From Aggregatilinea lenta (GTDB lineage Bacteria > Chloroflexota > Anaerolineae > Aggregatilineales > Aggregatilineaceae), in contig NZ_BFCB01000002.1 of assembly GCF_003569045.1 (NCBI RefSeq), positions 434,001-498,000 on the forward strand: a stretch of 64,000 nt of DNA, read 5' to 3'. Below the pieces are notes generated by a model. It was not told the DNA's origin. It saw only the letters and a list, made by a program, of their open reading frames with translations, and did not search any database. Below are positions 1 to 64,000 of the stretch, one piece after another (the stretch's first letter is position 1; each line of letters starts with the position of its first letter). Made by a program: the position numbers and the translations under genes.

Positions 1-1344
1 CGCGATGCCCGCCGCACACAGCAGCGGCACGCCCACGCTCCACGTCGGCGGCAGGCCCAGGTCGCCCAGGTGGAACAGCGCGAGCGGTTCCGTCTGTCCC
101 GCTGCCAGCTCGTCCGCTGCCCAGACCAGAGGCGCATCGCCGGGTGCGACCCACGCATGGTTGGAGTTCACGCCAGCGGCTTCTCCCACCGCATAATACA
201 GTGTCACGTCCACCCGCGTGCTGACGATCTGCGCCGCGATGCCGAGCGCGACCAGCGCTGCCGCCGCGATCCGCCAGCCTCGCGCGGCGGGCAGCATCCC
301 CAGCGGCAGCAGACCGAGCGGGATCAGCGGCACCAGGAAGCGCGGCCCCCAACACCAGCCGCCGCCCCAAGCCCACCACGATCCATAAAATGCCAGCGCC
401 ACGATCCAGGCGGCGGCCAGGAACCCGCCGAGCGCGGGCTGCGCGCGCCGGAAGCGCGGCCAGAGGATCGCGGCCAGGATCAGCGGCGGCGCGTAGAGGA
501 AGACACTTTTGCCGGGGCTGAACAGCAGACCGGCGATGCCTTCCCAGGGCGGCGTGGTGAAGCCCTCGCCGGGGTAACCGAAGCGGAATGGATCGCCGAA
601 GCGCAGCGCGTTGTGAGCCAGCAGCCCCAGCGCGAACGGCAGCACGCCGATCCCCAGCGCGGCGAGCCGCCGGATCGCGGCGCGTATATCGGGTACAGCG
701 CGCGCGGAGAGAACCAGGATCGCCAGCGGCAGTGCGTAGGTGGCAAATGCGGCGCGCACCAGCATGCCGACGCCAAACACTGCACCGACCGCGATCCAGT
801 CCCGCACGCGCGGATCGCCGCGCCGGGCCGCGTGCACGGCCAGCGCCACCGCCCCGGCCAGCGCGCAGGCCAGGATCGCCTCCGGGAACAGGGTGCGCGC
901 ATAGGGCCACAGCGGAGACGCGATCCCGGCGATCAGCGCGATTCCTATACCGCGACGCGCGCCGAACAGGTCCCCTGCCAGCACGCCCGTGATCGCTGCC
1001 GCACCCGCCGCCGCCAGCACGGGAGCCAGCAGCACGACCAGCGCCGCCAGCGCGGTCCGGTGCGCGTGGTTGATGTCCGCCAGCGCATCGCCCAGCGCAA
1101 AAAACGGCGCGGCGATCAGCGGCAGGCCGGGATCGTACTTGCCATACCAGCGCCCGTTTTGCCCGGCGACGATCTGCGGCAGGGCCGGGTCCGGCTGGAC
1201 GGCGAGCGTGCCGCGCCGCACGAGGGATTCCGTCGTGTGGAACATCACGTCGCCGTCACTGGTGTAAAAGCTGCCGCCCAGGAACAGCGCGTAGAAACAG
1301 GCCAGCAGCAGCAAGAGCGCGCCCCCCGGCGTTCGACGTCCCAT
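1..1344 (-). CDS. Membrane glycosyltransferase (GT39/ArnT-like), 3' end beyond window
   Basis: An open frame starts at ATG 1344 and stays open for 448 codons to the left edge, so the C-terminus is missing. The N-terminus (MGRRTPGGALLLLLLACFYA) is a membrane segment followed by a loop with TSDGDVMFHTTESLV, the position where GT39/PMT-type enzymes carry acidic residues, then many hydrophobic segments (for example around 1000-900 and 850-700). This layout fits a polyprenyl-phosphate-sugar-dependent transferase acting at the outer membrane face. It lies only 6 bases after the stop of the 1351-2769 gene, so the two are probably cotranscribed and perhaps translationally coupled. The exact donor and acceptor cannot be told; assignment is by topology and the N-terminal acidic loop. 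Confidence 0.72.
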   Translation of the reverse strand, partial: MGRRTPGGALLLLLACFYALFLGGSFYTSDGDVMFHTTESLVRRGTLAVQPDPALPQIVAGQNGRWYGKYDPGLPLIAAPFFALGDALADINHAHRTALAALVVLLAPVLAAAGAAAITGVLAGDLFGARRGIGIALIAGIASPLWPYARTLFPEAILACALAGAVALAVHAARRGDPRVRDWIAVGAVFGVGMLVRAAFATYALPLAILVLSARAVPDIRAAIRRLAALGIGVLPFALGLLAHNALRFGDPFRFGYPGEGFTTPPWEGIAGLLFSPGKSVFLYAPPLILAAILWPRFRRAQPALGGFLAAAWIVALAFYGSWWAWGGGWCWGPRFLVPLIPLGLLPLGMLPAARGWRIAAAALVALGIAAQIVSTRVDVTLYYAVGEAAGVNSNHAWVAPGDAPLVWAADELAAGQTEPLALFHLGDLGLPPTWSVGVPLLCAAGIA

Positions 1345-1350
1345 GCGCGC

Positions 1351-2769
1351 CTACTTCAGCCGCCGGTATGCGCCGTCCACCCGCAGGTATACGACACGGT
1401 AAAAGTCGGTGACGTCCAGGCGCAGCAGACGCGGCGATCCGGCCACGGTCAGGAAGCCGTGCGCATCGCGCGCGGCGGCGGACGCGCTGACCGTGAACGC
1501 GGCGGGCCAGCTAAACGGCTCCGAGACCAGTGACTGATCTTCGCCAGTGGACAGGTCGAGCAGCGCGGCGGACTCGCCTACTTCCGGCGACGTGACGACC
1601 AGATCGACCGGCGTCTCGCCCATCGCCCAGAACACGATCAGGCGCGGTTCCGGCGCGCCGAACGTGACCACTTCCGCCGCACGGTTCGCGAAGTGCGTCG
1701 CCGCGCCTGCGTCCGCGAACAGATCAATCGCCGCCCGATACGCGGCGTAAGCCGGGCGCGCGGAGCCGTCGTCGCGCAGCAGGCCCCACGGCGCGCCCCC
1801 AGAAGCATCGGCCAACTGCTGGACGGCCAGCCGCTCGACGTTCAAGCCGACCGCCAGCGCCGCCGCCTGCACCACGAAGTCGGCCTGCATCTGCGGTGTG
1901 ATGCCGAGCGTGGGCTGCGGATCGTCGTCCCGGTCAAGCGTGGCCGCCGCCCCGGCCTCCAGCCAGATCGGGATGCTCACCAGCCCCGCCCCATCCAGCA
2001 GGGCACGTGTCTGCATCACCTGCGCGGCGATCTGCGCGGTGTTGCTGCGGGCGCGAATCGTCACCGCGTCGAACGGCGGCGGGCCGTCCGCGCCAAATTC
2101 GGGCAACAGGCGCGCCAGAAATGGCGTGCGTCCGGCGGCGGCGTCCACCCAGGCGTCCGGCGCGGCCAGTTGAAGGCGCGCGTCGGGATCGGCAGCGCGC
2201 ATGACCTCCGCCGCGACCGTCACCAGCCGCGCATAGTCAGGCGTATCACCCTCGAACGCCGTGCGCCCTTCGCCCCGGCGCACGTTCGGCGCGTCGTAGA
2301 GCGTCCAGCGGTGTATGCCGAGCGGCGCGTAGGTTTCCGCCAGCCGCCGCGCGAATCCCGCCCAAACATTGGCGTCGTCCGTCGCTGGCAGGCTGAGGCC
2401 GTCCGGCACCGCACTACCCCGTCCCGACATGGACGCCCATTCCGGTGTGTCTGTAATCTGGACCACCACCTCGCGCCCGCCCTCGCGGATTTGGGTCACC
2501 CAGTCAGGATCGAGCGCGTCTGTGTCAAACTCGTCGGGGCCATCCGGCTGGAACGCGCGCCATTCGACCGGAACGAGCACCCAGCCAACGCCAAGCGCCT
2601 CGATCTGCGCCGGGTCCGCGCCCGCCCTGGCCACGATCCCGAAGCGCGGCACGATCTCCGCCTCCGGCTGCGCAGCGCGCACCGCACTGCTCATGACCGG
2701 CAGCGCCGCGATCACAACCACCGTGATCGCAACTGCCACGCCCGCCTGCCTCCATCGCCGCCCGCTCAT
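1351..2769 (-). CDS. Secreted TIM-barrel glycosidase-like protein, probably catalytically altered
   Basis: 472 residues. An N-terminal hydrophobic segment (about residues 10-31) is a signal peptide or anchor. The body resembles clan-A glycosidases such as GH39/GH5: FGIVARAG near 43, GVGWVLVPVEW near 60-70, QITDTPEWAS near 104-113, and a strand ending in RWTLYDAPN (154-162). In active relatives that last site reads W-x-x-x-N-E-P-N, with Glu as acid/base; here Asp-Ala-Pro-Asn replaces it, so ordinary hydrolysis looks impaired. A later IPIWLEAG strand may hold the second acidic residue. It is upstream of, and 6 bases from, a membrane glycosyltransferase, suggesting a role in cell-surface glycan assembly. 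Family assignment is from motif spacing only. Confidence 0.6.
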   Translation of the reverse strand: MSGRRWRQAGVAVAITVVVIAALPVMSSAVRAAQPEAEIVPRFGIVARAGADPAQIEALGVGWVLVPVEWRAFQPDGPDEFDTDALDPDWVTQIREGGREVVVQITDTPEWASMSGRGSAVPDGLSLPATDDANVWAGFARRLAETYAPLGIHRWTLYDAPNVRRGEGRTAFEGDTPDYARLVTVAAEVMRAADPDARLQLAAPDAWVDAAAGRTPFLARLLPEFGADGPPPFDAVTIRARSNTAQIAAQVMQTRALLDGAGLVSIPIWLEAGAAATLDRDDDPQPTLGITPQMQADFVVQAAALAVGLNVERLAVQQLADASGGAPWGLLRDDGSARPAYAAYRAAIDLFADAGAATHFANRAAEVVTFGAPEPRLIVFWAMGETPVDLVVTSPEVGESAALLDLSTGEDQSLVSEPFSWPAAFTVSASAAARDAHGFLTVAGSPRLLRLDVTDFYRVVYLRVDGAYRRLK

Positions 2770-2929
2770 GCTTGCTCGATTCTCCGCGTCCGCCAGGGTG
2801 TCTCTTCTCAGTTATCGAGTCACAGCTACTTCGATTGTAGATCGAGCGAGGGCCAGACAGCCCATCTGTCAGGCAAACACGCGGTGAGCAGATGCCAATC
2901 GTTGAAGTCCGGCGCAAAACCGGCGGGGA

Positions 2930-4687
2930 TCAGGGCGCAGACAGGCGCAGATCCTGCACGTTGAGCTGCAGGCGCGTCTCGCCGTTCCAGGTATTCAGTT
3001 CCAGGTGGTGCGCCACATCCACGTACGTACCGCGCGAGAGCGCGTCGTACCAGTGGCCCTGTTTGAAGGCGATCGCGGTCAGCGATCCGCTGCCGTTGGA
3101 TAGCACCAGCCGCAGGTGCTTGCCGTCCGCGCCCACCTGCCGGTAATCGTCCACGCGCAGCCCGCGCGTGCACAGCACCGGGGCGGAATTGCTCGCGCCG
3201 CACGGCTCCAGGCGAGAAAGCTCCTGTGCCAGCGACAGCGTCAGATCGAGGAACGGGACCTCGGCGTCCACATCCAGCGCGGGGATCAACTCGCGGCCTT
3301 GCAGCGCGTGGCGGGCCTGTTCCACGAGGTGATCGCGCAGCAGCGGCAGATTTTCAAGCCGGACGGTGAAACCCGCCGCCTGCGCGTGGCCGCCGTGCCG
3401 CACCAGCAGGTCGGCGCACCGGTCGAGCGCCGCCGTCACGTCAAATTCGGGGATACTGCGGCACGATCCACGCGCTTCTTCCTCGCCGCGCTCCACTACA
3501 ACCGCCGGTCGATAGAACTCCTCGCACAGCCGCCCGGCCACCAGCCCGACGATACCCGACGTGTACTCGTCGCCCGCGTCGAAGATCAGCGGCAGGTCGG
3601 AGGTGCCGTCGCTGAGCGCGCGGGCCCGCGCGATTTCCACGGCCTGCGTCGTCATGATCTGGCGCTGCAAGTTCAGCTCTTGCAGGCGCTGCGCAAGCTG
3701 CCCAGCCAGCGGCATCTCGGACGTCAGCAGATCGTAGGCGACCATCGCGTTATCGATGCGTCCGGCGGCGTTGATACGCGGGCCAAGCAGGTAGCCGATG
3801 CTGGTCGTGGTGATCTTGCCCGGCTCGACGCCCGCGACTTGCAGCAGCTCGTACAGTCCGGGTCGCCGCGCGAGATTGAGCACTTCCAGCCCGCGCCGCA
3901 CCAACTCGCGGTTCTCGACGCGGTTCAGCGGGGCCAGGTCCGCGACGGTGCCCAGCGCGACGAGGTCAAGCAGGTCCTCGGCGCGCAGGCCCACCCGGCG
4001 GCGACCCTGTTTCTCCTCGGCCAGCAGCAGCGCCTCGGCCAGCTTGTACGCCACGCCGACCCCGGCCAGCATGTCTTCGGGATAGCCGTTTTTGCGGCCT
4101 TCGGTCAGGCGCAGCCGCGCGTCGATCTTGGGATTGAGCACGGCATCGGCAGGCGGAATCTCCTCGCCGACGGAGTGGTGGTCGGTGACGATGATGTCCA
4201 GGCCGATGTCCTTCGCATACTGGACTTCCGCCACGGACCGGATACCGCAGTCCACCGTGATCACCAGCGCGACATGTTCCGCCAACAAGCGGTCCAGCGC
4301 ATCGGTGTTCAGGCCGTAGCCCTCGTCCACGCGGTGCGGGATGTAGGGCTTCACGTCGCCGCCCAACGCGACAAGCGCCTGGGTCAGCAGCGCGGTGCTG
4401 GTTACACCGTCCGCGTCGAAGTCGCCATACACCGCGATCTTCTGGCCCTGGCGGATGGCATAGCGGATGCGCGCGACCGCCTCCGGCATGTCGTGCATGG
4501 AGAAGGGGTTATGCAGGGAGCCGGCGCCGCCGTCGAGGAACTGGCGGGCTTTTTCGGGCGTATCCTGGCCCCGGTTATAGAGCACCTGCGCCAGCACGGG
4601 ATGATAGGTGGACAGCCGCATGCGCACGTCGCGCGGAAGTACCGGTTGCAGGTTCCATCGCTTCGTGGCTGGTGCAGCTTGTGTCAC
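2930..4687 (-). CDS. recJ: Single-stranded-DNA-specific exonuclease RecJ
   Basis: 585 residues, close to the usual RecJ length. The DHH phosphoesterase core is clear: YGDFDADGVTSTALL (about 86-100), VITVDCGIRS, IIVTDHHSVGEEIP, then the DHHA1 region with GGHAQAAGF, and a C-terminal OB-fold part. RecJ is a Mn/Mg-dependent 5'-3' ssDNA exonuclease used in mismatch repair and recombination. The start is GTG at 4687, with GAGG about 6 bases upstream; the overlapping ATG is out of frame and hits TGA at once. It lies downstream of mutS on the same strand, separated by about 290 bases containing a family A repeat, so a shared transcript is possible but not shown. Confidence 0.95.
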   Translation of the reverse strand: MTQAAPATKRWNLQPVLPRDVRMRLSTYHPVLAQVLYNRGQDTPEKARQFLDGGAGSLHNPFSMHDMPEAVARIRYAIRQGQKIAVYGDFDADGVTSTALLTQALVALGGDVKPYIPHRVDEGYGLNTDALDRLLAEHVALVITVDCGIRSVAEVQYAKDIGLDIIVTDHHSVGEEIPPADAVLNPKIDARLRLTEGRKNGYPEDMLAGVGVAYKLAEALLLAEEKQGRRRVGLRAEDLLDLVALGTVADLAPLNRVENRELVRRGLEVLNLARRPGLYELLQVAGVEPGKITTTSIGYLLGPRINAAGRIDNAMVAYDLLTSEMPLAGQLAQRLQELNLQRQIMTTQAVEIARARALSDGTSDLPLIFDAGDEYTSGIVGLVAGRLCEEFYRPAVVVERGEEEARGSCRSIPEFDVTAALDRCADLLVRHGGHAQAAGFTVRLENLPLLRDHLVEQARHALQGRELIPALDVDAEVPFLDLTLSLAQELSRLEPCGASNSAPVLCTRGLRVDDYRQVGADGKHLRLVLSNGSGSLTAIAFKQGHWYDALSRGTYVDVAHHLELNTWNGETRLQLNVQDLRLSAP

Positions 4688-4824
4688 ATGGTCCTCGCGT
4701 CTAGACCGGCGTCACGCCGATCACACGGTTTCGGGCAGGGTGCTGGTCGGGGGACACAGCGCCGCTAATCCTACCATGCGCGGGGAGCGATCCGCAAACG
4801 GGGGGCGGGAATGGTCACCGGGTA

Positions 4825-4867
4825 GACCTCACCCCCGGCCCCTGTCCAATCAAGTTGGAGAGGGGAG
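4825..4867. repeat. Family A intergenic palindrome, copy 1
   Basis: A GACCTCACCCCCGGCCCCT segment leads into a stem around CCAATCAAGTTGG (4846-4858) and ends in AGAGGGGAG. Closely matching copies occur at 15416-15457 and 18465-18507, with truncated ones at 48424-48453 and 59372-59396. It sits between mutS and recJ, both on the minus strand. No open frame of its own and no associated transposase are visible. Confidence 0.85.
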
Positions 4868-4974
4868 CAAAACACGATCCTATGGGGGGCTTGCTCCGCC
4901 CGTTTTCCCCTTTCCGCCGCTTGCGTAGGAAAAGAGCCACGGGACGGGAGAAAAACAACGCCCCTACCATTCGC

Positions 4975-7605
4975 TCACGACTCTCGCGGCGACTTCTTGT
5001 CCTGTTCCCCCGCCTGCGCCAGACGCTTCAGCTCGTACAGCCGCGTGATGGCGTCCAGCGGCGACATCTCGTCCACCTTCAGATCGCGCAGGGCCTTGAT
5101 TACCGGATCGGGATCGGCCTGGAAGAACGAGAGCTGCACCGTGCCTTCCGGTTGCACGGGCGATTTGACGCGGAAATCGCTGCCGTCCGCTTCCAGTTCC
5201 GCGAGGATCTCCTGCGCGCGGTGGATGACTGCCTTCGGGATGCCCGCCAACTGCGCGACGTGGATACCGTAGGAGCGGTCCGCCCCGCCGGGCATCAGCC
5301 GGTGCAGGAACACAATCCCGTCACCCTCCTCCGCCACCGCGACGTTGTAGTTGCGCACGCCGGGCAGGATGTTCGCCAGCTCGATCAGCTCGTGGTAGTG
5401 CGTGGCGAACAGCGTGCGCGCGCCGAGGTCGGGGTTGTTGTGCACGTACTCGACCACTGCGCGCGCAATCGCCATGCCGTCGTACGTGCTGGTTCCGCGC
5501 CCGATCTCGTCCAGGATCAGCAGGCTGCGACGCGTCGCGTGGGAGAGGATCAGCGCCAACTCGACCATTTCCACCATAAAAGTCGATTGGCCCGCGTGGA
5601 TCTCGTCCTGCGCGCCGATGCGCGTAAATATGCGGTCGGTCAGGCCGACGGTCGCAGACGTGGCCGGGACGAAGCTGCCGATCTGCGCCATCAGCACGAT
5701 CAGCGCCACCTGCCGGATGATGGTGCTCTTGCCCGCCATGTTCGGCCCGGTGATCAGGTGCAGCCGTTCCTCGGCGTCGAAGTGCGTGTCGTTGGGCACG
5801 AAGCGCTCGCCGTGCAGCATCTGCTCCACGACCGGGTGCCGCCCCTCGCGGACGTCGAGCACGTCGTCGTCGGCCAGCACAGGCCGCACGTAACCCTCGC
5901 GCGCGGCGACCTCGGCCAGCGACGCGAACACGTCCAGGTGCGCCAGGGCGCGCGCCGTGCGCAGCAGCGCGTTGGACCGCGCCGCCACCTGATCGCACAA
6001 TTCCGCGAACAGGCGCTGCTCGATTTCAAGCTGGCGCTCCTCGGCGTTGAGGATCAGCGCTTCATACTCTTTGAGATCAGGTGTGATGTAGCGCTCCGCA
6101 TTGACCAGCGTTTGCTTGCGGATGTAGTCGTCAGGCACTTTTTCGGTGTTGGCGCGGCTGACCTCGATGTAATAACCGAACACCTTGTTATAGCCGACCT
6201 TGAGGCTCTTGATCCCGGTGCGCTCGCGTTCGGTCGGTTCCAGCGCGGCGACCCACTCGCGCGCGTCGCGGCTGCCGACCACCACGCGATCCAGCTCGTC
6301 GGCGTAGCCCGCGCGGATGATACCCGTGCTGTTGGCGACGGCGGGCGGTTCCTCGGCCAGCGCGCGCGTCACCAGATCGCACACGTCGTCGCACGGATCG
6401 AGCGCAGCGTGAATTGAGTGCAGCGCCTCGCCCTGCTCGATCACCCGGCGCAGGTCGGGCACGGCCTGCAAGCTCTGCGCCAGCGCCAGCAGATCGCGCG
6501 GACCCGCGCGTCCAGCCAGCAGGCGATTCGTCAGGCGTTCCAGGTCGCTGACGCCGCGCAGCCGGTCGCGGACTTCGGCGCGCGTCGTGCCGGAGTCATA
6601 CAGCGCTTCGACCGCGTCCAACCGCGCTTCGAGCTTGGCCCGGTCCAGCAGGGGCTGCCCGATCCAGGTGCGCAGCAGGCGCGCGCCCATCGGCGTGACG
6701 GCCCGGTCCAGCACGGCCAGCAGCGAGCCGCGCTTCTGCCCGTCGCGGATCGTCTCGGTCAGTTCCAGGTTGCGGCGCGTGGCGGCGTCGAGCGTCATGA
6801 AGTTGGTCAGGCGGTAGCTGCGCAGCGAGGTCAGTTGGTGCAGCGCGCCGCGCTGCGTCTCCTGCAAATAGGCGATGATCGCGCCCCCCGCCCGCACGGC
6901 GAGCGGCTTGTCTTGCAGGCCAAAGCCATCCAGCGTGGACACCTGGAAATGGTCGAGCAGGTACTGCCGCGCGAAGCCGTGCTCGTAATGGTAATCCGGC
7001 ATACCCGTCTTGTGCGTGCCGGGCGGCAGCGTCACGCCGCGCTCGATCCACAGGTTGGGCAGCAGCACTTCGCGCGGCTCCAGGCGGGCGAGTTCTTCGA
7101 CCACACCCAGCGACGCGCCCTCGCCGTCGAGCTGCGTCGCGGCGAACTCGCCCGTGCTGATGTCCACATACGCCAGTCCAACCGCCGCCCAGCCGCCCTC
7201 GCGATCTGCGTCCGGAGCCAGCGCCAGCAGGTAGTTGTGGCGCGCCTCGGCCAGCATACCCGGCTCCATGACCGTGCCGGGGGTGATGACGCGCGAGACC
7301 TCGCGCGGGGTCAGGCCGCCCACCGGCTCATTGCCCACCTGCTCGACGACCGCGACGTGGTAGCCCTTTTCCACCAGCCGCGCGATGTAGCCCTCCACGG
7401 CGTGATGCGGCACGCCGCACATCGGCACGCGGTCGCCCTTGGGCGCGCCGCGCCCGGTCAGCACCAGATCCAGCTCGCGCGAGGCGACCTCGGCGTCGGC
7501 GTCGAACATCTCGTAAAAGTCGCCCAGGCGGAACATCACAATCGCGTCGGGAAACTGGCTCTTGAAGTCCAGATACTGCTGCCGGGACGGCGTCACTTTT
7601 GGCAT
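4975..7605 (-). CDS. mutS: DNA mismatch repair protein MutS
   Basis: 876 residues from ATG 7605 (MPKVTPSRQQYL). The open frame extends 42 codons upstream, but that extension has no MutS similarity and spans the likely promoter, so I take the shorter form. Mismatch-recognition motif GDFYEMF is at about 28-34 (F-x-E). The ATPase has Walker A GPNMAGKST at 620-628, with Ala where Gly is usual, and LILDEIGRGTSTYDG as Walker B/signature; the C-terminal helix-turn-helix follows. MutS binds mismatches as a dimer and starts repair. No mutL is in the window. recJ lies downstream on the same strand. Confidence 0.96.
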   Translation of the reverse strand: MPKVTPSRQQYLDFKSQFPDAIVMFRLGDFYEMFDADAEVASRELDLVLTGRGAPKGDRVPMCGVPHHAVEGYIARLVEKGYHVAVVEQVGNEPVGGLTPREVSRVITPGTVMEPGMLAEARHNYLLALAPDADREGGWAAVGLAYVDISTGEFAATQLDGEGASLGVVEELARLEPREVLLPNLWIERGVTLPPGTHKTGMPDYHYEHGFARQYLLDHFQVSTLDGFGLQDKPLAVRAGGAIIAYLQETQRGALHQLTSLRSYRLTNFMTLDAATRRNLELTETIRDGQKRGSLLAVLDRAVTPMGARLLRTWIGQPLLDRAKLEARLDAVEALYDSGTTRAEVRDRLRGVSDLERLTNRLLAGRAGPRDLLALAQSLQAVPDLRRVIEQGEALHSIHAALDPCDDVCDLVTRALAEEPPAVANSTGIIRAGYADELDRVVVGSRDAREWVAALEPTERERTGIKSLKVGYNKVFGYYIEVSRANTEKVPDDYIRKQTLVNAERYITPDLKEYEALILNAEERQLEIEQRLFAELCDQVAARSNALLRTARALAHLDVFASLAEVAAREGYVRPVLADDDVLDVREGRHPVVEQMLHGERFVPNDTHFDAEERLHLITGPNMAGKSTIIRQVALIVLMAQIGSFVPATSATVGLTDRIFTRIGAQDEIHAGQSTFMVEMVELALILSHATRRSLLILDEIGRGTSTYDGMAIARAVVEYVHNNPDLGARTLFATHYHELIELANILPGVRNYNVAVAEEGDGIVFLHRLMPGGADRSYGIHVAQLAGIPKAVIHRAQEILAELEADGSDFRVKSPVQPEGTVQLSFFQADPDPVIKALRDLKVDEMSPLDAITRLYELKRLAQAGEQDKKSPRES

Positions 7606-7702
7606 ATTTTTTCGCTCGACTTGGGAGACAGCGCCCACGCATGTTACGCTTGTGAGATGAAAAATGTACGTTTCTGTCTTGGTTAAATATGCGGCGCGGT
7701 GT

Positions 7703-7711
7703 ATTCTAACA
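7703..7711 (-). promoter_or_regulatory. Extended -10 promoter element for mutS
   Basis: On the minus strand this reads TGT-TAGAAT, an extended -10. It would start transcription about 90 bases upstream of the mutS ATG. The same TGN plus hexamer pattern recurs at seven other genes here. Confidence 0.45.
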
Positions 7712-7759
7712 AGCGTGGCCAACCCCGACAACCACAGGCTACTACCAACAGTGGTCTTA

Positions 7760-7768
7760 TGCTAAACT
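7760..7768 (+). promoter_or_regulatory. Extended -10 promoter element for the ROK kinase gene
   Basis: TGC-TAAACT, followed about 24 bases later by the ATG at 7793, leaving room for the GGAG ribosome site at 7780-7783. No clear -35 is visible, as is common with extended -10 elements. Confidence 0.45.
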
Positions 7769-7792
7769 GTGAATCAATTGGAGCAGCATGCA

Positions 7793-8743
7793 ATGTGCAA
7801 TATTGTCATTGGTGTGGACCTGGGTGGAACCCAGATGCGCGCGGCGCGGTTCGACTGCGCCTTGAATCTCATCGAGCGCGTGGCAGAACCGACGCTTGCG
7901 GCACGCGGGCGCGACGACGTGATGGAGCGCCTGCTCGGCGTGATCCAGCGCGTGCTGCCCGACGATCTGTCCGAAGTGGATGGCATCGGCGTCTCTGCGC
8001 CCGGCCCCACCGATCCGCGCGCAGGCATGCTCTATTCGCCCCCTAACCTGCCCGGCTGGGACCGGGTGCCGCTGCGCAAGATCGTGCAAGAGCGGTTGGG
8101 CGTCACCACCTACCTGGGCAACGACGCCAACGTCGCGGCGCTGGCCGAGGCGACGGCGGGCGCGGCGGTCGGCTATAAGCACGTGATCTACCTGACCTTC
8201 AGCACCGGCATCGGCAGCGGCATCATCGACGACGGGCACCTGCTCATCGGATCGCGCGGGCTGGGAGCGGAAGCCGGACACATGATTCTGGAGGTCGATG
8301 GCCGCATCTCCACGCTTGAAAAAGAAGCGGCAGGCCCGGCCATCGCGCGCAAAGCCGTCGAGCGCCTCAAGGCGGGCGCAGCGTCCCAGATCCGCGACAT
8401 GGTCAACGGCGACCTGTCGCACGTGACGGCCAAGCTGGTGGGCCAGGCCGCCACGGCGGGCGATATACTGGCCGTCGAGCTGATGCAGCAGGCCGGCTAT
8501 ACGTTGGGTCTGGGCATCGTCAGCCTGCTGCACCTGTTCAACCCCGAAATCGTGGTGGTGGGCGGGGGCGTCAGCCTGATGGGCGACATGGTGTTCGTGC
8601 CCATGCGGGAGGCCGTGGAGAAGTATGTGATCGACCCTGCGTATTGTGAAAACGTCCCGATTGTGCCAGCCGCCCTGGGCGACAATGTGGGCCTGATCGG
8701 CGCGGCGGCGCTGGTGACGACACGCGGAGGCAGTTATCTTTAG
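7793..8743 (+). CDS. ROK family sugar kinase (glucokinase-like) lacking the zinc loop
   Basis: 316 residues. I chose ATG 7793 over GTG 7769 because GGAG lies 9 bases before it. ROK features: phosphate-binding DLGGTQMR (9-16), GND at 109-111 containing the catalytic Asp, STGIGSGII (137-145) and EAGH (160-163). ROK proteins normally follow with a zinc-binding Cys-x-Cys-Gly-x-x-Gly-Cys-x-Glu; here the stretch is VDGRISTLE, with no Cys and only the last Glu kept. Members without this motif may still phosphorylate sugars, but the substrate cannot be assigned. There is no fused helix-turn-helix, so this is the kinase rather than the repressor type. The response regulator gene begins 59 bases downstream. 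Confidence 0.85.
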   Translation: MCNIVIGVDLGGTQMRAARFDCALNLIERVAEPTLAARGRDDVMERLLGVIQRVLPDDLSEVDGIGVSAPGPTDPRAGMLYSPPNLPGWDRVPLRKIVQERLGVTTYLGNDANVAALAEATAGAAVGYKHVIYLTFSTGIGSGIIDDGHLLIGSRGLGAEAGHMILEVDGRISTLEKEAAGPAIARKAVERLKAGAASQIRDMVNGDLSHVTAKLVGQAATAGDILAVELMQQAGYTLGLGIVSLLHLFNPEIVVVGGGVSLMGDMVFVPMREAVEKYVIDPAYCENVPIVPAALGDNVGLIGAAALVTTRGGSYL

Positions 8744-8802
8744 GACTACAGGCGGCGCCGCATCCCGCAAGCCGGGCCGCCGTTTAGCGGGAGATCGCGA
8801 CA

Positions 8803-9504
8803 ATGAACGCAAATCCAACCGTGCTGATGATCGACGACGATCAAACCCTGGTCCAAATGGTGAAAAGCACCCTGGAACAGGCCGGGCTGTCCGTGATGAC
8901 CGCCGCAGACGGCCAGGAGGGGCTGAAAAAAATGTACCAGGGTCGCCCCGACCTGATCATTCTGGACATCAATATGCCCGCAATGGACGGATGGACGGTC
9001 TGCACCCGGATCCGGGAGGTCAGCAACATCCCGATCATCATGCTGACTGCGCGCAACGAGCCGGAGGAAATCGTGCGCGGGCTTGACCTGGGCGCGGACG
9101 ACTATATCCTCAAGCCGTTCGAGTCCAACGTGCTGATGGCGCGCGTGCGTGCCAACCTGCGCCGCGCCGCCGCCCAGCCGACCCTGTTCAAGCAGAACGT
9201 GCTCTACAGCGACGACTACATCACCATCAACCTGGACGAGCACCGCGTCACGGCCAACGGCGAGACGATCCGTCTCACGCCGACCGAGTTCAACCTGATG
9301 GCCTATCTGGTCGACGCGTCGCCGCGCATCGTGCCGTACCGCGAGCTGCTGGAAAACATCTGGGGCTTCGAGTACATCGACGACATCGACTATTTGCGGG
9401 TGTACATCTGGCATCTGCGCCGCAAGCTGGAGCCGGACGCCAAGAACCCGACCTACATCATCAACGAGCTGGGGCTTGGCTACCGGTTCGAAAAGCAGGT
9501 CTGA
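8803..9504 (+). CDS. OmpR/PhoB-family response regulator
   Basis: 233 residues. The receiver domain has the acidic pocket DDD at 11-13, phospho-acceptor Asp55 in LIILDINMPAMDGW, Thr82 in MLTAR and Lys104 in YILKPFE. The C-terminal winged helix (about 130-230) has LTPTEFNLMAYLV and ends in YRFEKQV, typical of PhoB-type DNA-binding regulators. GGGAGA precedes the ATG. No kinase gene is adjacent; the nearest candidate partner is the GAF-PAS histidine kinase at 12200. It probably shares a transcript with the ROK kinase, and a strong terminator follows at 9544. Confidence 0.93.
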   Translation: MNANPTVLMIDDDQTLVQMVKSTLEQAGLSVMTAADGQEGLKKMYQGRPDLIILDINMPAMDGWTVCTRIREVSNIPIIMLTARNEPEEIVRGLDLGADDYILKPFESNVLMARVRANLRRAAAQPTLFKQNVLYSDDYITINLDEHRVTANGETIRLTPTEFNLMAYLVDASPRIVPYRELLENIWGFEYIDDIDYLRVYIWHLRRKLEPDAKNPTYIINELGLGYRFEKQV

Positions 9505-9543
9505 CGCTCGCGCGCTTTGCCCATTCATCCGCACTCATCTTCC

Positions 9544-9577
9544 GCCGCCTGTGAAATCTCACGGGCGGCTGATTTTT
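9544..9577 (+). terminator. Intrinsic terminator after the response regulator
   Basis: Arms GCCGCCTGTGA (9544-9554) and TCACGGGCGGC (9559-9569) with a 4-base loop form an almost perfect 11-bp stem, followed by TGATTTTT. The remaining 220 bases to the next gene show no clear gene. Confidence 0.85.
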
Positions 9578-9799
9578 GTGGCGAGCGGAAGACGATCCCC
9601 CCATTCCCGGCCCCCTCGATTCACCCCAGCAGCGCCCCACTTGCTTGCGCCGAACCGTGCGAGGCGCAATAATCCAGGCGTGGCGCACGTCCCTGTCTCC
9701 CGAATCCCTGCGCCACTGCTGGCTGCCCCGGCTGGCACGCCTGCGCCCCAAACCGGCGCAGCGCCGACTTAGAATTACACGCAACCAGGAGATAACACT

Positions 9800-11137
9800 A
9801 TGTCTACCCCTCCCCAGGTTCTGCCTGGGCCTCAGGCCAAAGCGTTGATCGAGCGAGATGCGCAGGTGCTCTCGCCCTCCTACACACGCGGCTATCCGTT
9901 CGTCATCGATCGTGGTGAGGGCGCGCGTGTCTGGGACGTGGATGGCCACCCGTTCATCGACTTCACGACGGGCATCGCCGTCACCTCGACCGGCCACGCG
10001 CACCCGAACGTCGTGAAGGCGATCCAGGACCAGGCTGCGCGCTTCATCCACATGTCCGGGACCGACTTCTATTACCCGGTCCAGGTGGAGATGGCCGAGC
10101 GGCTGGCCTCCGTCGCACCGTTCGACGGCGACGCGATGGTCTTTTTTGGCAACAGCGGCGCGGAAGCAATTGAGGCGGCGGCCAAGCTGGCCCGCACCTA
10201 CACCGGACGCCCACGCTTCATCGCCTTCCTGCGCGGTTTCCACGGGCGCACGATGGGCGCGCTGAGCTTCACCGCCAGCAAGTACGTACAGCGCAAGGAC
10301 TTCTTCCCGCTGGTGCCGGGCATCACGCACGTGCCCTACCCCGACGCGTACCGCCCGATCCTGAACCCGGTGGGCTTCGACGACTACGGCGAGCGCGTGG
10401 TGGATTACATTGAAAACGTGATCTTCCAGACCGAGGTCCCGCCGACCGAAGTCGCGGGTATCCTCGTCGAGCCGATCCAGGGCGAAGGCGGCTACGTCGT
10501 GCCGCCCGATGGCTTCTTCTCCGCGCTGCGCCGCCTGTGCGACAAGTACGAGATCCTGCTGATCGTGGACGAGGTGCAGTCCGGCATGGGCCGCACCGGC
10601 AAGTGGTGGGCCATGGAGCACTGGGGCGTCGAACCGGACATCGTGTGCACGGCGAAGGGCATCGCCAGCGGCATGCCGCTCTCCGCGATCATTGCCCGGC
10701 GCGAGATCATGAGCACGTGGGTCCCCGGCGCGCACGCCAGCACGTTCGGCGGCAACCCGGTGAGCTGCGCGGCAGGCATCGCCACCTTCGACCTGCTCAA
10801 AGGCGGCCTGATCGACAACGCGGCCCAGATGGGCGCGTACCTCGTGGACAAGCTCGGCGAGATCGAGCAGCGCCACCCCAGCATCGGGCAAATACGCGGC
10901 AAGGGCCTGATGATCGGCACGGAGTTCGTGCAGAACCGCGAGACACGCAAGCCTGCCCAGCAACTCCGCGATCGCGTGGTGGATTACGCGTTCCAGAGCG
11001 GCCTGCTGCTGCTCGGCTGCGGAACCAGCACGCTGCGCATCGTGCCGCCGCTGAACGTGGATCAGGCGACCATCGACGAGGCGCTGCCGATCCTGGAGCA
11101 CGCCATCGCCCGCGCCGAAGAGGATCTGCTGGACTAG
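9800..11137 (+). CDS. Class III PLP aminotransferase (acetylornithine/4-aminobutyrate family)
   Basis: 445 residues. Fold-type I, class III features: FIDFTTGIAVTSTGHAHP near 52-69, NSGAEAIEAA for the phosphate cup, GFHGRTMGAL, and LIVDEVQSGMGRTGKWWA with the PLP-binding Asp. The Schiff-base lysine is in CTAKGIASGMPLSA and the C-terminus has GKGLMIG. The length and the N-terminal PGPQAKALIERDAQVLSPS resemble the broad-specificity GabT/ornithine aminotransferase group (also known from archaea) more than ArgD. The substrate is therefore uncertain: GABA, ornithine or another omega-amino acid. AGGAG lies 8 bases before the ATG. No arginine or GABA pathway gene is nearby. Confidence 0.9.
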   Translation: MSTPPQVLPGPQAKALIERDAQVLSPSYTRGYPFVIDRGEGARVWDVDGHPFIDFTTGIAVTSTGHAHPNVVKAIQDQAARFIHMSGTDFYYPVQVEMAERLASVAPFDGDAMVFFGNSGAEAIEAAAKLARTYTGRPRFIAFLRGFHGRTMGALSFTASKYVQRKDFFPLVPGITHVPYPDAYRPILNPVGFDDYGERVVDYIENVIFQTEVPPTEVAGILVEPIQGEGGYVVPPDGFFSALRRLCDKYEILLIVDEVQSGMGRTGKWWAMEHWGVEPDIVCTAKGIASGMPLSAIIARREIMSTWVPGAHASTFGGNPVSCAAGIATFDLLKGGLIDNAAQMGAYLVDKLGEIEQRHPSIGQIRGKGLMIGTEFVQNRETRKPAQQLRDRVVDYAFQSGLLLLGCGTSTLRIVPPLNVDQATIDEALPILEHAIARAEEDLLD

Positions 11138-11206
11138 CGATCCAACAATCCGACAACAACACATCGACGGGCGCGACTGTAAACTGTATCGATTGCGCCC
11201 GTTGTG

Positions 11207-12037
11207 TTACATCGCGGCAATGCGGCGACTCTCGACGATGAGGTAAAACCACAGGCCGAAGTAGAGGTACAGCGCGGCGGTGCGGTGGCGGCAGGCCAGC
11301 AGCGCCAGCAGCGGTGTGAGGCTGTACGGCGCGAAGTAGGGCACCAGCAGCGGCGTCGCAGCGGCGGCCAGGACCTCGTCGTCGAGCTTGTAAGCGCGGA
11401 CCAACAGGTAGAGGCCCAGCGGGATCGCAAATGGCCACGGCGCAAAGTTCCAGGCCGTGCCCCGGATGTCGCTGTGCGCCATACCCAACTGCCCCATCCA
11501 GCCCGGCCACACCACGAACGATAGCGCCCCGACCGCCAGCACCGGCAGCAGCATGCGCGCGCTGAATCGTGACCGCTTCCACCAGATGAGCGCGGCCCCA
11601 CCCAGGGTCTGCGGTTTGGCAGCGAGCAGTGGCAGTCCCCACGTCGGCGGCAGCAAAAACGCCAGCGCGGGCACCCAGTCCACGTTATTCGTGCGCAGCA
11701 GGTCCAGAAAGACCGGTGATGTGAACGTCAACAGCAGCGCGGGCCAGCCTCCACGATAGACCCAAATCACCGCGCCCAGGACTGAGACGTTCAAAACGAG
11801 GTTGGCGGCGTTACCCCAGGCCAGCGGTAACAAAGCGTGCGGCACGCACAGCAGCAGCCACGGGAACCCGGCAAAATCGGAGTGGTCGTAGGGCTGCCAA
11901 ACAGAGTGCAGCGCCGGTGAATAACTATTCCGCCAATCGACGCCAACTGGGTAAAAAGCCCACGCGAACACAAGTGCGAGGGCAACGAGCGCAGCAAGAA
12001 AAACCAATACGGGAACGCGCCGCTCAACAGCGACCAT
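11207..12037 (-). CDS. Polytopic membrane protein, possible GT87-like glycosyltransferase
   Basis: 276 residues with about seven or eight hydrophobic segments. The first (10-27) is followed by VGVDWRNSYSPALHSVWQPY, an acidic/aromatic loop of the type found in polyprenyl-phosphate-dependent mannosyltransferases (GT87 and relatives). It is shorter than a typical GT87 enzyme (about 400 residues), so it may be a trimmed relative. It is convergent with the aminotransferase gene and divergent from the histidine kinase gene at 12200. On the minus strand a TATACT hexamer about 16 bases upstream suggests its own promoter with a very short leader. Function is not established. Confidence 0.6.
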   Translation of the reverse strand: MVAVERRVPVLVFLAALVALALVFAWAFYPVGVDWRNSYSPALHSVWQPYDHSDFAGFPWLLLCVPHALLPLAWGNAANLVLNVSVLGAVIWVYRGGWPALLLTFTSPVFLDLLRTNNVDWVPALAFLLPPTWGLPLLAAKPQTLGGAALIWWKRSRFSARMLLPVLAVGALSFVVWPGWMGQLGMAHSDIRGTAWNFAPWPFAIPLGLYLLVRAYKLDDEVLAAAATPLLVPYFAPYSLTPLLALLACRHRTAALYLYFGLWFYLIVESRRIAAM

Positions 12038-12161
12038 AGACCCACCCGCTCACAGTATAGAATGTAAATTATTCAGCTTCATTTTAAGCATCATGCATAA
12101 CAGTGCAATTTTGTCCTCCATCAGAAATGCGCAAGAATTCCGCTAGAGATGCGCTAAAAGA

Positions 12162-12190
12162 TTCACGCCGCCTCGCACCCATGCTACAAT
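12162..12190 (+). promoter_or_regulatory. Promoter giving a near-leaderless histidine kinase mRNA
   Basis: TTCACG (12162-12167), a 17-base spacer, then extended -10 TGC-TACAAT (12182-12190). The ATG begins at 12200, only 9 bases after the -10, so the start site should fall at or 1-3 bases before the start codon. No ribosome site precedes the ATG. Confidence 0.6.
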
Positions 12191-12199
12191 CACCGCACT

Positions 12200-13774
12200 A
12201 TGTTTCTACTCCCGGACTACCGCGTTCGTCAGCGGGATTACCTGCTGAACATCAGCCGCGCCCTGACAGCCCAACTGGACCTGGGCGAAGTGCTGCGCAT
12301 GATCCTGCAAGCCGCCACCTCGATGCTGGCGGGCGAAGCGGGCATGATCGCGCTGTATGACGGCGAGCACTTCCACACGCGCGCCATCACGGGCATCGCA
12401 CCCGAACAGGCCGAGGTGCTCGATGCCGTGCTGGAAGACCTGACCTACGACAAAACAGACGGGTTCAACGTGCCCGTGCTGCACGGCAAGATGCGCAAGG
12501 TCGCGCGCAAGATGAACCTGAACCTGCGGCAGGTCGTCACGCTGCCGATGATCATGGCCGACCAGATGCTTGGCATCCTGTTCATCTTCCGCGCCTACGC
12601 GGGCCAGCCCAACGACAACGATCACCGGCTGCTGCAAAGCTTCGCCGATCAGGCCGCGATCGCCGTGCACAACGCCTGGATGTATGAGTTCGCCAACCAG
12701 GAGCGCCAGCGGCTGGCCGCGATCATCGACAACAGCGCCGACGGCGTGATGATCCTCGACCAGCATTTGCACATCGAGCGCTGGAATCGCGCCCTCAGCC
12801 GGATCAGCGGCTGGCACGCGGAACAGGTGATCCAGCGTCCGCACGACGTGATCATCCGCTGGAAGCACGTCGAGGTCGGCATGACGCTCGAAGACGCGCT
12901 GCGCAGCGGCTGGCCCTACGACAATCCCGACGAAGACGCGACCAACATGCTCTACGTCGAGGGCGACCTCGAACGGCTGGACGGCACGAGCATCAGCATT
13001 GGTGTGACCTACGCACCGATGTTCCGGCGCACGGGCGAGCTGCAAAACGTCATCGCCAACGTGCGCGACATCACCCACTTCCGCGAGGCGGAGCGGCTCA
13101 AATCGACGTTTATCTCGGTCGTCTCGCACGAATTGAAGACGCCTGTCGCGCTGATCAAGGGCTATGCGGACACGCTGCGCCGCGAGGACGCCGACTGGGA
13201 CGTGGAGACGTTCAAGCGTGGTCTGGGCGTGATCGAAGAAGAAGCCGACCGCCTGACCGAGCTGATCGAAAACCTGCTGGCGGCGTCCAAGCTGCAAGCG
13301 GAGGGCATGCAGCTCCAGCTCGACGACGTGAATCTGCGCGGCATCGCAGAGCAGGCCGTCGAGCGCTTTCAGACGCAGACCGACAAACACACGCTGCGCG
13401 CCGACTTTCCAGAGGATTTCCCGATTATCTGCGGCGATGGCACGCGCCTGCGTCAGGTGGTGGATAACCTCGTAAGCAACGCGATCAAGTATTCGCCCAA
13501 AGGCGGCAACATCACCATCACGGGCACGTGCGACGACAAGAAGGTGCAGGTCGCCGTGCGCGACCAGGGTCCCGGCCTGCCGGAAGAGGAACTCTCGCGC
13601 GTCTTCGAGCGCTTCTATCGCGTGAACAATGCGCTGACCAATAACGCTCAGGGCACCGGGCTGGGGCTGTATCTGGCGAACGCAGTGATTAAAGCGCACG
13701 GTGGGCGGATCTGGGCCACCAATAACCCCGGCGGCGGCGCGACTTTTACCTTCACCGTTCCGCGTCAGGACTGA
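12200..13774 (+). CDS. Soluble GAF-PAS sensor histidine kinase
   Basis: 524 residues, no membrane segment. A GAF domain (about 15-160) is followed by a PAS domain (about 168-290, with IIDNSADGVMILD). HisKA has the phospho-acceptor His310 in FISVVSHELKTP. The HATPase has the N box DNLVSNAIKYSP (422-433), the G1 box DQGPGL and the G2 box GTGLGL (485-490). All catalytic boxes look intact. It is therefore a cytoplasmic kinase sensing a small molecule or redox state. It has no adjacent response regulator; the PhoB-type regulator at 8803 is a possible partner by proximity only. The mRNA appears leaderless (see the promoter at 12162). Confidence 0.93.
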   Translation: MFLLPDYRVRQRDYLLNISRALTAQLDLGEVLRMILQAATSMLAGEAGMIALYDGEHFHTRAITGIAPEQAEVLDAVLEDLTYDKTDGFNVPVLHGKMRKVARKMNLNLRQVVTLPMIMADQMLGILFIFRAYAGQPNDNDHRLLQSFADQAAIAVHNAWMYEFANQERQRLAAIIDNSADGVMILDQHLHIERWNRALSRISGWHAEQVIQRPHDVIIRWKHVEVGMTLEDALRSGWPYDNPDEDATNMLYVEGDLERLDGTSISIGVTYAPMFRRTGELQNVIANVRDITHFREAERLKSTFISVVSHELKTPVALIKGYADTLRREDADWDVETFKRGLGVIEEEADRLTELIENLLAASKLQAEGMQLQLDDVNLRGIAEQAVERFQTQTDKHTLRADFPEDFPIICGDGTRLRQVVDNLVSNAIKYSPKGGNITITGTCDDKKVQVAVRDQGPGLPEEELSRVFERFYRVNNALTNNAQGTGLGLYLANAVIKAHGGRIWATNNPGGGATFTFTVPRQD

Positions 13775-14004
13775 TCGATTCCGCCTGCCGGATGCCGCAG
13801 CGATTTTGGGCGCAAGCGCCCGCGACGCGGTACACTTCGCAGGCTGTTCTGCCACGCCGGACGGCCACCCCCGGCACGCACACTCGCTTTCCCCGCACCT
13901 TGATGCCTGGGGAAGCACTCGCAGCGCCACGTTGCGCTGTCACAACGAGTTAACCCGGCTGGTTCGTGGATGATCCAGCCTTAGCATGTTCAGGAGTCCC
14001 TTTC

Positions 14005-15369
14005 ATGAGCCAAGTTGTACGCACCTCGCTGACCTGCCCGCGCTGTGGACAGCCATTTACGGGCGTCGTCGAGCAGATCATCGACATTGACAGCGATCCG
14101 CAAGCCAAGAATCGCTTTTTATCCGGCCAGGTGAATCAGGTCCAGTGCCCGAACTGCGGCTTCACGATGGCCGTCGGCACGCCGCTGGTCTACCACGACA
14201 GCGCGCGCGAGATGTTCATCACCTATATGCCGATGGAATTGAACATCCCGCCGCAGGAGCGCGAGCGCGTCATCGGCGACCTATCGCGCCGCCTGATGGA
14301 CAGCATCCCGCCGGAAAAGCGCAAGGGCTACCTGTTCCAGCCCAAGCAGGCGCTCACCCTACCCGGCATGATCGACATGATCCTCGACGCCGAGGGCATC
14401 ACGCAGGACATGCGCGACGCGCAGCGCGAAAAGATGCGCGTGATGGAGATGTTCTTGCAGGTGGGCGAAGATCAGTGGCCGCGCCTGATCGAAGAAAACG
14501 CGGACATGATCGACCTGGAATTCTTCCAGATGACGCTGGTTACCGCCGAAAACGCGGCGCAGAGCGGCAAGGACGCGATGGCCGAGGCACTGATCCTGCT
14601 CTACAACTTCCTGGTCCAGAACACAGAGATCGGGCAGGAAGCGATGCAGCAGGCGCAGGTGCAGGAAGAAGTCATCCGTGAAGTGGCCGAAGACGTGCAG
14701 CGCCTGGGCGAAAACCTCAGCCGTGAGGCGTTCATGGACCTCGTGCTGAGCTATGCGGGCGATACCGACCGCGTGCAGGCGCTCGTCGGGCTAATGCGCC
14801 CCGCCTTCGACTACAACTTCTTCCAGGAGCTGTCGGCCAAGATGGCGGCGGCAGAAGGTGAAGAACGCGAGCTGCTCGAAGACCTGCGACAGGATCTGCT
14901 CGAAATGACGACCGCGCTCGACCAGCAGACGCAGGCTGTCCTGCAGCGTGCTGCCGAAACGCTGCGGTTCATCGTCAACGCTGAAGACATCGACGCGGCG
15001 ATCCGGCCCCGCATGGACCAGATCGACGACACGTTCCTGGCCGTGCTTCAGGCCAACATCAGCAACGCAGAAGAGCACCAGGACCTGCAAACCAGCGCCC
15101 GCCTCAAGCAGGTGCTCGAAAAGGTGCTGGAGATCCTGCGCGACGCCGCCCCGCCCCAGATTCGCTTCATCAACGAGCTGATGACCGCGCCCACCGAAGA
15201 AGAAGCCCGCGCCGTGATCGAGGCGCAGGCGGGCCAGTATGGGCCGGAGCTGCTGGAACTGATGGAAGCCGTCGCCCAGGACCTGGACGAGAGCGAGCGC
15301 ACCGAGGAAGCCGCCGTGCTGCGCGGCTACCGCGCGATGGTCGCGTCGTACGTCTCGGCGGGCGCATAG
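14005..15369 (+). CDS. CpXC domain protein, function unknown
   Basis: 454 residues from ATG 14005, chosen because AGGAG lies about 10 bases upstream; an in-frame start 13 codons earlier lacks one. The first 120 residues carry two zinc-ribbon-like pairs, CPRCGQPF and CPNCGF, with the CpXC-type core FLSGQVNQVQCPNCG. The remainder (about 150-450) is almost entirely helical, acidic and rich in Gln/Glu, with coiled-coil-like stretches and no recognised enzyme motif. CpXC proteins are mostly uncharacterised; the Cys pairs suggest metal or nucleic-acid binding. The gene stands alone between the histidine kinase and the convergent cell-wall cluster. Confidence 0.78.
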   Translation: MSQVVRTSLTCPRCGQPFTGVVEQIIDIDSDPQAKNRFLSGQVNQVQCPNCGFTMAVGTPLVYHDSAREMFITYMPMELNIPPQERERVIGDLSRRLMDSIPPEKRKGYLFQPKQALTLPGMIDMILDAEGITQDMRDAQREKMRVMEMFLQVGEDQWPRLIEENADMIDLEFFQMTLVTAENAAQSGKDAMAEALILLYNFLVQNTEIGQEAMQQAQVQEEVIREVAEDVQRLGENLSREAFMDLVLSYAGDTDRVQALVGLMRPAFDYNFFQELSAKMAAAEGEERELLEDLRQDLLEMTTALDQQTQAVLQRAAETLRFIVNAEDIDAAIRPRMDQIDDTFLAVLQANISNAEEHQDLQTSARLKQVLEKVLEILRDAAPPQIRFINELMTAPTEEEARAVIEAQAGQYGPELLELMEAVAQDLDESERTEEAAVLRGYRAMVASYVSAGA

Positions 15370-15415
15370 CGTCCGGCACATTGGCGGAAATTTCGTCGGG
15401 GTGGGGTCATGGCGA

Positions 15416-15457
15416 GACCTCGCCCCAGCCCCTCTCCAATCAAGTAGGAGAGGGGAG
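15416..15457. repeat. Family A intergenic palindrome, copy 2
   Basis: GAGACCTCGCCCCAGCCCCT, then a stem around CCAATCAAGTAGG and AGAGGGGAG. A family B palindrome follows 23 bases later, so the two families are stacked in the gap between convergent genes. Confidence 0.85.
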
Positions 15458-15480
15458 ACAAACGAAAACCGATAGGTTCT

Positions 15481-15555
15481 GTAGGGCGGGTTTGCAACCC
15501 GCCCTGTTTATTTACATACGCCAAAAACAAGAGGCGGGCCAATACCCGCCCCGCC
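15481..15555. repeat. Two family B palindromes (GTAGGGCGGG type)
   Basis: GTAGGGCGGG-TTTGCAA-CCCGCCC at 15481-15504 and a degenerate GGCGGG...CCCGCC copy at 15533-15555. Each forms a strong GC hairpin and could terminate either convergent transcript, although no long T-run follows. Confidence 0.7.
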
Positions 15556-15608
15556 AATTCACTAACACCTGGGCTGCGCATTCCGCCGCGTGTCTTTTTC
15601 CCTAATCC

Positions 15609-17084
15609 CTATTCCCCAGTCCCCAATCCCTGATCGCCAATCTGGCCCGCCGCTTCGAGCGCCGCACCCGCGACGTCCGCCGCCACGCCGGGATCGTCCT
15701 CGTTCTCCACGACGACCACCACCGCGATCGCCGCCGGTTCATCTTCCTGCGTGACGTCCACGAAGCCCGTGAACCACACGTAGGGCGTCTTGTCCGGCCC
15801 GGCATAGGCGCACGCGCTGTGCCCGTAGAGCACCTGATCGCCGCGCACCGCCCGACTGACGAACGGACTCTGCGCTGCGGTCTGGAGCATCGTCAGGCGG
15901 ATGCCCGACGCCACATCCGCGCGCAGCAGCGCGGGACGCCGCACGGGCAACTCGACCGGCTGCCAGTCTTCAGAGTCCGGCGCGCGGGTCGCGGTAACGA
16001 GGTGCAGCGGCACGGCGTTGCCCTGGTTGGCGATGGCCGCGACGATCTGCACCATTTGCAGCGGTGTCACGGTCAGGTCGCCCTGGCCGGTCACCGCCGC
16101 GACCAGCCGGTCCTCCGGCGTGTCCGCCGTCAGCGGCGTGGAGGGCGCGCCCGCGTCGCTCACAAATCCTGCCAGCTCTGGCGCACTGAGCAGGCCCAGC
16201 GCCTCGAGCCGCTCCCAGATCTGGCTCGGCGTCAGCGTATCGCCCAGCGCCCCCACGAACGGCGCGGGACAACCGAACGCGTATGCCTCCGCCAGCGTCA
16301 GCGCACGGTCGGGCGTGTCCGGCAGGCAGGTCAGCACCAGATCGCCCACCTGCACGGGAGCCTCGGCCTCGTCGGTTTCGGTGTTCAGCACATAGCCACC
16401 GGACTCCTGCAAATCCGGATACGAAGCAAGAATCGCGGCGAGCATGACCGTTTGCAGCGCGCCGCCCGGCTGGTACAGCCCCGCCGTGACGCGGTTGAGC
16501 AGCGGCGACGTCTCCTCGTCCTGCGTCAGGGCGTCCCAGTTGGCGTCGAGCCTATTCGGATCGAAACCGGGCTGGCTGACCAATGCCAGGATCTCGCCGG
16601 AGGGGACCGTCACAACGATGACCGCGCCGGCCCGGTCGCCCATTGCCTGTGCCGCCGCCTGCTGCACGTTCAGATCGAGTGTAGATTGCACGTCCGCACC
16701 CTGCTGCGGGCGGTGCAGCGTATCATCCACCAGTTCTTCCCATGCGCTGCGCAGGTCCGCGCCACTCAGGGTGCTGTCGAACGCGGCCTCGATCCCGTCC
16801 GCGCCGTACTTGAAGCTGTAATAACCGACCGCGCTGGCCGCTTGGGGATAAGGATAGACACGCTCGCTCGTGCCGTCGCCGCCCTCGGTATAGGCCAGCG
16901 CCTCGCCGCCCCGATCGTAAATCGCGCCGCGCTCGATGCGCTGCGCCTCGATCACGTTGCGGGGATTGTCCGAGCGCGCCAGCAGGCTGTCGGCCTGGAT
17001 CACGGTCCAGAACGCTGCGCTCAGCGCGACGATGAGGAACGCGGTCAGGAATGCGCCCAAGACGCGCGACAGCTCACGAGTCAT
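15609..17084 (-). CDS. Penicillin-binding-protein homologue lacking all three transpeptidase motifs
   Basis: 491 residues. An N-terminal anchor (about 8-30) precedes a class B PBP layout: ERGAIYDRGGEALAY (51-65), STLDLNVQQAA, GAVIVVTVPSGEILALVS, VTPLQMVQIVAAIANQG (339-355) and YVWFTGFV (435-442). The catalytic motifs are replaced. S-x-x-K is GALQ (208-211, in LYQPGGALQTV), S-x-N is GCP (271-273) and K-T-G is HSA (422-424, in YGHSACAYA). The fold is probably kept, but D,D-transpeptidase activity should be absent. Its ATG overlaps the stop of the upstream SEDS gene by 4 bases, so the two are translationally coupled. A scaffold or activator role for the SEDS enzyme is inference. Confidence 0.88.
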   Translation of the reverse strand: MTRELSRVLGAFLTAFLIVALSAAFWTVIQADSLLARSDNPRNVIEAQRIERGAIYDRGGEALAYTEGGDGTSERVYPYPQAASAVGYYSFKYGADGIEAAFDSTLSGADLRSAWEELVDDTLHRPQQGADVQSTLDLNVQQAAAQAMGDRAGAVIVVTVPSGEILALVSQPGFDPNRLDANWDALTQDEETSPLLNRVTAGLYQPGGALQTVMLAAILASYPDLQESGGYVLNTETDEAEAPVQVGDLVLTCLPDTPDRALTLAEAYAFGCPAPFVGALGDTLTPSQIWERLEALGLLSAPELAGFVSDAGAPSTPLTADTPEDRLVAAVTGQGDLTVTPLQMVQIVAAIANQGNAVPLHLVTATRAPDSEDWQPVELPVRRPALLRADVASGIRLTMLQTAAQSPFVSRAVRGDQVLYGHSACAYAGPDKTPYVWFTGFVDVTQEDEPAAIAVVVVVENEDDPGVAADVAGAALEAAGQIGDQGLGTGE

Positions 17085-18424
17085 GCCGCGCTCCTTTCGA
17101 CGTGACTGAGCACCAGCAGCAGCCCGATGATGGCGAAGCTAGTCAGCAGCGAGCTGCCGCCGTAGCTGACGAATGGCAGCGTGACCCCGGTCAGCGGCAG
17201 CAGCTTGAGCACGCCGCCCATGATCATCAGCGCTTGCAGCCCCAGCGTCATGCTGAGGCCCGCCGCCAGCAGCGCGCGGAAAGTCTGCCGCGTCTGAATC
17301 GCGATCCGCATACCGCGCGTGACGATCACCGCGAGGGCGACCAGCACCACGATCAGCCCCAGCAGGCCCCATTCCTCGCCGATGGCGGCGAACGCAAAGT
17401 CCGAGTGCACGACGGGGATGCTGAGCGGATAACCCTGCCCGATGCCCTGCCCGAACAGCCCGCCCGCCGACACCGCCATCAGGCTTTGCACCACCTGATA
17501 GGCTTCCGTGTCCGCTGTAGCCCAGGGGTTGGCCCACACGTCCACGCGCAACGCCACGACGTCAAATGCGTTGTAGGCCACCACACCCGCCACCAGCAGC
17601 AGCGCCATGCCCGCGACCAGCAGGCTCGTCTGCCCGCTGGCGACGTAAAGCATCAGCAGGAACACGACGAAGAACAGCGTCGCCGTGCCCAGGTCGCGCT
17701 GCCACAGCAGCACCACGACCGTGATGCCCCACATCAGCAGCACAGGCGCGAGAAACGCGGGCGACGGGATGCGCACCGGACCGAGGCGGATTGTATCCGC
17801 ATGAATGAAGCGGTGATGGTCCGCGAAGTAACTGGCGAGGAACGCCACCAGCAGAATTTTCAGCAGCTCGGAGGGCTGGTAGTAGATGTTGCCCAGGCGC
17901 AGCCAGATCCACAGGCGCGGGCCACCGCCGGATGGATTCTCGCCGATGAGGATGCTGATCGCCAGTACAACCAGCCCCGCGATCAGCCACGTGTAGCGGT
18001 AGCGCCGCAGCCAGCGCAGGTCGCCGGGCAGTGCGACCAGGCCGAGCAGCGCCGCCGTGCCGATCACCAACCACAGCGACTGCCGCCACATGAACGAGGG
18101 TACCAGCCGCGAGATGAGGTTCAGGCCCCAGCCGCTGAGGAACATCGCCAGCGGGAACAGCAGCGGGTCGCGGTCCCGCAGGCGGCGCTCCAGCGCGCGG
18201 TGGCCCACCGCCGCACAGGCGATCCACACGCCGACCGGCCACAGGTCCAGCACGGAGCGATCCCGCGCCAGGACGAGCGCCACTTGATTCACCAGCACAA
18301 ACAGCCCGGCGAGGATCAGCAGACGCTGCTCGCGGCTGCCGGGCTGCGGCAGCGCCTCGGCGTCGTACTCGTCGAGCATGTCCGGCGTGATGATGACCTG
18401 TTCTTCGGTCGACTCGAACTGCAT
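17081..18424 (-). CDS. rodA: SEDS peptidoglycan glycosyltransferase (RodA/FtsW family)
   Basis: 447 residues with about ten to twelve membrane segments. SEDS signatures are present: RLWIWLRLGNIYYQPSELLK in the middle, WQRDLGTATLF with the catalytic Asp, AIGEEWGLLG, and the C-terminal LPFVSYGGSSLL. The enzyme polymerises lipid II outside the membrane with a partner class B PBP. Here the partner gene directly follows with a 4-base overlap but encodes a motif-less PBP. A 50-residue N-terminal cytoplasmic extension is unusual for E. coli-type proteins. The rodA name rests on order shared with the actinobacterial fhaA-fhaB-rodA-pbpA cluster; ftsW cannot be excluded. Family A and B repeats lie upstream. 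Confidence 0.9.
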   Translation of the reverse strand: MQFESTEEQVIITPDMLDEYDAEALPQPGSREQRLLILAGLFVLVNQVALVLARDRSVLDLWPVGVWIACAAVGHRALERRLRDRDPLLFPLAMFLSGWGLNLISRLVPSFMWRQSLWLVIGTAALLGLVALPGDLRWLRRYRYTWLIAGLVVLAISILIGENPSGGGPRLWIWLRLGNIYYQPSELLKILLVAFLASYFADHHRFIHADTIRLGPVRIPSPAFLAPVLLMWGITVVVLLWQRDLGTATLFFVVFLLMLYVASGQTSLLVAGMALLLVAGVVAYNAFDVVALRVDVWANPWATADTEAYQVVQSLMAVSAGGLFGQGIGQGYPLSIPVVHSDFAFAAIGEEWGLLGLIVVLVALAVIVTRGMRIAIQTRQTFRALLAAGLSMTLGLQALMIMGGVLKLLPLTGVTLPFVSYGGSSLLTSFAIIGLLLVLSHVERSAA

Positions 18425-18464
18425 CGTGCCCCTGCCCGCGACGGACTCGTTCGGCTAGCGAAAA

Positions 18465-18507
18465 GACCTCACCCCCGGCCCCTCTCCAATCAAGTTGGAG
18501 AGGGGAG
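18465..18507. repeat. Family A intergenic palindrome, copy 3
   Basis: Nearly identical to the copy at 4825, differing by CTCTCC for CTGTCC. A family B palindrome follows at 18532, giving the same A-then-B arrangement as at 15416. Confidence 0.88.
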
Positions 18508-18531
18508 AAAAGCCAATTTGTACCGAGGCTT

Positions 18532-18558
18532 GTAGGGGCGGGATTGCGCCCCCGCCCG
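18532..18558. repeat. Family B palindrome (GTAGGGGCGGG type)
   Basis: GTAGGGGCGGG-ATTGCG-CCCCCGCCC hairpin in the gap between the phosphorylase gene and rodA, both on the minus strand. Confidence 0.7.
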
Positions 18559-18617
18559 CTGCCTGCAAACGAGTAGGGCAAGCCATACCCCTACCCAAGC
18601 AATATCCGTGCCACCCG

Positions 18618-19505
18618 CTACGTCCGTTCGAAATACTTGCCCACGATCGGCCACAAGCGGTCCAGCGTGACGTCGGGCACGCGCGCCGGATCGGTGATCA
18701 GCGAGCCGTCGAGCGCGTGCGCGCAGCCGCAGTCCGGCATCCGGCTCGCCACCCGCTCGATCACACCGACCAGCGCGCGCTGCGCCAGCCGCAAATTGGC
18801 GTTGAGCGTCTGGATCACCAGCTCGACCGAGACATCGTCTTCCGTTGCGTGCCACACGTCGTAGTCGGTGACGTGTGCCATGACCGCGTAGCACATCTCC
18901 GCCTCACGCGCGAGGAACGCTTCCGGCGCGGTCGTCATGCCGATGATGCCCGCGCCCCAACGGCGGTACAGCGCGCTTTCGGCGCGCGTGCTGAAGCGCG
19001 GCCCCTCGACCGTGACGTACGTCGCGCCCCGGTGCGCCACGCCGCCTGCCGCTTCGACCGCGTCCGCGAGCACGCCGCCGAGGTCGTTGCAGAACGGATC
19101 GGCGACCGAGACATGCGCCACCAGCCCTTGCTCGAAAAACGACGTGGTACGCAGACCGCGCGTGAGGTCGATCAACTGATCAGGGATCACCACGTGGCCG
19201 GGCGCGAAGTCTTCGCGTAGGGAGCCGCACGCGCTGACGCTGACGATCTGCTCGACGCCGAGCGACTTCAGCGCAAAGATGTTGGCGCGGTAAGGCACTT
19301 CGGTGGGCGTGAGCACGTGCCCGCGCCCGTGACGCGGCAAAAATGCGACGCGCTGCCCGGCCAGCGTCCCGACCAGCACGGCGTCACTCGGCGCGCCAAA
19401 CGGCGTATCGACGCGGCGTTCTTCGACGTCGGTCAGCTCCGGCATGTTGTACAGCCCGGAACCGCCGATCACTGCAATGCGAACCGGCTCTGCCAAAGCG
19501 AGCAT
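18618..19505 (-). CDS. mtnP: S-methyl-5'-thioadenosine phosphorylase family enzyme
   Basis: 295 residues. The PNP/MTAP fold shows IAVIGGSGLY (9-18), FLPRHGRGHVLTP with phosphate-binding RH, SACGSLRED, VEGPRFSTRAE and IGMTTAPEAFLAREAEMCYA followed by TDYDVWH. The TDYD-x-W tail is typical of MTA phosphorylases, which split methylthioadenosine to adenine and methylthioribose-1-phosphate; some relatives prefer inosine or guanosine. GAAGGAG directly abuts ATG 19505, too close for normal use; TTG at 19496 would be spaced 9 bases and gives a protein three residues shorter. It lies in the middle of the cell-wall/FHA gene run without an obvious functional link. Confidence 0.88.
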   Translation of the reverse strand: MLALAEPVRIAVIGGSGLYNMPELTDVEERRVDTPFGAPSDAVLVGTLAGQRVAFLPRHGRGHVLTPTEVPYRANIFALKSLGVEQIVSVSACGSLREDFAPGHVVIPDQLIDLTRGLRTTSFFEQGLVAHVSVADPFCNDLGGVLADAVEAAGGVAHRGATYVTVEGPRFSTRAESALYRRWGAGIIGMTTAPEAFLAREAEMCYAVMAHVTDYDVWHATEDDVSVELVIQTLNANLRLAQRALVGVIERVASRMPDCGCAHALDGSLITDPARVPDVTLDRLWPIVGKYFERT

Positions 19506-19584
19506 CTCCTTCGGTGGAAGTCAAACCACTCTAGGGCGCCGAGTGTACCCACAACCGCGTCGCGTTCCAAGAGTCAGCGCGGCG

Positions 19585-20268
19585 CTATGGGGTGAGCGTA
19601 GGGACAGCGCGGTCCAGGGTCGTATCGGGCGCGACGCCGGTTGCGAGGGGGTCGAGCGTCGTGGTGGGCGTGGCGGTGGACGCGGGAACCGGAGTGCCGG
19701 TGTTCATCAACTGCTGGAACTGAATAGGCTGGAACGAGGTCGTGATCGCGCTCAACGACGCGCCGTAGGTCAGAATGCAGCCAACCAGCAGCAGCACCCA
19801 CACGCCCGACACCAGCAATCCGGCGACGCTCAACTTGCGCGTGCGCGACGGATCGTAGGCGTTTTTGGCATTGATCAGCCCGATCAGCGACAGGATGAAC
19901 GCCACCAGCGGCAGGCAGTAGAAGCCGCCGCAGCAGGCCGTCAGCGCGATGACGCCGACAATCAGCCCGATCAGCGCCAACAGGTCGTGCGAGTTGCCAC
20001 GATAGAGCGTATCGTCGCCATCCGCCGCGCCGCGCTTGCGCTTGCCGATCACCGCCGCCTGCGCGCCAATGAGCTGGTCGGCATACGCGCCCGGCGCCTC
20101 GACCGCCAGTCCCAGCAGACGGGCGTCCTGGGCGTGCTGTTCGCACAAACGCTGGCCGTCTTCGGTGTAGTACAGGCAATAGGCGCACAGCGGCTTACCA
20201 CAGACCTCACAGCGCTCGATGGCGGGCCGGTCCGAGTGGTTGGCGCAGTTGAGGGTGTCCCAGTTCAT
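19585..20268 (-). CDS. Zinc-finger (B-box-like) membrane protein
   Basis: 227 residues. The N-terminus has CANHSDRPAIERCEVCGKPLC, a B-box-like Cys/His cluster (8-28) continuing to CLYYTEDGQRLCEQH. Two to three hydrophobic segments follow (about 95-130 and 145-170), the first around LIGLIVGVIALTACCGGFYC. The last 40 residues are a Thr/Pro-rich tail, probably extracellular. The pattern of short Cys-rich cytoplasmic head, membrane hairpin and low-complexity tail is common among uncharacterised proteins. It lies between the CHAT-STAND gene and the phosphorylase gene on the same strand. I cannot assign a function. Confidence 0.7.
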   Translation of the reverse strand: MNWDTLNCANHSDRPAIERCEVCGKPLCAYCLYYTEDGQRLCEQHAQDARLLGLAVEAPGAYADQLIGAQAAVIGKRKRGAADGDDTLYRGNSHDLLALIGLIVGVIALTACCGGFYCLPLVAFILSLIGLINAKNAYDPSRTRKLSVAGLLVSGVWVLLLVGCILTYGASLSAITTSFQPIQFQQLMNTGTPVPASTATPTTTLDPLATGVAPDTTLDRAVPTLTP

Positions 20269-20313
20269 CGTGGTGCCCCAGGGGATGTCATGTCATGCAT
20301 AGCGCGACGCGCC

Positions 20314-23300
20314 TTACCCGCCCGGCAGGCCGCGCAGCACCACATCCAACGCGGCGGCCTGCCGCTCCAGCCCGAACCCGGCCAGGGCCGCCCGCGAGAC
20401 GGTCGCCTGCTCGATGGTGTCGCGGCAAAAGTCGCTGTCGCCCTCGGCGGCGCGGCGCGCGCGGATCTCGTGCACGCGGACCAACACGTCGGCGGCCTGC
20501 GTCAACACGCGCCGGTCGTCGAGCGAGGCGGCCTGCTCCATCGCCCGGTGCAGCACGTCCTGCGCCGCGACCGAATCGCCCTGGATCATACGCAACTGGC
20601 CGAGGAACACGCCCGCCGCCGCCCGATCCAGCGCGCTGCCGCTGCTTTCGAACAGGCGCTGGCCGCGCTCGACATTCGCCACCGCGTCGTCCACCTGCCC
20701 CAGCCGTGCCTGCACGCGCCCCAGGTCCACGTAAACCTCGGCCAACGGCTCCGACGCGTTGCACGCCAGCAGGTCGGCCAGGGCGTTCGACAGCAGCCGC
20801 GCCGCCGATTCCCACTCGTCGCGGGCCGCGCCAATGCGATTCTCGCGGCGAGCCTGTTCCGCCCGCGCGACGTGCACGCGGCCCAACGCGCGGCGGCAGG
20901 TGCTGCGCAGCACGCTCGCCCCGGCCAGTGGGGCCAGCTTCAGCGCGCGCTCGTAGGCGTCTTCGGCGCGCTCAAGGTCGCCCGTCCGCAGCAGCGCTGC
21001 GCCGAGGTCCGCGCTCGCCAGGGCCGCACTCATGCCATCCTGCGCCTTGACGTAAGCGGCTCGCGCCGCGCCGTAGCGCGGGATCGCGTCCTGAATCCGG
21101 CCAGCGGCTTCCAGCGCGGCAGCCCAATCGTGCGCCAGACGCGCGGCGTTGGCGGGATCGGCCCGGTCGCTTTCCAGCAGGGCCTGCAGCGCGTCCTGCA
21201 CCATTCCGGCAGCCTCCGCTGCCCGACCCGCACGTAACAGGTGCTGCGCGTCGTGGTGAGCCGCTTCCGCGCGCACGCTGACGTCCAGGTCCTGCAGCCC
21301 GCGCGCCACCTGGAAGGCGATCCCGGCCTCAGCTTCCCGGCCCGGAATGACGGTCAGCGCCTCGCCCACCGCCACCTGGAGCAGCGCGAGGTCGCGCCCT
21401 TCGGGAAGCTGGGCGCGCACCGGCTCGGCGTAGTGCAAAAATTCCTCGGCCAGCCCGGCCAGCCGGAACAGCGGCCCAACGACGACCAGCGCCCGCGCCA
21501 GCACGCCCGCATCATCCGGCGAGGCGGCCCGCGTGCGCCGCGCCAGGATCGCGCGCAAATTGTTCAGCCTGGCCTGCCACGCCCGGTCCAGCGGCGGCTC
21601 GTCCGCGATGCGCCCGCGCACCAGATAGCGCAGCACCGCGTCGTCCAGGCGCTGAAGCTGCGCGGCGGCCAGCGGGAAATGGTCGCGCACGTAGGCGCGC
21701 ACCGCCGTGGGCACGTCCAGCAGCGCGCCGTCATGCACCAGCAGCCCGCGTTCCAACAGCGCGTCGATGTGCTCGGCGGCGCGGTCCCCGGCCAGCCCTT
21801 CGGCCAGCCCCCGGTCGAAGGCGTCCACCAGTCCCTGCGCGCGCACCAGCAGGCGCAGCACGCGTTCCGGCTCGGCGGTGAGCTGCGCGAGATGCCGCCG
21901 CAGCACCGCCCCCACCGGATCGTCGCGATCCGCGTCGAGATCGGCCAGCTCGGCCAGCGCGCCCTCGAAGCCTGCGAGCTTCATCTGCTTGACGCCGCGC
22001 GAAATCAGCCACGGCACGCCGAGCGTGCGCTCCAGAAACTCGTCGATGGTGTCCACGTCGAGCGCATCCACGTCGTGTTCCACAGCCAGCCGCATCGCCA
22101 ACGTGCGCGCTGCCTTCGCAGAAAGGCGGCCCACATCCACCAGTCGCGTGTCCTCGATGCGACCCAGGCGATCGGGGATGGTCCGCCCGACGACCAGCGC
22201 GCAGCTCGTCGATCCCGGCGCGATCCCAGCGAACAGCCCGGCCAGTTGATCCTGCTCCGTCGTGGAGGCCAGCATGTCCACGCGATCGAGCACCAGCAGC
22301 ACGCGCCGTCTATTGAGCGCGGCCACCACGTCCCGCGAGGCCGTGCCGACCGGCAGTTCCAGCAGGTCCGCCAACTGCGCCACGATCTCGCGCGTGCGCG
22401 TCAGCGCGTCCGTCTGGAACCACAGCACGCCGTCGGGAAACTGCCACGCCAGCCGCCCGGCCAGCTCCGCTGCCAGCCACGTCTTGCCGATGCCCGCCGG
22501 GCCGTACAGGGCGACCATACGCCGCGTACCCGCCGGAAGCTCTTCAATCAACTGCGTGAGCTGGTCGCGTCGCCCGGCGAAACCCGCGTAACGCGGGACC
22601 CCGCGCATGACCGGCACACCTTCGCACAGCACCGGGCGGGGCGCACGCCGGTCGGGGGGCACGTCCCGGCGCAGTGTGGACTCGTCGCGCAGCACTAAAT
22701 CGTAGCGATCGGCCTGCCCCATGTCGCGCCGCCGCAGCGCCCCAGTCGCGGCACGGTACGCCTCGCGCACCGTCTCACCGCGCGCCAGGGCCGCGTACAG
22801 CGCCGTGTTGAAGGCCAGCGCGTTCTCGTCGCGGACGCGCCGCCACGCGCCTAGCACCGCCTCGACGCCCGTCTCCTTAAGCAGCAGCTCGGCGGCCCGG
22901 CGGCTGAAGCCGCCTTCCAGCACGACGACCTGCGCGCCGCCGGGTTTCAGCACGCGCGCGAGATGTTCCGCGACCATGTACGCTTCGTGGCCGTTTTCGT
23001 CTTCGAGGTAGAGCATATCGCGCTCGCCGTGCGCCACGACGTGCAACACGCGGAACGCATCCGCCCCACCGCGCGCCACCACTTCACCAAGCGCCGCGCC
23101 GGTGGACGGCAGCAGCCGGACCAGGGCCAGAGGCGTACTCTGCGCGCCTGCCTGCGCGGTCGCCGCGCGCCACGCCGCGACCAACCGCCGCCACTCGACC
23201 TCGCGGTCCAGCGGGTTGATCGGGTCCTGGTCGCCGTTCAAGTTTGCGTAAGGGGCTGCGATCACGGCCAGCACCGGCAAATAGCGCCGAAGCTGCGCCG

Positions 23301-23397
23301 CGCCGGGGTCATCCAGCAGCGTGCGACCACAGGCCAGCGTGAAGTCCGGCACGGCTTGCAGGCCCGCCGGGAGGGTGGGAGTCCGGTTTTCGGTCAT
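20314..23397 (-). CDS. CHAT-like/STAND NTPase/TPR protein with a lost CHAT cysteine
   Basis: 1027 residues in three parts. The N-terminal CHAT-like domain (about 1-240) has the His motif LHVVAHGERD (His123), but the strand that normally ends in N/S-A-C-E/Q-S reads VVVLEGGFS (157-165), so the catalytic Cys is Gly. The NACHT/NB-ARC-like ATPase has Walker A GPAGIGKT (299-306) and Walker B RRVLLVLDRVD (Asp371), both intact. About 600-1000 is alpha-helical with TPR-like repeats (for example GDLERAEDAYERALKLAPLA). STAND proteins are ligand-triggered oligomeric switches in signalling and phage defence. With a dead protease head this one may signal by binding. A TATACT lies 8 bases from the ATG, so the mRNA is nearly leaderless. 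Confidence 0.86.
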   Translation of the reverse strand: MTENRTPTLPAGLQAVPDFTLACGRTLLDDPGAAQLRRYLPVLAVIAAPYANLNGDQDPINPLDREVEWRRLVAAWRAATAQAGAQSTPLALVRLLPSTGAALGEVVARGGADAFRVLHVVAHGERDMLYLEDENGHEAYMVAEHLARVLKPGGAQVVVLEGGFSRRAAELLLKETGVEAVLGAWRRVRDENALAFNTALYAALARGETVREAYRAATGALRRRDMGQADRYDLVLRDESTLRRDVPPDRRAPRPVLCEGVPVMRGVPRYAGFAGRRDQLTQLIEELPAGTRRMVALYGPAGIGKTWLAAELAGRLAWQFPDGVLWFQTDALTRTREIVAQLADLLELPVGTASRDVVAALNRRRVLLVLDRVDMLASTTEQDQLAGLFAGIAPGSTSCALVVGRTIPDRLGRIEDTRLVDVGRLSAKAARTLAMRLAVEHDVDALDVDTIDEFLERTLGVPWLISRGVKQMKLAGFEGALAELADLDADRDDPVGAVLRRHLAQLTAEPERVLRLLVRAQGLVDAFDRGLAEGLAGDRAAEHIDALLERGLLVHDGALLDVPTAVRAYVRDHFPLAAAQLQRLDDAVLRYLVRGRIADEPPLDRAWQARLNNLRAILARRTRAASPDDAGVLARALVVVGPLFRLAGLAEEFLHYAEPVRAQLPEGRDLALLQVAVGEALTVIPGREAEAGIAFQVARGLQDLDVSVRAEAAHHDAQHLLRAGRAAEAAGMVQDALQALLESDRADPANAARLAHDWAAALEAAGRIQDAIPRYGAARAAYVKAQDGMSAALASADLGAALLRTGDLERAEDAYERALKLAPLAGASVLRSTCRRALGRVHVARAEQARRENRIGAARDEWESAARLLSNALADLLACNASEPLAEVYVDLGRVQARLGQVDDAVANVERGQRLFESSGSALDRAAAGVFLGQLRMIQGDSVAAQDVLHRAMEQAASLDDRRVLTQAADVLVRVHEIRARRAAEGDSDFCRDTIEQATVSRAALAGFGLERQAAALDVVLRGLPGG

Positions 23398-23405
23398 AGC
23401 TGTGC

Positions 23406-23433
23406 AGTATAGTGCAAAGCGGCAAAAAGTAAA
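23406..23433 (-). promoter_or_regulatory. Promoter giving a near-leaderless CHAT-STAND mRNA
   Basis: On the minus strand, TTTACT (23433-23428), a 16-base spacer and TATACT (23411-23406), with the ATG 8 bases further on. No TGN extension and no ribosome site are seen. Confidence 0.45.
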
Positions 23434-23481
23434 ACGACGAGCTTCGCGTGGGTTCGGTTACACAGGCGGGGGCGAAAAAGT

Positions 23482-23505
23482 GGGCGATGCAAGCATCGCC
23501 CCTAC
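23482..23505. repeat. Family B palindrome (GGGCGATGCAAGCATCGCCC type)
   Basis: GGGCGATGCAAGCATCGCCC followed by CTAC, identical over 24 bases to the copy at 62079-62102. It lies between the SDR gene and the CHAT-STAND gene. Confidence 0.85.
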
Positions 23506-23535
23506 GGATCACGCCTAATAATACTTGGCTCTCGC

Positions 23536-24327
23536 CTACAGTGTCGTGCGGATCGAGCCGCCGTCGACCGGGATCAGCGTGCCGTGCAGGTAGCTGGCCG
23601 CCGGGGAGCACATGAACACCGCGACATTCGCGAACTCCTCCGGCTCGCCCATGCGCCCCAGCGGGACGCTGGCGCCCTGCCGCTGCCCGGCCTCCTCGGC
23701 GGTGATGCCCTGCGCCTGCGCGCGGCTCTCCATGATCTGCGTGACGCGCCCGGTGCGCGTCCAGCCCGGCAAAATGCTGTTGACGCGGATGCCCTGCGGC
23801 CCCAGCTCGTTCGCCAGCGACTTGGTCAACCCGGCGACGCTCATGCGCACGCTGTTGGACAGAATCAGGTTGTCGATCGGCTGCTTGACGGACACGGACG
23901 TGATGGTCAGAATCGCCGCGCGGGAGCTTTGCTTGAGGTACGGCAGCGCGGCGCGGATGACGTACACCGCACTCATCACGTTCAGCTTGAACGCCTTGTC
24001 CCAATCGTCAAGCGACACCGATTCGAACGTGCCGGGCGGCGGACCGCCCGCGTTGGTGACGATCACGTCCAGGCCGCCCAGGCGCGCCGCCGCGTTTTCG
24101 ACGATCGTCTTCGCCGCCTCGCCGTCGGTCAGGTCGCCGCTCAGCGCCAGCACGTTGTTGCCAGACTCGCGCCGGATGGCGGCGGCGGTTTCTTCCAGCC
24201 GGTCCTGGTAGCGCCCGTTCACGACGACGTGCGCCCCTTCGAGGCTGAACTGGCGCGCGGTTGCGGCGCCCAGGCCGCTGCTGCTCGCCGCCACAAAGAC
24301 TTTGGCTTCTTTCAGTCCAAGATCCAT
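23536..24327 (-). CDS. Atypical SDR-family protein
   Basis: 263 residues from ATG 24327 (MDLGLKEAKVF), with GGGGAG upstream; an in-frame extension of 20 codons lacks homology. The Rossmann fold has VFVAASSSGLGAATAR (10-25), a variant of the usual T-G-x3-G-x-G, then NAGG (92-95). The catalytic region keeps Ser144 in TITSVSV, but Y-x-x-x-K is SNSVR (157-161), so Tyr is Ser and Lys is Arg. The C-terminus (IRVNSILPGWTRTGRV, IPVDGGSIRTTL) is normal. A subgroup of 3-oxoacyl-ACP-reductase-like SDRs shares such changes, and its substrate is unknown. It starts 19 bases after fhaB stops, so it probably belongs to the fha operon. Confidence 0.85.
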   Translation of the reverse strand: MDLGLKEAKVFVAASSSGLGAATARQFSLEGAHVVVNGRYQDRLEETAAAIRRESGNNVLALSGDLTDGEAAKTIVENAAARLGGLDVIVTNAGGPPPGTFESVSLDDWDKAFKLNVMSAVYVIRAALPYLKQSSRAAILTITSVSVKQPIDNLILSNSVRMSVAGLTKSLANELGPQGIRVNSILPGWTRTGRVTQIMESRAQAQGITAEEAGQRQGASVPLGRMGEPEEFANVAVFMCSPAASYLHGTLIPVDGGSIRTTL

Positions 24328-24346
24328 GCTGCTCCCCTGTTTTTCA

Positions 24347-24784
24347 TCAGTCCAGTTCCAGGCGGAACTGCACCTGCCCGATCCCAATCACGTCGCCCGA
24401 CGACACCACGACCGGCTCGCGGATGGTGTCGCCGTTGAGCAGCGTGCCGTTGCTGCTATGCCGGTCCTCCAGCCACCACTGGCCGCTGCGCCAGATCACT
24501 AAGGCGTGCTCCTGGCTGGCGAAGTTGTCGTGCACGACGATCGTGTTCGTCGGCGCACGGCCCAGGCTGGTCACCGGCAGCAGTGAATAGCTCGTCCCGG
24601 TGTCCAACGCGCCGTCCGACGACGCCACCACCACCAGTTGGCCCCGGTGGAGCCTGCCCCCGGTCACCTCGCTGACCGACGCCTGATAATCGCGCCACAA
24701 CACCAGGAACACCGCGCCCAGCATGCCCACCAGCAGCCCGCCGGTCACCACGCGCAGGATCAGCAGCACAACGTCAAGGCTCAA
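24347..24784 (-). CDS. fhaB: Membrane-anchored FHA domain protein (FhaB-like)
   Basis: 145 residues from TTG 24784. This start overlaps the fhaA stop by 11 bases and has GAGG 9 bases upstream; an ATG further upstream would read through fhaA and gives nonsense sequence. One membrane helix (about 4-30) leads to an FHA domain (70-143) with LGRAPTNTIVV, the phosphopeptide loop SQEHALV and DRHSSNGTLLNG. FHA domains bind phosphothreonine, usually on substrates or partners of Ser/Thr kinases. In actinobacteria the equivalent FhaB (FipA) works with FhaA at the septum and cell-wall machinery. No PknB-type kinase or PstP phosphatase is in the window. Confidence 0.85.
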   Translation of the reverse strand: MSLDVVLLILRVVTGGLLVGMLGAVFLVLWRDYQASVSEVTGGRLHRGQLVVVASSDGALDTGTSYSLLPVTSLGRAPTNTIVVHDNFASQEHALVIWRSGQWWLEDRHSSNGTLLNGDTIREPVVVSSGDVIGIGQVQFRLELD

Positions 24785-25628
24785 GGAAACCGTCCTCTTC
24801 CGGGTCGTCGCCGGATCGATCCTGCGGCACGGCGTCCTCCTCGTCGACCGGGCGCATCCAGACCTGGGTGTCGCCCTTTGGCCCGACGTGCCCGGTGGAG
24901 GCTTCGTCCACGTGGTAGACCAGCGCCACGCCCGCCAGCGATACCACGTCGCCGGGACGCAGCACACATTCGCTGATGCGCTCGTTGTTCACAAACGTAC
25001 CGCCCCGGCTGCCCAGGTCGTACAGCACGAATTCGCCGAAGCGAAAGCGAAGCTGGCAATGATGGCGGCTGATGCGCATATCGTCCAGCACAATCGTGTT
25101 GTCGCGCCGCCGCCCGATGTTGATCACCGCGCGGTCCAGCGGCACGTAATGCTTGCCGTCCACGATCAAAAACGCGTCGGGCAGCACGTCGCGACGTGGC
25201 TGAGCCTCCACACCGTCCAGCGGATGCAAGACCTGGGTCGATTCGCGCAGGGAGCGGCGATGCCCCGCGACGATCGAGACGCCGTGCGCCGGAATCGAGT
25301 CGTCCGGCACCAGCTCGACACTCGGCAGCGCGTCCAGCAGCAGGCCGCTCTCGTGCGCCAGCGCGACGAGATGTTCGGAGAGCAGCACGGCCAGATCGGG
25401 CTGGCGATCGAGCAGGGCGGCGTAGTCGTCGGGATTGAGCGTCACGGTGAAGTGATTCGGCGCGAGGTCGCGCTGCTCGTCGTCGATCCGCGCGCCGTCT
25501 TCCATCGCCCGCGCCAGACGCAGCGCGACCTCGCGCGGTTGGAGCCGCCCGTCAAACAGCCGGGCAAATCCCCCCTCGACCAGCGCCTGGATGCGCTCTT
25601 CAAACCGTGAAAGGCTGTTCTTGTCCAT
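24774..25628 (-). CDS. fhaA: FhaA-like protein (DUF3662 plus FHA domain)
   Basis: 284 residues from ATG 25628; the in-frame extension upstream is ignored because it contains the promoter. The N-terminal domain (about 1-115) is the FhaA-type DUF3662: SRFEERIQALVEGGFARLFD, LQPREVALRLARAMED and FTVTLNPDDY. A linker follows, then an FHA domain (160-240) with INIGRRRDNTIVLDD, ISRHHCQL and DLGSRGGTFVNN. In mycobacteria FhaA binds phosphorylated MviN and regulates peptidoglycan synthesis. The order fhaA-fhaB...rodA-pbpA here matches that cluster, with four other genes inserted. The mRNA should be leaderless (see 25636). Confidence 0.9.
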   Translation of the reverse strand: MDKNSLSRFEERIQALVEGGFARLFDGRLQPREVALRLARAMEDGARIDDEQRDLAPNHFTVTLNPDDYAALLDRQPDLAVLLSEHLVALAHESGLLLDALPSVELVPDDSIPAHGVSIVAGHRRSLRESTQVLHPLDGVEAQPRRDVLPDAFLIVDGKHYVPLDRAVINIGRRRDNTIVLDDMRISRHHCQLRFRFGEFVLYDLGSRGGTFVNNERISECVLRPGDVVSLAGVALVYHVDEASTGHVGPKGDTQVWMRPVDEEDAVPQDRSGDDPEEDGFLEP

Positions 25629-25635
25629 GCGCGCG

Positions 25636-25644
25636 ATTATACCA
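25636..25644 (-). promoter_or_regulatory. Extended -10 giving a leaderless fhaA mRNA
   Basis: On the minus strand TGG-TATAAT, a perfect extended -10, ends 7 bases before the fhaA ATG. Transcription should start at the A of the ATG or within a base or two, so no ribosome site can be carried. Confidence 0.65.
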
Positions 25645-25810
25645 GTTCCGCCGTGCAAGACGACACCCACGCCGGGCACGGTTTCCCTCCGCACACGACG
25701 ATTGCACCGCGCCCGCCTGACACGCGTCTGACAGGCGCATAACCACACGGTTAGAGCATGTACAACGGTGACCGGAAGTGCACAGTCCTCGTGCGGCTTT
25801 GAGCCAGAGA

Positions 25811-25846
25811 CAAAAAGCAGGGCGGGTCTGTGGCCCGCCCGATTTT
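25811..25846 (-). terminator. Hairpin terminator after the M23 peptidase gene
   Basis: GGGCGGG (25820-25826) pairs with CCCGCCC (25834-25840). On the minus strand it is followed by TGCTTTTTG, and on the plus strand by GATTTTAT. It lies 43 bases past the M23 gene stop. The rest of the gap to fhaA shows no gene. Confidence 0.65.
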
Positions 25847-25882
25847 ATGTCCCTTTGCACCCCAACAAACAACCGTCCCGCG

Positions 25883-27718
25883 TCAGTCGCGCTTGGCAGG
25901 CCGGTTGTTCTTGATGAAGTCCTGCGGATCGATGTAGTGCTGAAGCAGCAGGTCGCGGTTCATGCCCGGCCAGTGCCACGGCTGCGTGGACAGGATGCTC
26001 GTCGGGCTGAGGTCGAAGTGCAGGTGATAGGCGTACAGTCCCTCGCCGTTGCCGACGTTGGAGATCTGCTGGCCGCGCACGACGCGATCGCCAACCTTGA
26101 CCTTCATGCTCTCGACGTGCGCGTACCGCCCGTACAACACCTGCCCGGTCGTGATCAAGGGGTCGTGCCGGATCACGATGATGTTGCCCCAGCCTGCCAC
26201 GCGATTCGCGTAGGTCACCACGCCCGAGGCCGCCGCCGACACGGGGCTGTGCTTGTCCGAGTCCCAGTACGGCGAGTTGAGGTTCAGGTCCACACCGGTG
26301 TGATACGCCTGGCTCGACGTGCCCTGGCGGTAGAGCCGCGCGAAGCCGGTCGCGTCGAACCACTTACCAGGCCACACTTCCGCAGCGGCCCGCTCGGAAG
26401 CGGTGCCGGTCGGCACGTCATAGCCATCCGCGAGATACTTGTTGGTCGGCGTGATGCCCACGATCTGACGCCAGCGCACCGCGTCGATCGCGATCTCCTT
26501 GTCGGATTCGCCCGTCAGGTCGTTGAGGAACACGATCCCGGCCTGGGCGTTGTTGGCGTCGAACTGGTACGTGCCCAACGGCACCCACACGTTGTAATAC
26601 GGGTCCTGGCGGATCGGGATCTCAAGCTCTGAGGACGTGCCCAGCACGCCGTGCAGCTTGAAGCGCGCGTTACCGGTCGTGGCGTGCCGCGCCGGGACGA
26701 ATACAGAGACCTCGTACCAGCCGCTCGCCACCAAATCCGGGTCCCACCGCGCCCAGACGGTGCTGGCCTGGGTCGCCGTCGTCTTATACTTGACGTTCCA
26801 GCCCCACGTGCCTTTGAACGAGCTGAGCAGCGTGTCGGCGTCCTGACCGGTGTACGATCCCTGGCTGTAACGCGCGCTGTCCGGCGTCACGACGACCTCG
26901 ATTCCGTAGCGCCCCCCGCTGGGGGTCGGCTCGGTCGGCGTGGTGTCGTCCACTTCCAGCGACGTGTTGATCGCCGGGAATTCTACCGGGCCGATCACGC
27001 CGAAGCGCCACCAGCTGATGCCGGTCGCCTTATAGGTCTTGACCACCAGATCGCTGGCCGCAGCCATCTCGTCACGCGGGGCCGAGCCGGGAAACACCGG
27101 CAGCACCGGCACGCCGTAATTGCCCCAGGTCTCGAAGCCCTCTTTGAGCACTTCCTGGTAGGGGCGTTGGAACGTCTCCCAATAGAGTTGGAGGTGCACG
27201 CTGTTGATGAAGGGCCGCCACTCGTCGGGGTAAATGCGCGGCTTGTGCTGCGGGCGCGGATCGACTGCCATCCCGATGTGGAAACGGCCCCCAACCCCGC
27301 GCCGGATGCGCGTCATCAGCGGGCGGATCGGGTCTTTGCCCACAGTCCAGAAGCCGGAATACGGTTCGACGTCGAGCACCATCGACTTGACGCCCGGACG
27401 GTTGCACACCTCGATGATCCGGTCCGCTTCGGCGGTGATGTTCTGGCCCTTGACCACGGCCCACGCGTGGAACTCGATCCCGCTGGCGGAGAGAATGCGC
27501 ACCCACTTGTCCACACTGGCCACGCCATCAATCGCCAGGTCACGATCGGTGTCGAACTCCCCCATCCAGTTTTCGCCATCGCTGGTCTTGACCCAGAACT
27601 GGGTGACGTTGGGAACCCACTGCTTGATCGTGCGGACCACGTCTTCAATGGTCTCCTCGGAAATCGAGTTACCCTTCCAGTGCCAGATCGCAATCTTTCC
27701 GTCGTACGGCGTCGCCAT
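25883..27718 (-). CDS. Barrel plus M23 peptidase protein (putative peptidoglycan hydrolase)
   Basis: 611 residues, three parts. Residues 1-255 look like a TIM-barrel hydrolase, with IAIWHWKG, FWVKTSDGENW and a strand ending VLDVEPY (Asp116, Glu118), resembling GH25-like or GHL barrels. Residues about 270-420 form a beta-sandwich like the golvesin/Xly-type carbohydrate-associated domain (GWYEVSVFVPARHATTGNARF). Residues 455-611 are an M23 endopeptidase with all ligands: H473 and D477 in HTGVDLN, H534 in GRYAHVES and H567 in YHLHFDLS. There is no signal peptide or membrane anchor, although the substrate should be extracellular. The ATG is preceded by GGAG. A dual glycan/peptide hydrolase is inference. 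Confidence 0.82.
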   Translation of the reverse strand: MATPYDGKIAIWHWKGNSISEETIEDVVRTIKQWVPNVTQFWVKTSDGENWMGEFDTDRDLAIDGVASVDKWVRILSASGIEFHAWAVVKGQNITAEADRIIEVCNRPGVKSMVLDVEPYSGFWTVGKDPIRPLMTRIRRGVGGRFHIGMAVDPRPQHKPRIYPDEWRPFINSVHLQLYWETFQRPYQEVLKEGFETWGNYGVPVLPVFPGSAPRDEMAAASDLVVKTYKATGISWWRFGVIGPVEFPAINTSLEVDDTTPTEPTPSGGRYGIEVVVTPDSARYSQGSYTGQDADTLLSSFKGTWGWNVKYKTTATQASTVWARWDPDLVASGWYEVSVFVPARHATTGNARFKLHGVLGTSSELEIPIRQDPYYNVWVPLGTYQFDANNAQAGIVFLNDLTGESDKEIAIDAVRWRQIVGITPTNKYLADGYDVPTGTASERAAAEVWPGKWFDATGFARLYRQGTSSQAYHTGVDLNLNSPYWDSDKHSPVSAAASGVVTYANRVAGWGNIIVIRHDPLITTGQVLYGRYAHVESMKVKVGDRVVRGQQISNVGNGEGLYAYHLHFDLSPTSILSTQPWHWPGMNRDLLLQHYIDPQDFIKNNRPAKRD

Positions 27719-27880
27719 AGTGCCCGCTCCTTCTGCTCTCAGAAGCTCACATCAGCTCTATCTACATAAATGCCCTACGGTAAAGTCTAGGCGATTTCAT
27801 GCCTCAATGCGTAGCATAGTGGAAATCATTTATAGGGGCGAATGGCGCGCTGCCCTGCCCCGTGTGGGGCATTGCGCCGT

Positions 27881-27922
27881 AAAACACACGCGCCCACGAC
27901 CTTGTGCAAAGGCGTGGGCGCG
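27881..27922 (-). terminator. Hairpin terminator after the SufT-like gene
   Basis: Arms CGCGCCCACG (27889-27898) and CGTGGGCGCG (27913-27922) form a perfect 10-bp stem. On the minus strand it is followed by TGTGTTTTACG. It lies 13 bases past the gene stop. Confidence 0.7.
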
Positions 27923-27935
27923 GCAGTGAGCCGGT

Positions 27936-28283
27936 CTAGAAAAGGCCCCAGTTGTCCAATACGCCGTCTTCGGCCATAGACGGGTCCCACATTCCCATGC
28001 CAAGCTCGATGGTCGTGGGCAGACCGAGCGTGTCCTGGCCTTTGCGCCGCGCCGCTTCGAGCAACTGCGGCGCGTAGGGGCAGAACGGCGTCGTCATCAG
28101 CATCACGATGTGCAGGCGGTCGTCCTGCACCTGAACTTCGCGAATCAGCCCCAGCTCGACCACACTCAGGCCAATCTCAGGATCGTAGACTTCGCGCAGT
28201 GCGGTTAGCACCAGATCCTGTTTGGCTTCGACCGACATCGTTTCGGGGGTCTGGCTCGCCTGAGCCTGGGTTTCATCAGCCAT
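27936..28283 (-). CDS. MIP18/DUF59 family Fe-S assembly protein (SufT-like)
   Basis: 115 residues from ATG 28283, with GAAGGGA upstream. The DUF59 fold is plain: LTALREVYDPEIGLSVVELGLI (28-49), then VQDDRLHIVMLMTTPFCPYAPQL with the one conserved Cys, and ELGMGMWDPSMAEDG. SufT-type proteins help load or deliver Fe-S clusters. The gene is divergent from sufCBD across a 400-base promoter region, which supports the Fe-S role. The C-terminus DNWGLF resembles stand-alone SufT-like members rather than PaaD (which carries extra C-terminal cysteines). Confidence 0.85.
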   Translation of the reverse strand: MADETQAQASQTPETMSVEAKQDLVLTALREVYDPEIGLSVVELGLIREVQVQDDRLHIVMLMTTPFCPYAPQLLEAARRKGQDTLGLPTTIELGMGMWDPSMAEDGVLDNWGLF

Positions 28284-28685
28284 GATACATCTTCCCTTCT
28301 CGCCAACACGGTGAATCTCGTGCCACGCGGCACGATGAGCGTACACGGGGAGTCAGAGCGCCGGATGCGCGTGCACAAAGTATAGACCGCCCCTTCCCGA
28401 ACTGCCAGTGTCCGCGCGGCTCCCGCCGCCTATTAACGATTTACTTATGATTCTCTCATAACCTGTGTCAGATCAGGGTTTGCGCAGCGATCTGGGTTCT
28501 AATCTTGGCAATTTATAAGATAAATGTCTATTTTATTGACCCGTCGCTCGGCGAAGTGTTATACTTATCACAGAATCATTGCAAAACGTTCTCAATTGGG
28601 GCAAACTCAAGCGTCGGAAATCTTCCGCTATTTTGGACGTTTGCAACGCCAATCGCGAGCACTGTAGAGAGGGAATATCGCAACA
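28284..28685. other. Divergent intergenic region between sufT-like gene and sufC
   Basis: 402 bases without a gene. The stretch 28430-28600 is clearly more AT-rich than its surroundings and holds the suf promoter (28536-28565). A candidate sensor site for a SufR/IscR-type repressor could be expected here, but I see no convincing dyad. Confidence 0.5.
28536..28565 (+). promoter_or_regulatory. Promoter of the suf operon
   Basis: TTGACC (28536-28541), an 18-base spacer and extended -10 TGT-TATACT (28557-28565). The start site would be near 28572, giving a leader of about 114 bases before sufC. This is the best two-box promoter in the window. Confidence 0.65.
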
Positions 28686-29462
28686 ATGGGTGCAGCGCTA
28701 GAAATTCGAAATCTCCACGCCAGCGTGGAAGGGCAGCCCATCCTCAAGGGTGTGAATTTGACCGTCAAGCAGGGCGAAACCCATGCATTGATGGGTCCCA
28801 ACGGCTCAGGCAAGAGCACCCTGGCTAATGTCTTGATGGGCAATCCAGTCTATGAAGTCACCGCAGGCCAGGTCATCTTTGACGGCGTCGACATTCTGGA
28901 TCTTGAACCCGACGAGCGCAGCCGTATGGGCCTATTTTTGGCCTTTCAGTACCCGGTGGCCATCCCCGGCGTGACGCTGGCGAACTTCTTGCGCAATGCG
29001 CTCAACGCCCGCCGCAAAGAAGAAAATCCCGACGACAAGGGCATCCCGATCCCGGCGTTCCGCAAGCTGATGATCGAAAAGATGGACATGCTGTTGATGG
29101 ACCACGACTTCGCGGGCCGCTACCTGAACGAAGGCTTTTCGGGTGGCGAGAAGAAGCGCGCGGAAATTTTGCAGATGGCGATCCTGGAGCCGCGCATCGC
29201 CGTGATGGACGAGACCGACTCTGGCCTGGACATCGACGCGCTGCGTATCGTGTCCGAGGGCGTGAACAAGCTCAGTGGGCCGGACCTGGGCGTGCTGGTC
29301 ATCACGCACTACCAGCGCATCCTGAACTACATTAAGCCGCAGTTCGTGCATATCATGCTCGACGGGCGCATTGTTGAATCCGGTGGGGCGGAGCTGGCGC
29401 TCCAGCTCGAAGAGCAGGGCTACGACTGGGTGCGCGAGCAGCAGGACAGCCCATCCGCCTAG
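28686..29462 (+). CDS. sufC: Fe-S cluster assembly ATPase SufC
   Basis: 258 residues. ABC ATPase with Walker [11 protein letters not shown]-loop [10 protein letters not shown], the SufC-type signature [13 protein letters not shown], Walker [12 protein letters not shown] and H-loop VITHYQRI. SufC drives conformational change in the SufBC2D scaffold on which Fe-S clusters are built in the cytoplasm. GAGGG lies about 11 bases upstream. It is the first gene of sufC-sufB-sufD, spaced 66 and 150 bases. Confidence 0.97.
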
Positions 29463-29528
29463 CGGTCGGCTGCCCTCAACCCGACTTTCCGACCGACGTC
29501 AGACCATCGCCGCTAAGGAGATGACACA

Positions 29529-30947
29529 GTGACTCTGAGCGATCAAGAACAAGTGAAGGGCATCCGCGAAGCCTATGACGAAGAATACGGCTTCAGCGAC
29601 CCTGATTCCTATGTATTCAAGACCCGCAAGGGTCTGGACGCGGACGTCGTGGCCCAGATCAGTGAGGCCAAGAACGAGCCGCAGTGGATGCGCGACTATC
29701 GACTGAACGCGCTGAAAATCTACCAAAGCAAGCCCATTCCCACGTGGGGGCCGGATCTGTCCGGCCTGCGCGAAGAGGAAATTTACTACTACGTGCGCCC
29801 GGCAGACAAAGAGGGCCGCACCTGGGATGATGTGCCCGCCAATATCAAGAAGACGTTCGACCGGTTGGGCATCCCCGAAGCCGAGCAGAAGTTCCTGGCG
29901 GGTGCGGGCGCGCAGTACGACTCGGAAATGGTCTACCATCGCATCCGCGAAGAACTCGAATCGCAGGGTGTGATCTTCAAGAGCATCGACGTCGCCCTGC
30001 ACGAAAACGAGGACCTGTTTAAGGAATATTTCGGCACGGTCATCCCGGCTCACGACAACAAGTACGCCGCGTTGAACTCGGCAGTGTGGTCCGGCGGATC
30101 GTTCATCTACGTGCCGCCGGGGGTGAAGATCGAAATGCCGCTCCAGGCGTACTTCCGCCTGAACACGGCCAGCATCGGCCAGTTCGAGCGCACGATCATC
30201 ATCGTGGACGAAGGCGCATTCCTGCACTACGTCGAAGGCTGCACCGCGCCCAGCTATACCACCGAAAGTCTGCACAGTGGTGTGATCGAAGTGGTCGTGA
30301 AGCGCGGCGGACGCTCGCGCTACACCACGATCCAGAACTGGTCCGACAACGTCTATAACCTCGTGACGCAGCGTGCCCAGGTCTACGGCGACGCCAGCCA
30401 CGAGTGGGTGGACGCCAACATGGGCAGCAAGATCACCATGAAGTACCCGTCCATCTACCTGATGGAGCCGGGCGCGCATGGCGAGGTGCTGTCGATTGCC
30501 TTCGCGGGCAAGGGCCAGATCCAGGACGCGGGCGGTAAGGCCGTGCACGTCGCGCCGCACACGTCCAGCCAGATCATCAGCAAGTCGATCTGCAAGGACG
30601 GCGGACGCAGCAGCTATCGCGGCCTGCTCAAGGTCTACCCGAATGCGGAAGACTGCAAGAGCACCGTGGTCTGCGACGCGCTGCTGCTGGACGATCACAG
30701 CGAGTCCGACACGTACCCGTACATCGAGATCGAAAGCCCGCGTGTGACCGTCGGCCACGAGGCAACCGTCAGCAAGGTCGGCGACGACCAGATCTTCTAC
30801 CTGATGAGCCGTGGCATGACCGAAGACGACGCGAACGCGATGATCGTCAATGGCTTCCTGGAGCCGCTCACCAAAGAGCTGCCGATGGAATACAGCATCG
30901 AGATGAACCGCCTGATCCGGCTGCAAATGGAAGGTTCCATCGGCTAG
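29529..30947 (+). CDS. sufB: Fe-S cluster assembly scaffold SufB
   Basis: 472 residues from GTG 29529, with AAGGAG 8 bases upstream. Typical SufB: EPQWMRDYRLNALKIY (51-66), DLSGLREEEIYYY, SGGSFIYVPPGVKIEMPLQA, FLHYVEGCTAP with a conserved Cys, NWSDNVYNLVTQRA and the C-terminal YLMSRGMTEDDANAMIVNGF. The beta-helix core forms the scaffold with SufD and accepts sulfur from SufS/SufU. Full length, no anomalies. Confidence 0.97.
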   Translation: MTLSDQEQVKGIREAYDEEYGFSDPDSYVFKTRKGLDADVVAQISEAKNEPQWMRDYRLNALKIYQSKPIPTWGPDLSGLREEEIYYYVRPADKEGRTWDDVPANIKKTFDRLGIPEAEQKFLAGAGAQYDSEMVYHRIREELESQGVIFKSIDVALHENEDLFKEYFGTVIPAHDNKYAALNSAVWSGGSFIYVPPGVKIEMPLQAYFRLNTASIGQFERTIIIVDEGAFLHYVEGCTAPSYTTESLHSGVIEVVVKRGGRSRYTTIQNWSDNVYNLVTQRAQVYGDASHEWVDANMGSKITMKYPSIYLMEPGAHGEVLSIAFAGKGQIQDAGGKAVHVAPHTSSQIISKSICKDGGRSSYRGLLKVYPNAEDCKSTVVCDALLLDDHSESDTYPYIEIESPRVTVGHEATVSKVGDDQIFYLMSRGMTEDDANAMIVNGFLEPLTKELPMEYSIEMNRLIRLQMEGSIG

Positions 30948-30977
30948 GGACGAGCGCGAGACGCACAGCAACCCACC

Positions 30978-31008
30978 GTAGGGGCGTATGCAACGAATAC
31001 GCCCCTAC
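30978..31008. repeat. Family B palindrome between sufB and sufD
   Basis: GTAGGGGCG (30978-30986) and CGCCCCTAC (31000-31008) around TATGCAACGAATA. It could form a strong hairpin in the suf mRNA and attenuate sufD or protect the upstream message. Confidence 0.85.
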
Positions 31009-31097
31009 GCCTGTACCACACCCAAACCGGAACACAGCGGGACGGCACCGTCCCGATGCACTATGCTGGACCTGATGAGCAAAGAGAGGTAGGACAA

Positions 31098-32435
31098 GTG
31101 GCAACCCGCCGTCGTGCTGTACGAGATTTTGTAGCGCCGCCGTTCACCCGCGCCGATGTGGAGGCGGTGAGTGCGCGCTTTAATGAGCCGGACTGGCTGC
31201 GCGAGATGCGCCTGAATGCCTGGGACCTGTACGAGTCGCTGCCCATGCCCACCACGCAGGTTGAAGCGTGGCGGCGCACCGATTACCGCCACATCAACTG
31301 GGACACGGCGGGCGTGCTCGTCTCGGCGGACGGCAGCCGGTTCGAGGCCATTCCCGAAGCGAACCGTCGCCCCCTGCTGGGCGATGACCAGGGCGCGATG
31401 ATCGCGTTCGTGGATGGCGAATGCGTGCACCACGAGGTCAACGAGTCGCTGGCAAGCCAGGGCGTGATCTTCATGGATCTGCATCAGGCCGCCGCCGAGC
31501 ACGCCGATCTCGTCAAGGAGCACCTTTTCACGCACGCCGTCCTGCCCAGCGCGGACAAGTTCGCGGCGCTCAACGCGGCGCTGTGGACGCACGGCGTCTT
31601 CCTGTACGTGCCGCGCGGCAAGGCCGTTACGCTGCCCGCGCACAGCATTTTCTACAACACGCAAGTCGGCGCGACGCTGGGACATATCCTCGTCGTGCTG
31701 GATGAAGGCGCGCAAATCGATTACCTGCACGAGAGTCTCTCGCCGGACATGGACCAGGACGCGAGCTACGTCGGTGCGACGGAGCTGATCCTGAAAGACG
31801 GCGCGAACCTGCGCTTCGTCAACTTGCAGGACTGGGGCGACGGCATGTTCGAGTTCAGCCACCAGCGCGCACGCGTCGCGAACGACGGCCAGCTCGACTG
31901 GGTCACCGGCCAAATGGGCGGCAAACTGGTCAAGGCGTTCATGGAGATCGATCTGGACGGCAAAGGCAGTTGGGGCCGTATGAGCGGCGTGTACTTCCCG
32001 GCGGGCAGCCAGTTCTTCGACCTTGACACGCAGCAGAATCACAACGCGCCGAATACCACGTCCGACCTGCTGTACAAGGGCGTGCTGAAGGATAAGGCGC
32101 GCACCGTGTGGCAGGGCATGATCAAGGCGCTGCCCGGCGCGCAGAAGACGGACGGCTTCCAGGCCAACCGCAACATGCTCATGAGCGACGACGCCCGCGC
32201 CGACAGCATCCCCGGCCTGGAGATCCAGGCGGACGACGTGCGCTGCACGCATGCTTCCGCAACCGGGCAGATCGAGGAAGAGCTGCTGTTTTACCTCATG
32301 GCGCGCGGCATCCCGCGTAAGGACGCGGAAAAGCTGGTCGTGGACGGCTTCTTCGTGCCGGTCCTGGACCGCATCCCGTTCGAGAACGTGCGCGAGCGTA
32401 TGATGGCGTACATCGAGCGGAAACTTTTAGCGTAG
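31098..32435 (+). CDS. sufD: Fe-S cluster assembly protein SufD
   Basis: 445 residues from GTG 31098, chosen because AGGTAGG is correctly spaced and because the longer form adds only unrelated residues. SufD features: NEPDWLREMRLNAWDLYESL, WRRTDYRHINWD, LHESLSPDMDQD, DLDTQQNHNAPNTTSDLLYKG, FQANRNMLMSDDARADSIPG and YLMARGIPRKDAEKLVVDGF. It pairs with SufB in the SufBC2D complex. An oxidative-stress-type Fe-S system is complete here with sufC, sufB, sufS and sufU. Confidence 0.96.
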   Translation: MATRRRAVRDFVAPPFTRADVEAVSARFNEPDWLREMRLNAWDLYESLPMPTTQVEAWRRTDYRHINWDTAGVLVSADGSRFEAIPEANRRPLLGDDQGAMIAFVDGECVHHEVNESLASQGVIFMDLHQAAAEHADLVKEHLFTHAVLPSADKFAALNAALWTHGVFLYVPRGKAVTLPAHSIFYNTQVGATLGHILVVLDEGAQIDYLHESLSPDMDQDASYVGATELILKDGANLRFVNLQDWGDGMFEFSHQRARVANDGQLDWVTGQMGGKLVKAFMEIDLDGKGSWGRMSGVYFPAGSQFFDLDTQQNHNAPNTTSDLLYKGVLKDKARTVWQGMIKALPGAQKTDGFQANRNMLMSDDARADSIPGLEIQADDVRCTHASATGQIEEELLFYLMARGIPRKDAEKLVVDGFFVPVLDRIPFENVRERMMAYIERKLLA

Positions 32436-32462
32436 GGCAGCACGCATAAAGTTGAGTTGCGA

Positions 32463-32500
32463 CAGGGGCGATTCCAAACGGAATCGTCCCTGTTTTTTAG
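32463..32500 (+). terminator. Terminator after sufD (family B hairpin plus T-run)
   Basis: CAGGGGCGATTCC (32463-32475) and GGAATCGTCCCTG (32480-32492) pair with one G-T, followed by TTTTTTAG. This family B-like palindrome clearly serves as an intrinsic terminator. Confidence 0.85.
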
Positions 32501-33194
32501 CGCATAATCGCCAGTCCTAAAAGTAACAGGATGCCAGCCGGAAACAACCGCGCGGCCCATCTATCCTGTTCTTCGGACGATTTCCGAAAAACGATAGCAC
32601 CGCTTGCAAGGCGGGCTAACGCAGCTACAAGGAGAAAGGATGTTTCAGGCAACCCCGAACATGCGACAGACAAAATCAAAATCACCGTTGTGGCAACAAT
32701 CGTCCAGACGCACCCCAATCCAGTTGGGAACAAGGTAGAAAAGTCAAACCAGACGACAGCGGTTGCCACACCTGCCCCCCAGAGCGCGCCCACGACTGCG
32801 CTACGCAAAGCGACGCCCGGCCCGTAGGCGATGAGGCTGTAACGAACAGCGCGACAGCCACGAATAACGCGGTCCGACATTGAAGTTCAGGTTCTTCATT
32901 GTCAAAAAAGTAGTAGTGGCGCAGCGGTAGATCCCTGGCATCCAGATTAATGCGAGTTCCAGACTGATCGACACGCCGCTGCATTTGGACGGCCAACTGC
33001 TGGCTGGGTCGTCCAACAAATGCGATGAGCACTCCGAACACGACGCCGATCTCGATGACAGTAAGGAAGCGGGAAACGTCATGCGGAGCGAGCAGATTTG
33101 TCCCCAGGCACAGCGCAAGCAGGATCAGACCCAGGGCAGCATTCCGCGCCGTCCGCCGCGGTGACGCAACAAAAGGGACGCGCAGAAGAGGCAT
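32497..33194 (-). pseudogene. Membrane protein gene apparently broken by a frameshift
   Basis: Starting at ATG 33194 the frame encodes a basic N-terminus, two hydrophobic segments (ARNAALGLILLALCLGTNLL and VIEIGVVFGVLIAFV), a hydrophilic part ending FFDNEEPELQCRT, and a segment TALFVAVALFVTAS, after which it turns into low-quality sequence. Good membrane sequence resumes in another frame from about 32845 (LIAYGPGVALRSAVVGALWG) to the stop at 32497. I read this as one gene with a frameshift near 32840-32860, though two overlapping genes cannot be ruled out. No family is recognised. Base composition is lower in GC than the flanking suf genes. Confidence 0.45.
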
Positions 33195-33259
33195 TACTTT
33201 GGCGAGTGATTTGTTCAACAGCGTGGTCTCCGAAACACTATCCGATGGTTTCGCTCCAG

Positions 33260-33445
33260 TTAGCTTCGCTTCGTGCGATAAAACGCTGCCCACACAATCA
33301 GATTGAGTACAGTCAGGGCCACGACGATACACAAAAGCGCTGCCCGATCTCGATTGACCCAAACCAGGAATATCAGCAGAGATGCCAGCAGAGAGTAACC
33401 GAGTGCACTGCTAAGGCGATTCCTCTTTTGTTCGCGCACCCCCAT
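33260..33445 (-). CDS. Small two-helix membrane protein, hypothetical
   Basis: 61 residues with two hydrophobic segments, YSLLASLLIFLVWV (18-31) and LLCIVVALTVLNLIVWAAFY (37-56), and a basic tail. It ends just before the broken membrane gene on the same strand, with GGAG following its stop, so the two look like parts of one small operon. No family recognised; could be a decayed remnant. Confidence 0.4.
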   Translation of the reverse strand: MGVREQKRNRLSSALGYSLLASLLIFLVWVNRDRAALLCIVVALTVLNLIVWAAFYRTKRS

Positions 33446-33617
33446 TCCCCTTTTTTAATGCCACTCGTCATTTAATTTATTGCTGGAAATTACTGCCGCA
33501 CGCGATACACTTAGGGCATAGTATGCGCCCGGCGACAATGCATCGCCATCCCACTACTGCCGCACCGTGACACCGCCGCCCGCGCAGCGACCATTCGAAA
33601 GGTTAATCGTCACTATC

Positions 33618-34868
33618 ATGACCGACGTCAAGACATCTCCGCTCAACATCGACGCCATCCGGACCGACTTCCCGATCCTGAATCAAGAGGTTCATCCAGG
33701 CAAACGCGTCGTGTTCCTGGATTCCGCCGCGAGCAGCCAGAAGCCGCGCCAGGTCATCGACGCGATGAGCGACTATTACGAGACCAGCCACGCCAACGTG
33801 CACCGGGGCATTCACGTGCTCAGCGAGCGCGCCACCAACGGCTACGAGGGCGCGCGCGTCAAGGTGAAGGAGTTCATCAACGCGGCGTCCTCGCGCGAGA
33901 TCATCTACACGCGCAACACCACCGAGAGCATCAACCTCGTCTCTTACACGTGGGGACGCACCAACCTCGGCCCCGGCGACGTGGTCGTGCTGACCGAAAT
34001 GGAGCATCACAGCAACATCGTGCCGTGGCAGATGCTGGCCGCCGAGCGCGGCTTCACGATCCGCTACGTGCCGGTGACGGACAGCGGCGAGCTGGACCTG
34101 GACGCTTACGCGGCCTTGCTGCGCGACGAGCCGGTGAAGCTGGTCGGCGTGGTGCACGTCAGCAACATGCTCGGCACGGTCAACCCGGTCGAGGACATGA
34201 TCGCCCAGGCGCACACGGCGGGCGCGCTGTTCCTGCTCGACGGCGCGCAGAGCGTGCCGCACCTGGCGGTGGACGTGCAGGCGCTGGACGTGGACTTCAT
34301 GGCGTTTTCGGCGCACAAGATGGCCGGACCGACCGGCATCGGCGTGCTGTACGGCAAGCGCGCGCTGCTCGAAGCGATGCCCCCCTTCCTGGGCGGCGGC
34401 GACATGATCAAGCGCGTGACGCTGGAAGGCAGCACCTGGAACACCCTGCCGCACAAGTTCGAGGCCGGGACGCCGTCCATCGCGGAGGCGATCGGGCTGG
34501 GCGCGGCGGTGGATTACCTGCGCGGCGTGGGTATGGACAACGTCCTCGCGCACGAGCGCATCCTGGTCCATTACGCGCTCGACCGGCTGGCGGAAGTCCC
34601 CGGCCTGACGCTGTACGGCCCGGACGCGGACCGGCGCAACGGCGTGGCGACGTTCACGCTCAAGGACATGCACGCGCACGACCTCGCGCAATTGCTCGAC
34701 GCTGAAGGCGTGGCGATCCGCGCGGGGCATCACTGCGCGATGCCGCTGCACCAGCGCTTCGGGATCGCGGCGTCGGCGCGGGCGAGCTTCTACCTGTACA
34801 ACTCCACCCAGGACGTGGACGCGCTGGTGAACGCCATCGAGGTGGCGCGCAAGCGTCTGGGGATGTAG
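33618..34868 (+). CDS. sufS: Cysteine desulfurase SufS
   Basis: 416 residues from ATG 33618; the GTG at 33567 lacks a ribosome site and adds no homology. Class V aminotransferase fold with VVFLDSAASSQKP, SHANVHRGIHVLSERAT, EMEHHSNIVPWQ, DGAQSVPH, PLP lysine in FSAHKMAGPTG and the catalytic Cys in RAGHHCAMPLHQ. The SufS-type Cys context distinguishes it from IscS. It takes sulfur from cysteine and passes it to SufU, encoded 92 bases downstream. A family B palindrome separates the two genes. Confidence 0.96.
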   Translation: MTDVKTSPLNIDAIRTDFPILNQEVHPGKRVVFLDSAASSQKPRQVIDAMSDYYETSHANVHRGIHVLSERATNGYEGARVKVKEFINAASSREIIYTRNTTESINLVSYTWGRTNLGPGDVVVLTEMEHHSNIVPWQMLAAERGFTIRYVPVTDSGELDLDAYAALLRDEPVKLVGVVHVSNMLGTVNPVEDMIAQAHTAGALFLLDGAQSVPHLAVDVQALDVDFMAFSAHKMAGPTGIGVLYGKRALLEAMPPFLGGGDMIKRVTLEGSTWNTLPHKFEAGTPSIAEAIGLGAAVDYLRGVGMDNVLAHERILVHYALDRLAEVPGLTLYGPDADRRNGVATFTLKDMHAHDLAQLLDAEGVAIRAGHHCAMPLHQRFGIAASARASFYLYNSTQDVDALVNAIEVARKRLGM

Positions 34869-34891
34869 CGCACAACGTCAAAAAGTGTCTT

Positions 34892-34919
34892 GTAGGGGCG
34901 TATTGCAATACGCCCCTAC
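34892..34919. repeat. Family B palindrome between sufS and sufU
   Basis: A perfect 28-base palindrome: GTAGGGGCG, TATTGCAATA and CGCCCCTAC. It is the cleanest member of the family. Confidence 0.9.
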
Positions 34920-34960
34920 CCCCAAATCCTATTGAGTTGGAATTGGAATAGGTCAATCAC

Positions 34961-35356
34961 ATGGACATCTATCTGGAAAACATCGTCGATCACGGGCAGA
35001 ACCCGCGCAACTTTGGCGAACCGCTGAACCCGGCGGACATCGACTACGAGGACGATAACCCGTTTTGCGGCGACCGCCTGCACCTCACCGCCCAACTGGA
35101 CGAAAACGGGCGCGTGAAGGCCGTGCGCTGGGAGGGCGACGGCTGCACCATCAGCCAGGCGTCGGCCTCGATGCTCGGCGAGGAGATGATCGGCAAGACA
35201 CTCGACGAGCTGCGCGCCTTCGACCGGCAGGAACTGCTGGACATGCTGGGTATCCAGCTCAGCCCCACGCGCCTCAAGTGCGCGCTGCTCTCCCTGAAGG
35301 TGCTCAAGGCGGGCGCGTACGGGCTGGACCAGTGGACAGGCGAAGACGAGGAATGA
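34961..35356 (+). CDS. sufU: Sulfur transfer protein SufU
   Basis: 131 residues. SufU/IscU-like fold with the three conserved Cys: FCGDRL (Cys38), DGCTIS (Cys64) and RLKCALL (Cys116), and the SufU-type insert between the second and third. In Firmicutes-type systems Zn-SufU accepts persulfide from SufS. Its stop codon overlaps the next ATG as ATGA, so the downstream Clp_N-protease gene is translationally coupled to it. Confidence 0.94.
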   Translation: MDIYLENIVDHGQNPRNFGEPLNPADIDYEDDNPFCGDRLHLTAQLDENGRVKAVRWEGDGCTISQASASMLGEEMIGKTLDELRAFDRQELLDMLGIQLSPTRLKCALLSLKVLKAGAYGLDQWTGEDEE

Positions 35357-36714
35357 GCGCGAGCCAGCCGATCAAAATTGAGGGCAAGATCACACAGGAT
35401 TTCCAGGCCATCCTCCAGCGCGCGCACCACGAAACCGCCCAGCGCCACGGCCACTACATGGACGTCGAGTACCTGCTGCTCGGTCTGCTGAACGTGCGCA
35501 GCGGCCCGGCCTATTCGGTCCTGGCCCGGCACGGCGCGGACTTTCAGGCGATGTACCGCCAGGTCGAATCGACCGTCGGCACGAAGCGCGACGAGATCTC
35601 GGAGGTCAAGGGCGTCGCGCGCGACGCGCAGCGGTTATTCGCGGCGGCGGAGCAGGAAGCCAGGACGCTCGACCAGAGCGCAGTCAGCGGCGGGCACCTG
35701 CTGCTGGCGATGCTCCAGGAACCGGACGGCGCGGTGCAGGATGCGCTCGCGCCGCTGGGCCTGGACCTGGACCAGACGCGGGCCGAAGTGCGCGACGTCC
35801 CGGTCGCTGCCGCCGACCCCGACCCGGCGATGACCCCGTCCGCGTCGGATGGCGCGCAAGACAGCGCCGCCCCGGAAGTGCTGCTGATCCCGACACGCAA
35901 GGCCAAGCCTAAGCCCGCCTCCGGCGAGGCACGCGGCTTTGCCGGGCTGCCCGCGCGCTGGGGCAACTGGCCGGTGATTATTCTGCTGGCGGCGCTGTTC
36001 GTGGTGTACCTCATCGCGACACTGCCCGGCAGCTCGATGGCAACCTTCGCGCTGGTGCTGGTCGGGTGGGTGTTCTCGGTGACGCTGCACGAGTTCGGGC
36101 ATGCGGTCGTCGCCTACTGGGGCGGCGACCACACCGTCAAGGATAAGGGCTACCTGACTTTCAACCCGCTCAAGTACACCCACCCCATGCTGAGCATCGG
36201 CCTGCCGCTGCTGTTCCTGGCGATGGGCGGCATTGGCCTACCCGGCGGCGCGGTGTACATCGAACAGCACCGCCTGCGCAGCAAATGGTGGCGCATGGCC
36301 GTCTCAGCAGCCGGGCCGTTGATGAATCTGGTGCTGGCCCTCGTGCTGGCCGCGCCCTTTTACTTCCATCTCGTCGATTGGCGTGAAGTGTATGTCGATC
36401 ACTCGACGTTCTGGTCGGCGGTCGCGTTCCTGGCGATGTTGCAGGTGACCGCCGTGCTGTTCAACCTGCTGCCGATCCCGCCGTTGGACGGTTACGGCAT
36501 CATCGAGCCGCTGCTGGACCCGCGCACGGCCTACACCATGCGCCAGTTCGCGGGCTTCGGCATCATGATCGTCTTCCTGGCGCTATGGTTCATCGACCCA
36601 GTCAACCGCGCGTTCTGGAATGCTGTCTACGACGCTACGAGCGCCCTGAACATTCCCTGGGATCTGATTTCGTACGGATTCGATAATTTCCTGTTCTGGC
36701 AGCAGCCGCGCTAG
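35353..36714 (+). CDS. Clp N-terminal domain fused to a site-2 (M50) membrane protease
   Basis: 453 residues. Residues about 10-150 form a double Clp_N repeat as in ClpC/ClpA: FQAILQRAHHETAQRHGHYM with EYLLLGLL, then AQRLFAAAEQEA with GGHLLLAML. A low-complexity linker (150-200) leads to a polytopic site-2 protease with the zinc motif HEFGH (246-250), preceded by a membrane segment, and the partner motif NLLPIPPLDGY (371-381). About six membrane helices. S2P enzymes cleave transmembrane substrates; Clp_N domains normally bind adaptors or substrates of AAA+ proteases. The fusion suggests cytosolic recruitment of substrates to the membrane protease. The ATGA overlap with sufU suggests a link to Fe-S or stress control; this is inference. 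Confidence 0.9.
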   Translation: MSASQPIKIEGKITQDFQAILQRAHHETAQRHGHYMDVEYLLLGLLNVRSGPAYSVLARHGADFQAMYRQVESTVGTKRDEISEVKGVARDAQRLFAAAEQEARTLDQSAVSGGHLLLAMLQEPDGAVQDALAPLGLDLDQTRAEVRDVPVAAADPDPAMTPSASDGAQDSAAPEVLLIPTRKAKPKPASGEARGFAGLPARWGNWPVIILLAALFVVYLIATLPGSSMATFALVLVGWVFSVTLHEFGHAVVAYWGGDHTVKDKGYLTFNPLKYTHPMLSIGLPLLFLAMGGIGLPGGAVYIEQHRLRSKWWRMAVSAAGPLMNLVLALVLAAPFYFHLVDWREVYVDHSTFWSAVAFLAMLQVTAVLFNLLPIPPLDGYGIIEPLLDPRTAYTMRQFAGFGIMIVFLALWFIDPVNRAFWNAVYDATSALNIPWDLISYGFDNFLFWQQPR

Positions 36715-36798
36715 AGGCCGTTATGAACCTTTTGAGCGAGCTGAACGCGGAAAAAGAAACCTCATCCCCCCACTCGCTCTCCGAAAGGAGTAACCCGC

Positions 36799-37113
36799 GT
36801 GACACGGTTTGTCACCATCGCAAACGTATCCGAGATCGGTCCTGGTGACCGCGAAGTATTCGACGTCGAGGAACACTACATCGCCGTATTCAACGTGGAC
36901 GGCACGTACTACGCGATCGAAGATGTCTGCACCCACGACGACGGTCCGTTGGCGGACGGTGAGCTGTACGGGTTCCAGATCGAGTGCCCGCGTCACGGCG
37001 CGCGCTTCGATATCCGCACCGGGGCCGTGCTGAGTATGCCCGCCGTCATCCCCGTGCCGCGCTACGACGTGCGCGTCGAGGGCGACGAGATCCAGATCGG
37101 CTTTGAAGACTGA
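36799..37113 (+). CDS. Small Rieske [2Fe-2S] ferredoxin (NirD-like)
   Basis: 104 residues from GTG 36799, with AAAGGAG 9 bases upstream. The Rieske cluster ligands are clear: CTHDDGPL (Cys, His) and CPRHGARFD (Cys, His). Stand-alone proteins of this size act as electron carriers for oxygenases or as NirD-like subunits. No oxygenase is nearby. Its position after the SUF block is consistent with an Fe-S client, but the operon ends at the terminator just downstream. Confidence 0.93.
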   Translation: MTRFVTIANVSEIGPGDREVFDVEEHYIAVFNVDGTYYAIEDVCTHDDGPLADGELYGFQIECPRHGARFDIRTGAVLSMPAVIPVPRYDVRVEGDEIQIGFED

Positions 37114-37120
37114 CTCCTCC

Positions 37121-37154
37121 ACGGTCCCGTGCGTCGCCGCTGCGGGACCGTTTT
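37121..37154 (+). terminator. Terminator after the Rieske gene
   Basis: ACGGTCCCG (37121-37129) pairs with CGGGACCGT (37143-37151), a perfect 9-bp stem, followed by TTTTC. Confidence 0.72.
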
Positions 37155-37196
37155 CATCCCTCTCCCCCGGCTCGATCTGGCCGCGCCGCGCGCGCG

Positions 37197-37205
37197 TGCT
37201 ATACT
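37197..37205 (+). promoter_or_regulatory. Extended -10 promoter for the secreted protein gene
   Basis: TGC-TATACT, 47 bases before ATG 37253. The leader includes GGGAG at about 10 bases from the start codon. Confidence 0.5.
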
Positions 37206-37252
37206 CCGGCGCGGAAACGATCCGAACCCGCTGCTGCCGGGAGTAAAGCGCT

Positions 37253-38089
37253 ATGTCCTCTCTGCTCGCCACCAAGTCAGGCCGCGCTGGCGCGGCGTTT
37301 GCCGCCCTGCTGCTCGTGCTCAACGTCGCGCTGCTCGCGGATCGCGCATCCGAGTCCGGCACGCCCGCCGCCATCACCCCGCCGCCAACGCTGACGCCTA
37401 CGCCCGTCCCGAATGGCGCGATGTGGTCGCTGGGCACGGGCGGCGACGGCACAAATCCCTACGTCGAATGGGTCGCGGTGTACCCGGTGTCGTCACTGTG
37501 GGACGTGTTGGGCGCGCCCTCGCTGCGCTTCAGCGATCAGTCGCCGGAAAACCCGGACATGAACCGCAGCTTCGAGATCGGGTTCTACAAGTACGGCCCG
37601 ACGTGGCACACGCGCAACAATATCGTTGAGTTCTGGATCGGCGGGCCGGAGCACGGCGGCGGCACGCTGTCGATCATCGGCAACGACAAGACCGGCGGCC
37701 AGCTTGAAGTGCGCAATCCCACCGACACCGGGCGCATCACGCTGGACTACCGCGACGCCGATCACCCGCTGATCACGGTCGACGAGTCGAACCCGCTGGC
37801 GCTGCAGGCTGAGCGCGGCATCGTATCGGAATCGACGCACACATTCATGCAGGGCGTCCGCATCGCGCCGGAAAGCGAGCGCATCGGGCAGACAAACGGC
37901 GCGGCGTGGGACGCGGGCGCGATCACCGTCGAGGCGGCAGTGGACGCGGACAGCATCGTGCTGATCACGCCCATCACGGAACCGCGCGGGCGCTGGTGGG
38001 TGGATGACGTCGCGCCCGGCGGCGGGTTCACGGTGCGCAGCAGCGCACCAGACGAAGACATGGCGTTTAACTGGTTGGTTCTGAACTGA
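37253..38089 (+). CDS. Secreted protein of unknown function
   Basis: 278 residues. A hydrophobic N-terminus (AGAAFAALLLVLNVALLADR, 12-31) is a signal or anchor, followed by a Thr/Pro-rich linker (PPPTLTPTPVP). The rest is predicted to be beta-rich with no Cys. The part SFEIGFYKYGPTWHTRNNIVEFWIG and the C-terminal SIVLITPITEPRGRWWVDD recall tail-fibre or 'shufflon-type' beta structures in phage proteins, but this is weak. The B3/B4 gene begins 11 bases after its stop, so they form an operon. No enzyme motif seen. Confidence 0.7.
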   Translation: MSSLLATKSGRAGAAFAALLLVLNVALLADRASESGTPAAITPPPTLTPTPVPNGAMWSLGTGGDGTNPYVEWVAVYPVSSLWDVLGAPSLRFSDQSPENPDMNRSFEIGFYKYGPTWHTRNNIVEFWIGGPEHGGGTLSIIGNDKTGGQLEVRNPTDTGRITLDYRDADHPLITVDESNPLALQAERGIVSESTHTFMQGVRIAPESERIGQTNGAAWDAGAITVEAAVDADSIVLITPITEPRGRWWVDDVAPGGGFTVRSSAPDEDMAFNWLVLN

Positions 38090-38100
38090 GGGAGGCTCGA

Positions 38101-38826
38101 ATGCTGACGTTCCGGTATGACGACGACCTGCTGGCCCGCTACCCGGCGATTCGCGGCGGGGTGATTCTGGCGCGCAATCTGCACAACGGACCCACCCCGC
38201 CCGACCTGATCGAAGCGTACCTGTCCGAGCAGCGCGCGACGAATGCCCGCATCGGGGATACGCCGCTGTCCCAGATCCCCAGTCTGGCGGCGTGGCGTCG
38301 CGCCTTCAGCGCGTTCGGCGTCGAGCCAACCAAGTACCGAAACGCCGCCGAGTCGCTGCTGCGCCGCCTGACCAAGCAGGGCAACATCCCCTCGATCAAT
38401 ATGCTGGTGGATCTGGAAAACATGATCAGCATCCGCTACGGGCTGCCGGTGGCATTCTTCGACGAACGCAGCATTCACGGGTCGATGACCGTGCGCTTCG
38501 CCACCGGCGACGAGAACTTCACCGATCTGGGCGAGCTGGACCCGGTGCACCCCGCCGAGGGCGAAGTGATCTTTGTGGACGAGACGGGGCAGGTCAACGC
38601 GCGGCGGTGGTGCTGGCGTCAAAGCGAGCAAAGCGCCGCCCGTGACGATACGACCGGCCTGCTGATCACCATCGAAGGGCTGCACGAAGACGCGGAGCAG
38701 GACGTACAAAGCGCCGTGGACGAGCTGCAAACGCTGCTGGTGGCCTACATCCCCGAGGTCGATCTCCAGGCGAAGATCCTCTCCCCGGACGATCCGATGT
38801 TTACGGAAGAACCGCCGGAGGCGTAG
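38101..38826 (+). CDS. B3/B4 domain protein (PheRS beta-subunit editing domain-like)
   Basis: 241 residues; GGAGG precedes the ATG. It matches the stand-alone B3/B4 domain: RNAAESLLRRLTKQGNIPSI with NMLVDLENMISIRYGLPVAFFD, the same fold that in phenylalanyl-tRNA synthetase beta hydrolyses mischarged Tyr-tRNA. The last 40 residues are an acidic tail. Stand-alone members are widespread and may act on mischarged aminoacyl-tRNA or tRNA-derived substrates, but their role is not settled. It follows a secreted-protein gene by 11 bases, an odd pairing. Confidence 0.88.
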   Translation: MLTFRYDDDLLARYPAIRGGVILARNLHNGPTPPDLIEAYLSEQRATNARIGDTPLSQIPSLAAWRRAFSAFGVEPTKYRNAAESLLRRLTKQGNIPSINMLVDLENMISIRYGLPVAFFDERSIHGSMTVRFATGDENFTDLGELDPVHPAEGEVIFVDETGQVNARRWCWRQSEQSAARDDTTGLLITIEGLHEDAEQDVQSAVDELQTLLVAYIPEVDLQAKILSPDDPMFTEEPPEA

Positions 38827-38860
38827 CCTAACGATTCGCACGTGGGGATTTGAACCAAAA

Positions 38861-38887
38861 TAGGGGCGTATTGCGATACGCCCCTAC
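38861..38887. repeat. Family B palindrome between convergent genes
   Basis: TAGGGGCG-TATTGCGATA-CGCCCCTAC. It matches the copy at 34892 with one change in the inner arm. Confidence 0.88.
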
Positions 38888-38977
38888 AAAAACTCCGTTC
38901 ATTCCAACCGCCGCAGATCCACGGCGCTCGGGTTGCAGCTTGAACAACTCACGACAAACTAACGACTACTCCCGTCC

Positions 38978-40147
38978 CTAATACCGGAACACCGCCGCAA
39001 ACGCGCCCTCGCCGGGGACCTCGCCCTCTTCCACCGCGTAGACCGTGCCGCCGTTGATCAGCGTCTGCACCGCTGCCAGATCGAGCAGGTCCTGGTCGCC
39101 GGGCTGGCGGGAGGGGTGCACGTGCACGTTGTAGCTGTGCTCGCGGAACTGGCCCCATTCCTGCGCGCCCAGCGCCACAAACAGCGCCGCGATGCGGCCC
39201 TCGTGCGCCGCGCGCAGCACCGTCTTCAAGTCGTTAGCCGCCTGCCCGTCGTCGCGACCCATGTGCGCCTCGAATTCGGCAGCGCTGGCGGACTGGGCCT
39301 GCTTGAAGTAGGGCTTCACGATGTCCCACGCCTCGCGGTGCAGCTCCTTGGCGCTCAACGTTTCGGGGTTGCCCAGGATGCCCGCGTCGAGCAGATGCTG
39401 GTAACTGTTGGCTTCGCGATAGATCGGCAGCAGGTAATCCACGCCCGCCAGCAGCAGCGGCACATGCTGCTCCGCGAACAGGTCTTGCAGCCCGCGATCG
39501 ACCTTCTGGAAGTAGCGCTTGATGTCTTGCTTGTCGAGTTCTTCACCTTCGCTGTGACCGTGGAACATGACGCCGTGGCCGCCACCGCCCGCGCTGCGCG
39601 CCCGGCCCGTATTCATGCGGTACTGGTTGTCCCGATCGCGGTAGTCCGCCCACAGCGCCTCGGCCAGACTCTCCGGCACACCGTCCAGCTCGACCTCGGC
39701 CACGCTGTCGCGCGTGCCCTTCAGCAGCCGGATCTCGTCCTGGCTGAGCGCCAGCACGTAAAACTTGCCGTCGCCGCTCAGCAGCGGCAGCAGGGGCTTG
39801 AGAAAGAAGCGCTCGCTGACGCTGACCTGCTCGGCAAAGTTCACCGGCACGCGCAGCATTACCAGCACTCCGTCGGCCAGAAAGACGGCCAGCCCGTCGC
39901 TCTGGTGCCGCCAGAAATCCACATCATCCTGAAGATCGACGAGGGGCTTCAAAAATGCCTCAGCCTCCGGGGCGCGCAGGCCCAACTCGACCAGCCGCGC
40001 TTCGGCCTGGCGCTCCAGATTCCGAAACCGGATCGGGTTCTGTTGGGTTTCCGCGCCCGCGCGCACTGCCGGCATATAGACCGACGCGCACCACTTACCC
40101 TGCGTGTCGGTCAACGTCCTGAGATCGCTTTGAGAAATAAAGTCCAC
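38978..40147 (-). CDS. Bacterial eRF1-like protein (baeRF3 type)
   Basis: 389 residues from GTG 40147, with GGAAAGGAG 6 bases upstream. The N-terminus (SQSDLRTLTDTQGKWCASVYMP) and the middle motifs FRNLERQAEARLVELGL and LLAGVDYLLPIYREANSYQHLL resemble the baeRF3 group of bacterial archaeo-eukaryotic release factor relatives. A glycine-rich loop (GGGGHGVMFHGH, about 204-215) sits where eRF1 carries the GGQ peptide-release loop but lacks Gln. The functions of these bacterial families are unknown; ribosome-rescue roles have been proposed from comparative genomics. The HIT and MOSC genes are directly upstream on the same strand. Confidence 0.75.
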   Translation of the reverse strand: MDFISQSDLRTLTDTQGKWCASVYMPAVRAGAETQQNPIRFRNLERQAEARLVELGLRAPEAEAFLKPLVDLQDDVDFWRHQSDGLAVFLADGVLVMLRVPVNFAEQVSVSERFFLKPLLPLLSGDGKFYVLALSQDEIRLLKGTRDSVAEVELDGVPESLAEALWADYRDRDNQYRMNTGRARSAGGGGHGVMFHGHSEGEELDKQDIKRYFQKVDRGLQDLFAEQHVPLLLAGVDYLLPIYREANSYQHLLDAGILGNPETLSAKELHREAWDIVKPYFKQAQSASAAEFEAHMGRDDGQAANDLKTVLRAAHEGRIAALFVALGAQEWGQFREHSYNVHVHPSRQPGDQDLLDLAAVQTLINGGTVYAVEEGEVPGEGAFAAVFRY

Positions 40148-40246
40148 AGCCGTCTCCTTTCCTATACCTAGAAGATAAGGGGATCTCAATCGCGCGCCAA
40201 GCATGCGGCGACCGGTCCCTGTGGGATAGAAGGCGGAAAGAGGTAC

Positions 40247-40576
40247 TTAGCGCAGCGGCTCGCCTGCGCTGACGTGCCAGTGCAGGTGCTTCGAATCCTG
40301 GTAGCGTCCCAGGTTGGTCAGCACCCGGCATGCGCCATGCTGCTCGACGACCTGCGTCGCCACCTGCTGGATGACCTGCACCAGCTCGATCAGCAGCGGC
40401 GCGTCTTCGACCTGGAGCGCCAGCAGCGACGCGACGTGCCGCTTGGGGATCACGACGATATGTACCGGCCAGAACGGGCGCGTGTGGTGGTACGCCAGCA
40501 CGGTCGGCGTCTCGATCACCACGTCCACCGGCGTCCGGCCACTGAGCACCTCGTCGCAGTAGAAATCATCCGTCAT
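40247..40576 (-). CDS. HIT-family nucleotide hydrolase
   Basis: 109 residues. The HIT motif is HLHWHVSAG near the C-terminus, with WPVHIVVIPKRHVASLL in the first half. The usual His-x-His-x-His is present. HIT proteins hydrolyse nucleoside phosphoramidates, dinucleoside polyphosphates or AMP-lysine. Its ATG overlaps the stop of the MOSC gene by 4 bases and the baeRF gene lies about 100 bases downstream, so the three form one operon. Confidence 0.93.
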   Translation of the reverse strand: MTDDFYCDEVLSGRTPVDVVIETPTVLAYHHTRPFWPVHIVVIPKRHVASLLALQVEDAPLLIELVQVIQQVATQVVEQHGACRVLTNLGRYQDSKHLHWHVSAGEPLR

Positions 40577-41178
40577 GACTGGTTTTCCGGCTCCGTGAAG
40601 GTCTGATACGGCAGCAAATCGGGCACTTCGACGCGCACCGCCTCGCCTGCCGCCAGCGTGCCGGGCCGCTCGACGGAGGCCAGCAGCCCGCGCTGGTGGA
40701 TCGCGGCCTTCGGGAAGCGGGTGGTCAGCCCTTCCACGTCAGGATAGTGCGACTGGATCGATCCGCCTGCTCCGGTGCACGGCGGATTTTCGCCCTCGAC
40801 CACCAGCGTCACCCCGCCCTCAAAGTACAGGCGTGTGGACGGCGGCAGCTGCGTCAGCGCGGGGATGCCCTCGACCAGCAAATTTGCACAGATCCATTCG
40901 GCTTGAATGTCGGGAATGCCCATCTTCTGCGCCACGTCGGCCAGCTCCTCGACCGAGACGAGCGTCACCTGCCGCTCGTTGCGGATCTCCGTGCCGCGCG
41001 CGTAGTGGCCGCTGCCACTGCTGATGCGCGTCAGCCCCGCGTGGTGGTCACCTTCGATGCCCGCGAACGTCACCTGAACCGAGTCCTGGGCCGTGGAGAG
41101 GATGGTCGTCGGGTCCTGCCCGACCATCGTGCGGATCACCTTGCCATGCAGTGTGTGTTTAGTGGGTGTCATCGCCAT
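40573..41178 (-). CDS. MOSC domain protein
   Basis: 201 residues. The MOSC core (about 20-190) has GIEGDHHAG (40-48), QVTLVSVEELADVA, CANLLVEGI and the conserved C-terminal Cys region GENPPCTGAGGSI. MOSC domains carry out sulfur transfer to or from the molybdenum cofactor or bind Moco, and the Cys in this position is the usual functional residue. First gene of MOSC-HIT-baeRF. No Moco biosynthesis gene is in the window, so the link to molybdenum is not supported by context. Confidence 0.9.
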   Translation of the reverse strand: MAMTPTKHTLHGKVIRTMVGQDPTTILSTAQDSVQVTFAGIEGDHHAGLTRISSGSGHYARGTEIRNERQVTLVSVEELADVAQKMGIPDIQAEWICANLLVEGIPALTQLPPSTRLYFEGGVTLVVEGENPPCTGAGGSIQSHYPDVEGLTTRFPKAAIHQRGLLASVERPGTLAAGEAVRVEVPDLLPYQTFTEPENQS

Positions 41179-41319
41179 TTATCTCATAACAGGTGGGTAG
41201 AAGTGAGCGATAGAGAAGCAGGAATAGCGTACTCGATCACTGTACGCGTTTTGTCCTTTAGGCGCAAGCGTGGCACAATCAAGCCAGGATGAGTGTCGCC
41301 CATTTGAAGGGAGGGTGCC

Positions 41320-41946
41320 GTGTCTGTACGCCAACGATTGGATCCCATCGAGCAAACCCTTGCCTACTTCATGGGCCTGGGCCTCGCCATCATTCTGCTG
41401 GCGTTCTGGCTCGGCGGGCTGGAAAACGTCGATAGCGGCGACGCGACGGGCCTGTTGATCGTCGGCGCGACGGTGCTGGTCCTCAGCACGATCGCCTGGA
41501 TGTACTTCAGCCAGCCGTGGAAGTCGTTCGGCAACTTCGAGCCAGTCGAGGATCAGGCGCACAGCGCGCACGCGTCGCGCGCGCTCGTCACCGCCGAGTC
41601 GCATCTGCCCGCCGTGGTCGAAGCGCCGGGGCTGCCCGTGCCAGTCGAGACGCAGGACGCCGCCGAACCGGTGCCCGTCGAGATGGAAGCGGAACCCGAA
41701 GCCGCCATGCCGGTCACCGAAGAACCGCTGCCGTTCGTGACCGACACCTTAACGCAGATCACCGGGATCGGGGCGCGGGTCGCGCAGGGCCTCAACGACG
41801 CTGGAATCACCACGCTGGCACAGATTGCCGCGATGTCGCCCGAAGATCTGGCGAACACAGTGCGCGAGCAGGGCGTGCGGCTGGTCGGCAGTACGGACAC
41901 CTGGCCCGCGCAGGCGCAGGCGCTGCTCGACGACCGCAGCGAGTGA
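41320..41946 (+). CDS. Membrane protein with helix-hairpin-helix domain
   Basis: 208 residues from GTG 41320, with GGGAGG just upstream. Two membrane helices (FMGLGLAIILLAFWLGGL, 17-34; LIVGATVLVLSTIAWMYF, 46-63) are followed by an acidic Pro/Glu/Val-rich linker and a C-terminal helix-hairpin-helix (about 142-175) with LTQITGIGARVAQGLNDAGI and TLAQIAAMSPEDL. HhH modules usually bind DNA or mediate contacts. A membrane-anchored one could tether nucleoid or partner proteins, but no homologue with a known role is recognised. It is convergent with the next gene, 12 bases apart. Confidence 0.82.
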   Translation: MSVRQRLDPIEQTLAYFMGLGLAIILLAFWLGGLENVDSGDATGLLIVGATVLVLSTIAWMYFSQPWKSFGNFEPVEDQAHSAHASRALVTAESHLPAVVEAPGLPVPVETQDAAEPVPVEMEAEPEAAMPVTEEPLPFVTDTLTQITGIGARVAQGLNDAGITTLAQIAAMSPEDLANTVREQGVRLVGSTDTWPAQAQALLDDRSE

Positions 41947-41958
41947 CGCAAGCCGCGC

Positions 41959-43611
41959 CTACTCGCCGCAGCGGTAGACCGTCACTAAATTGATGCGATC
42001 CCGGACCGTGCAGTTCGCGGCGACCCAGTCGTACAGCGGGCTGAGGTCGGCCACGTCGCGCCGCCCACCGCGCACCCACCACTCAACGCGCTGCTCCGGG
42101 TCCAGCGGCGGTACGCGGTTCCCGTCGTATAGGGTCGTGTCCACGATCATCGCGGGCGGCGCGGCGTCCAACTCCGCGATCATGTCCGCGATGCGTTCCT
42201 GGCTGTCCTCGTTTGGCACGACCAGCCCATACGCATAGAAAAATCTGGTCGGACTGAGCCGCTCCGACTGGAAGTTGATATACGGCGACGCGCCCCAATT
42301 CAGCACGGTATCGTCCGGCCCGGTGTTCGCCGCCACGAAGATCGATAGGTCGCCCAAAATGGGCGGTCCGGTCACGTCCCAATCCGCGTCTTCGAGCTGC
42401 GTCGTCGTCACGTCCCAAGGGCGTTCCCCGGCATGATAACCGCACCATGCGACCGCTGCCAGCACCACCAGCGCCCGCCCCCAGACTGGAACCCACCGCA
42501 CCCGCGCCAGCGCCGCGAGGCCCGCCGCCATCATGATCATCAGCGCCGGAATTAGCGTAGCGTAATAATGCTCGTAGCCCGGCGATGCCCCGCGCCCGGT
42601 CGGGTTGACCAGCACCAGATCGAGCGGGAACGTGATCACGACCCACAGCGCGAGTGTCGCTCGCGCGCCGTCCACAGGCGCGACATAGGGACGCCGCAGC
42701 GACCACCATCCGGCAGCCAGCACGCCCGGAATCAGCACCCAGCCCAGCGGCCCGTAGACGTCCGGCACTTTGCTATCCATCAGCGTCTGTTCGATGGTGT
42801 CCAGAAACGGGACCGCCCCAACCCAGTGATGGAACTCACCCGGCGCAATGAATCCCGCCACGATGCCCGTCACGAGCACACCGTGCACCAGCAGGTAAAG
42901 CGCCAACACGCCTAACACCGACAGCCCGCCCAGAATCGTCGCGCCGAGGTAGCGCCAGCGCTGTGTCGCGCCGCGTACGGACGGCCCCGCGAGCAGGATC
43001 GCCATGACGTAAGCGGGCGCGAAACTCACCGTAGACTGCTTGATGATCAACGCGACGGCGGCGCACAGCCCCACAAGGAACGTCCAGCGATAGCGCGGCT
43101 GGCGCAGGAACTGGAAACCGAACGCAAACGCGAGCACCTGCGGCAGCAGGGCGTAGACCTCGGTGTAATTGACGTCTGACACGATGGCGTCGTAGTGGGC
43201 AAACAGCAGGAAGATCAACGCGGTAGCCCACGCCAGCCAGCGGAACCCGAACGCCTCGCGGATCAGCCAGTACAGCGCGACCGACGCCGCCCACACGAAG
43301 ATCACGTCCGCCCACCACTGCGCCCAGCGTCCCACGCCGAAGGCCGTGAAGGCCAGCGCGTTAATCGTGTGCACGCCCGGCAGCTTGTTATCCCACACGT
43401 CCACGTACATCACGCCGCCGCGCGCCAGAACCATCCCGCCGTAACCGTACACTCCGCTGTCGCGCTGCTGGTAGGTCAGCGAGGGGACGAACTGCAGCGT
43501 CGTGGCAACCGCCGCCGCGAACAGCAGCAGGGCGATCACCGCCCACCACAGCCACGGCCACCATGACCGGCGCACAGCGGGAGTCACGTCGCGGGAAACG
43601 GATGGATTCAA
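41959..43611 (-). CDS. Membrane glycosyltransferase (ArnT/PMT-like)
   Basis: 550 residues from TTG 43611, with GGAG 7 bases upstream. About eleven membrane segments. The N-terminal loop after the first segment, SLTYQQRDSGVYGYGGMVLARGG, has the acidic residue expected for GT39/GT83 transferases, then YVDVWDNKLPG. The C-terminal 120 residues are a soluble extracellular domain. Such enzymes transfer sugars from polyprenyl-phosphate donors to lipids or proteins outside the membrane. It is the second membrane glycosyltransferase of this type in the window (the first at 1-1344). Confidence 0.8.
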   Translation of the reverse strand: MNPSVSRDVTPAVRRSWWPWLWWAVIALLLFAAAVATTLQFVPSLTYQQRDSGVYGYGGMVLARGGVMYVDVWDNKLPGVHTINALAFTAFGVGRWAQWWADVIFVWAASVALYWLIREAFGFRWLAWATALIFLLFAHYDAIVSDVNYTEVYALLPQVLAFAFGFQFLRQPRYRWTFLVGLCAAVALIIKQSTVSFAPAYVMAILLAGPSVRGATQRWRYLGATILGGLSVLGVLALYLLVHGVLVTGIVAGFIAPGEFHHWVGAVPFLDTIEQTLMDSKVPDVYGPLGWVLIPGVLAAGWWSLRRPYVAPVDGARATLALWVVITFPLDLVLVNPTGRGASPGYEHYYATLIPALMIMMAAGLAALARVRWVPVWGRALVVLAAVAWCGYHAGERPWDVTTTQLEDADWDVTGPPILGDLSIFVAANTGPDDTVLNWGASPYINFQSERLSPTRFFYAYGLVVPNEDSQERIADMIAELDAAPPAMIVDTTLYDGNRVPPLDPEQRVEWWVRGGRRDVADLSPLYDWVAANCTVRDRINLVTVYRCGE

Positions 43612-43721
43612 GGGGTGCTCCAGGGGCGATCAGCAGTCGGAACCGGCACAGATCGCCGTGCGGCACAGGGTGTAGACGCGCCGCACGGCGAGATCGTTCA
43701 GTGAGCCAGACGGGCGGCTCG

Positions 43722-44705
43722 CTATTTCAGCAGGTCTGCGACCGCTTCGCGTTCCTCTTGCAGCTCCTCGATGGAGGTGCCGATCTTCCGGCGCGCGTAG
43801 TCGCTCAGCTCCAGCCCGCTGACCACTTCGTAGCCGCTGCCCATCATGCGCAGTGGGAAGGACGAGAACAGGCCGCCCGGCAGACCGTAAGGGTTGCCAT
43901 CGGCGTAGATCGCCGCGCTGAACCACGTGCCCTCGGTGGGCTGGACCATGCTGCGGATGTGATCCACCACAGCGTTGGCGGCGCTGGCCGCGCTGCTCTT
44001 GCCGCGCGCGTCGATGACTTCCTTGCCGCGCTGCTGGACCTTCTCCACGAAGTCGCCTTCCAGCCACGCCCGGTCGTCGATGACGCTCGTCACCGGCTGG
44101 CCGCCGATCTGTGCGTGCTCAAAGTCCGGCAGCATCGTCGGGCTGTGGTTGCCCCAGATCGCCATGTGTGACACTGCTGCCGGCTGCACGCCCGCCTTGT
44201 CGGCGAGCTGCGCCACGGCGCGGTTCTGGTCGAGCCGGGTCATCGCCATCCAGCGATCCGCCGGGACGTCCGGCGCGCTGTTCATAGCGATCAGAGCGTT
44301 GGTGTTGCACGGGTTGGCGACGACCAGCACGCGGATGTCGTCCGCCGCGTAGTCGTTAATCGCTTTGCCCTGTGCGACAAAAATCGGGGCGTTGTCGCGG
44401 ATGACATCCGCGCGTTCCATGCCCGGCCCGCGCGGCTTGCCGCCGACCAGAATCGCCCAGTTCGCGTCGTTAAACACCACCTTTTCGTCGTCCGAGGCGA
44501 TGATATCTTGCAGCAGCGGATATGCGCAGTCACGCAGCTCCATCACGACCCCACGCAGCGCCTCGACAGCCTGCGGGATCTCCAGGATCTGCAAAATGAC
44601 GGGTTGGTCAACTCCAAACGTCTCGCCGTTCGCCAGCCGGAACAGCAGGCTGTAGCCAATTTGGCCCGCCCCCCCGGTGATGGCTACGCGGATCGGCTCT
44701 TTCAC
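43722..44705 (-). CDS. mdh: NAD-dependent malate dehydrogenase
   Basis: 327 residues from GTG 44705, with AGGAGG upstream. Rossmann motif [17 protein letters not shown], then [15 protein letters not shown] (substrate loop), [19 protein letters not shown] and [11 protein letters not shown] with the catalytic His. This pattern is the cytosolic (MDH-2) type rather than the lactate-dehydrogenase-like one. It interconverts malate and oxaloacetate. pckA, which uses oxaloacetate, lies 2 kb away on the other strand, and ppdK is 6.4 kb away. Confidence 0.95.
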
Positions 44706-44824
44706 GGTTTGCCTCCTTGATGATGCGCAATGAGAAGCCGATGTGCCCTTACATTGAGATTATACCGAAAATTGTTCCGGGCCGGGTAAGCACACGCAGG
44801 CGGCTGCTGAGCAGCCCGCCCATG

Positions 44825-44833
44825 TGGTATACT
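44825..44833 (+). promoter_or_regulatory. Extended -10 promoter for the metallophosphoesterase gene
   Basis: TGG-TATACT, 47 bases before ATG 44881. It lies in the 175-base divergent gap between mdh and this gene. Confidence 0.5.
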
Positions 44834-44880
44834 GGCCCCGTTTGACATTCGCCCACTCTCGACTCAACAGGCAGTCTTTT

Positions 44881-45861
44881 ATGCCGGACCGTTTCCTCAA
44901 CCTGACCGATGGCGTCGCCTTCATCGTCAGCGATCTTCACGGCGATCGTGATGCGTTCGACCGCTGTCTGGATCACTTTTACCGGTTGCACAGACGCGGC
45001 GAGGTCCAGTATTTGATCCTGCTCGGCGACCTCATCCACCGCAGCGGCCCCGCCGAACAGGACGCCAGCTTGAGCATGGCGCTCGACGTGCTGGCGCTGT
45101 ACGACGAGCTGGGTCCCGCCGTGGTGATGCTGCTGGGCAATCACGAGATGCCACACATTTATGGCGTCACGCTCTCGAAGGGCGACCAGGACTACACGCC
45201 GCGCTTCGAGCACGCGCTGGGCGCGTACCGCACGGCAGTCGTCGGCCTGTTCGAGCGGCTGCCCTTCCTGGTCCGCACGGGCGCGGGCGTGATGCTCTCG
45301 CACGCCGGGCCGTCGATGGACGTAATCGCTCTGGCCGACCCGCTTCGCACGTACAATCACTGCGCCGTGCTGGCCGAAGCCGACCAGATGCTGGCGGAGC
45401 TAGCCCCTATCGAAGAAGCCTATCGCATGTTCGGCACGCATCACGGCGCGCCATACGAGCGGCTGGCCCAGCACATCCTGGCGGTGAGCGGCCCCGCCGA
45501 CCCGCGTTTCTCGCACCTGCTGCGCGGCTTCATCGTCGGCCAGCGCAGCCGGACGTTCAATATGCTGTGGGACCTGCTGTTCACGCGCAACGAATACGGC
45601 CTGAACGCGACGGCCTATCTCAACGGCTGCCAGCGCTTTCTGGAGGCGTTCGGCACGGACGCCCCCGCCCCGCAGCGCGTGATGGTCAGCGGGCACATCG
45701 GCACGCGCGGCGGACACTCGATCATCAACGCGCACCACCTGCGCCTGTCCAGCGCCGCACACGCCCACCCACGCGAGGCGGGCGAGTATCTGCTGCTGGA
45801 CTGCGCTCGTCCCGTCGAGTCTGCCGACGCGCTGCTCGCCGGACTGCGACCCGTCTTCTAA
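44881..45861 (+). CDS. Metallophosphoesterase (PPP-like phosphatase)
   Basis: 326 residues. The dinuclear metal motifs are complete: VSDLHGDRDAF (17-27), LLGDLIHRSG, LLGNHEMPHI and SHAGPSMD, with SGHIGTRGGH near the C-terminus. This is the calcineurin-like set in the order of Ser/Thr protein phosphatases, but with an unusual helical insertion between the GNHE and C-terminal His motifs. The substrate (phosphoprotein or nucleotide) is unknown. The start at ATG 44881 is preferred over an in-frame start at 44824, which overlaps the promoter. A histidine phosphatase gene follows 35 bases later. Confidence 0.87.
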   Translation: MPDRFLNLTDGVAFIVSDLHGDRDAFDRCLDHFYRLHRRGEVQYLILLGDLIHRSGPAEQDASLSMALDVLALYDELGPAVVMLLGNHEMPHIYGVTLSKGDQDYTPRFEHALGAYRTAVVGLFERLPFLVRTGAGVMLSHAGPSMDVIALADPLRTYNHCAVLAEADQMLAELAPIEEAYRMFGTHHGAPYERLAQHILAVSGPADPRFSHLLRGFIVGQRSRTFNMLWDLLFTRNEYGLNATAYLNGCQRFLEAFGTDAPAPQRVMVSGHIGTRGGHSIINAHHLRLSSAAHAHPREAGEYLLLDCARPVESADALLAGLRPVF

Positions 45862-45896
45862 CCGTACGTCTCCATGTCGCGGAGGAATAGTCACCT

Positions 45897-46529
45897 ATGC
45901 ACACGCGTGTGTACAACATCCGGCACGGCGAAACGGCCTGGAACGCGCTGGGCCGCTGGCAGGGTCACGCACCCGTGCCGCTCAACGACGTCGGACTGGC
46001 CCAGGCGCGGCAGCTCGCGCGCTGGCTGGCGCAGTCCGACGAACGCATCGACGTCATTTACAGCAGCGATCTCAAGCGCGCCATGCAAACCGCCGGAGCC
46101 GTTGGCGACGCGCTGAAGCTGAACGTGCTGCCCGACCAGCGCCTGCGCGAAGTGGACCTGGGCGAATGGCAGGGCCTGAACAGCAGCGAAGCCGAAGCCT
46201 GGGACACCGAGCGCTACGCGGCGTTCCGCGCCGACTGGTACAACGTGCCCACGCCCGGTGGCGAATCGCGCAACGAGCTGAAAGCGCGCGTCCGCGCCGC
46301 ATTCGACGAGATCACGGCCCGCCACGCCGGGCAGCACGTCGCCCTGGTCACGCACGGCGGTACACTCGGCATGCTGATCGAGAGCCTGTTCGGGCGCATC
46401 GAGCGCCCCACCCTGACCAACACGTCCCTGACCGTCGTCGAACAGGAATCGGCCCAAAGTGAGTGGCGACTTGTGAATATTGCCTGGGCGCCGCATCTCG
46501 CCGACGCCCCATTGGGCGAAACGTGGTGA
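45897..46529 (+). CDS. Histidine phosphatase superfamily protein (PGM-like)
   Basis: 210 residues. Phospho-histidine motif RHGETAWN (9-16), SDLKRAMQTA with the second Arg, LREVDLGEWQGL and VTHGGTLGML with the second catalytic His. The length and motifs fit cobC/GpmB-type phosphatases rather than dPGM mutases; the substrate is uncertain. GGAGG precedes the ATG. It is in an operon with the upstream metallophosphoesterase. Confidence 0.92.
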   Translation: MHTRVYNIRHGETAWNALGRWQGHAPVPLNDVGLAQARQLARWLAQSDERIDVIYSSDLKRAMQTAGAVGDALKLNVLPDQRLREVDLGEWQGLNSSEAEAWDTERYAAFRADWYNVPTPGGESRNELKARVRAAFDEITARHAGQHVALVTHGGTLGMLIESLFGRIERPTLTNTSLTVVEQESAQSEWRLVNIAWAPHLADAPLGETW

Positions 46530-46600
46530 CCCGTGTGATATTCGACATCGGGAGTTTGTGCAGAGTGACGATAAAAAAACCCTGGCAGAAAAAGTTTAAA

Positions 46601-46616
46601 AGTGAAATAATTCACT
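46601..46616. promoter_or_regulatory. CRP/FNR-type operator upstream of pckA
   Basis: AGTGAA-ATAA-TTCACT, an inverted repeat that reads GTGA-N6-TCAC, the exact half-sites and spacing of the CRP family. It lies 125 bases upstream of the pckA ATG in an AT-rich tract (46570-46620). No CRP homologue is in the window. Confidence 0.5.
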
Positions 46617-46740
46617 ATAGAGTCTAGGAATTCCAGCCGAGATTCGCTAGACTCAAAACAGTAAGCCGAGCGTGGCTCAACACTACAGACCGCTGCGGTC
46701 TGCTTGCAGAACCCGCTGTTCACGAAAGGGAAGTTTCCTC

Positions 46741-48339
46741 ATGGAAGAGTATCGCAGCAGCTACGGCCTTGAAAACCACGGCTTCAAGAATCTCGAACGT
46801 GAATTTTGGAATCTGTCTACTCCGGCATTGTACGAACAGGCCATCCGTCACCACGAGGGCGTCATCGCGCACCTGGGGCCGCTGGTCGCCCGTACCGGCG
46901 ATCACACGGGCCGCGCGCCGAACGACAAGTTCATCGTGCGCGAGCCGGGCAGTGAGGGCGACATCTGGTGGGGTCCCATCAACCGCGACTGCACCGAAGA
47001 AAACTTCGAGCGCATGCACAAGCGCATGATGCAGTATCTGGAAAACTCGAGCGTCTTCGTGCAGGACCTCTACGCCGGGGCCGACCCGCGCTATCGCCTG
47101 CCGATCCGCGTCATCACCGAGCTGGCCTGGCACAGCATGTTCGCGCGCAACATGTTCCTGCGCATCTTCGAGCCGGACGCGCTGCGCACCCACGTACCGG
47201 AATTCACCGTGATTGACGTGCCGAGCTTGTCCGCCGACAAGGAAGAGTTCGCGACGTCATCCGGCGCATTCATCTACCTGAGCTTCAAGCACAAGATGGT
47301 GCTCATCGGCGGCACGCAGTATGCGGGTGAAATCAAGAAGTCGATCTTCACCGTGATGAACTACCTGCGCCCCAAGCAAGGCGTCATGGCCATGCACTGC
47401 TCGGCCAACTATGGCAAGGACCGCGACGACGTGGCGCTGTTCTTCGGTTTGAGCGGCACCGGCAAGACCACTCTCTCCGCCGATACGACGCGCACGCTCA
47501 TCGGCGACGACGAGCACGGCTGGAGCGACGATGGCGTGTTCAACTTTGAGGGCGGCTGCTACGCCAAGGTGATCCGCCTCTCGCCCACCGGCGAGCCGGA
47601 AATCTGGGAGGCGACCCGCCGCTTCGGCACGCTGCTGGAAAACGTCGCCATCGACGCGCAGCGCCGCCGTATTGACCTGGACGACGACACCTACACCGAA
47701 AACACGCGCGCTTCCTACCCGATCACCCATATCCCGAACGCGGATTACGGCGGGGTCGCTGGACACCCGAAGCACGTCATCTTCCTGACGGCGGATGCCT
47801 TCGGCGTGATGTCGCCCATCGCCAAGCTGTCGCCTGATCAGGCGCAATATCACTTCCTGGCGGGCTACACGGCAAAAGTCGCCGGGACCGAACAAGGCAT
47901 CACCGAGCCGTCGGCCACCTTCAGCACCTGCTTCGGCGCGCCGTTCATGCCGCTGCACCCGACCGTCTACGCCAAACTGCTGGCCGACAAGGTGCGCGAC
48001 AACAACGTGCAGTTGTGGATGGTCAACACCGGCTGGACCGGCGGCCCCTACGGGCTGGGCAGCCGCATGAGCCTCGCCTACACCCGCGCGATGGTGCGCG
48101 CCGCGCAGGAAGGCCGCCTGAACGACGTCGAGACGCGGACCGACCCCGTCTTCGGCTTCGAAATTCCGCTGCACGTGCCGGGCGTGCCGGACGAGATCCT
48201 CGATCCGCGCAGCACCTGGGCCGATCCGGCGGCGTACGATAAGAAGGCGTCGGACCTCGCCAAGCGCTTTCACAAGTACATGGCGCAGTTCGAGGACGCG
48301 ATGAGCGACGCCGTCAAGGCCGCCGCGCCGAAGGCGTAG
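46741..48339 (+). CDS. pckA: ATP-dependent phosphoenolpyruvate carboxykinase
   Basis: 532 residues from ATG 46741, with GGGAAG upstream. ATP-type PEPCK: RTGDHTGRAPNDKFIV near 50, GGTQYAGEIKKSIFTV, Walker A GLSGTGKTT, kinase-2 IGDDEHGWSDDGVFNFEGGC and the C-terminal YTAKVAGTEQG. It converts oxaloacetate and ATP to PEP and CO2, the first step of gluconeogenesis from TCA intermediates, and can run in reverse. A 211-base leader region with a CRP-like palindrome precedes it, and a strong terminator follows. Confidence 0.97.
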   Translation: MEEYRSSYGLENHGFKNLEREFWNLSTPALYEQAIRHHEGVIAHLGPLVARTGDHTGRAPNDKFIVREPGSEGDIWWGPINRDCTEENFERMHKRMMQYLENSSVFVQDLYAGADPRYRLPIRVITELAWHSMFARNMFLRIFEPDALRTHVPEFTVIDVPSLSADKEEFATSSGAFIYLSFKHKMVLIGGTQYAGEIKKSIFTVMNYLRPKQGVMAMHCSANYGKDRDDVALFFGLSGTGKTTLSADTTRTLIGDDEHGWSDDGVFNFEGGCYAKVIRLSPTGEPEIWEATRRFGTLLENVAIDAQRRRIDLDDDTYTENTRASYPITHIPNADYGGVAGHPKHVIFLTADAFGVMSPIAKLSPDQAQYHFLAGYTAKVAGTEQGITEPSATFSTCFGAPFMPLHPTVYAKLLADKVRDNNVQLWMVNTGWTGGPYGLGSRMSLAYTRAMVRAAQEGRLNDVETRTDPVFGFEIPLHVPGVPDEILDPRSTWADPAAYDKKASDLAKRFHKYMAQFEDAMSDAVKAAAPKA

Positions 48340-48369
48340 CGCCTCCACGACCCGTTGTTCGCACGATCA

Positions 48370-48404
48370 CACCGCCCCGGCGCGTAACCGGGGCGGTGTT
48401 TTTT
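48370..48404 (+). terminator. Intrinsic terminator of pckA
   Basis: CACCGCCCCGG (48370-48380) and CCGGGGCGGTG (48388-48398), an 11-bp perfect stem, followed by TTTTTT. Confidence 0.9.
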
Positions 48405-48423
48405 ACGTCAGGAAGGGGACGAG

Positions 48424-48453
48424 CACCTCACCCCGGCCCCTCTCCAATCAAGT
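48424..48453. repeat. Family A repeat, truncated copy
   Basis: CACCTCACCCCGGCCCCTCT plus CCAATCAAGT, then the match ends abruptly where the second arm should be. A half family B copy (GTAGGGGC) lies at 48490. Confidence 0.7.
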
Positions 48454-48529
48454 GTATAGGCTGTAGACAGGCATGATCTGCGCACGGCGTAGGGGCAATT
48501 CATGAAGCGTCCCGACGCGCGAGCGTCTA

Positions 48530-49507
48530 TCACTCGCCCGTTTCGCGCAACGTCTTGTCGAACAGCAGATACCGCCGCCGCACGGACATGCCCGCGCGTT
48601 CGTACAGCGCGACCGCGTTCGAATCGTTCTCGGCGTCCACTTCCAGTCCACCCGCCGTGAAGCCGCGTCTGCGCAACGCCGCGAACCCATGGCGCAGCAG
48701 CGCGCTGCCCAGCCCACGCCGCCGCCTGTCGGTGCGCACGCCGAGTGCGTTGATCCAGCCACGCCCCGGATCGGTCTCACCCCACGGCCCGCCCAGGCAC
48801 AGGCCGACGACAGCGTCATTCTCGACCGCCACCAGCCACAGGCCCGGATCGAAGCCTGCACCCAGGCGCATGTGGCGCCATACCTCGAATGGCACCGGCT
48901 GGTAGCCCCAGTTCTCGCCGAAGAGGTCTGCCTCGGCAGCGTGTACCGCCTGCGCGTCGCGGTCGCGGTCGAAGGGCCGCAGCGTGATGCCGTCCGGCAG
49001 CGCGGGCGGCTCCGGCAGCCCGGCCAGCTCGACGTGCATGAACCACGAGCTGCGCACCACCACATAGCCCGCGCGTTCCAGCAGCGCAACCGTGGAGGCG
49101 GCAGCATCCCGCGCGAAGCGCCGCACGCGCAGCGGTAGATCGGGCGACATGTCGGCATCCGCGCGCTCCAGGTGACGCGCATCCGCCGCGCGCAGAAGCG
49201 CCGTCCCGATACCCTGCCTCCGGCAGCCGGGCAGCACCGCGCCGGTCCCCCACCCCGTGCCGAAGCGGGGATCCAGCTCGGCAGTGCAGTAGCCGACCAG
49301 CGCCCCGGCGTCCGTCACCGCGACAAAACAATTGCGCTCCGGCTCGAAGTAAGGTCGCGTGAAGCGTTCGCGCAGCCCATCAAGCGTATCCGCCTGATCG
49401 TCGCCGTCGAACGCCGACGCCGCGTTGATCACTTCCAGCAGCACGGGCAGGTCGTCCCACACGAAGCGCCGCAGCTTTACGGTGCGATCCCCGCTCTCGG
49501 CGCTCAA
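48530..49507 (-). CDS. Tandem GNAT N-acetyltransferase, paralogue 1
   Basis: 325 residues from TTG 49507, overlapping the upstream stop (TTGA) with GGAG 8 bases upstream; no ATG or GTG fits. Two GNAT domains: residues about 8-140 with CRRQGIGTALLRAA and 160-325 with DRRRRGLGSALLRHG, each carrying the acetyl-CoA P-loop Arg/Gln-x-x-Gly-x-Gly/Ala. Double-GNAT proteins include mycothiol synthase and aminoglycoside acetyltransferases, but no substrate can be assigned. The gene directly upstream encodes a paralogue of the same architecture. Confidence 0.87.
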   Translation of the reverse strand: MSAESGDRTVKLRRFVWDDLPVLLEVINAASAFDGDDQADTLDGLRERFTRPYFEPERNCFVAVTDAGALVGYCTAELDPRFGTGWGTGAVLPGCRRQGIGTALLRAADARHLERADADMSPDLPLRVRRFARDAAASTVALLERAGYVVVRSSWFMHVELAGLPEPPALPDGITLRPFDRDRDAQAVHAAEADLFGENWGYQPVPFEVWRHMRLGAGFDPGLWLVAVENDAVVGLCLGGPWGETDPGRGWINALGVRTDRRRRGLGSALLRHGFAALRRRGFTAGGLEVDAENDSNAVALYERAGMSVRRRYLLFDKTLRETGE

Positions 49508-50490
49508 CTCACGATCTCCGCCGGATTGCCGCGCAGCACCTTGCGATAGTGCACGAAGCGCACGTAGGTCTCGAAGCCTGCGCGCTGGTAAATGCGGATT
49601 GCGCCCGGCACGTCGTCGCGCACGCCGAGGCCCGCACGCTCGTAGCCGTGCGCCTGTCCGGCCTGCATGCCCGCGCGCAGCAGCGCTGTACCCAGCCCGT
49701 GCCCGCGTTCCGAGTGCAGTACGGTCAGCCGCCCAACCCACGTCAGGCCGGGGTCGTCCGGACCCCACGGCTGCATGACGCAGATCCCGACGATCTCGTC
49801 GCCGCGACACACCACCCGCCACAGGTCCGGCGTGGCGTCGGTTCCGCCCAGGAAGTGCTGCGTCCACTCCTCATACGGCATCTTCACGCCCTGCCCGCCG
49901 CCATCCATGAAGCCCGCCTGATCGACCTCGTAAAACGCGGGCAGATCGCGTGCGCGGTCGAAGGCGCGCAGCGTGATGCCCTCCGGCAGCGGCCACGGCT
50001 CGATTGGCTGGCCGAGGTCGATACGCATCCGGTAGGAGGACCGCAGCTCCGCGTAACCTTCCGACGCCGCCAGCTCGACCGCCGCCGTATTGGCATAGTT
50101 CAAGAAGCGCTGGATGAACACGGCCTTGTCGCGATCCGGCTGCGCCATCGCCCACGCCTCGAACTCAGCATCCGCAGCGCGTAACAGCGCCCGCCCTATG
50201 CCGCGCTCACGCCAGTCGGGGTGCACGACGCCCCAACCGTAGCCCCACACGCGGTCTTCGTTGGTGCGCCGCTCGACGTAGGCGTAACCGACGATCCGCT
50301 CGTCCGGCGTTACCGCCACCAGCAGATCCGATTCCGGCGTGCTGAACTCTTCCAGTTCCTCGCGCAGCGTATCGTCCGTATAGCGCTCGTCGTCGTTGTC
50401 ATGCTCACCTGCCGCGTTAGCCAGCGTAACCAACGCGGGCAAATCGTCCCACGTAAACCGGCGGATCTGAAACTGCGCGTGTCCGGCCAT
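49504..50490 (-). CDS. Tandem GNAT N-acetyltransferase, paralogue 2
   Basis: 328 residues if started at ATG 50490; an upstream ATG at 50532 is possible. The N-terminus QIRRFTWDDLPALVTLANAA closely matches the start of the downstream protein (KLRRFVWDDLPVLLEVINAA), so the two genes arose by duplication. GNAT P-loops: WRERGIGRALLRAA and SERGHGLGTALLRAG. Both halves keep the acetyl-CoA binding pattern. The two genes are translationally coupled. Substrate unknown. Confidence 0.85.
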   Translation of the reverse strand: MAGHAQFQIRRFTWDDLPALVTLANAAGEHDNDDERYTDDTLREELEEFSTPESDLLVAVTPDERIVGYAYVERRTNEDRVWGYGWGVVHPDWRERGIGRALLRAADAEFEAWAMAQPDRDKAVFIQRFLNYANTAAVELAASEGYAELRSSYRMRIDLGQPIEPWPLPEGITLRAFDRARDLPAFYEVDQAGFMDGGGQGVKMPYEEWTQHFLGGTDATPDLWRVVCRGDEIVGICVMQPWGPDDPGLTWVGRLTVLHSERGHGLGTALLRAGMQAGQAHGYERAGLGVRDDVPGAIRIYQRAGFETYVRFVHYRKVLRGNPAEIVS

Positions 50491-50593
50491 AGGGTGCTTT
50501 GTCGCTCCTGGTGCGGAAAAATCAGGCGTCAACTGTATCCGGCCCGGCGGCGGCTGGCAACCCGAGCTTCATGCTCTGCGCGGCGAATCCCGG

Positions 50594-50643
50594 TACAATA
50601 GAGGCATACTTCTGGCTGTGGTCAGGTTCATTCCATTGAGGAG
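50594..50643 (+). promoter_or_regulatory. Putative -10 and ribosome site of the DUF3795 gene
   Basis: TACAAT (50594-50599) followed 39 bases later by GAGGAG (50638-50643), 6 bases before ATG 50650. The -10 lacks the TGN extension. Confidence 0.45.
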
Positions 50644-50649
50644 TTCCGC

Positions 50650-51051
50650 ATGACGCACGGTGAGGATCTGGCGGCAAGTGTGGCGTACTGCGGGCTGGTG
50701 TGCGGCCTGTGCGATCACAGCGCGGCCTGCAACGGCTGCCGCGCCGAGGCGTGCACCACGGACGGCTGCGACAAAGCCCACTGCGCGATCCGCCAGTGCT
50801 GCCTGGATCACGACATCGCGGGGTGCTGGGACTGCGACGAGTTCCCCTGCGACAAGGGCCGCTACGCCGATGCCAATCGCGGGCAGACGGTCGGCTTCGT
50901 GACGTACATTCAGGACGAGGGCCTCGACGACTTCGTGACCGTGCTGCTGGCCAACGAGCAGCGCGGCATCCGCTACGGCATGGATGGCCCCTACTACCAC
51001 GCGGGCGCGGACACAGTGTCAGCCCTGCTCGATATGGCGCGGCGGGAGTAG
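50650..51051 (+). CDS. Cys-rich DUF3795-type protein
   Basis: 133 residues with 15 Cys, mostly in the first 75. The pattern YCGLVCGLCDHSAACNGC is the DUF3795 signature (Cys-x3-Cys-x2-Cys with CxGC), then CAIRQCCLDHDIAGCWDC and EFPCDKG. The Cys are grouped as if to bind zinc or an Fe-S cluster. The family is widespread in anaerobes and uncharacterised. The gene stands alone and ends in a terminator shared with ppdK. Confidence 0.85.
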   Translation: MTHGEDLAASVAYCGLVCGLCDHSAACNGCRAEACTTDGCDKAHCAIRQCCLDHDIAGCWDCDEFPCDKGRYADANRGQTVGFVTYIQDEGLDDFVTVLLANEQRGIRYGMDGPYYHAGADTVSALLDMARRE

Positions 51052-51076
51052 GCTACCCACGCAAGCCCACGGGATC

Positions 51077-51104
51077 AAAAAAGCCAGGCTTGCGCCTGGC
51101 TTTT
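51077..51104. terminator. Bidirectional terminator between convergent genes
   Basis: AAAAGCCAGGC (51079-51089) and GCCTGGCTTTT (51094-51104) with a 4-base loop. The A-run on one side and T-run on the other let it work for both the DUF3795 and ppdK transcripts. Confidence 0.85.
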
Positions 51105-51125
51105 GAGTCGTGCGGTTAAACGTTC

Positions 51126-53822
<2,697 letters not shown>

Positions 53823-54319
53823 CTAAATCTCTCCTCAATGGTTTGCAGGGATGGACACTACACAAAGATCGATCAAACACGCGATCGACGTCAGCGCCGT
53901 GACAGGGTACCAAATCGACGTCGCGTCTTCGCGCCGAGACTGGCGAGGTTTGCTGATGCAACCTGGAAGATTATGCCGCTTGGCTTCCGCCTTCACTAGT
54001 GAAGAAACGCACTAGACGAAATGACGGGTGTCACGCCGGGACAACGATACCCCGTCCAGGGCTTGTAGTCAACCATTTCGCGACCTATGCACCCCCTGCC
54101 CATGTCCAGTGACAAACCGCGTGCATTTGCAAGAAAAATACGCCTGAAACCCTCGCGAAAAAGCGGATGAGGCACCATGCTAAGCTGCCGCGCGGCCACA
54201 CAGATTGACCAGATACTGGGAAAGGCCAAGGGAGATAATTCATCTTTATACAATTGCGGAGTTGCTTGAGAGATTTATCAATGTTATATATGAGTCGAGT
54301 ATCAATCGGAGGGCCAAGC
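53823..54319. other. Divergent intergenic region between ppdK and the 7TM kinase gene
   Basis: 497 bases. A perfect 12-bp palindrome TTCACTAGTGAA is at 53992-54003; on the minus strand it covers the -35 position of a possible ppdK promoter whose -10 is CATAAT near 53970-53975. For the plus strand, TTGCTT (54262-54267) and TATATA (54285-54290) form a 17-base-spaced promoter for the kinase gene. I see no small gene or tRNA here. Confidence 0.55.
53992..54003. promoter_or_regulatory. Palindromic operator candidate upstream of ppdK
   Basis: TTCACTAGTGAA, built of the hexamers TTCACT and AGTGAA, which also make up the pckA upstream palindrome in the opposite order. About 170 bases before the ppdK ATG. 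Confidence 0.4.
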
Positions 54320-56146
54320 GTGGCCTGGCAGTTTAACCCCTACGTTATTCCTTTATTCATCGGCATCGTACCGCTCTTCGGGTTTGCCTACTTTGGCTGG
54401 CAGCGCGGGTCGGGCCTCGATGTGAAGCTGTTCTATATGAACGCTCTCTCCACGGCGTTCATGGTCCTGGCTTACATCATGGAGATGCTTTCGGCCAATG
54501 CGTCCGCGATCTTTTTCTGGCTGAAGGTCGAATATCTCTTCTTCTACACGCCCGCACTGTGGCTGTTGTTTGTGCTAGTCTACACCGGCACCATCGACCG
54601 CATCACGCCCCCGGCGCTGCTCCTGTTCCTTCCCTCCACCATCCAGACGCTGGCCACATGGACCAACGCCTACCATCACCTCAACTGGGCCACGGTCGGC
54701 ACAATCGAGGTCGACGGGCTGGTCGTCTTCCACCGCACCTACGGCCCAGTCTTCGTGTTGGCGGGCATCTACTACTTTGCGCTGGTCGCGATCATGTTTG
54801 CGATCACGCTGCGCGCGCTCGTGCACGCGCCACGCCCGTACCAGAATCAGCTCAGCCTGATGCTGATGGCGATCTCCTTTCCGCTCGCAGCCTTCATCAT
54901 CACCACGTTGGACCTCAGCCCGCTGCCCTACTTCGACGTGATGCCGGTGGGCTGGATTCTGGCCTATCTGTGCATGGGCTGGGGCCTGCTGCGGTTCCGT
55001 CTGCTCGACCTGATCCCCCCGGCCCGGTCGATCATCATGAACAGCATTACAGACGCGATCCTTGTGTTGGACACGCAGGATCGCGTCCTGGACATCAATC
55101 GCACGGGTGAGCGGTTGATCGGCCTGCAGGCGGCGGCGCTTATTGGCCAGCGGGCGCACGTCGCGCTGGCAGGGTTGCCGGGGCTGCTGGAAGGGTACGA
55201 AGAAGCGATTAGTGTGGCACGTACTGAAATCGAGGTGGAACGCCAGGGTGTGCCGCACGTCTTCGACATGCGCATCTCGCCCATCAACGCGGGCAAGCGC
55301 CTGCGCGGGCGGGTCGTCGTACTGCGTGACGTCACCGACCGAAAAAGGGCCGAAGAGACGATCCGGCGCTACGCGACGGAACTGGAGAGGCGCAACAACG
55401 AGTTGGATGCGTTCACGCACACCGTCGCGCACGACCTGAAAACGCCGCTCCAGATCATCGTCGGCTACACCGAGCTGCTCGACGACAGCGACGGCCACGT
55501 GATCTCCGCCGAAGGCAAAGAGTACCTGCTCTACCTGCAAGAATCCGCCACGCAAATGCGCGACATGATCGGTGAAATGCTGCTGCTGGCGCAGCTGCGC
55601 AACCCCGACATGGTGCTGGTCAACGTCAACGCGGAGCTGGCCGTACGCGCCGCCGTCGCCCGCTCGCACGACACCATCATGCAGCGCAGCATCGAGGTCG
55701 TCGTCGTGCCGCCGCTGCCCCCGGCCCACGCGCACCCCGTCTGGTTCGAAGAGATCATGGCGAACCTGATCGGCAATGCGATCAAGTACATCGGGCGCGA
55801 CAACCTCGCGCCGCGCGTCGAGATTCGCGGCAGCCTGGACGGCAGACGCGTGCGCTACGACGTCATCGACAACGGGTTGGGTATCGCGCCGGAGAACCTG
55901 GACCGGCTGTTCGAGATGTTCACGCGCTTCCATACCGACCAGGCCAGCGGCAGCGGGATCGGCCTATCGATCGTGCAGCGCATCGTCAACCGGCTGCACG
56001 GCGAGATCCGGGTCGAAAGCACGCCGGGCAAAGGCAGCACGTTCAGCATCTTCCTGCCCGCCGCCGACAGCACCAGCGCGATCGCGTCTATGCTCGAAGT
56101 CGCCGCTGCCGAGTCCGCCGACCGCTCGCTTACCCTGATGGCCTAA
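54320..56146 (+). CDS. 7TM sensor histidine kinase with PAS domain
   Basis: 608 residues from GTG 54320, chosen because GGAGGG lies 6 bases upstream and the predicted promoter ends near 54290; earlier ATGs lack a site. Residues 5-225 form seven membrane helices of the HisKA_7TM type. A PAS domain (about 240-340) follows, then HisKA with His371 in THTVAHDLKTPLQ, and the HATPase with N box NLIGNAIKYIGRD, DNGLGIAP and GSGIGLSIVQ. The C-terminal 30 residues are disordered. The ligand is unknown. No response regulator is adjacent. Its stop overlaps that of the convergent gene by 3 bases (56143-56146 region). Confidence 0.9.
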   Translation: MAWQFNPYVIPLFIGIVPLFGFAYFGWQRGSGLDVKLFYMNALSTAFMVLAYIMEMLSANASAIFFWLKVEYLFFYTPALWLLFVLVYTGTIDRITPPALLLFLPSTIQTLATWTNAYHHLNWATVGTIEVDGLVVFHRTYGPVFVLAGIYYFALVAIMFAITLRALVHAPRPYQNQLSLMLMAISFPLAAFIITTLDLSPLPYFDVMPVGWILAYLCMGWGLLRFRLLDLIPPARSIIMNSITDAILVLDTQDRVLDINRTGERLIGLQAAALIGQRAHVALAGLPGLLEGYEEAISVARTEIEVERQGVPHVFDMRISPINAGKRLRGRVVVLRDVTDRKRAEETIRRYATELERRNNELDAFTHTVAHDLKTPLQIIVGYTELLDDSDGHVISAEGKEYLLYLQESATQMRDMIGEMLLLAQLRNPDMVLVNVNAELAVRAAVARSHDTIMQRSIEVVVVPPLPPAHAHPVWFEEIMANLIGNAIKYIGRDNLAPRVEIRGSLDGRRVRYDVIDNGLGIAPENLDRLFEMFTRFHTDQASGSGIGLSIVQRIVNRLHGEIRVESTPGKGSTFSIFLPAADSTSAIASMLEVAAAESADRSLTLMA

Positions 56147-57744
56147 CCCCCTGCGGACGTGGCGCCGCTCGGCTGCACGGTCAGCCAGAACGTCCCGGTG
56201 GTCGGCCCCCATTCATCTCCCGCGCGCGTCGCAATGATCGAGTAAGGCCCCGTTGATGGAATGGTGAAGCTTTGAATGGCAGCCCAGTCACCTGTCTGGT
56301 CCCCCAATTCATACTCGAGAACCTGTCCTTCAGGGTCAACCAGCATCAGTTGTGGGATCAACGTTCCGCCCGTGCGCTCCACCAACACGTCGATCATTTC
56401 TCCGGCAGTGCCCTGATAGGTCCAGGTATACGCCCAACGTTCCGCCGTAATCTCCCCTTCGACCGGCGTATCGGGCTTGACCGTACCACTGTTCAAGAGC
56501 AGCGCTGGACTATCCAATCCCGCGCCGACCAGATCCACCCGCATCTCGTAGCTTCCGGTGGAACGCCCTTCGCGCTGCCCGTAGCGCATCACGCGAATGC
56601 GATGCGCCCCCGCGCCTCTCACCGCGACGTTGGGCAAAATCGCGTCGTCATATGCAGCGCCTCGCTGCCCGGCATCAAGCACCCATCCCATATCCGTCAC
56701 AATGGCAACTGTGGGGATCAGCGTATTAGGCGTCTTTTCCGAATCCGCCGGGCTGCGCCAGACATAAATCGTTATCCTGTCGTTGCCCTGCGTCGTCAAC
56801 AGCCAGTCTTCGTACCACTTATCGTTGGTCAGCTCGCCCCGCACCACGACGCCATACTCGACCGTCCGCGCCGTATGCGTCACGCGCGCACTGCCCTCCC
56901 CAGCGCTTTCCAGGATGACGTCCAGCTCGTAGTCGCCGGTCGTCGCGCCGGACATGCCCCACTCACGCTGAACGACAATCTGATATTCCCCGGCACCGTC
57001 CAGGTCGGTATACATCTCAGCGCCCCCGTCCTCGTGGGTGAATCCCACGCCCAGGGAGCGGCCATTAGCATCGAACATCTCCACGCGGAGCCGTAAGTTG
57101 CCGCAAGTGCGGCGTGCTTTTACCCGTATCCAATCGTCCGCGTCCGTGGTAAACGTGTACACGTGCCGCCAGTGATCGGCGTCAATCGTACTCCTGACCG
57201 GGACGTCATAGTCCACCGCGCCCAGCACCATCTGGTTGGCGGGCGTGTCTTCCGGCGCACCCAGCTTCGTCACGGTCAGCCGGTACGTGCCCAACGTAGG
57301 CAGGTGGTCCAGGTAGAGGCTCTCGACGACGATCTGGTAGAGACCGGCGGCGGGCAGACTGAGTGTTCTGAGCCAGACGAAGCCGCTGTAGTCCTCTGGG
57401 CCATCGACGCGTGAAATCTCAGCACCGGTCGCGTCGAACAGCCGGATGTCCGGGAACAGGCGGCCACTCAGGCGCTCGACCTTGACCAGCATGCGGTCGG
57501 CGGCGTCGGCTTCGAAGGCCCAGCTTTGGGACAGCGTGAAGCGGTCGATGGCCCCTTCGACTGGCTGGTCATACGTGACGGTCGGCGGTGGCTCCGCAGG
57601 TTCCGTCGCCTGGGCGCCCACAAACCACCCGGCGCCCGATCCTGTACTTGCGTCGTAGCCGCTTCGGGCCAGCACCACGACCGGGAACGCGGCGGCCAGG
57701 GCCACCGCCACCGTCAGCGGCACGATTCGGATGGTCGTCTTCAT
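56143..57744 (-). CDS. Secreted protein with PPC-like beta domains
   Basis: 533 residues with a signal peptide (MKTTIRIVPLTVAVALAAAF, cleaved near residue 26). The rest consists of about four jelly-roll modules of roughly 110 residues resembling bacterial pre-peptidase C-terminal (PPC) domains: each has an entry such as YDQPVEGAIDR or YGVVVRGELTND, a W-x-F/W strand, and a closing G-x-Y-x-L/I-x-V (GTYRLTVTK, GDYELDVILE, GSYEMRVDLV, GTFWLTVQPS). No protease domain is attached, so these modules make up the whole protein. Probably cell-surface, binding glycan or protein. AGGAG precedes the ATG. Confidence 0.75.
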   Translation of the reverse strand: MKTTIRIVPLTVAVALAAAFPVVVLARSGYDASTGSGAGWFVGAQATEPAEPPPTVTYDQPVEGAIDRFTLSQSWAFEADAADRMLVKVERLSGRLFPDIRLFDATGAEISRVDGPEDYSGFVWLRTLSLPAAGLYQIVVESLYLDHLPTLGTYRLTVTKLGAPEDTPANQMVLGAVDYDVPVRSTIDADHWRHVYTFTTDADDWIRVKARRTCGNLRLRVEMFDANGRSLGVGFTHEDGGAEMYTDLDGAGEYQIVVQREWGMSGATTGDYELDVILESAGEGSARVTHTARTVEYGVVVRGELTNDKWYEDWLLTTQGNDRITIYVWRSPADSEKTPNTLIPTVAIVTDMGWVLDAGQRGAAYDDAILPNVAVRGAGAHRIRVMRYGQREGRSTGSYEMRVDLVGAGLDSPALLLNSGTVKPDTPVEGEITAERWAYTWTYQGTAGEMIDVLVERTGGTLIPQLMLVDPEGQVLEYELGDQTGDWAAIQSFTIPSTGPYSIIATRAGDEWGPTTGTFWLTVQPSGATSAGG

Positions 57745-58006
57745 GTGAGTAATCTCCTACTCCCCCAGGCCGCGCACGTCTGTCAGCCAACCTCATTATA
57801 CTTAATACTTAATCTCCGTTTTGCCCTCGCCCGCCAAATGTCCAGCTTTTTTAACAACCGCGCGCGCTTCCCGTGCACGTGGGCCGGGCGTCGTGCAGCC
57901 GCCCGTCTGCGCACTTGACAATCCTCCGTGAACACGACATAACTAAGATCCTGAAAACGGCTGGTGCTTTCGCCCTGGTAGAGCGACCCCCACAAGGAGA
58001 CTCGCT

Positions 58007-59290
58007 ATGTTCCACAAGCGTATCGCTGTGATCCTGCTCGTCATCGCCCTCGCAAGCTTCACCGTGCCGGGTGTGCTGGCGCAGGGTGATTCTCCCTCGT
58101 CACCCGTGCCGCCGGGCCGCCTGGTGATCGGCGACGATAGCGGCCTGTTCACTATCCTGCCGGATGGCTCGGACCGGACGCCTTTGGTCGAGGAAGACGA
58201 CGCGGGCTGCTGGCTGCGCGACGGCCTGTGGAACCCCGACATGACGCTGCTGGCCTATACGCGCATCTGCGGCGGCGAAACAGCGACCGATTGGCACGGC
58301 AGCGACCGCACCGCCAGCATCTACCTGTACGATCCCGACAGCGGCGACAGCACGGAGCTGATCCCGAACGAAGGCTCGTACCAGGATTACGCGTCGTCGT
58401 GGCACCCGGACGGCAACCGGCTGGCGATTTATTCCAACCGGGGCGACGACGGGCGCTATGACCTGTTCGTGGTCGATACGACCAGCGGTGACGTGACCCA
58501 ACTCACCGCCTTCGACGACGACACGGGCCGCGCGACGTGGGACCCGACCGGGCGCTATCTGCTCTATAACCGCTACGTCGCGCGCGAAGCCGACTCCGAG
58601 TGGGAGATTCGCGTGCTGGACACCGACACCGACGTCGAGTCGCCGGTCGCCGTGGGCCTGACCCCGCACTGGAGTCCTGACGGGCAGTGGATCGCCTACA
58701 CGACCGAGGGCGACGTGTCGGACGTGTTCGTCCTTTCCGCCGCGTGCATCTACGACGGCGCGCCGTGCGAAGCGGACACTAACGCGCGCAACGTGACCTA
58801 TACGCCGGACATCGCCGAGCGCGAGCCGATCTTCAGCCCCGACCAGACGCAGATCGCGTTCCTGCGCGACGCGGACGTGGACCCGATCGGCTTCACCTGG
58901 GATGTCTATCGCCAGGAAATCCGCACCGGGATCAACCAGAACCTGACGGGCTCGAACGCCGTGCAGGAGCGCCTCACCAGTTGGGAGCCAGTTCCCGACG
59001 CGGAGATGGTCGATGTCGAGCCACTGCTGCCCGTGATCGCACGGGTGCAGTCGTCCACGCCCGCCAATCTACGCGGCGAGGCGTCGGTCAGTTCGGCCCG
59101 CGTCGGCACGGCGATCAACGGGCGCATCCTGTTCATTCAGGGCACTGACGAGACCCAGGACTGGTATTGGGTCACCCTGCCGGAAGACGGCGCGACGGCC
59201 TGGATCTTCGGCGACCTGATCACCGTTGCGGTGGGCAGCACGGATGCGCTGCCGGTCGTGAACGCGGTGGCAACGGCGGAGCCGCAGTAG
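58007..59290 (+). CDS. Secreted TolB-like beta-propeller protein with SH3 domain
   Basis: 427 residues. Signal peptide MFHKRIAVILLVIALASFTV with cleavage after VLA-Q (about 25). Residues 40-330 hold WD40-like/PD40 repeats: WNPDMTLLAYTR, WHPDGNRLAIYSNRG, WDPTGRYLLYNR, WSPDGQWIAYTT and FSPDQTQIAFLRD. Residues about 350-410 are a bacterial SH3 domain (ANLRGEASVSSARVG, DWYWVTL, AWIFGDL). Such proteins usually sit at the cell surface or periplasm and bind peptidoglycan or other proteins. GGAG precedes the ATG. A terminator follows. Confidence 0.85.
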   Translation: MFHKRIAVILLVIALASFTVPGVLAQGDSPSSPVPPGRLVIGDDSGLFTILPDGSDRTPLVEEDDAGCWLRDGLWNPDMTLLAYTRICGGETATDWHGSDRTASIYLYDPDSGDSTELIPNEGSYQDYASSWHPDGNRLAIYSNRGDDGRYDLFVVDTTSGDVTQLTAFDDDTGRATWDPTGRYLLYNRYVAREADSEWEIRVLDTDTDVESPVAVGLTPHWSPDGQWIAYTTEGDVSDVFVLSAACIYDGAPCEADTNARNVTYTPDIAEREPIFSPDQTQIAFLRDADVDPIGFTWDVYRQEIRTGINQNLTGSNAVQERLTSWEPVPDAEMVDVEPLLPVIARVQSSTPANLRGEASVSSARVGTAINGRILFIQGTDETQDWYWVTLPEDGATAWIFGDLITVAVGSTDALPVVNAVATAEPQ

Positions 59291-59316
59291 CGCCACCGTT
59301 GCACTTGGAGCCAACC

Positions 59317-59345
59317 AACCGCCCTCCCCTGACGAGGGCGGTTTT
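59317..59345 (+). terminator. Intrinsic terminator after the propeller gene
   Basis: AACCGCCCTC (59317-59326) and GAGGGCGGTT (59334-59343) form a 10-bp stem, followed by TTTTC. Confidence 0.82.
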
Positions 59346-59371
59346 CGTTCCGACGCGATTCGGTCATCGAC

Positions 59372-59424
59372 GAGACCTCACCCCGGCCCATGTCCGCAGG
59401 GGCGCATGGCGATACGCCCCTACA
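59372..59424. repeat. Composite of truncated family A and family B palindromes
   Basis: GAGACCTCACCCCGGCCC (family A, cut short) runs directly into CAGGGGCG-CATGGCGATA-CGCCCCTAC (family B). Two further GC palindromes (TAGGGCAAGCCCTA and GGGGCAAGCCCC cores) follow up to 59510. The gap 59291-59684 holds no gene apart from these and the promoter at 59586. Confidence 0.75.
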
Positions 59425-59585
59425 CAACGTAAATTCTCACGATCCCGTAGGGGGTAGGGCAAGCCCTACCCGGCCTTGCTCATAACGGGTGGGGCAAGCC
59501 CCCGCCCCTGCGAAAGGCAGGACCACTCAACGTTCGGAGGGAATACTTAACTCGCTGTAGATCGGGACATCCGTGCCCCCGCCGC

Positions 59586-59613
59586 TTGACAGACGGGCCG
59601 CACACGTTATGCT
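59586..59613 (+). promoter_or_regulatory. Promoter of the ImmA/IrrE-like gene
   Basis: TTGACA (59586-59591), a 16-base spacer and TATGCT (59608-59613). The start site would be near 59620, which rules out the upstream in-frame starts and supports ATG 59685. Confidence 0.55.
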
Positions 59614-59684
59614 TTTATATGGTGCACTCTTACACCGGCACGCCCGGCAGCGCACCAATTCTGGCTCAGAAGGGATTCGCAGCC

Positions 59685-60236
59685 ATGTACAATGACTACA
59701 CGCCCAGCGCCTTCGCCCGCAGTTCGCCCACGCCGATGGCTCCCCACGGCCACACCATGAAGATCATCGCCCGGCGCGCCCGGATCGAGCACATGGCCGT
59801 GGAGCTGCTGCGCCTCAGCAGCAGCCTGCGCCTGCCCGTCCCCGTCGAAGAAATCTACGCGCATCCGCCGCTGCAACTGTGGATCGTGGACCCCGACCGC
59901 ACACCTCCGCTGGCCCCGCCCTCCGACGAAACTTTTGCCGGGCGGCAGAGCATCGCGCAGGCCATCGCGCGGCTGGTCGGCGAAAGCGCCTGGACGACGC
60001 GCGTCCGCCTGATGTCCACCAAGCCGTTCACCCCGGACGACATCGCGACCTTCGCCGACACGCTGCTGGTGCCAACCGCCCTGCTCTCCGCGCTGAACGA
60101 CCGCCAGCGCGCGCCGCAGATCGTCTCGGCGCTGTTCCAGGTGCCGCTCTCGACGGCGGTCAAACGCCTCACTGAACTGGGCTATCTGACCGCCGATCCC
60201 AAGATCGTGCAGCCCGATCTCTCTCCCGAACACTGA
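59685..60236 (+). CDS. Degenerate ImmA/IrrE-like protein without the metal motif
   Basis: 183 residues from ATG 59685, with AGAAGGGA upstream and a promoter that starts inside the longer frame. The layout follows ImmA/IrrE: a helix with AVELLRLSSSLRLPVPVEEIY (the usual 'LPVPVEEIA' segment), a beta part, a helix where the zinc motif H-E-x-x-H should be but which reads IAQAIARLVGESAW (90-103), then FADTLLVPTALLSAL (123-137, normally FAAELLMP) and IVSALFQVPLSTAVKRLTELGYL (146-168). Active members cleave Xre or DdrO-type repressors. This one should not be a zinc protease and may act as a binding or regulatory protein. No Xre-type repressor gene is adjacent. Confidence 0.65.
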   Translation: MYNDYTPSAFARSSPTPMAPHGHTMKIIARRARIEHMAVELLRLSSSLRLPVPVEEIYAHPPLQLWIVDPDRTPPLAPPSDETFAGRQSIAQAIARLVGESAWTTRVRLMSTKPFTPDDIATFADTLLVPTALLSALNDRQRAPQIVSALFQVPLSTAVKRLTELGYLTADPKIVQPDLSPEH

Positions 60237-60270
60237 TCGCGCGTCGCCGCGTACCGGCCCGACTCAGCGC

Positions 60271-60298
60271 TTCAATTTGGCGCGTCCTGTGCTACAAT
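60271..60298 (+). promoter_or_regulatory. Promoter giving a leaderless yhhQ-era mRNA
   Basis: TTCAAT (60271-60276) and extended -10 TGC-TACAAT (60290-60298). The ATG at 60306 is 7 bases after the -10, so translation should begin at the transcript's first codon. The -10 is identical to that at 12182. Confidence 0.6.
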
Positions 60299-60305
60299 GG
60301 GCCGC

Positions 60306-61028
60306 ATGAACGAGAACACCAACACCCGCAGCTATCGTTACTATGACCTGATCATGGCGCTGTTCGTGACGGTCCTGCTCATCAGCAACCTATTGAGCAG
60401 CGCGAAGATCATCGATCTGAAAATGAGCCTGGGTCCCATCGCGCTGGCCTTTGACGCCGGGACGCTCGTCTTCCCTATCAGCTACATCTTCGGCGACGTG
60501 CTGACCGAAGTGTACGGCTACAAGCGCTCGCGCCGGGTGATCTGGGCGGGCTTCGGAGCCAACGTGCTGCTGGGGCTGTTCGTGTGGATCGCGGCGGCGC
60601 TGCCCGGCGAGGCCGAATGGCAGGGCTACGCGGGCCAGGGCGCGTATGACGCGATCCTGGGCGGCATCAGCGGCCTGATCGTGGCAAGCCTCGCGGCGTA
60701 CTTCCTGGGCGCGTTCTCCAACAGCTACGTGCTCGCCAAGATTAAGGTGTGGACCGGCGGGCGCTGGCTGTGGATGCGCACCATCGGCAGCACGCTCGTC
60801 GGCGAGGGCGTCGATACCATCGTGTTCACGGTGATCGCAACGCTGCTGGGCGTCTTCCCACCGGAGATTTTCGTCTCGCTGGTGGTCACCAACTACATCC
60901 TCAAGGTAGGGCTGGAAGCGCTCATGACGCCGCTCACCTACCGCATTGTCAACCTGCTCAAACTGCTGGAGCGCGAGGATTATTACGACCGCGCGACCGA
61001 TTTCAACCCATTCAAGTTGAGTGTCTGA
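60306..61028 (+). CDS. yhhQ: Queuosine precursor transporter (YhhQ/VUT family)
   Basis: 240 residues from ATG 60306; the ATG at 60297 overlaps the -10 element and is rejected. Six hydrophobic segments with the family pattern ISNLLSSAKIIDL, AGTLVFPISYIFGDVLTEVYGY (with conserved Asp/Glu), LAAYFLGAFSNSYVLAKIK, and RTIGSTLVGEGVDTIVFTVIA near the C-terminus. The family imports preQ1/preQ0-type queuosine precursors or related 7-deazaguanines. It is followed by era 19 bases downstream. Confidence 0.92.
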   Translation: MNENTNTRSYRYYDLIMALFVTVLLISNLLSSAKIIDLKMSLGPIALAFDAGTLVFPISYIFGDVLTEVYGYKRSRRVIWAGFGANVLLGLFVWIAAALPGEAEWQGYAGQGAYDAILGGISGLIVASLAAYFLGAFSNSYVLAKIKVWTGGRWLWMRTIGSTLVGEGVDTIVFTVIATLLGVFPPEIFVSLVVTNYILKVGLEALMTPLTYRIVNLLKLLEREDYYDRATDFNPFKLSV

Positions 61029-61047
61029 TCACCCGCAAAGGATTCCC

Positions 61048-62025
61048 ATGACCGACCAGCCCGACGATCTGCAGGACCTGCTCGACGGCGCAGGACTGAC
61101 CGAAGACGAGAACCTGCCTGAGGACCACCGCAGCGGCTTCGTGGCCGTGATTGGCCGCCCTAACGTGGGCAAATCCACACTGATGAACGCCATCCTGGGC
61201 GAGAAGATCGCCATCGTCAGCCCCAAGCCGCAGACGACCCGCCTGCGCCAGTTGGGCATTCTGACCCGCGACGACGCGCAGCTCATCTTCGTGGACACGC
61301 CCGGCATTCACCGCCCGCGCACGCCGCTGGGCGAGTTTATGGTGTCGGTGGCGGTCGATGCGCTCAAAGACGCGGACGTGGTGCTGTTCGTGGTGGACGC
61401 CAGCGAGCGCCCTACGCCCGAAGACGAGCAGATCGCGGAGCTGGTGCGCAAAGCTGAGGGAGTGACACCCGTGCTGATGGTGCTCAACAAGATCGACCTG
61501 GTCGCCAGCCCGGAACAACTCGATGCGCATGTCGCCCTATTCCGCGTGATGGTGCCGTTTGCAGACTGGGTGACGACCGTCGCCAAAGAGGGCAAAGGCG
61601 CGGACGAAGTGCTGGCGCGCATGATCGCCGCCCTGCCGCGCGGCCCGCGTTACTTCCCCGCCGACCAGCTTTCCGACACGGCGATACGCGACATCGTCGC
61701 GGAGATGATCCGCGAGAAGGTGCTGCTTAACCTGGAGCAGGAAGTGCCCCACGGCGTCGCGACCGAGGTGAACGAGTTCACCGAGCGCAACGAGCGCCTG
61801 ACGTACGTCGGCGCGACGATCTACGTCGAGCGCGACTCGCATAAGGGCATCGTTATCGGCAAGCAGGGGCAGATGCTGAAGATCATCAGCCAGCAGGCGC
61901 GCGAGGAGATCGAGCAGTTCCTGGGCACGAAGGTGTATCTGGAGCTGTGGGTGAAAGTCCTGAAAAATTGGCGGCGGGACGACAAGGCCCTGCGCCGCCT
62001 GGGGTACCGCATCGCACGAGATTAG
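61048..62025 (+). CDS. era: GTPase Era
   Basis: 325 residues from ATG 61048, with AAAGGA 5 bases upstream. G1 GRPNVGKST, G2 with PQTTRLRQLG, G3 DTPGIH, G4 NKID and G5 in VAKEGKG, then the KH domain with VIGKQGQMLKIISQQAREEIE. A 30-residue acidic N-terminal extension (MTDQPDDLQDLLDGAGLTED) is not in the E. coli protein. Era binds 16S rRNA and matures the 30S subunit. Confidence 0.96.
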   Translation: MTDQPDDLQDLLDGAGLTEDENLPEDHRSGFVAVIGRPNVGKSTLMNAILGEKIAIVSPKPQTTRLRQLGILTRDDAQLIFVDTPGIHRPRTPLGEFMVSVAVDALKDADVVLFVVDASERPTPEDEQIAELVRKAEGVTPVLMVLNKIDLVASPEQLDAHVALFRVMVPFADWVTTVAKEGKGADEVLARMIAALPRGPRYFPADQLSDTAIRDIVAEMIREKVLLNLEQEVPHGVATEVNEFTERNERLTYVGATIYVERDSHKGIVIGKQGQMLKIISQQAREEIEQFLGTKVYLELWVKVLKNWRRDDKALRRLGYRIARD

Positions 62026-62045
62026 GCCCTCACTACAAAACACCG

Positions 62046-62102
62046 GGGGCGATTCGTGAATCGCCCCACCAAACAAACGGGCGATGCAAGCATCGCCCCT
62101 AC
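62046..62102. repeat. Two family B palindromes after era
   Basis: GGGGCGATTCGTGAATCGCCCC at 62046-62067 and GGGCGATGCAAGCATCGCCC plus CTAC at 62079-62102, the latter identical to 23482-23505. They lie between convergent era and ribF and may serve as terminators. Confidence 0.85.
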
Positions 62103-62135
62103 GAAAATCCACCGGCGTACTTCTGCGTCGCTATA

Positions 62136-63086
62136 CTAGCCCCTGCCTTCCGGCGGCCCGGCCTGCGAGAGAATCTCGCGGCCCTGCGCGGCGTCGCGTT
62201 TGATCTGCTCGACCAGCGCCTCGACACCGCTGAAGCGCATTTCGGGCCGCAGGTGCGCCACGAAGTCGAACGTGATGATCTCGCCGTAAATGTCGCGGTC
62301 GAAGTCCAGCAGATGCGCCTCGACCGTCACCGTCTGTCCGCCGAAGGTCGGGCGGCGGCCCACGTTGGCGACGCTCATGAATACCTCGTCACCCAGGCGC
62401 ACCCACCCGGCATACACGCCGTTCTGCGGCAGGAATTTCTCGTCCCACACGTCCATGTTCGCCGTGGGGAAACCGATCGTGCGCCCGCGCTGGTCGCCCT
62501 GGACGACCTCGCCGCTCACCCGGTATGGGCGGCCCAGCCAGCGCGCGGCCTGCTCGACCTCGCCCGAGTTCAGCACCGCCCTGATGGCGTTGCTGCTGAT
62601 CACCTGCCCACCCTCATCGCTTGCGACTAACTCCACCGTTTTGACCTCGAAGCCTTTCTCCAAACCCTGTTCGCGCAGGAACGCCACATTCCCCTCGCGT
62701 TGGTAGCCCATCGCAAAATCCGCACCGACCCACAGCTCTTCGAGGTGCAGGTGGCGCACCAGCTCGTCGACGAATTCCGCCGCGCGGATCTGTCGCACCT
62801 GCGAATCGAACGGATGCGTGATAATCCACTCGATGCCCAGGTCGCCCAGCAGAATGGCCCGTTCTTCCGGCGTCGCCAGGTAATAGCGCCCGGTGACGCG
62901 CCCCATCACCACATCGGGATGCGGGAAGAAGGTCAGCACGGTCGGGACGCTGTTTTTCGCCCGCGCCGTGTGCACCAACTGCGAAAGCAGGTGCTGATGC
63001 CCCAGGTGCACCCCGTCGAACATGCCGATGGCAACCATTCCCGGCCCGTTCAGCCGGGCCGCAGATAGTGTATAGACGTGCTGCAT
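62136..63086 (-). CDS. ribF: Bifunctional riboflavin kinase/FMN adenylyltransferase RibF
   Basis: 316 residues. N-terminal adenylyltransferase with IGMFDGVHLGHQHLL (HIGH-like, 19-33), TFFPHPDVV, and FVDELVRHLHLEELWVGADFAMGYQREG. C-terminal kinase with GRTIGFPTANMDVWDEKFLPQNGVYAGWV and VEAHLLDFDRDIYGE. It makes FMN then FAD from riboflavin. GGGGGA precedes the ATG. Convergent with era. Confidence 0.96.
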   Translation of the reverse strand: MQHVYTLSAARLNGPGMVAIGMFDGVHLGHQHLLSQLVHTARAKNSVPTVLTFFPHPDVVMGRVTGRYYLATPEERAILLGDLGIEWIITHPFDSQVRQIRAAEFVDELVRHLHLEELWVGADFAMGYQREGNVAFLREQGLEKGFEVKTVELVASDEGGQVISSNAIRAVLNSGEVEQAARWLGRPYRVSGEVVQGDQRGRTIGFPTANMDVWDEKFLPQNGVYAGWVRLGDEVFMSVANVGRRPTFGGQTVTVEAHLLDFDRDIYGEIITFDFVAHLRPEMRFSGVEALVEQIKRDAAQGREILSQAGPPEGRG

Positions 63087-63121
63087 ACAGGAATCCCCCT
63101 TGTACGTCGGGAAACTGGAGA

Positions 63122-64000
63122 CTACAACGCCGGTTCTTCACGTTCCAGGCTCGACGGCTCGATCTGGATCGTGGTGTGCGCGATGCCAAACTGCTCCTGG
63201 GTTAAAACGCGGATCGTGTCCAGCACGCGCTGCGCGCGGTCGATGGTCGCGCCCTGCGCCAGCACCACGTGCGCGCTCAGGCTGTCCGCGCCTGTCGTGA
63301 TCGTCCACACGTGTAGGTCGTGCACGCCCGCCACGCCCTCGATCCCGGCCAGCGCCGCGCGCACCTCGGACACGTCCACATCTGCCGGTGCACCTTCGAG
63401 CAAAACGTGCACCGCCTCGCCCATCAGCTTCCACGCGCGCGGGAAAATGAATACACTGATCACCACGCTGATGACCGGGTCAGCCAGCATCCAGCCGAAG
63501 GCCCACATCACCGCTGCTGCGATGATCACACCCAGCGATCCGAGTGTGTCGCTGACCACTTCCAGAAACGCGCCCTGCAGGTTCAGGCTCTCCTGCGAGG
63601 CACCGTGCAGCACGCGAATGCCGATCAGGTTGACCACCAGCCCGATCACCGCCACGATCAGCATCGGCACGCTGACCACCTCCGGCGGATCGCGGAAACG
63701 CTGGTACGCCTCGTACAGAATGTACAGCCCGGTCCCAAACAGCACCACGGCGTTGAGCAGCGCGGCCATGATCTCGACGCGGTAGTACCCGTACGTCTTC
63801 TCCGCCGTGCGCGGCTTAGTGGAGATCCACGCGGCGAACAACGCCAACGCCAGCCCGCCCACGTCGGTAAGCATGTGCGCGGCGTCCGCGACCAGCGCAA
63901 GGCTGTTGGTCAGCAGCCCAGTCACGAACTCGACGGCCAGGAACACGCCGGTCAGGCTCAACACGATCCACAGCGCCCGCCGGTGGGACGCCGTGCCCGA
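63122..64000 (-). CDS. Cation diffusion facilitator (CDF) efflux protein, 5' end beyond window
   Basis: The frame is open to the right edge; residues SGTASHRRALWIV precede the first in-frame GTG at 63964, and the family N-terminus normally starts further upstream, so the gene is partial. Membrane helices with ALVADAAHMLTD (HxxxD metal site A) and a second HGASQESLNLQGAFLEVVSDTLGS (HxxxD-like site), then a C-terminal cytosolic domain with LHVWTITTGADSLSAHVVL. CDF proteins export Zn, Co or Cd in exchange for protons. A His-rich N-terminus may lie outside the window. Confidence 0.9.
   Translation of the reverse strand, partial: SGTASHRRALWIVLSLTGVFLAVEFVTGLLTNSLALVADAAHMLTDVGGLALALFAAWISTKPRTAEKTYGYYRVEIMAALLNAVVLFGTGLYILYEAYQRFRDPPEVVSVPMLIVAVIGLVVNLIGIRVLHGASQESLNLQGAFLEVVSDTLGSLGVIIAAAVMWAFGWMLADPVISVVISVFIFPRAWKLMGEAVHVLLEGAPADVDVSEVRAALAGIEGVAGVHDLHVWTITTGADSLSAHVVLAQGATIDRAQRVLDTIRVLTQEQFGIAHTTIQIEPSSLEREEPAL

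Follow-up and report, generated by a model that had tools for sequence, protein, structure and literature searches.

A Clp_N double repeat fused to a predicted site-2 protease in Chloroflexota, encoded within the SUF operon in two families

The window analysed here is the whole stretch of 64,000 nucleotides from Aggregatilinea lenta. It carries a suf gene set in the order sufC-sufB-sufD-sufS-sufU, which is continued by a gene for a fusion protein, composed of Clp_N repeats and a site-2 protease (S2P), and by a gene for a Rieske-type ferredoxin. The genes and the features of the fusion protein are as follows.

28686..29462, plus strand: sufC (ABC_tran 5.3e-23; taken as SufC from its position ahead of sufB)
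29529..30947, plus strand: sufB (SUFBD_core 2.5e-80 and SufBD_N; assigned as B, not D, from its position and the gene order)
31056..32435, plus strand: sufD (SUFBD_core; NCBIfam sufD over cut-off)
33567..34868, plus strand: sufS, cysteine desulfurase (NCBIfam sufS 9.2e-179, over cut-off)
34961..35356, plus strand: sufU (Pfam NifU_N 7.6e-22; NCBIfam SUF_scaf_2 85.7 bits, below the cut-off of 92.5)
35353..36714, plus strand: Clp_N-S2P fusion gene, 453 amino acids by translation of the open reading frame (Pfam Clp_N and Peptidase_M50; AlphaFold model, fold matches)
35386..35577, plus strand: Clp_N repeat 1, residues 12-75 (model helices; alignment to B. subtilis ClpC)
35614..35802, plus strand: Clp_N repeat 2, residues 88-150 (best Pfam stretch 99-148; alignment to B. 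subtilis ClpC)
35815..35961, plus strand: K/R-rich low-confidence linker, residues 155-203 (pLDDT under 50; charge count)
35959..36024, plus strand: first membrane helix, residues 203-224 (model helix 202-223; hydropathy peak 208-226)
36088..36102, plus strand: HEFGH zinc-binding and catalytic motif, residues 246-250 (from the sequence; all 43 fused proteins have H246, E247, F248 and H250)
36463..36492, plus strand: NLLPIPPLDG motif, residues 371-380, with the third zinc ligand D379 (from the sequence; all 43 fused proteins have D379 and G380)
36799..37113, plus strand: Rieske-type ferredoxin (Pfam Rieske 8.9e-19)

The ATG of the fusion gene overlaps the stop codon of sufU by 4 nt. A scan of positions 33400-37300 yielded neither promoters nor terminators, shuffled sequences giving 0.9 and 2.1 on average.

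In the Pfam scan of the fusion protein, the curated cut-offs were exceeded by Clp_N, with two stretches (1.4e-18), and by Peptidase_M50 (3e-14); at E 0.1, PDZ, CBS and AAA+ families were absent, and the only other entry was a sub-threshold match to Bap31. The preliminary description had placed Clp_N repeats ahead of an S2P with HEFGH and PIPPLDGY motifs and had noted the lack of an ATPase; the domain and fold searches bear out both halves, and the Pfam scan contains no AAA family. The AlphaFold model of the whole protein (mean pLDDT 77, pTM 0.53, from an alignment of nine sequences) consists of eight helices arranged in two repeats (residues 15-148), the low-confidence region 155-203 and the membrane helices, one extra membrane helix preceding the S2P core in both sequence and model. 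By its modelled properties, the linker is probably a flexible cytosolic tether. The linker ahead of the first helix is rich in K and R and the loop following the HEFGH helix is charged; since both fit an inside N-terminus, we infer that the Clp_N part faces the cytosol.

Modelled alone, the protease part reached a pLDDT of 82 and a pTM of 0.81. Its fold list is headed by seven S2P chains, namely, RasP, three RseP or orthologues, MjS2P, and two SpoIVFB, with Z from 10.8 to 7.4 and the next row at 4.8, where values under about 13 may reflect an arrangement common in helical bundles and are not decisive for the S2P fold. Because these values stay below 13 and Foldseek by itself gives a weak match (3b4r, E 0.012), weight is also carried by the zinc motifs. 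With all zinc and catalytic residues present, the fusion protein is a predicted S2P of the M50 family with an intact zinc site. Concerning the N-terminal part, a phmmer search against solved structures ranked ClpC-type N-domains first for the fusion protein, and model residues 10-152 match the ClpC N-domains 6pbs_B (Z 20.0, rmsd 2.4, 142 aligned) and 5hbn (Z 18.9), the sequence identity to solved ClpC N-domains being about 23-29%.

S2Ps are divided into classes, of which group I carries PDZ and group III CBS domains (PMC10202637, in excerpt). With the group III enzymes SpoIVFB and M. jannaschii S2P, the fusion protein shares the M50 core, the zinc site formed by HExxH and NxxPxPxLDG, and a cytosolic accessory domain, the latter by prediction; it differs from them in having no CBS domain and in that its accessory module is Clp_N and located N-terminally instead of C-terminally. 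The group I enzymes RseP, RasP, and Rip1 have the M50 core fold in common with it (RasP and RseP rows at Z 10.8 to 9.6, again within the range not decisive for the fold), but the fusion protein lacks PDZ and its added domain is predicted to be cytosolic. The double Clp_N repeat has the fold of the ClpC N-domain; in contrast to the unfoldases ClpC and ClpB, AAA+ modules are absent and a membrane protease is attached. Clp_N without an ATPase is also represented by mycobacterial ClpC2 and plant ClpT (fold rows 8ad9, 8b9o, 4y0c, and 4y0b). Unlike the fusion protein, ClpC2 carries no protease, and ClpT of plants is not known to carry one. ClpC2 further possesses a dimerising N-terminal part of its own, which the fusion protein does not have (excerpt of PMC10030653). 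Among the papers accessible to a literature search, none had Clp_N together with a site-2 protease or Peptidase_M50, and a wider search gave no title on this architecture among the hits listed; the preliminary description, too, knew of no characterised protein of this kind. Domain databases may list the architecture. New here is a putative S2P recognition module of the ClpC N-domain type, where known S2Ps carry PDZ or CBS domains.

A survey across Chloroflexota, as proposed in the preliminary description, revealed the architecture to be no one-off. All 43 N-terminally extended proteins examined match both Clp_N and M50 in Pfam; these are the window protein, 12 proteins of family f1, seven of f97, three of f92, six of f29, 12 of f32, and those of two named assemblies (L009 and L013), that is, five family groups of the phylum plus the two assemblies. 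The 18 shorter relatives examined (11 from f3, seven from f49) match M50 only; since the core occurs without Clp_N in these families, the protease as such does not require it. The f3 and f49 cores are 41-59% identical to the window protein; they and short plasmid-borne S2Ps of other phyla have the same kind of core, in which a GGIGLPGGAVYI-like loop is present. In the protein search of 400 genomes of the phylum (E 1e-20), matches were obtained in 79, of which 39, the own genome included, scored above 140 bits and the other 40 below 92 bits; nine of the latter were read and are S2Ps of another type, with a loop like GWGKPVPVN or GWAKPTPVN and no Clp_N as judged by eye, without a Pfam scan. The search of relatives (E 1e-15) gave matches in 34 of 61 genomes, own included, and 60 stretches were fetched, among them that of the own genome's second M50 gene, which is unfused. 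All eight loci from an exact-peptide-pattern scan of genome contigs bear Chloroflexota names (Thermoflexus, Anaerolinea, Anaerolineae, Ardenticatenia, and Chloroflexi). The eight plasmid records returned by tblastn cover at most 54% of the query; similar cores are present in four plasmid-encoded S2Ps, from Pseudomonadota and Actinomycetota, and in their frames no Clp_N was recognized by eye.

In the tree of S2P cores with plasmid outgroups (calculated without the ten rows L129, L089, L111, L130, L068, L127, L131, L090, L132, and L091), f1 and f97 constitute one clade (98/91), f29 and f32 another (98/93), and f92 a third. The unfused f3 and f49 fall between the fused clades, and the starred branches require the fused state to have changed at least three times, in a tree whose rooting is unsure since the four plasmid rows are long-branched, scattered, and do not group. 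Fused and unfused groups interleave also in a first core tree, from which the outgroup rows L069, L070, and L072 were left out, as they did not pass the motif filter. A single clean fusion event was rejected on account of the changes required by the core tree, subject to its rooting; one old fusion with subsequent losses and several fusions are both possible. In the Clp_N tree (without the six rows L111, L131, L090, L132, L091, and L089), a branch separates all fused Clp_N from the N-domains of the Clp unfoldases (89/81).

The reading that we favour, with a probability of roughly 0.5, is that of a membrane-embedded S2P using a ClpC-type N-domain as cytosolic recognition module, which would recruit a partner to the protease. 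The binding partner of Clp_N would be either an adaptor or a membrane protein that bears a degron or modified residue in its cytosolic portion; the membrane protein would then be brought to the S2P, or the S2P would be opened to it. Clp_N would thereby stand in for the PDZ or CBS domains found in the other S2P types. Cleavage would free a soluble fragment, destined either for signalling or for disposal by the ordinary Clp proteases. Both components of this scenario have a counterpart in known systems, as the ClpC N-domain binds adaptors and marked substrates, besides acting as a brake (PMC12583610, in the excerpt available), and the CBS domain of SpoIVFB contributes to substrate association without being essential (excerpt of PMC6242693). 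Substrate choice of S2Ps is known mainly from the PDZ or CBS types, to which Clp_N would add a further type of module; being small and predicted to be soluble, it would offer a clean handle on that choice. If Clp_N should share adaptors with ClpC, intramembrane proteolysis would be tied to the Clp system in one polypeptide.

What the module might bind can be approached through the phosphoarginine (pArg) pockets of ClpC, for which E32 and E106 are the determinants of pArg2 and pArg1, respectively (excerpt of PMC12583610). The equivalent of E32 in the window protein is E39 in repeat 1; the position of E106 in repeat 2 is taken by G114. According to the alignment, the E32 equivalent is glutamate in 20 of 20 f1 and f97 proteins, as in ClpC, and E106 is lost in all 20; E32 is kept in two of three f92 proteins, and in f29 and f32 neither glutamate is found in any row with a letter at the position. 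The pair of pocket glutamates used by phosphoarginine readers is thus incomplete in the fusion proteins, and since at most one is kept, at most one pArg pocket would be left. Phosphoarginine reading was rejected as main model for this reason, while reading by way of one pocket is possible, judging from the residues. Models of McsB-type arginine kinases (PF00217 and NF002194) matched none of 61 genomes, and none of the control genomes either.

The same residues bear on an alternative that we consider unlikely, although it fares best among those weighed here. Clp_N might be a gate or sensor that lies over the cytosolic face of the S2P and holds the protease shut until it binds a small ligand or modified residue and lets go, in the way the ClpC N-domain holds ClpC at rest via its pArg pockets. 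There are models for such a behaviour in the ClpC N-domain, which acts as an allosteric brake until pArg or MecA releases it (PMC12583610, in excerpt), and in mycobacterial ClpC2, whose ATPase-free Clp_N binds a ligand that lifts repression (PMC10030653, in excerpt), and the pArg-site glutamate kept throughout f1 and f97 would be consistent with it. It is at odds with the loss of E106 from these very proteins and of both glutamates from f29 and f32, and the low-confidence linker does not suggest a fixed lid.

For the preferred role as recognition module, it is of relevance how well the Clp_N part is conserved. Mean pairwise identities were calculated without L131, L111, the f92 rows, and three near-copies of f97. 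Clp_N evolves faster than the S2P core in f1 (12 rows; repeats 52% and 47%, core 80%, linker 31%) and in f97 taken together with L013 and L009 (six rows; repeats 41% and 33%, core 70%, linker 23%). The values for f29 (five rows) are 53% for repeat 1, 76% for repeat 2, and 83% for the core; those for f32 (12 rows) are 52%, 82%, and 71%, making repeat 2 the most conserved part measured in that family, above the S2P core. These values speak for selection on the Clp_N part. The lineages stress different repeats, f1 and f97 keeping the E32 position in repeat 1 and f32 having repeat 2 as its most conserved part.

The placement in the suf operon is shared by the sampled genomes of two families. In f1, 14 relatives were matched, two of which (G406 and G413) lie at contig ends without upstream view; the other 12 and the window make up 13 of 13 loci with sufU upstream and the Rieske gene downstream of the fusion gene. 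In f97, the fusion gene is found between sufU and Rieske in seven of seven loci, and in the six with sufD in view two extra genes are inserted between sufD and sufS, the representatives of which are a rhodanese and a SufE. L013 has the same suf placement; in L009, Rieske follows the fusion gene, and the 2.4 kb upstream contain no suf gene. The start-stop overlap with sufU, to which the preliminary description had drawn attention, is real in the window, but among 20 related loci with sufU in view the exact 4-nt overlap recurs only once (L083). The nearest plausible start lies between 14 nt inside sufU and 16 nt after it in 18 of the 20 loci; close spacing is kept in 19, L131 with a start at about 225-231 nt from sufU being the exception. 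As a sign of a functional pair the overlap was therefore rejected, close spacing being general and the exact overlap not.

Outside these families, no sufU was found in the fetched stretches around the fusion gene (0/21: f92, 3/3; f29, 6/6; f32, 12/12), and a control search located sufU in 19 of 20 genomes of families without the link between suf and fusion gene. The link to Fe-S metabolism which had been read from the neighbourhood thus stands for f1 and f97 and does not extend to f92, f29, and f32; it is real in two families and lineage-specific, and the fusion does not by itself entail it. Moreover, sufU is directly followed by Rieske, with no S2P between them, in f93 (two genomes), f95 (one), f2 (three), f3 (three), and one f92 genome, as is a second sufU in two f96 genomes. 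In three f32 genomes, the Rieske gene sits before sufS; beside the main sufU of f96 and that of the second f92 genome, f29, and f49, no Rieske gene was found. From the direct succession in several families, sufU-Rieske looks like the older pair, which the fusion gene joined or from which it was lost.

These varying gene contexts, the S2P-free sufU-Rieske pairs of f93, f95, f2, f3, and one f92 genome, and the lower conservation of Clp_N relative to the core in f1 and f97 would be compatible with a house-keeping S2P acting on signal-peptide remnants or small membrane proteins, the suf placement being an inherited chance insertion and Clp_N a drifting leftover. This explanation ranks slightly below that of a gate and is improbable too; the conservation of repeat 2 in f32 and the presence of Clp_N in every fused protein argue that Clp_N is not simply drifting, and the spacing to sufU maintained in all related loci except L131 does not speak for a chance insertion.

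A different neighbourhood is encountered in f32, where radA, a PIN-domain gene (weak Pfam match), ispD, ispF, cysS, and rlmB precede the fusion gene. radA is in view in ten of 12 loci and rlmB in 11 (eight by tblastn, three more by clustering); downstream, a yacP-like gene is present in five of 12 and pyruvate kinase in eight of 12. The PIN-domain gene between radA and ispD is one which we take to be YacL-like. In all six genomes for which the upstream stretch was fetched, radA is preceded on its own strand, at a distance of about 8-9 kb, by a clpC-like gene, whose product is about 58% identical to the ClpC-like protein of the window genome over some 640 amino acids. In Bacillus, clpC-radA is presumably followed by a similar gene run. 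The vicinity of clpC in f32 suggests a possible source of the N-domain of the fusion protein, of which the Clp_N tree gives no direct sign. The least convincing alternative, namely, that Clp_N tethers the ClpC unfoldase or takes over ClpC clients, with the S2P fragment being handed straight to ClpCP, can draw on this shared gene cluster, on the contacts of the resting ClpC N-domain with M-domain and AAA1 (excerpt of PMC12583610), and on the degradation by ClpXP of the fragment left by RseP in E. coli (excerpt of PMC10202637), but it is quite unlikely, as the gene sits with suf in f1 and f97, where no clpC was noticed in the fetched stretches (without a dedicated search), and as the resemblance to solved ClpC N-domains is so distant.

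As regards partners of the proposed recognition module, adaptor-based delivery, put forward in the preliminary description, would fit the role of Clp_N in ClpC; however, the adaptors MecA and ClpS were found in none of 41 genomes by models which rang in two (MecA) and five (ClpS) of 14 control genomes, so that delivery by either of them was rejected. An anti-sigma factor, which had been named as an example of a target, could not be identified beside the fusion gene among the flanking genes annotated. A conserved substrate gene next door was likewise rejected, for no further gene recurs between sufU, fusion, and Rieske. Farther away, 4.6 kb downstream, positions 41320-41946 encode a protein for which two membrane segments are predicted and which has a helix-hairpin-helix match; its cluster recurs in at least seven of 13 f1 loci and in at least two of seven f97 loci, there on the other strand. 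It is a possible candidate substrate; nothing ties it to the protease. A TauE-like and a PMT_2-like gene were each seen in at least five of 13 f1 loci in the fetched flanks, the f1 counts being lower bounds because several stretches end before these genes. The anchored protein encoded at 37253-38089 has tblastn homologues in two of 12 other fetched f1 loci (L077 and L078; L007 and L077 are one contig).

With its gene in the SUF operon of f1 and f97, the fusion protein would probably be made when Fe-S clusters are built, and its task in these families may be the removal or processing of membrane proteins dependent on Fe-S status, which is the weakest step of the proposed working. RseP is described to cut FecR, an instance of S2P control of iron uptake (excerpt of PMC8144685); as S2Ps control iron uptake elsewhere, a role related to iron or Fe-S would be reasonable in f1 and f97. 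A broader scenario, to be regarded as speculative and rather improbable, would have the fusion protein as an ATP-independent membrane counterpart of ClpC, which would share with the Clp unfoldases the class of cytosolic marks or adaptors that it reads but would cut membrane-anchored proteins, resulting in one code for soluble and membrane proteolysis; being a useful pairing, the fusion may have originated, or been retained, repeatedly, and it would have been recruited to Fe-S cluster supply in one branch.

Among the short relatives, the f49 protein without Clp_N is encoded between MurJ-like and Nramp-like genes in five of seven loci, a placement that may be unrelated. The setting in f3 resembles that given in the appendix of a paper on Chloroflexi, where an S2P lies beside GalE and Fes genes (PMC8756737, in excerpt).

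The suf locus of the window also includes a SufT-type factor, the gene for which is located next to sufC (28686-29462, plus strand) and is transcribed divergently from it:

27936-28346, minus strand: FeS_assembly_P gene (DUF59/SufT-like; PF01883, 6.5e-17)

Members of its cluster recur in nine of the 13 loci of family f1 (the window's own included) and in one locus of f97, the two Chloroflexota families in which the Clp_N-S2P fusion lies in the suf operon. In six f97 operons (L083, L085, L086, L090, L091, and L132), a SufE-like gene, assigned by a PF02657 scan of one representative, and a rhodanese gene are found between sufD and sufS. The SufE-like gene is additional to sufU, and such a pair of sulphur acceptors within a single operon seems unusual. 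In several Chloroflexota families, the gene for a small Rieske-type ferredoxin directly follows sufU, with the protease being absent (L151-L154, L158-L162, L165, L170, and L173).

Three further genes of note lie downstream of the suf operon in the window:

37253-38089, plus strand: protein with an anchor-like N-terminal stretch (K1-lyase_C match, sub-threshold)
38978-40204, minus strand: baeRF-family protein (family match, 2.5e-47)
41320-41946, plus strand: protein predicted to span the membrane with two segments, and matching a helix-hairpin-helix family (HHH_5, 1.7e-07)

The first has homologues in only two of the 12 other fetched f1 loci (L077 and L078; tblastn). The second, belonging to a family of bacterial relatives of the archaeo-eukaryotic release factor, is present downstream of the suf operon in 7/13 f1 loci. 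The cluster of the third recurs in 7/13 f1 and 2/7 f97 loci; the product would be a membrane-bound protein that perhaps binds DNA.

In five of the seven loci of family f49 (L095, L097, L106, L123, and L124), the gene for the S2P protein without Clp_N has a MurJ-like gene on one side and the gene for an Nramp-like transporter on the other.

The A. lenta genome itself carries six further frames with paired Clp_N matches (contig:position C3:311819, C1:466532, C1:93452, C3:24262, C4:245603, and C2:605014), at least two of which (L005 and L006) are placed on long branches of the tree, hinting at several Clp-type unfoldases in this organism.
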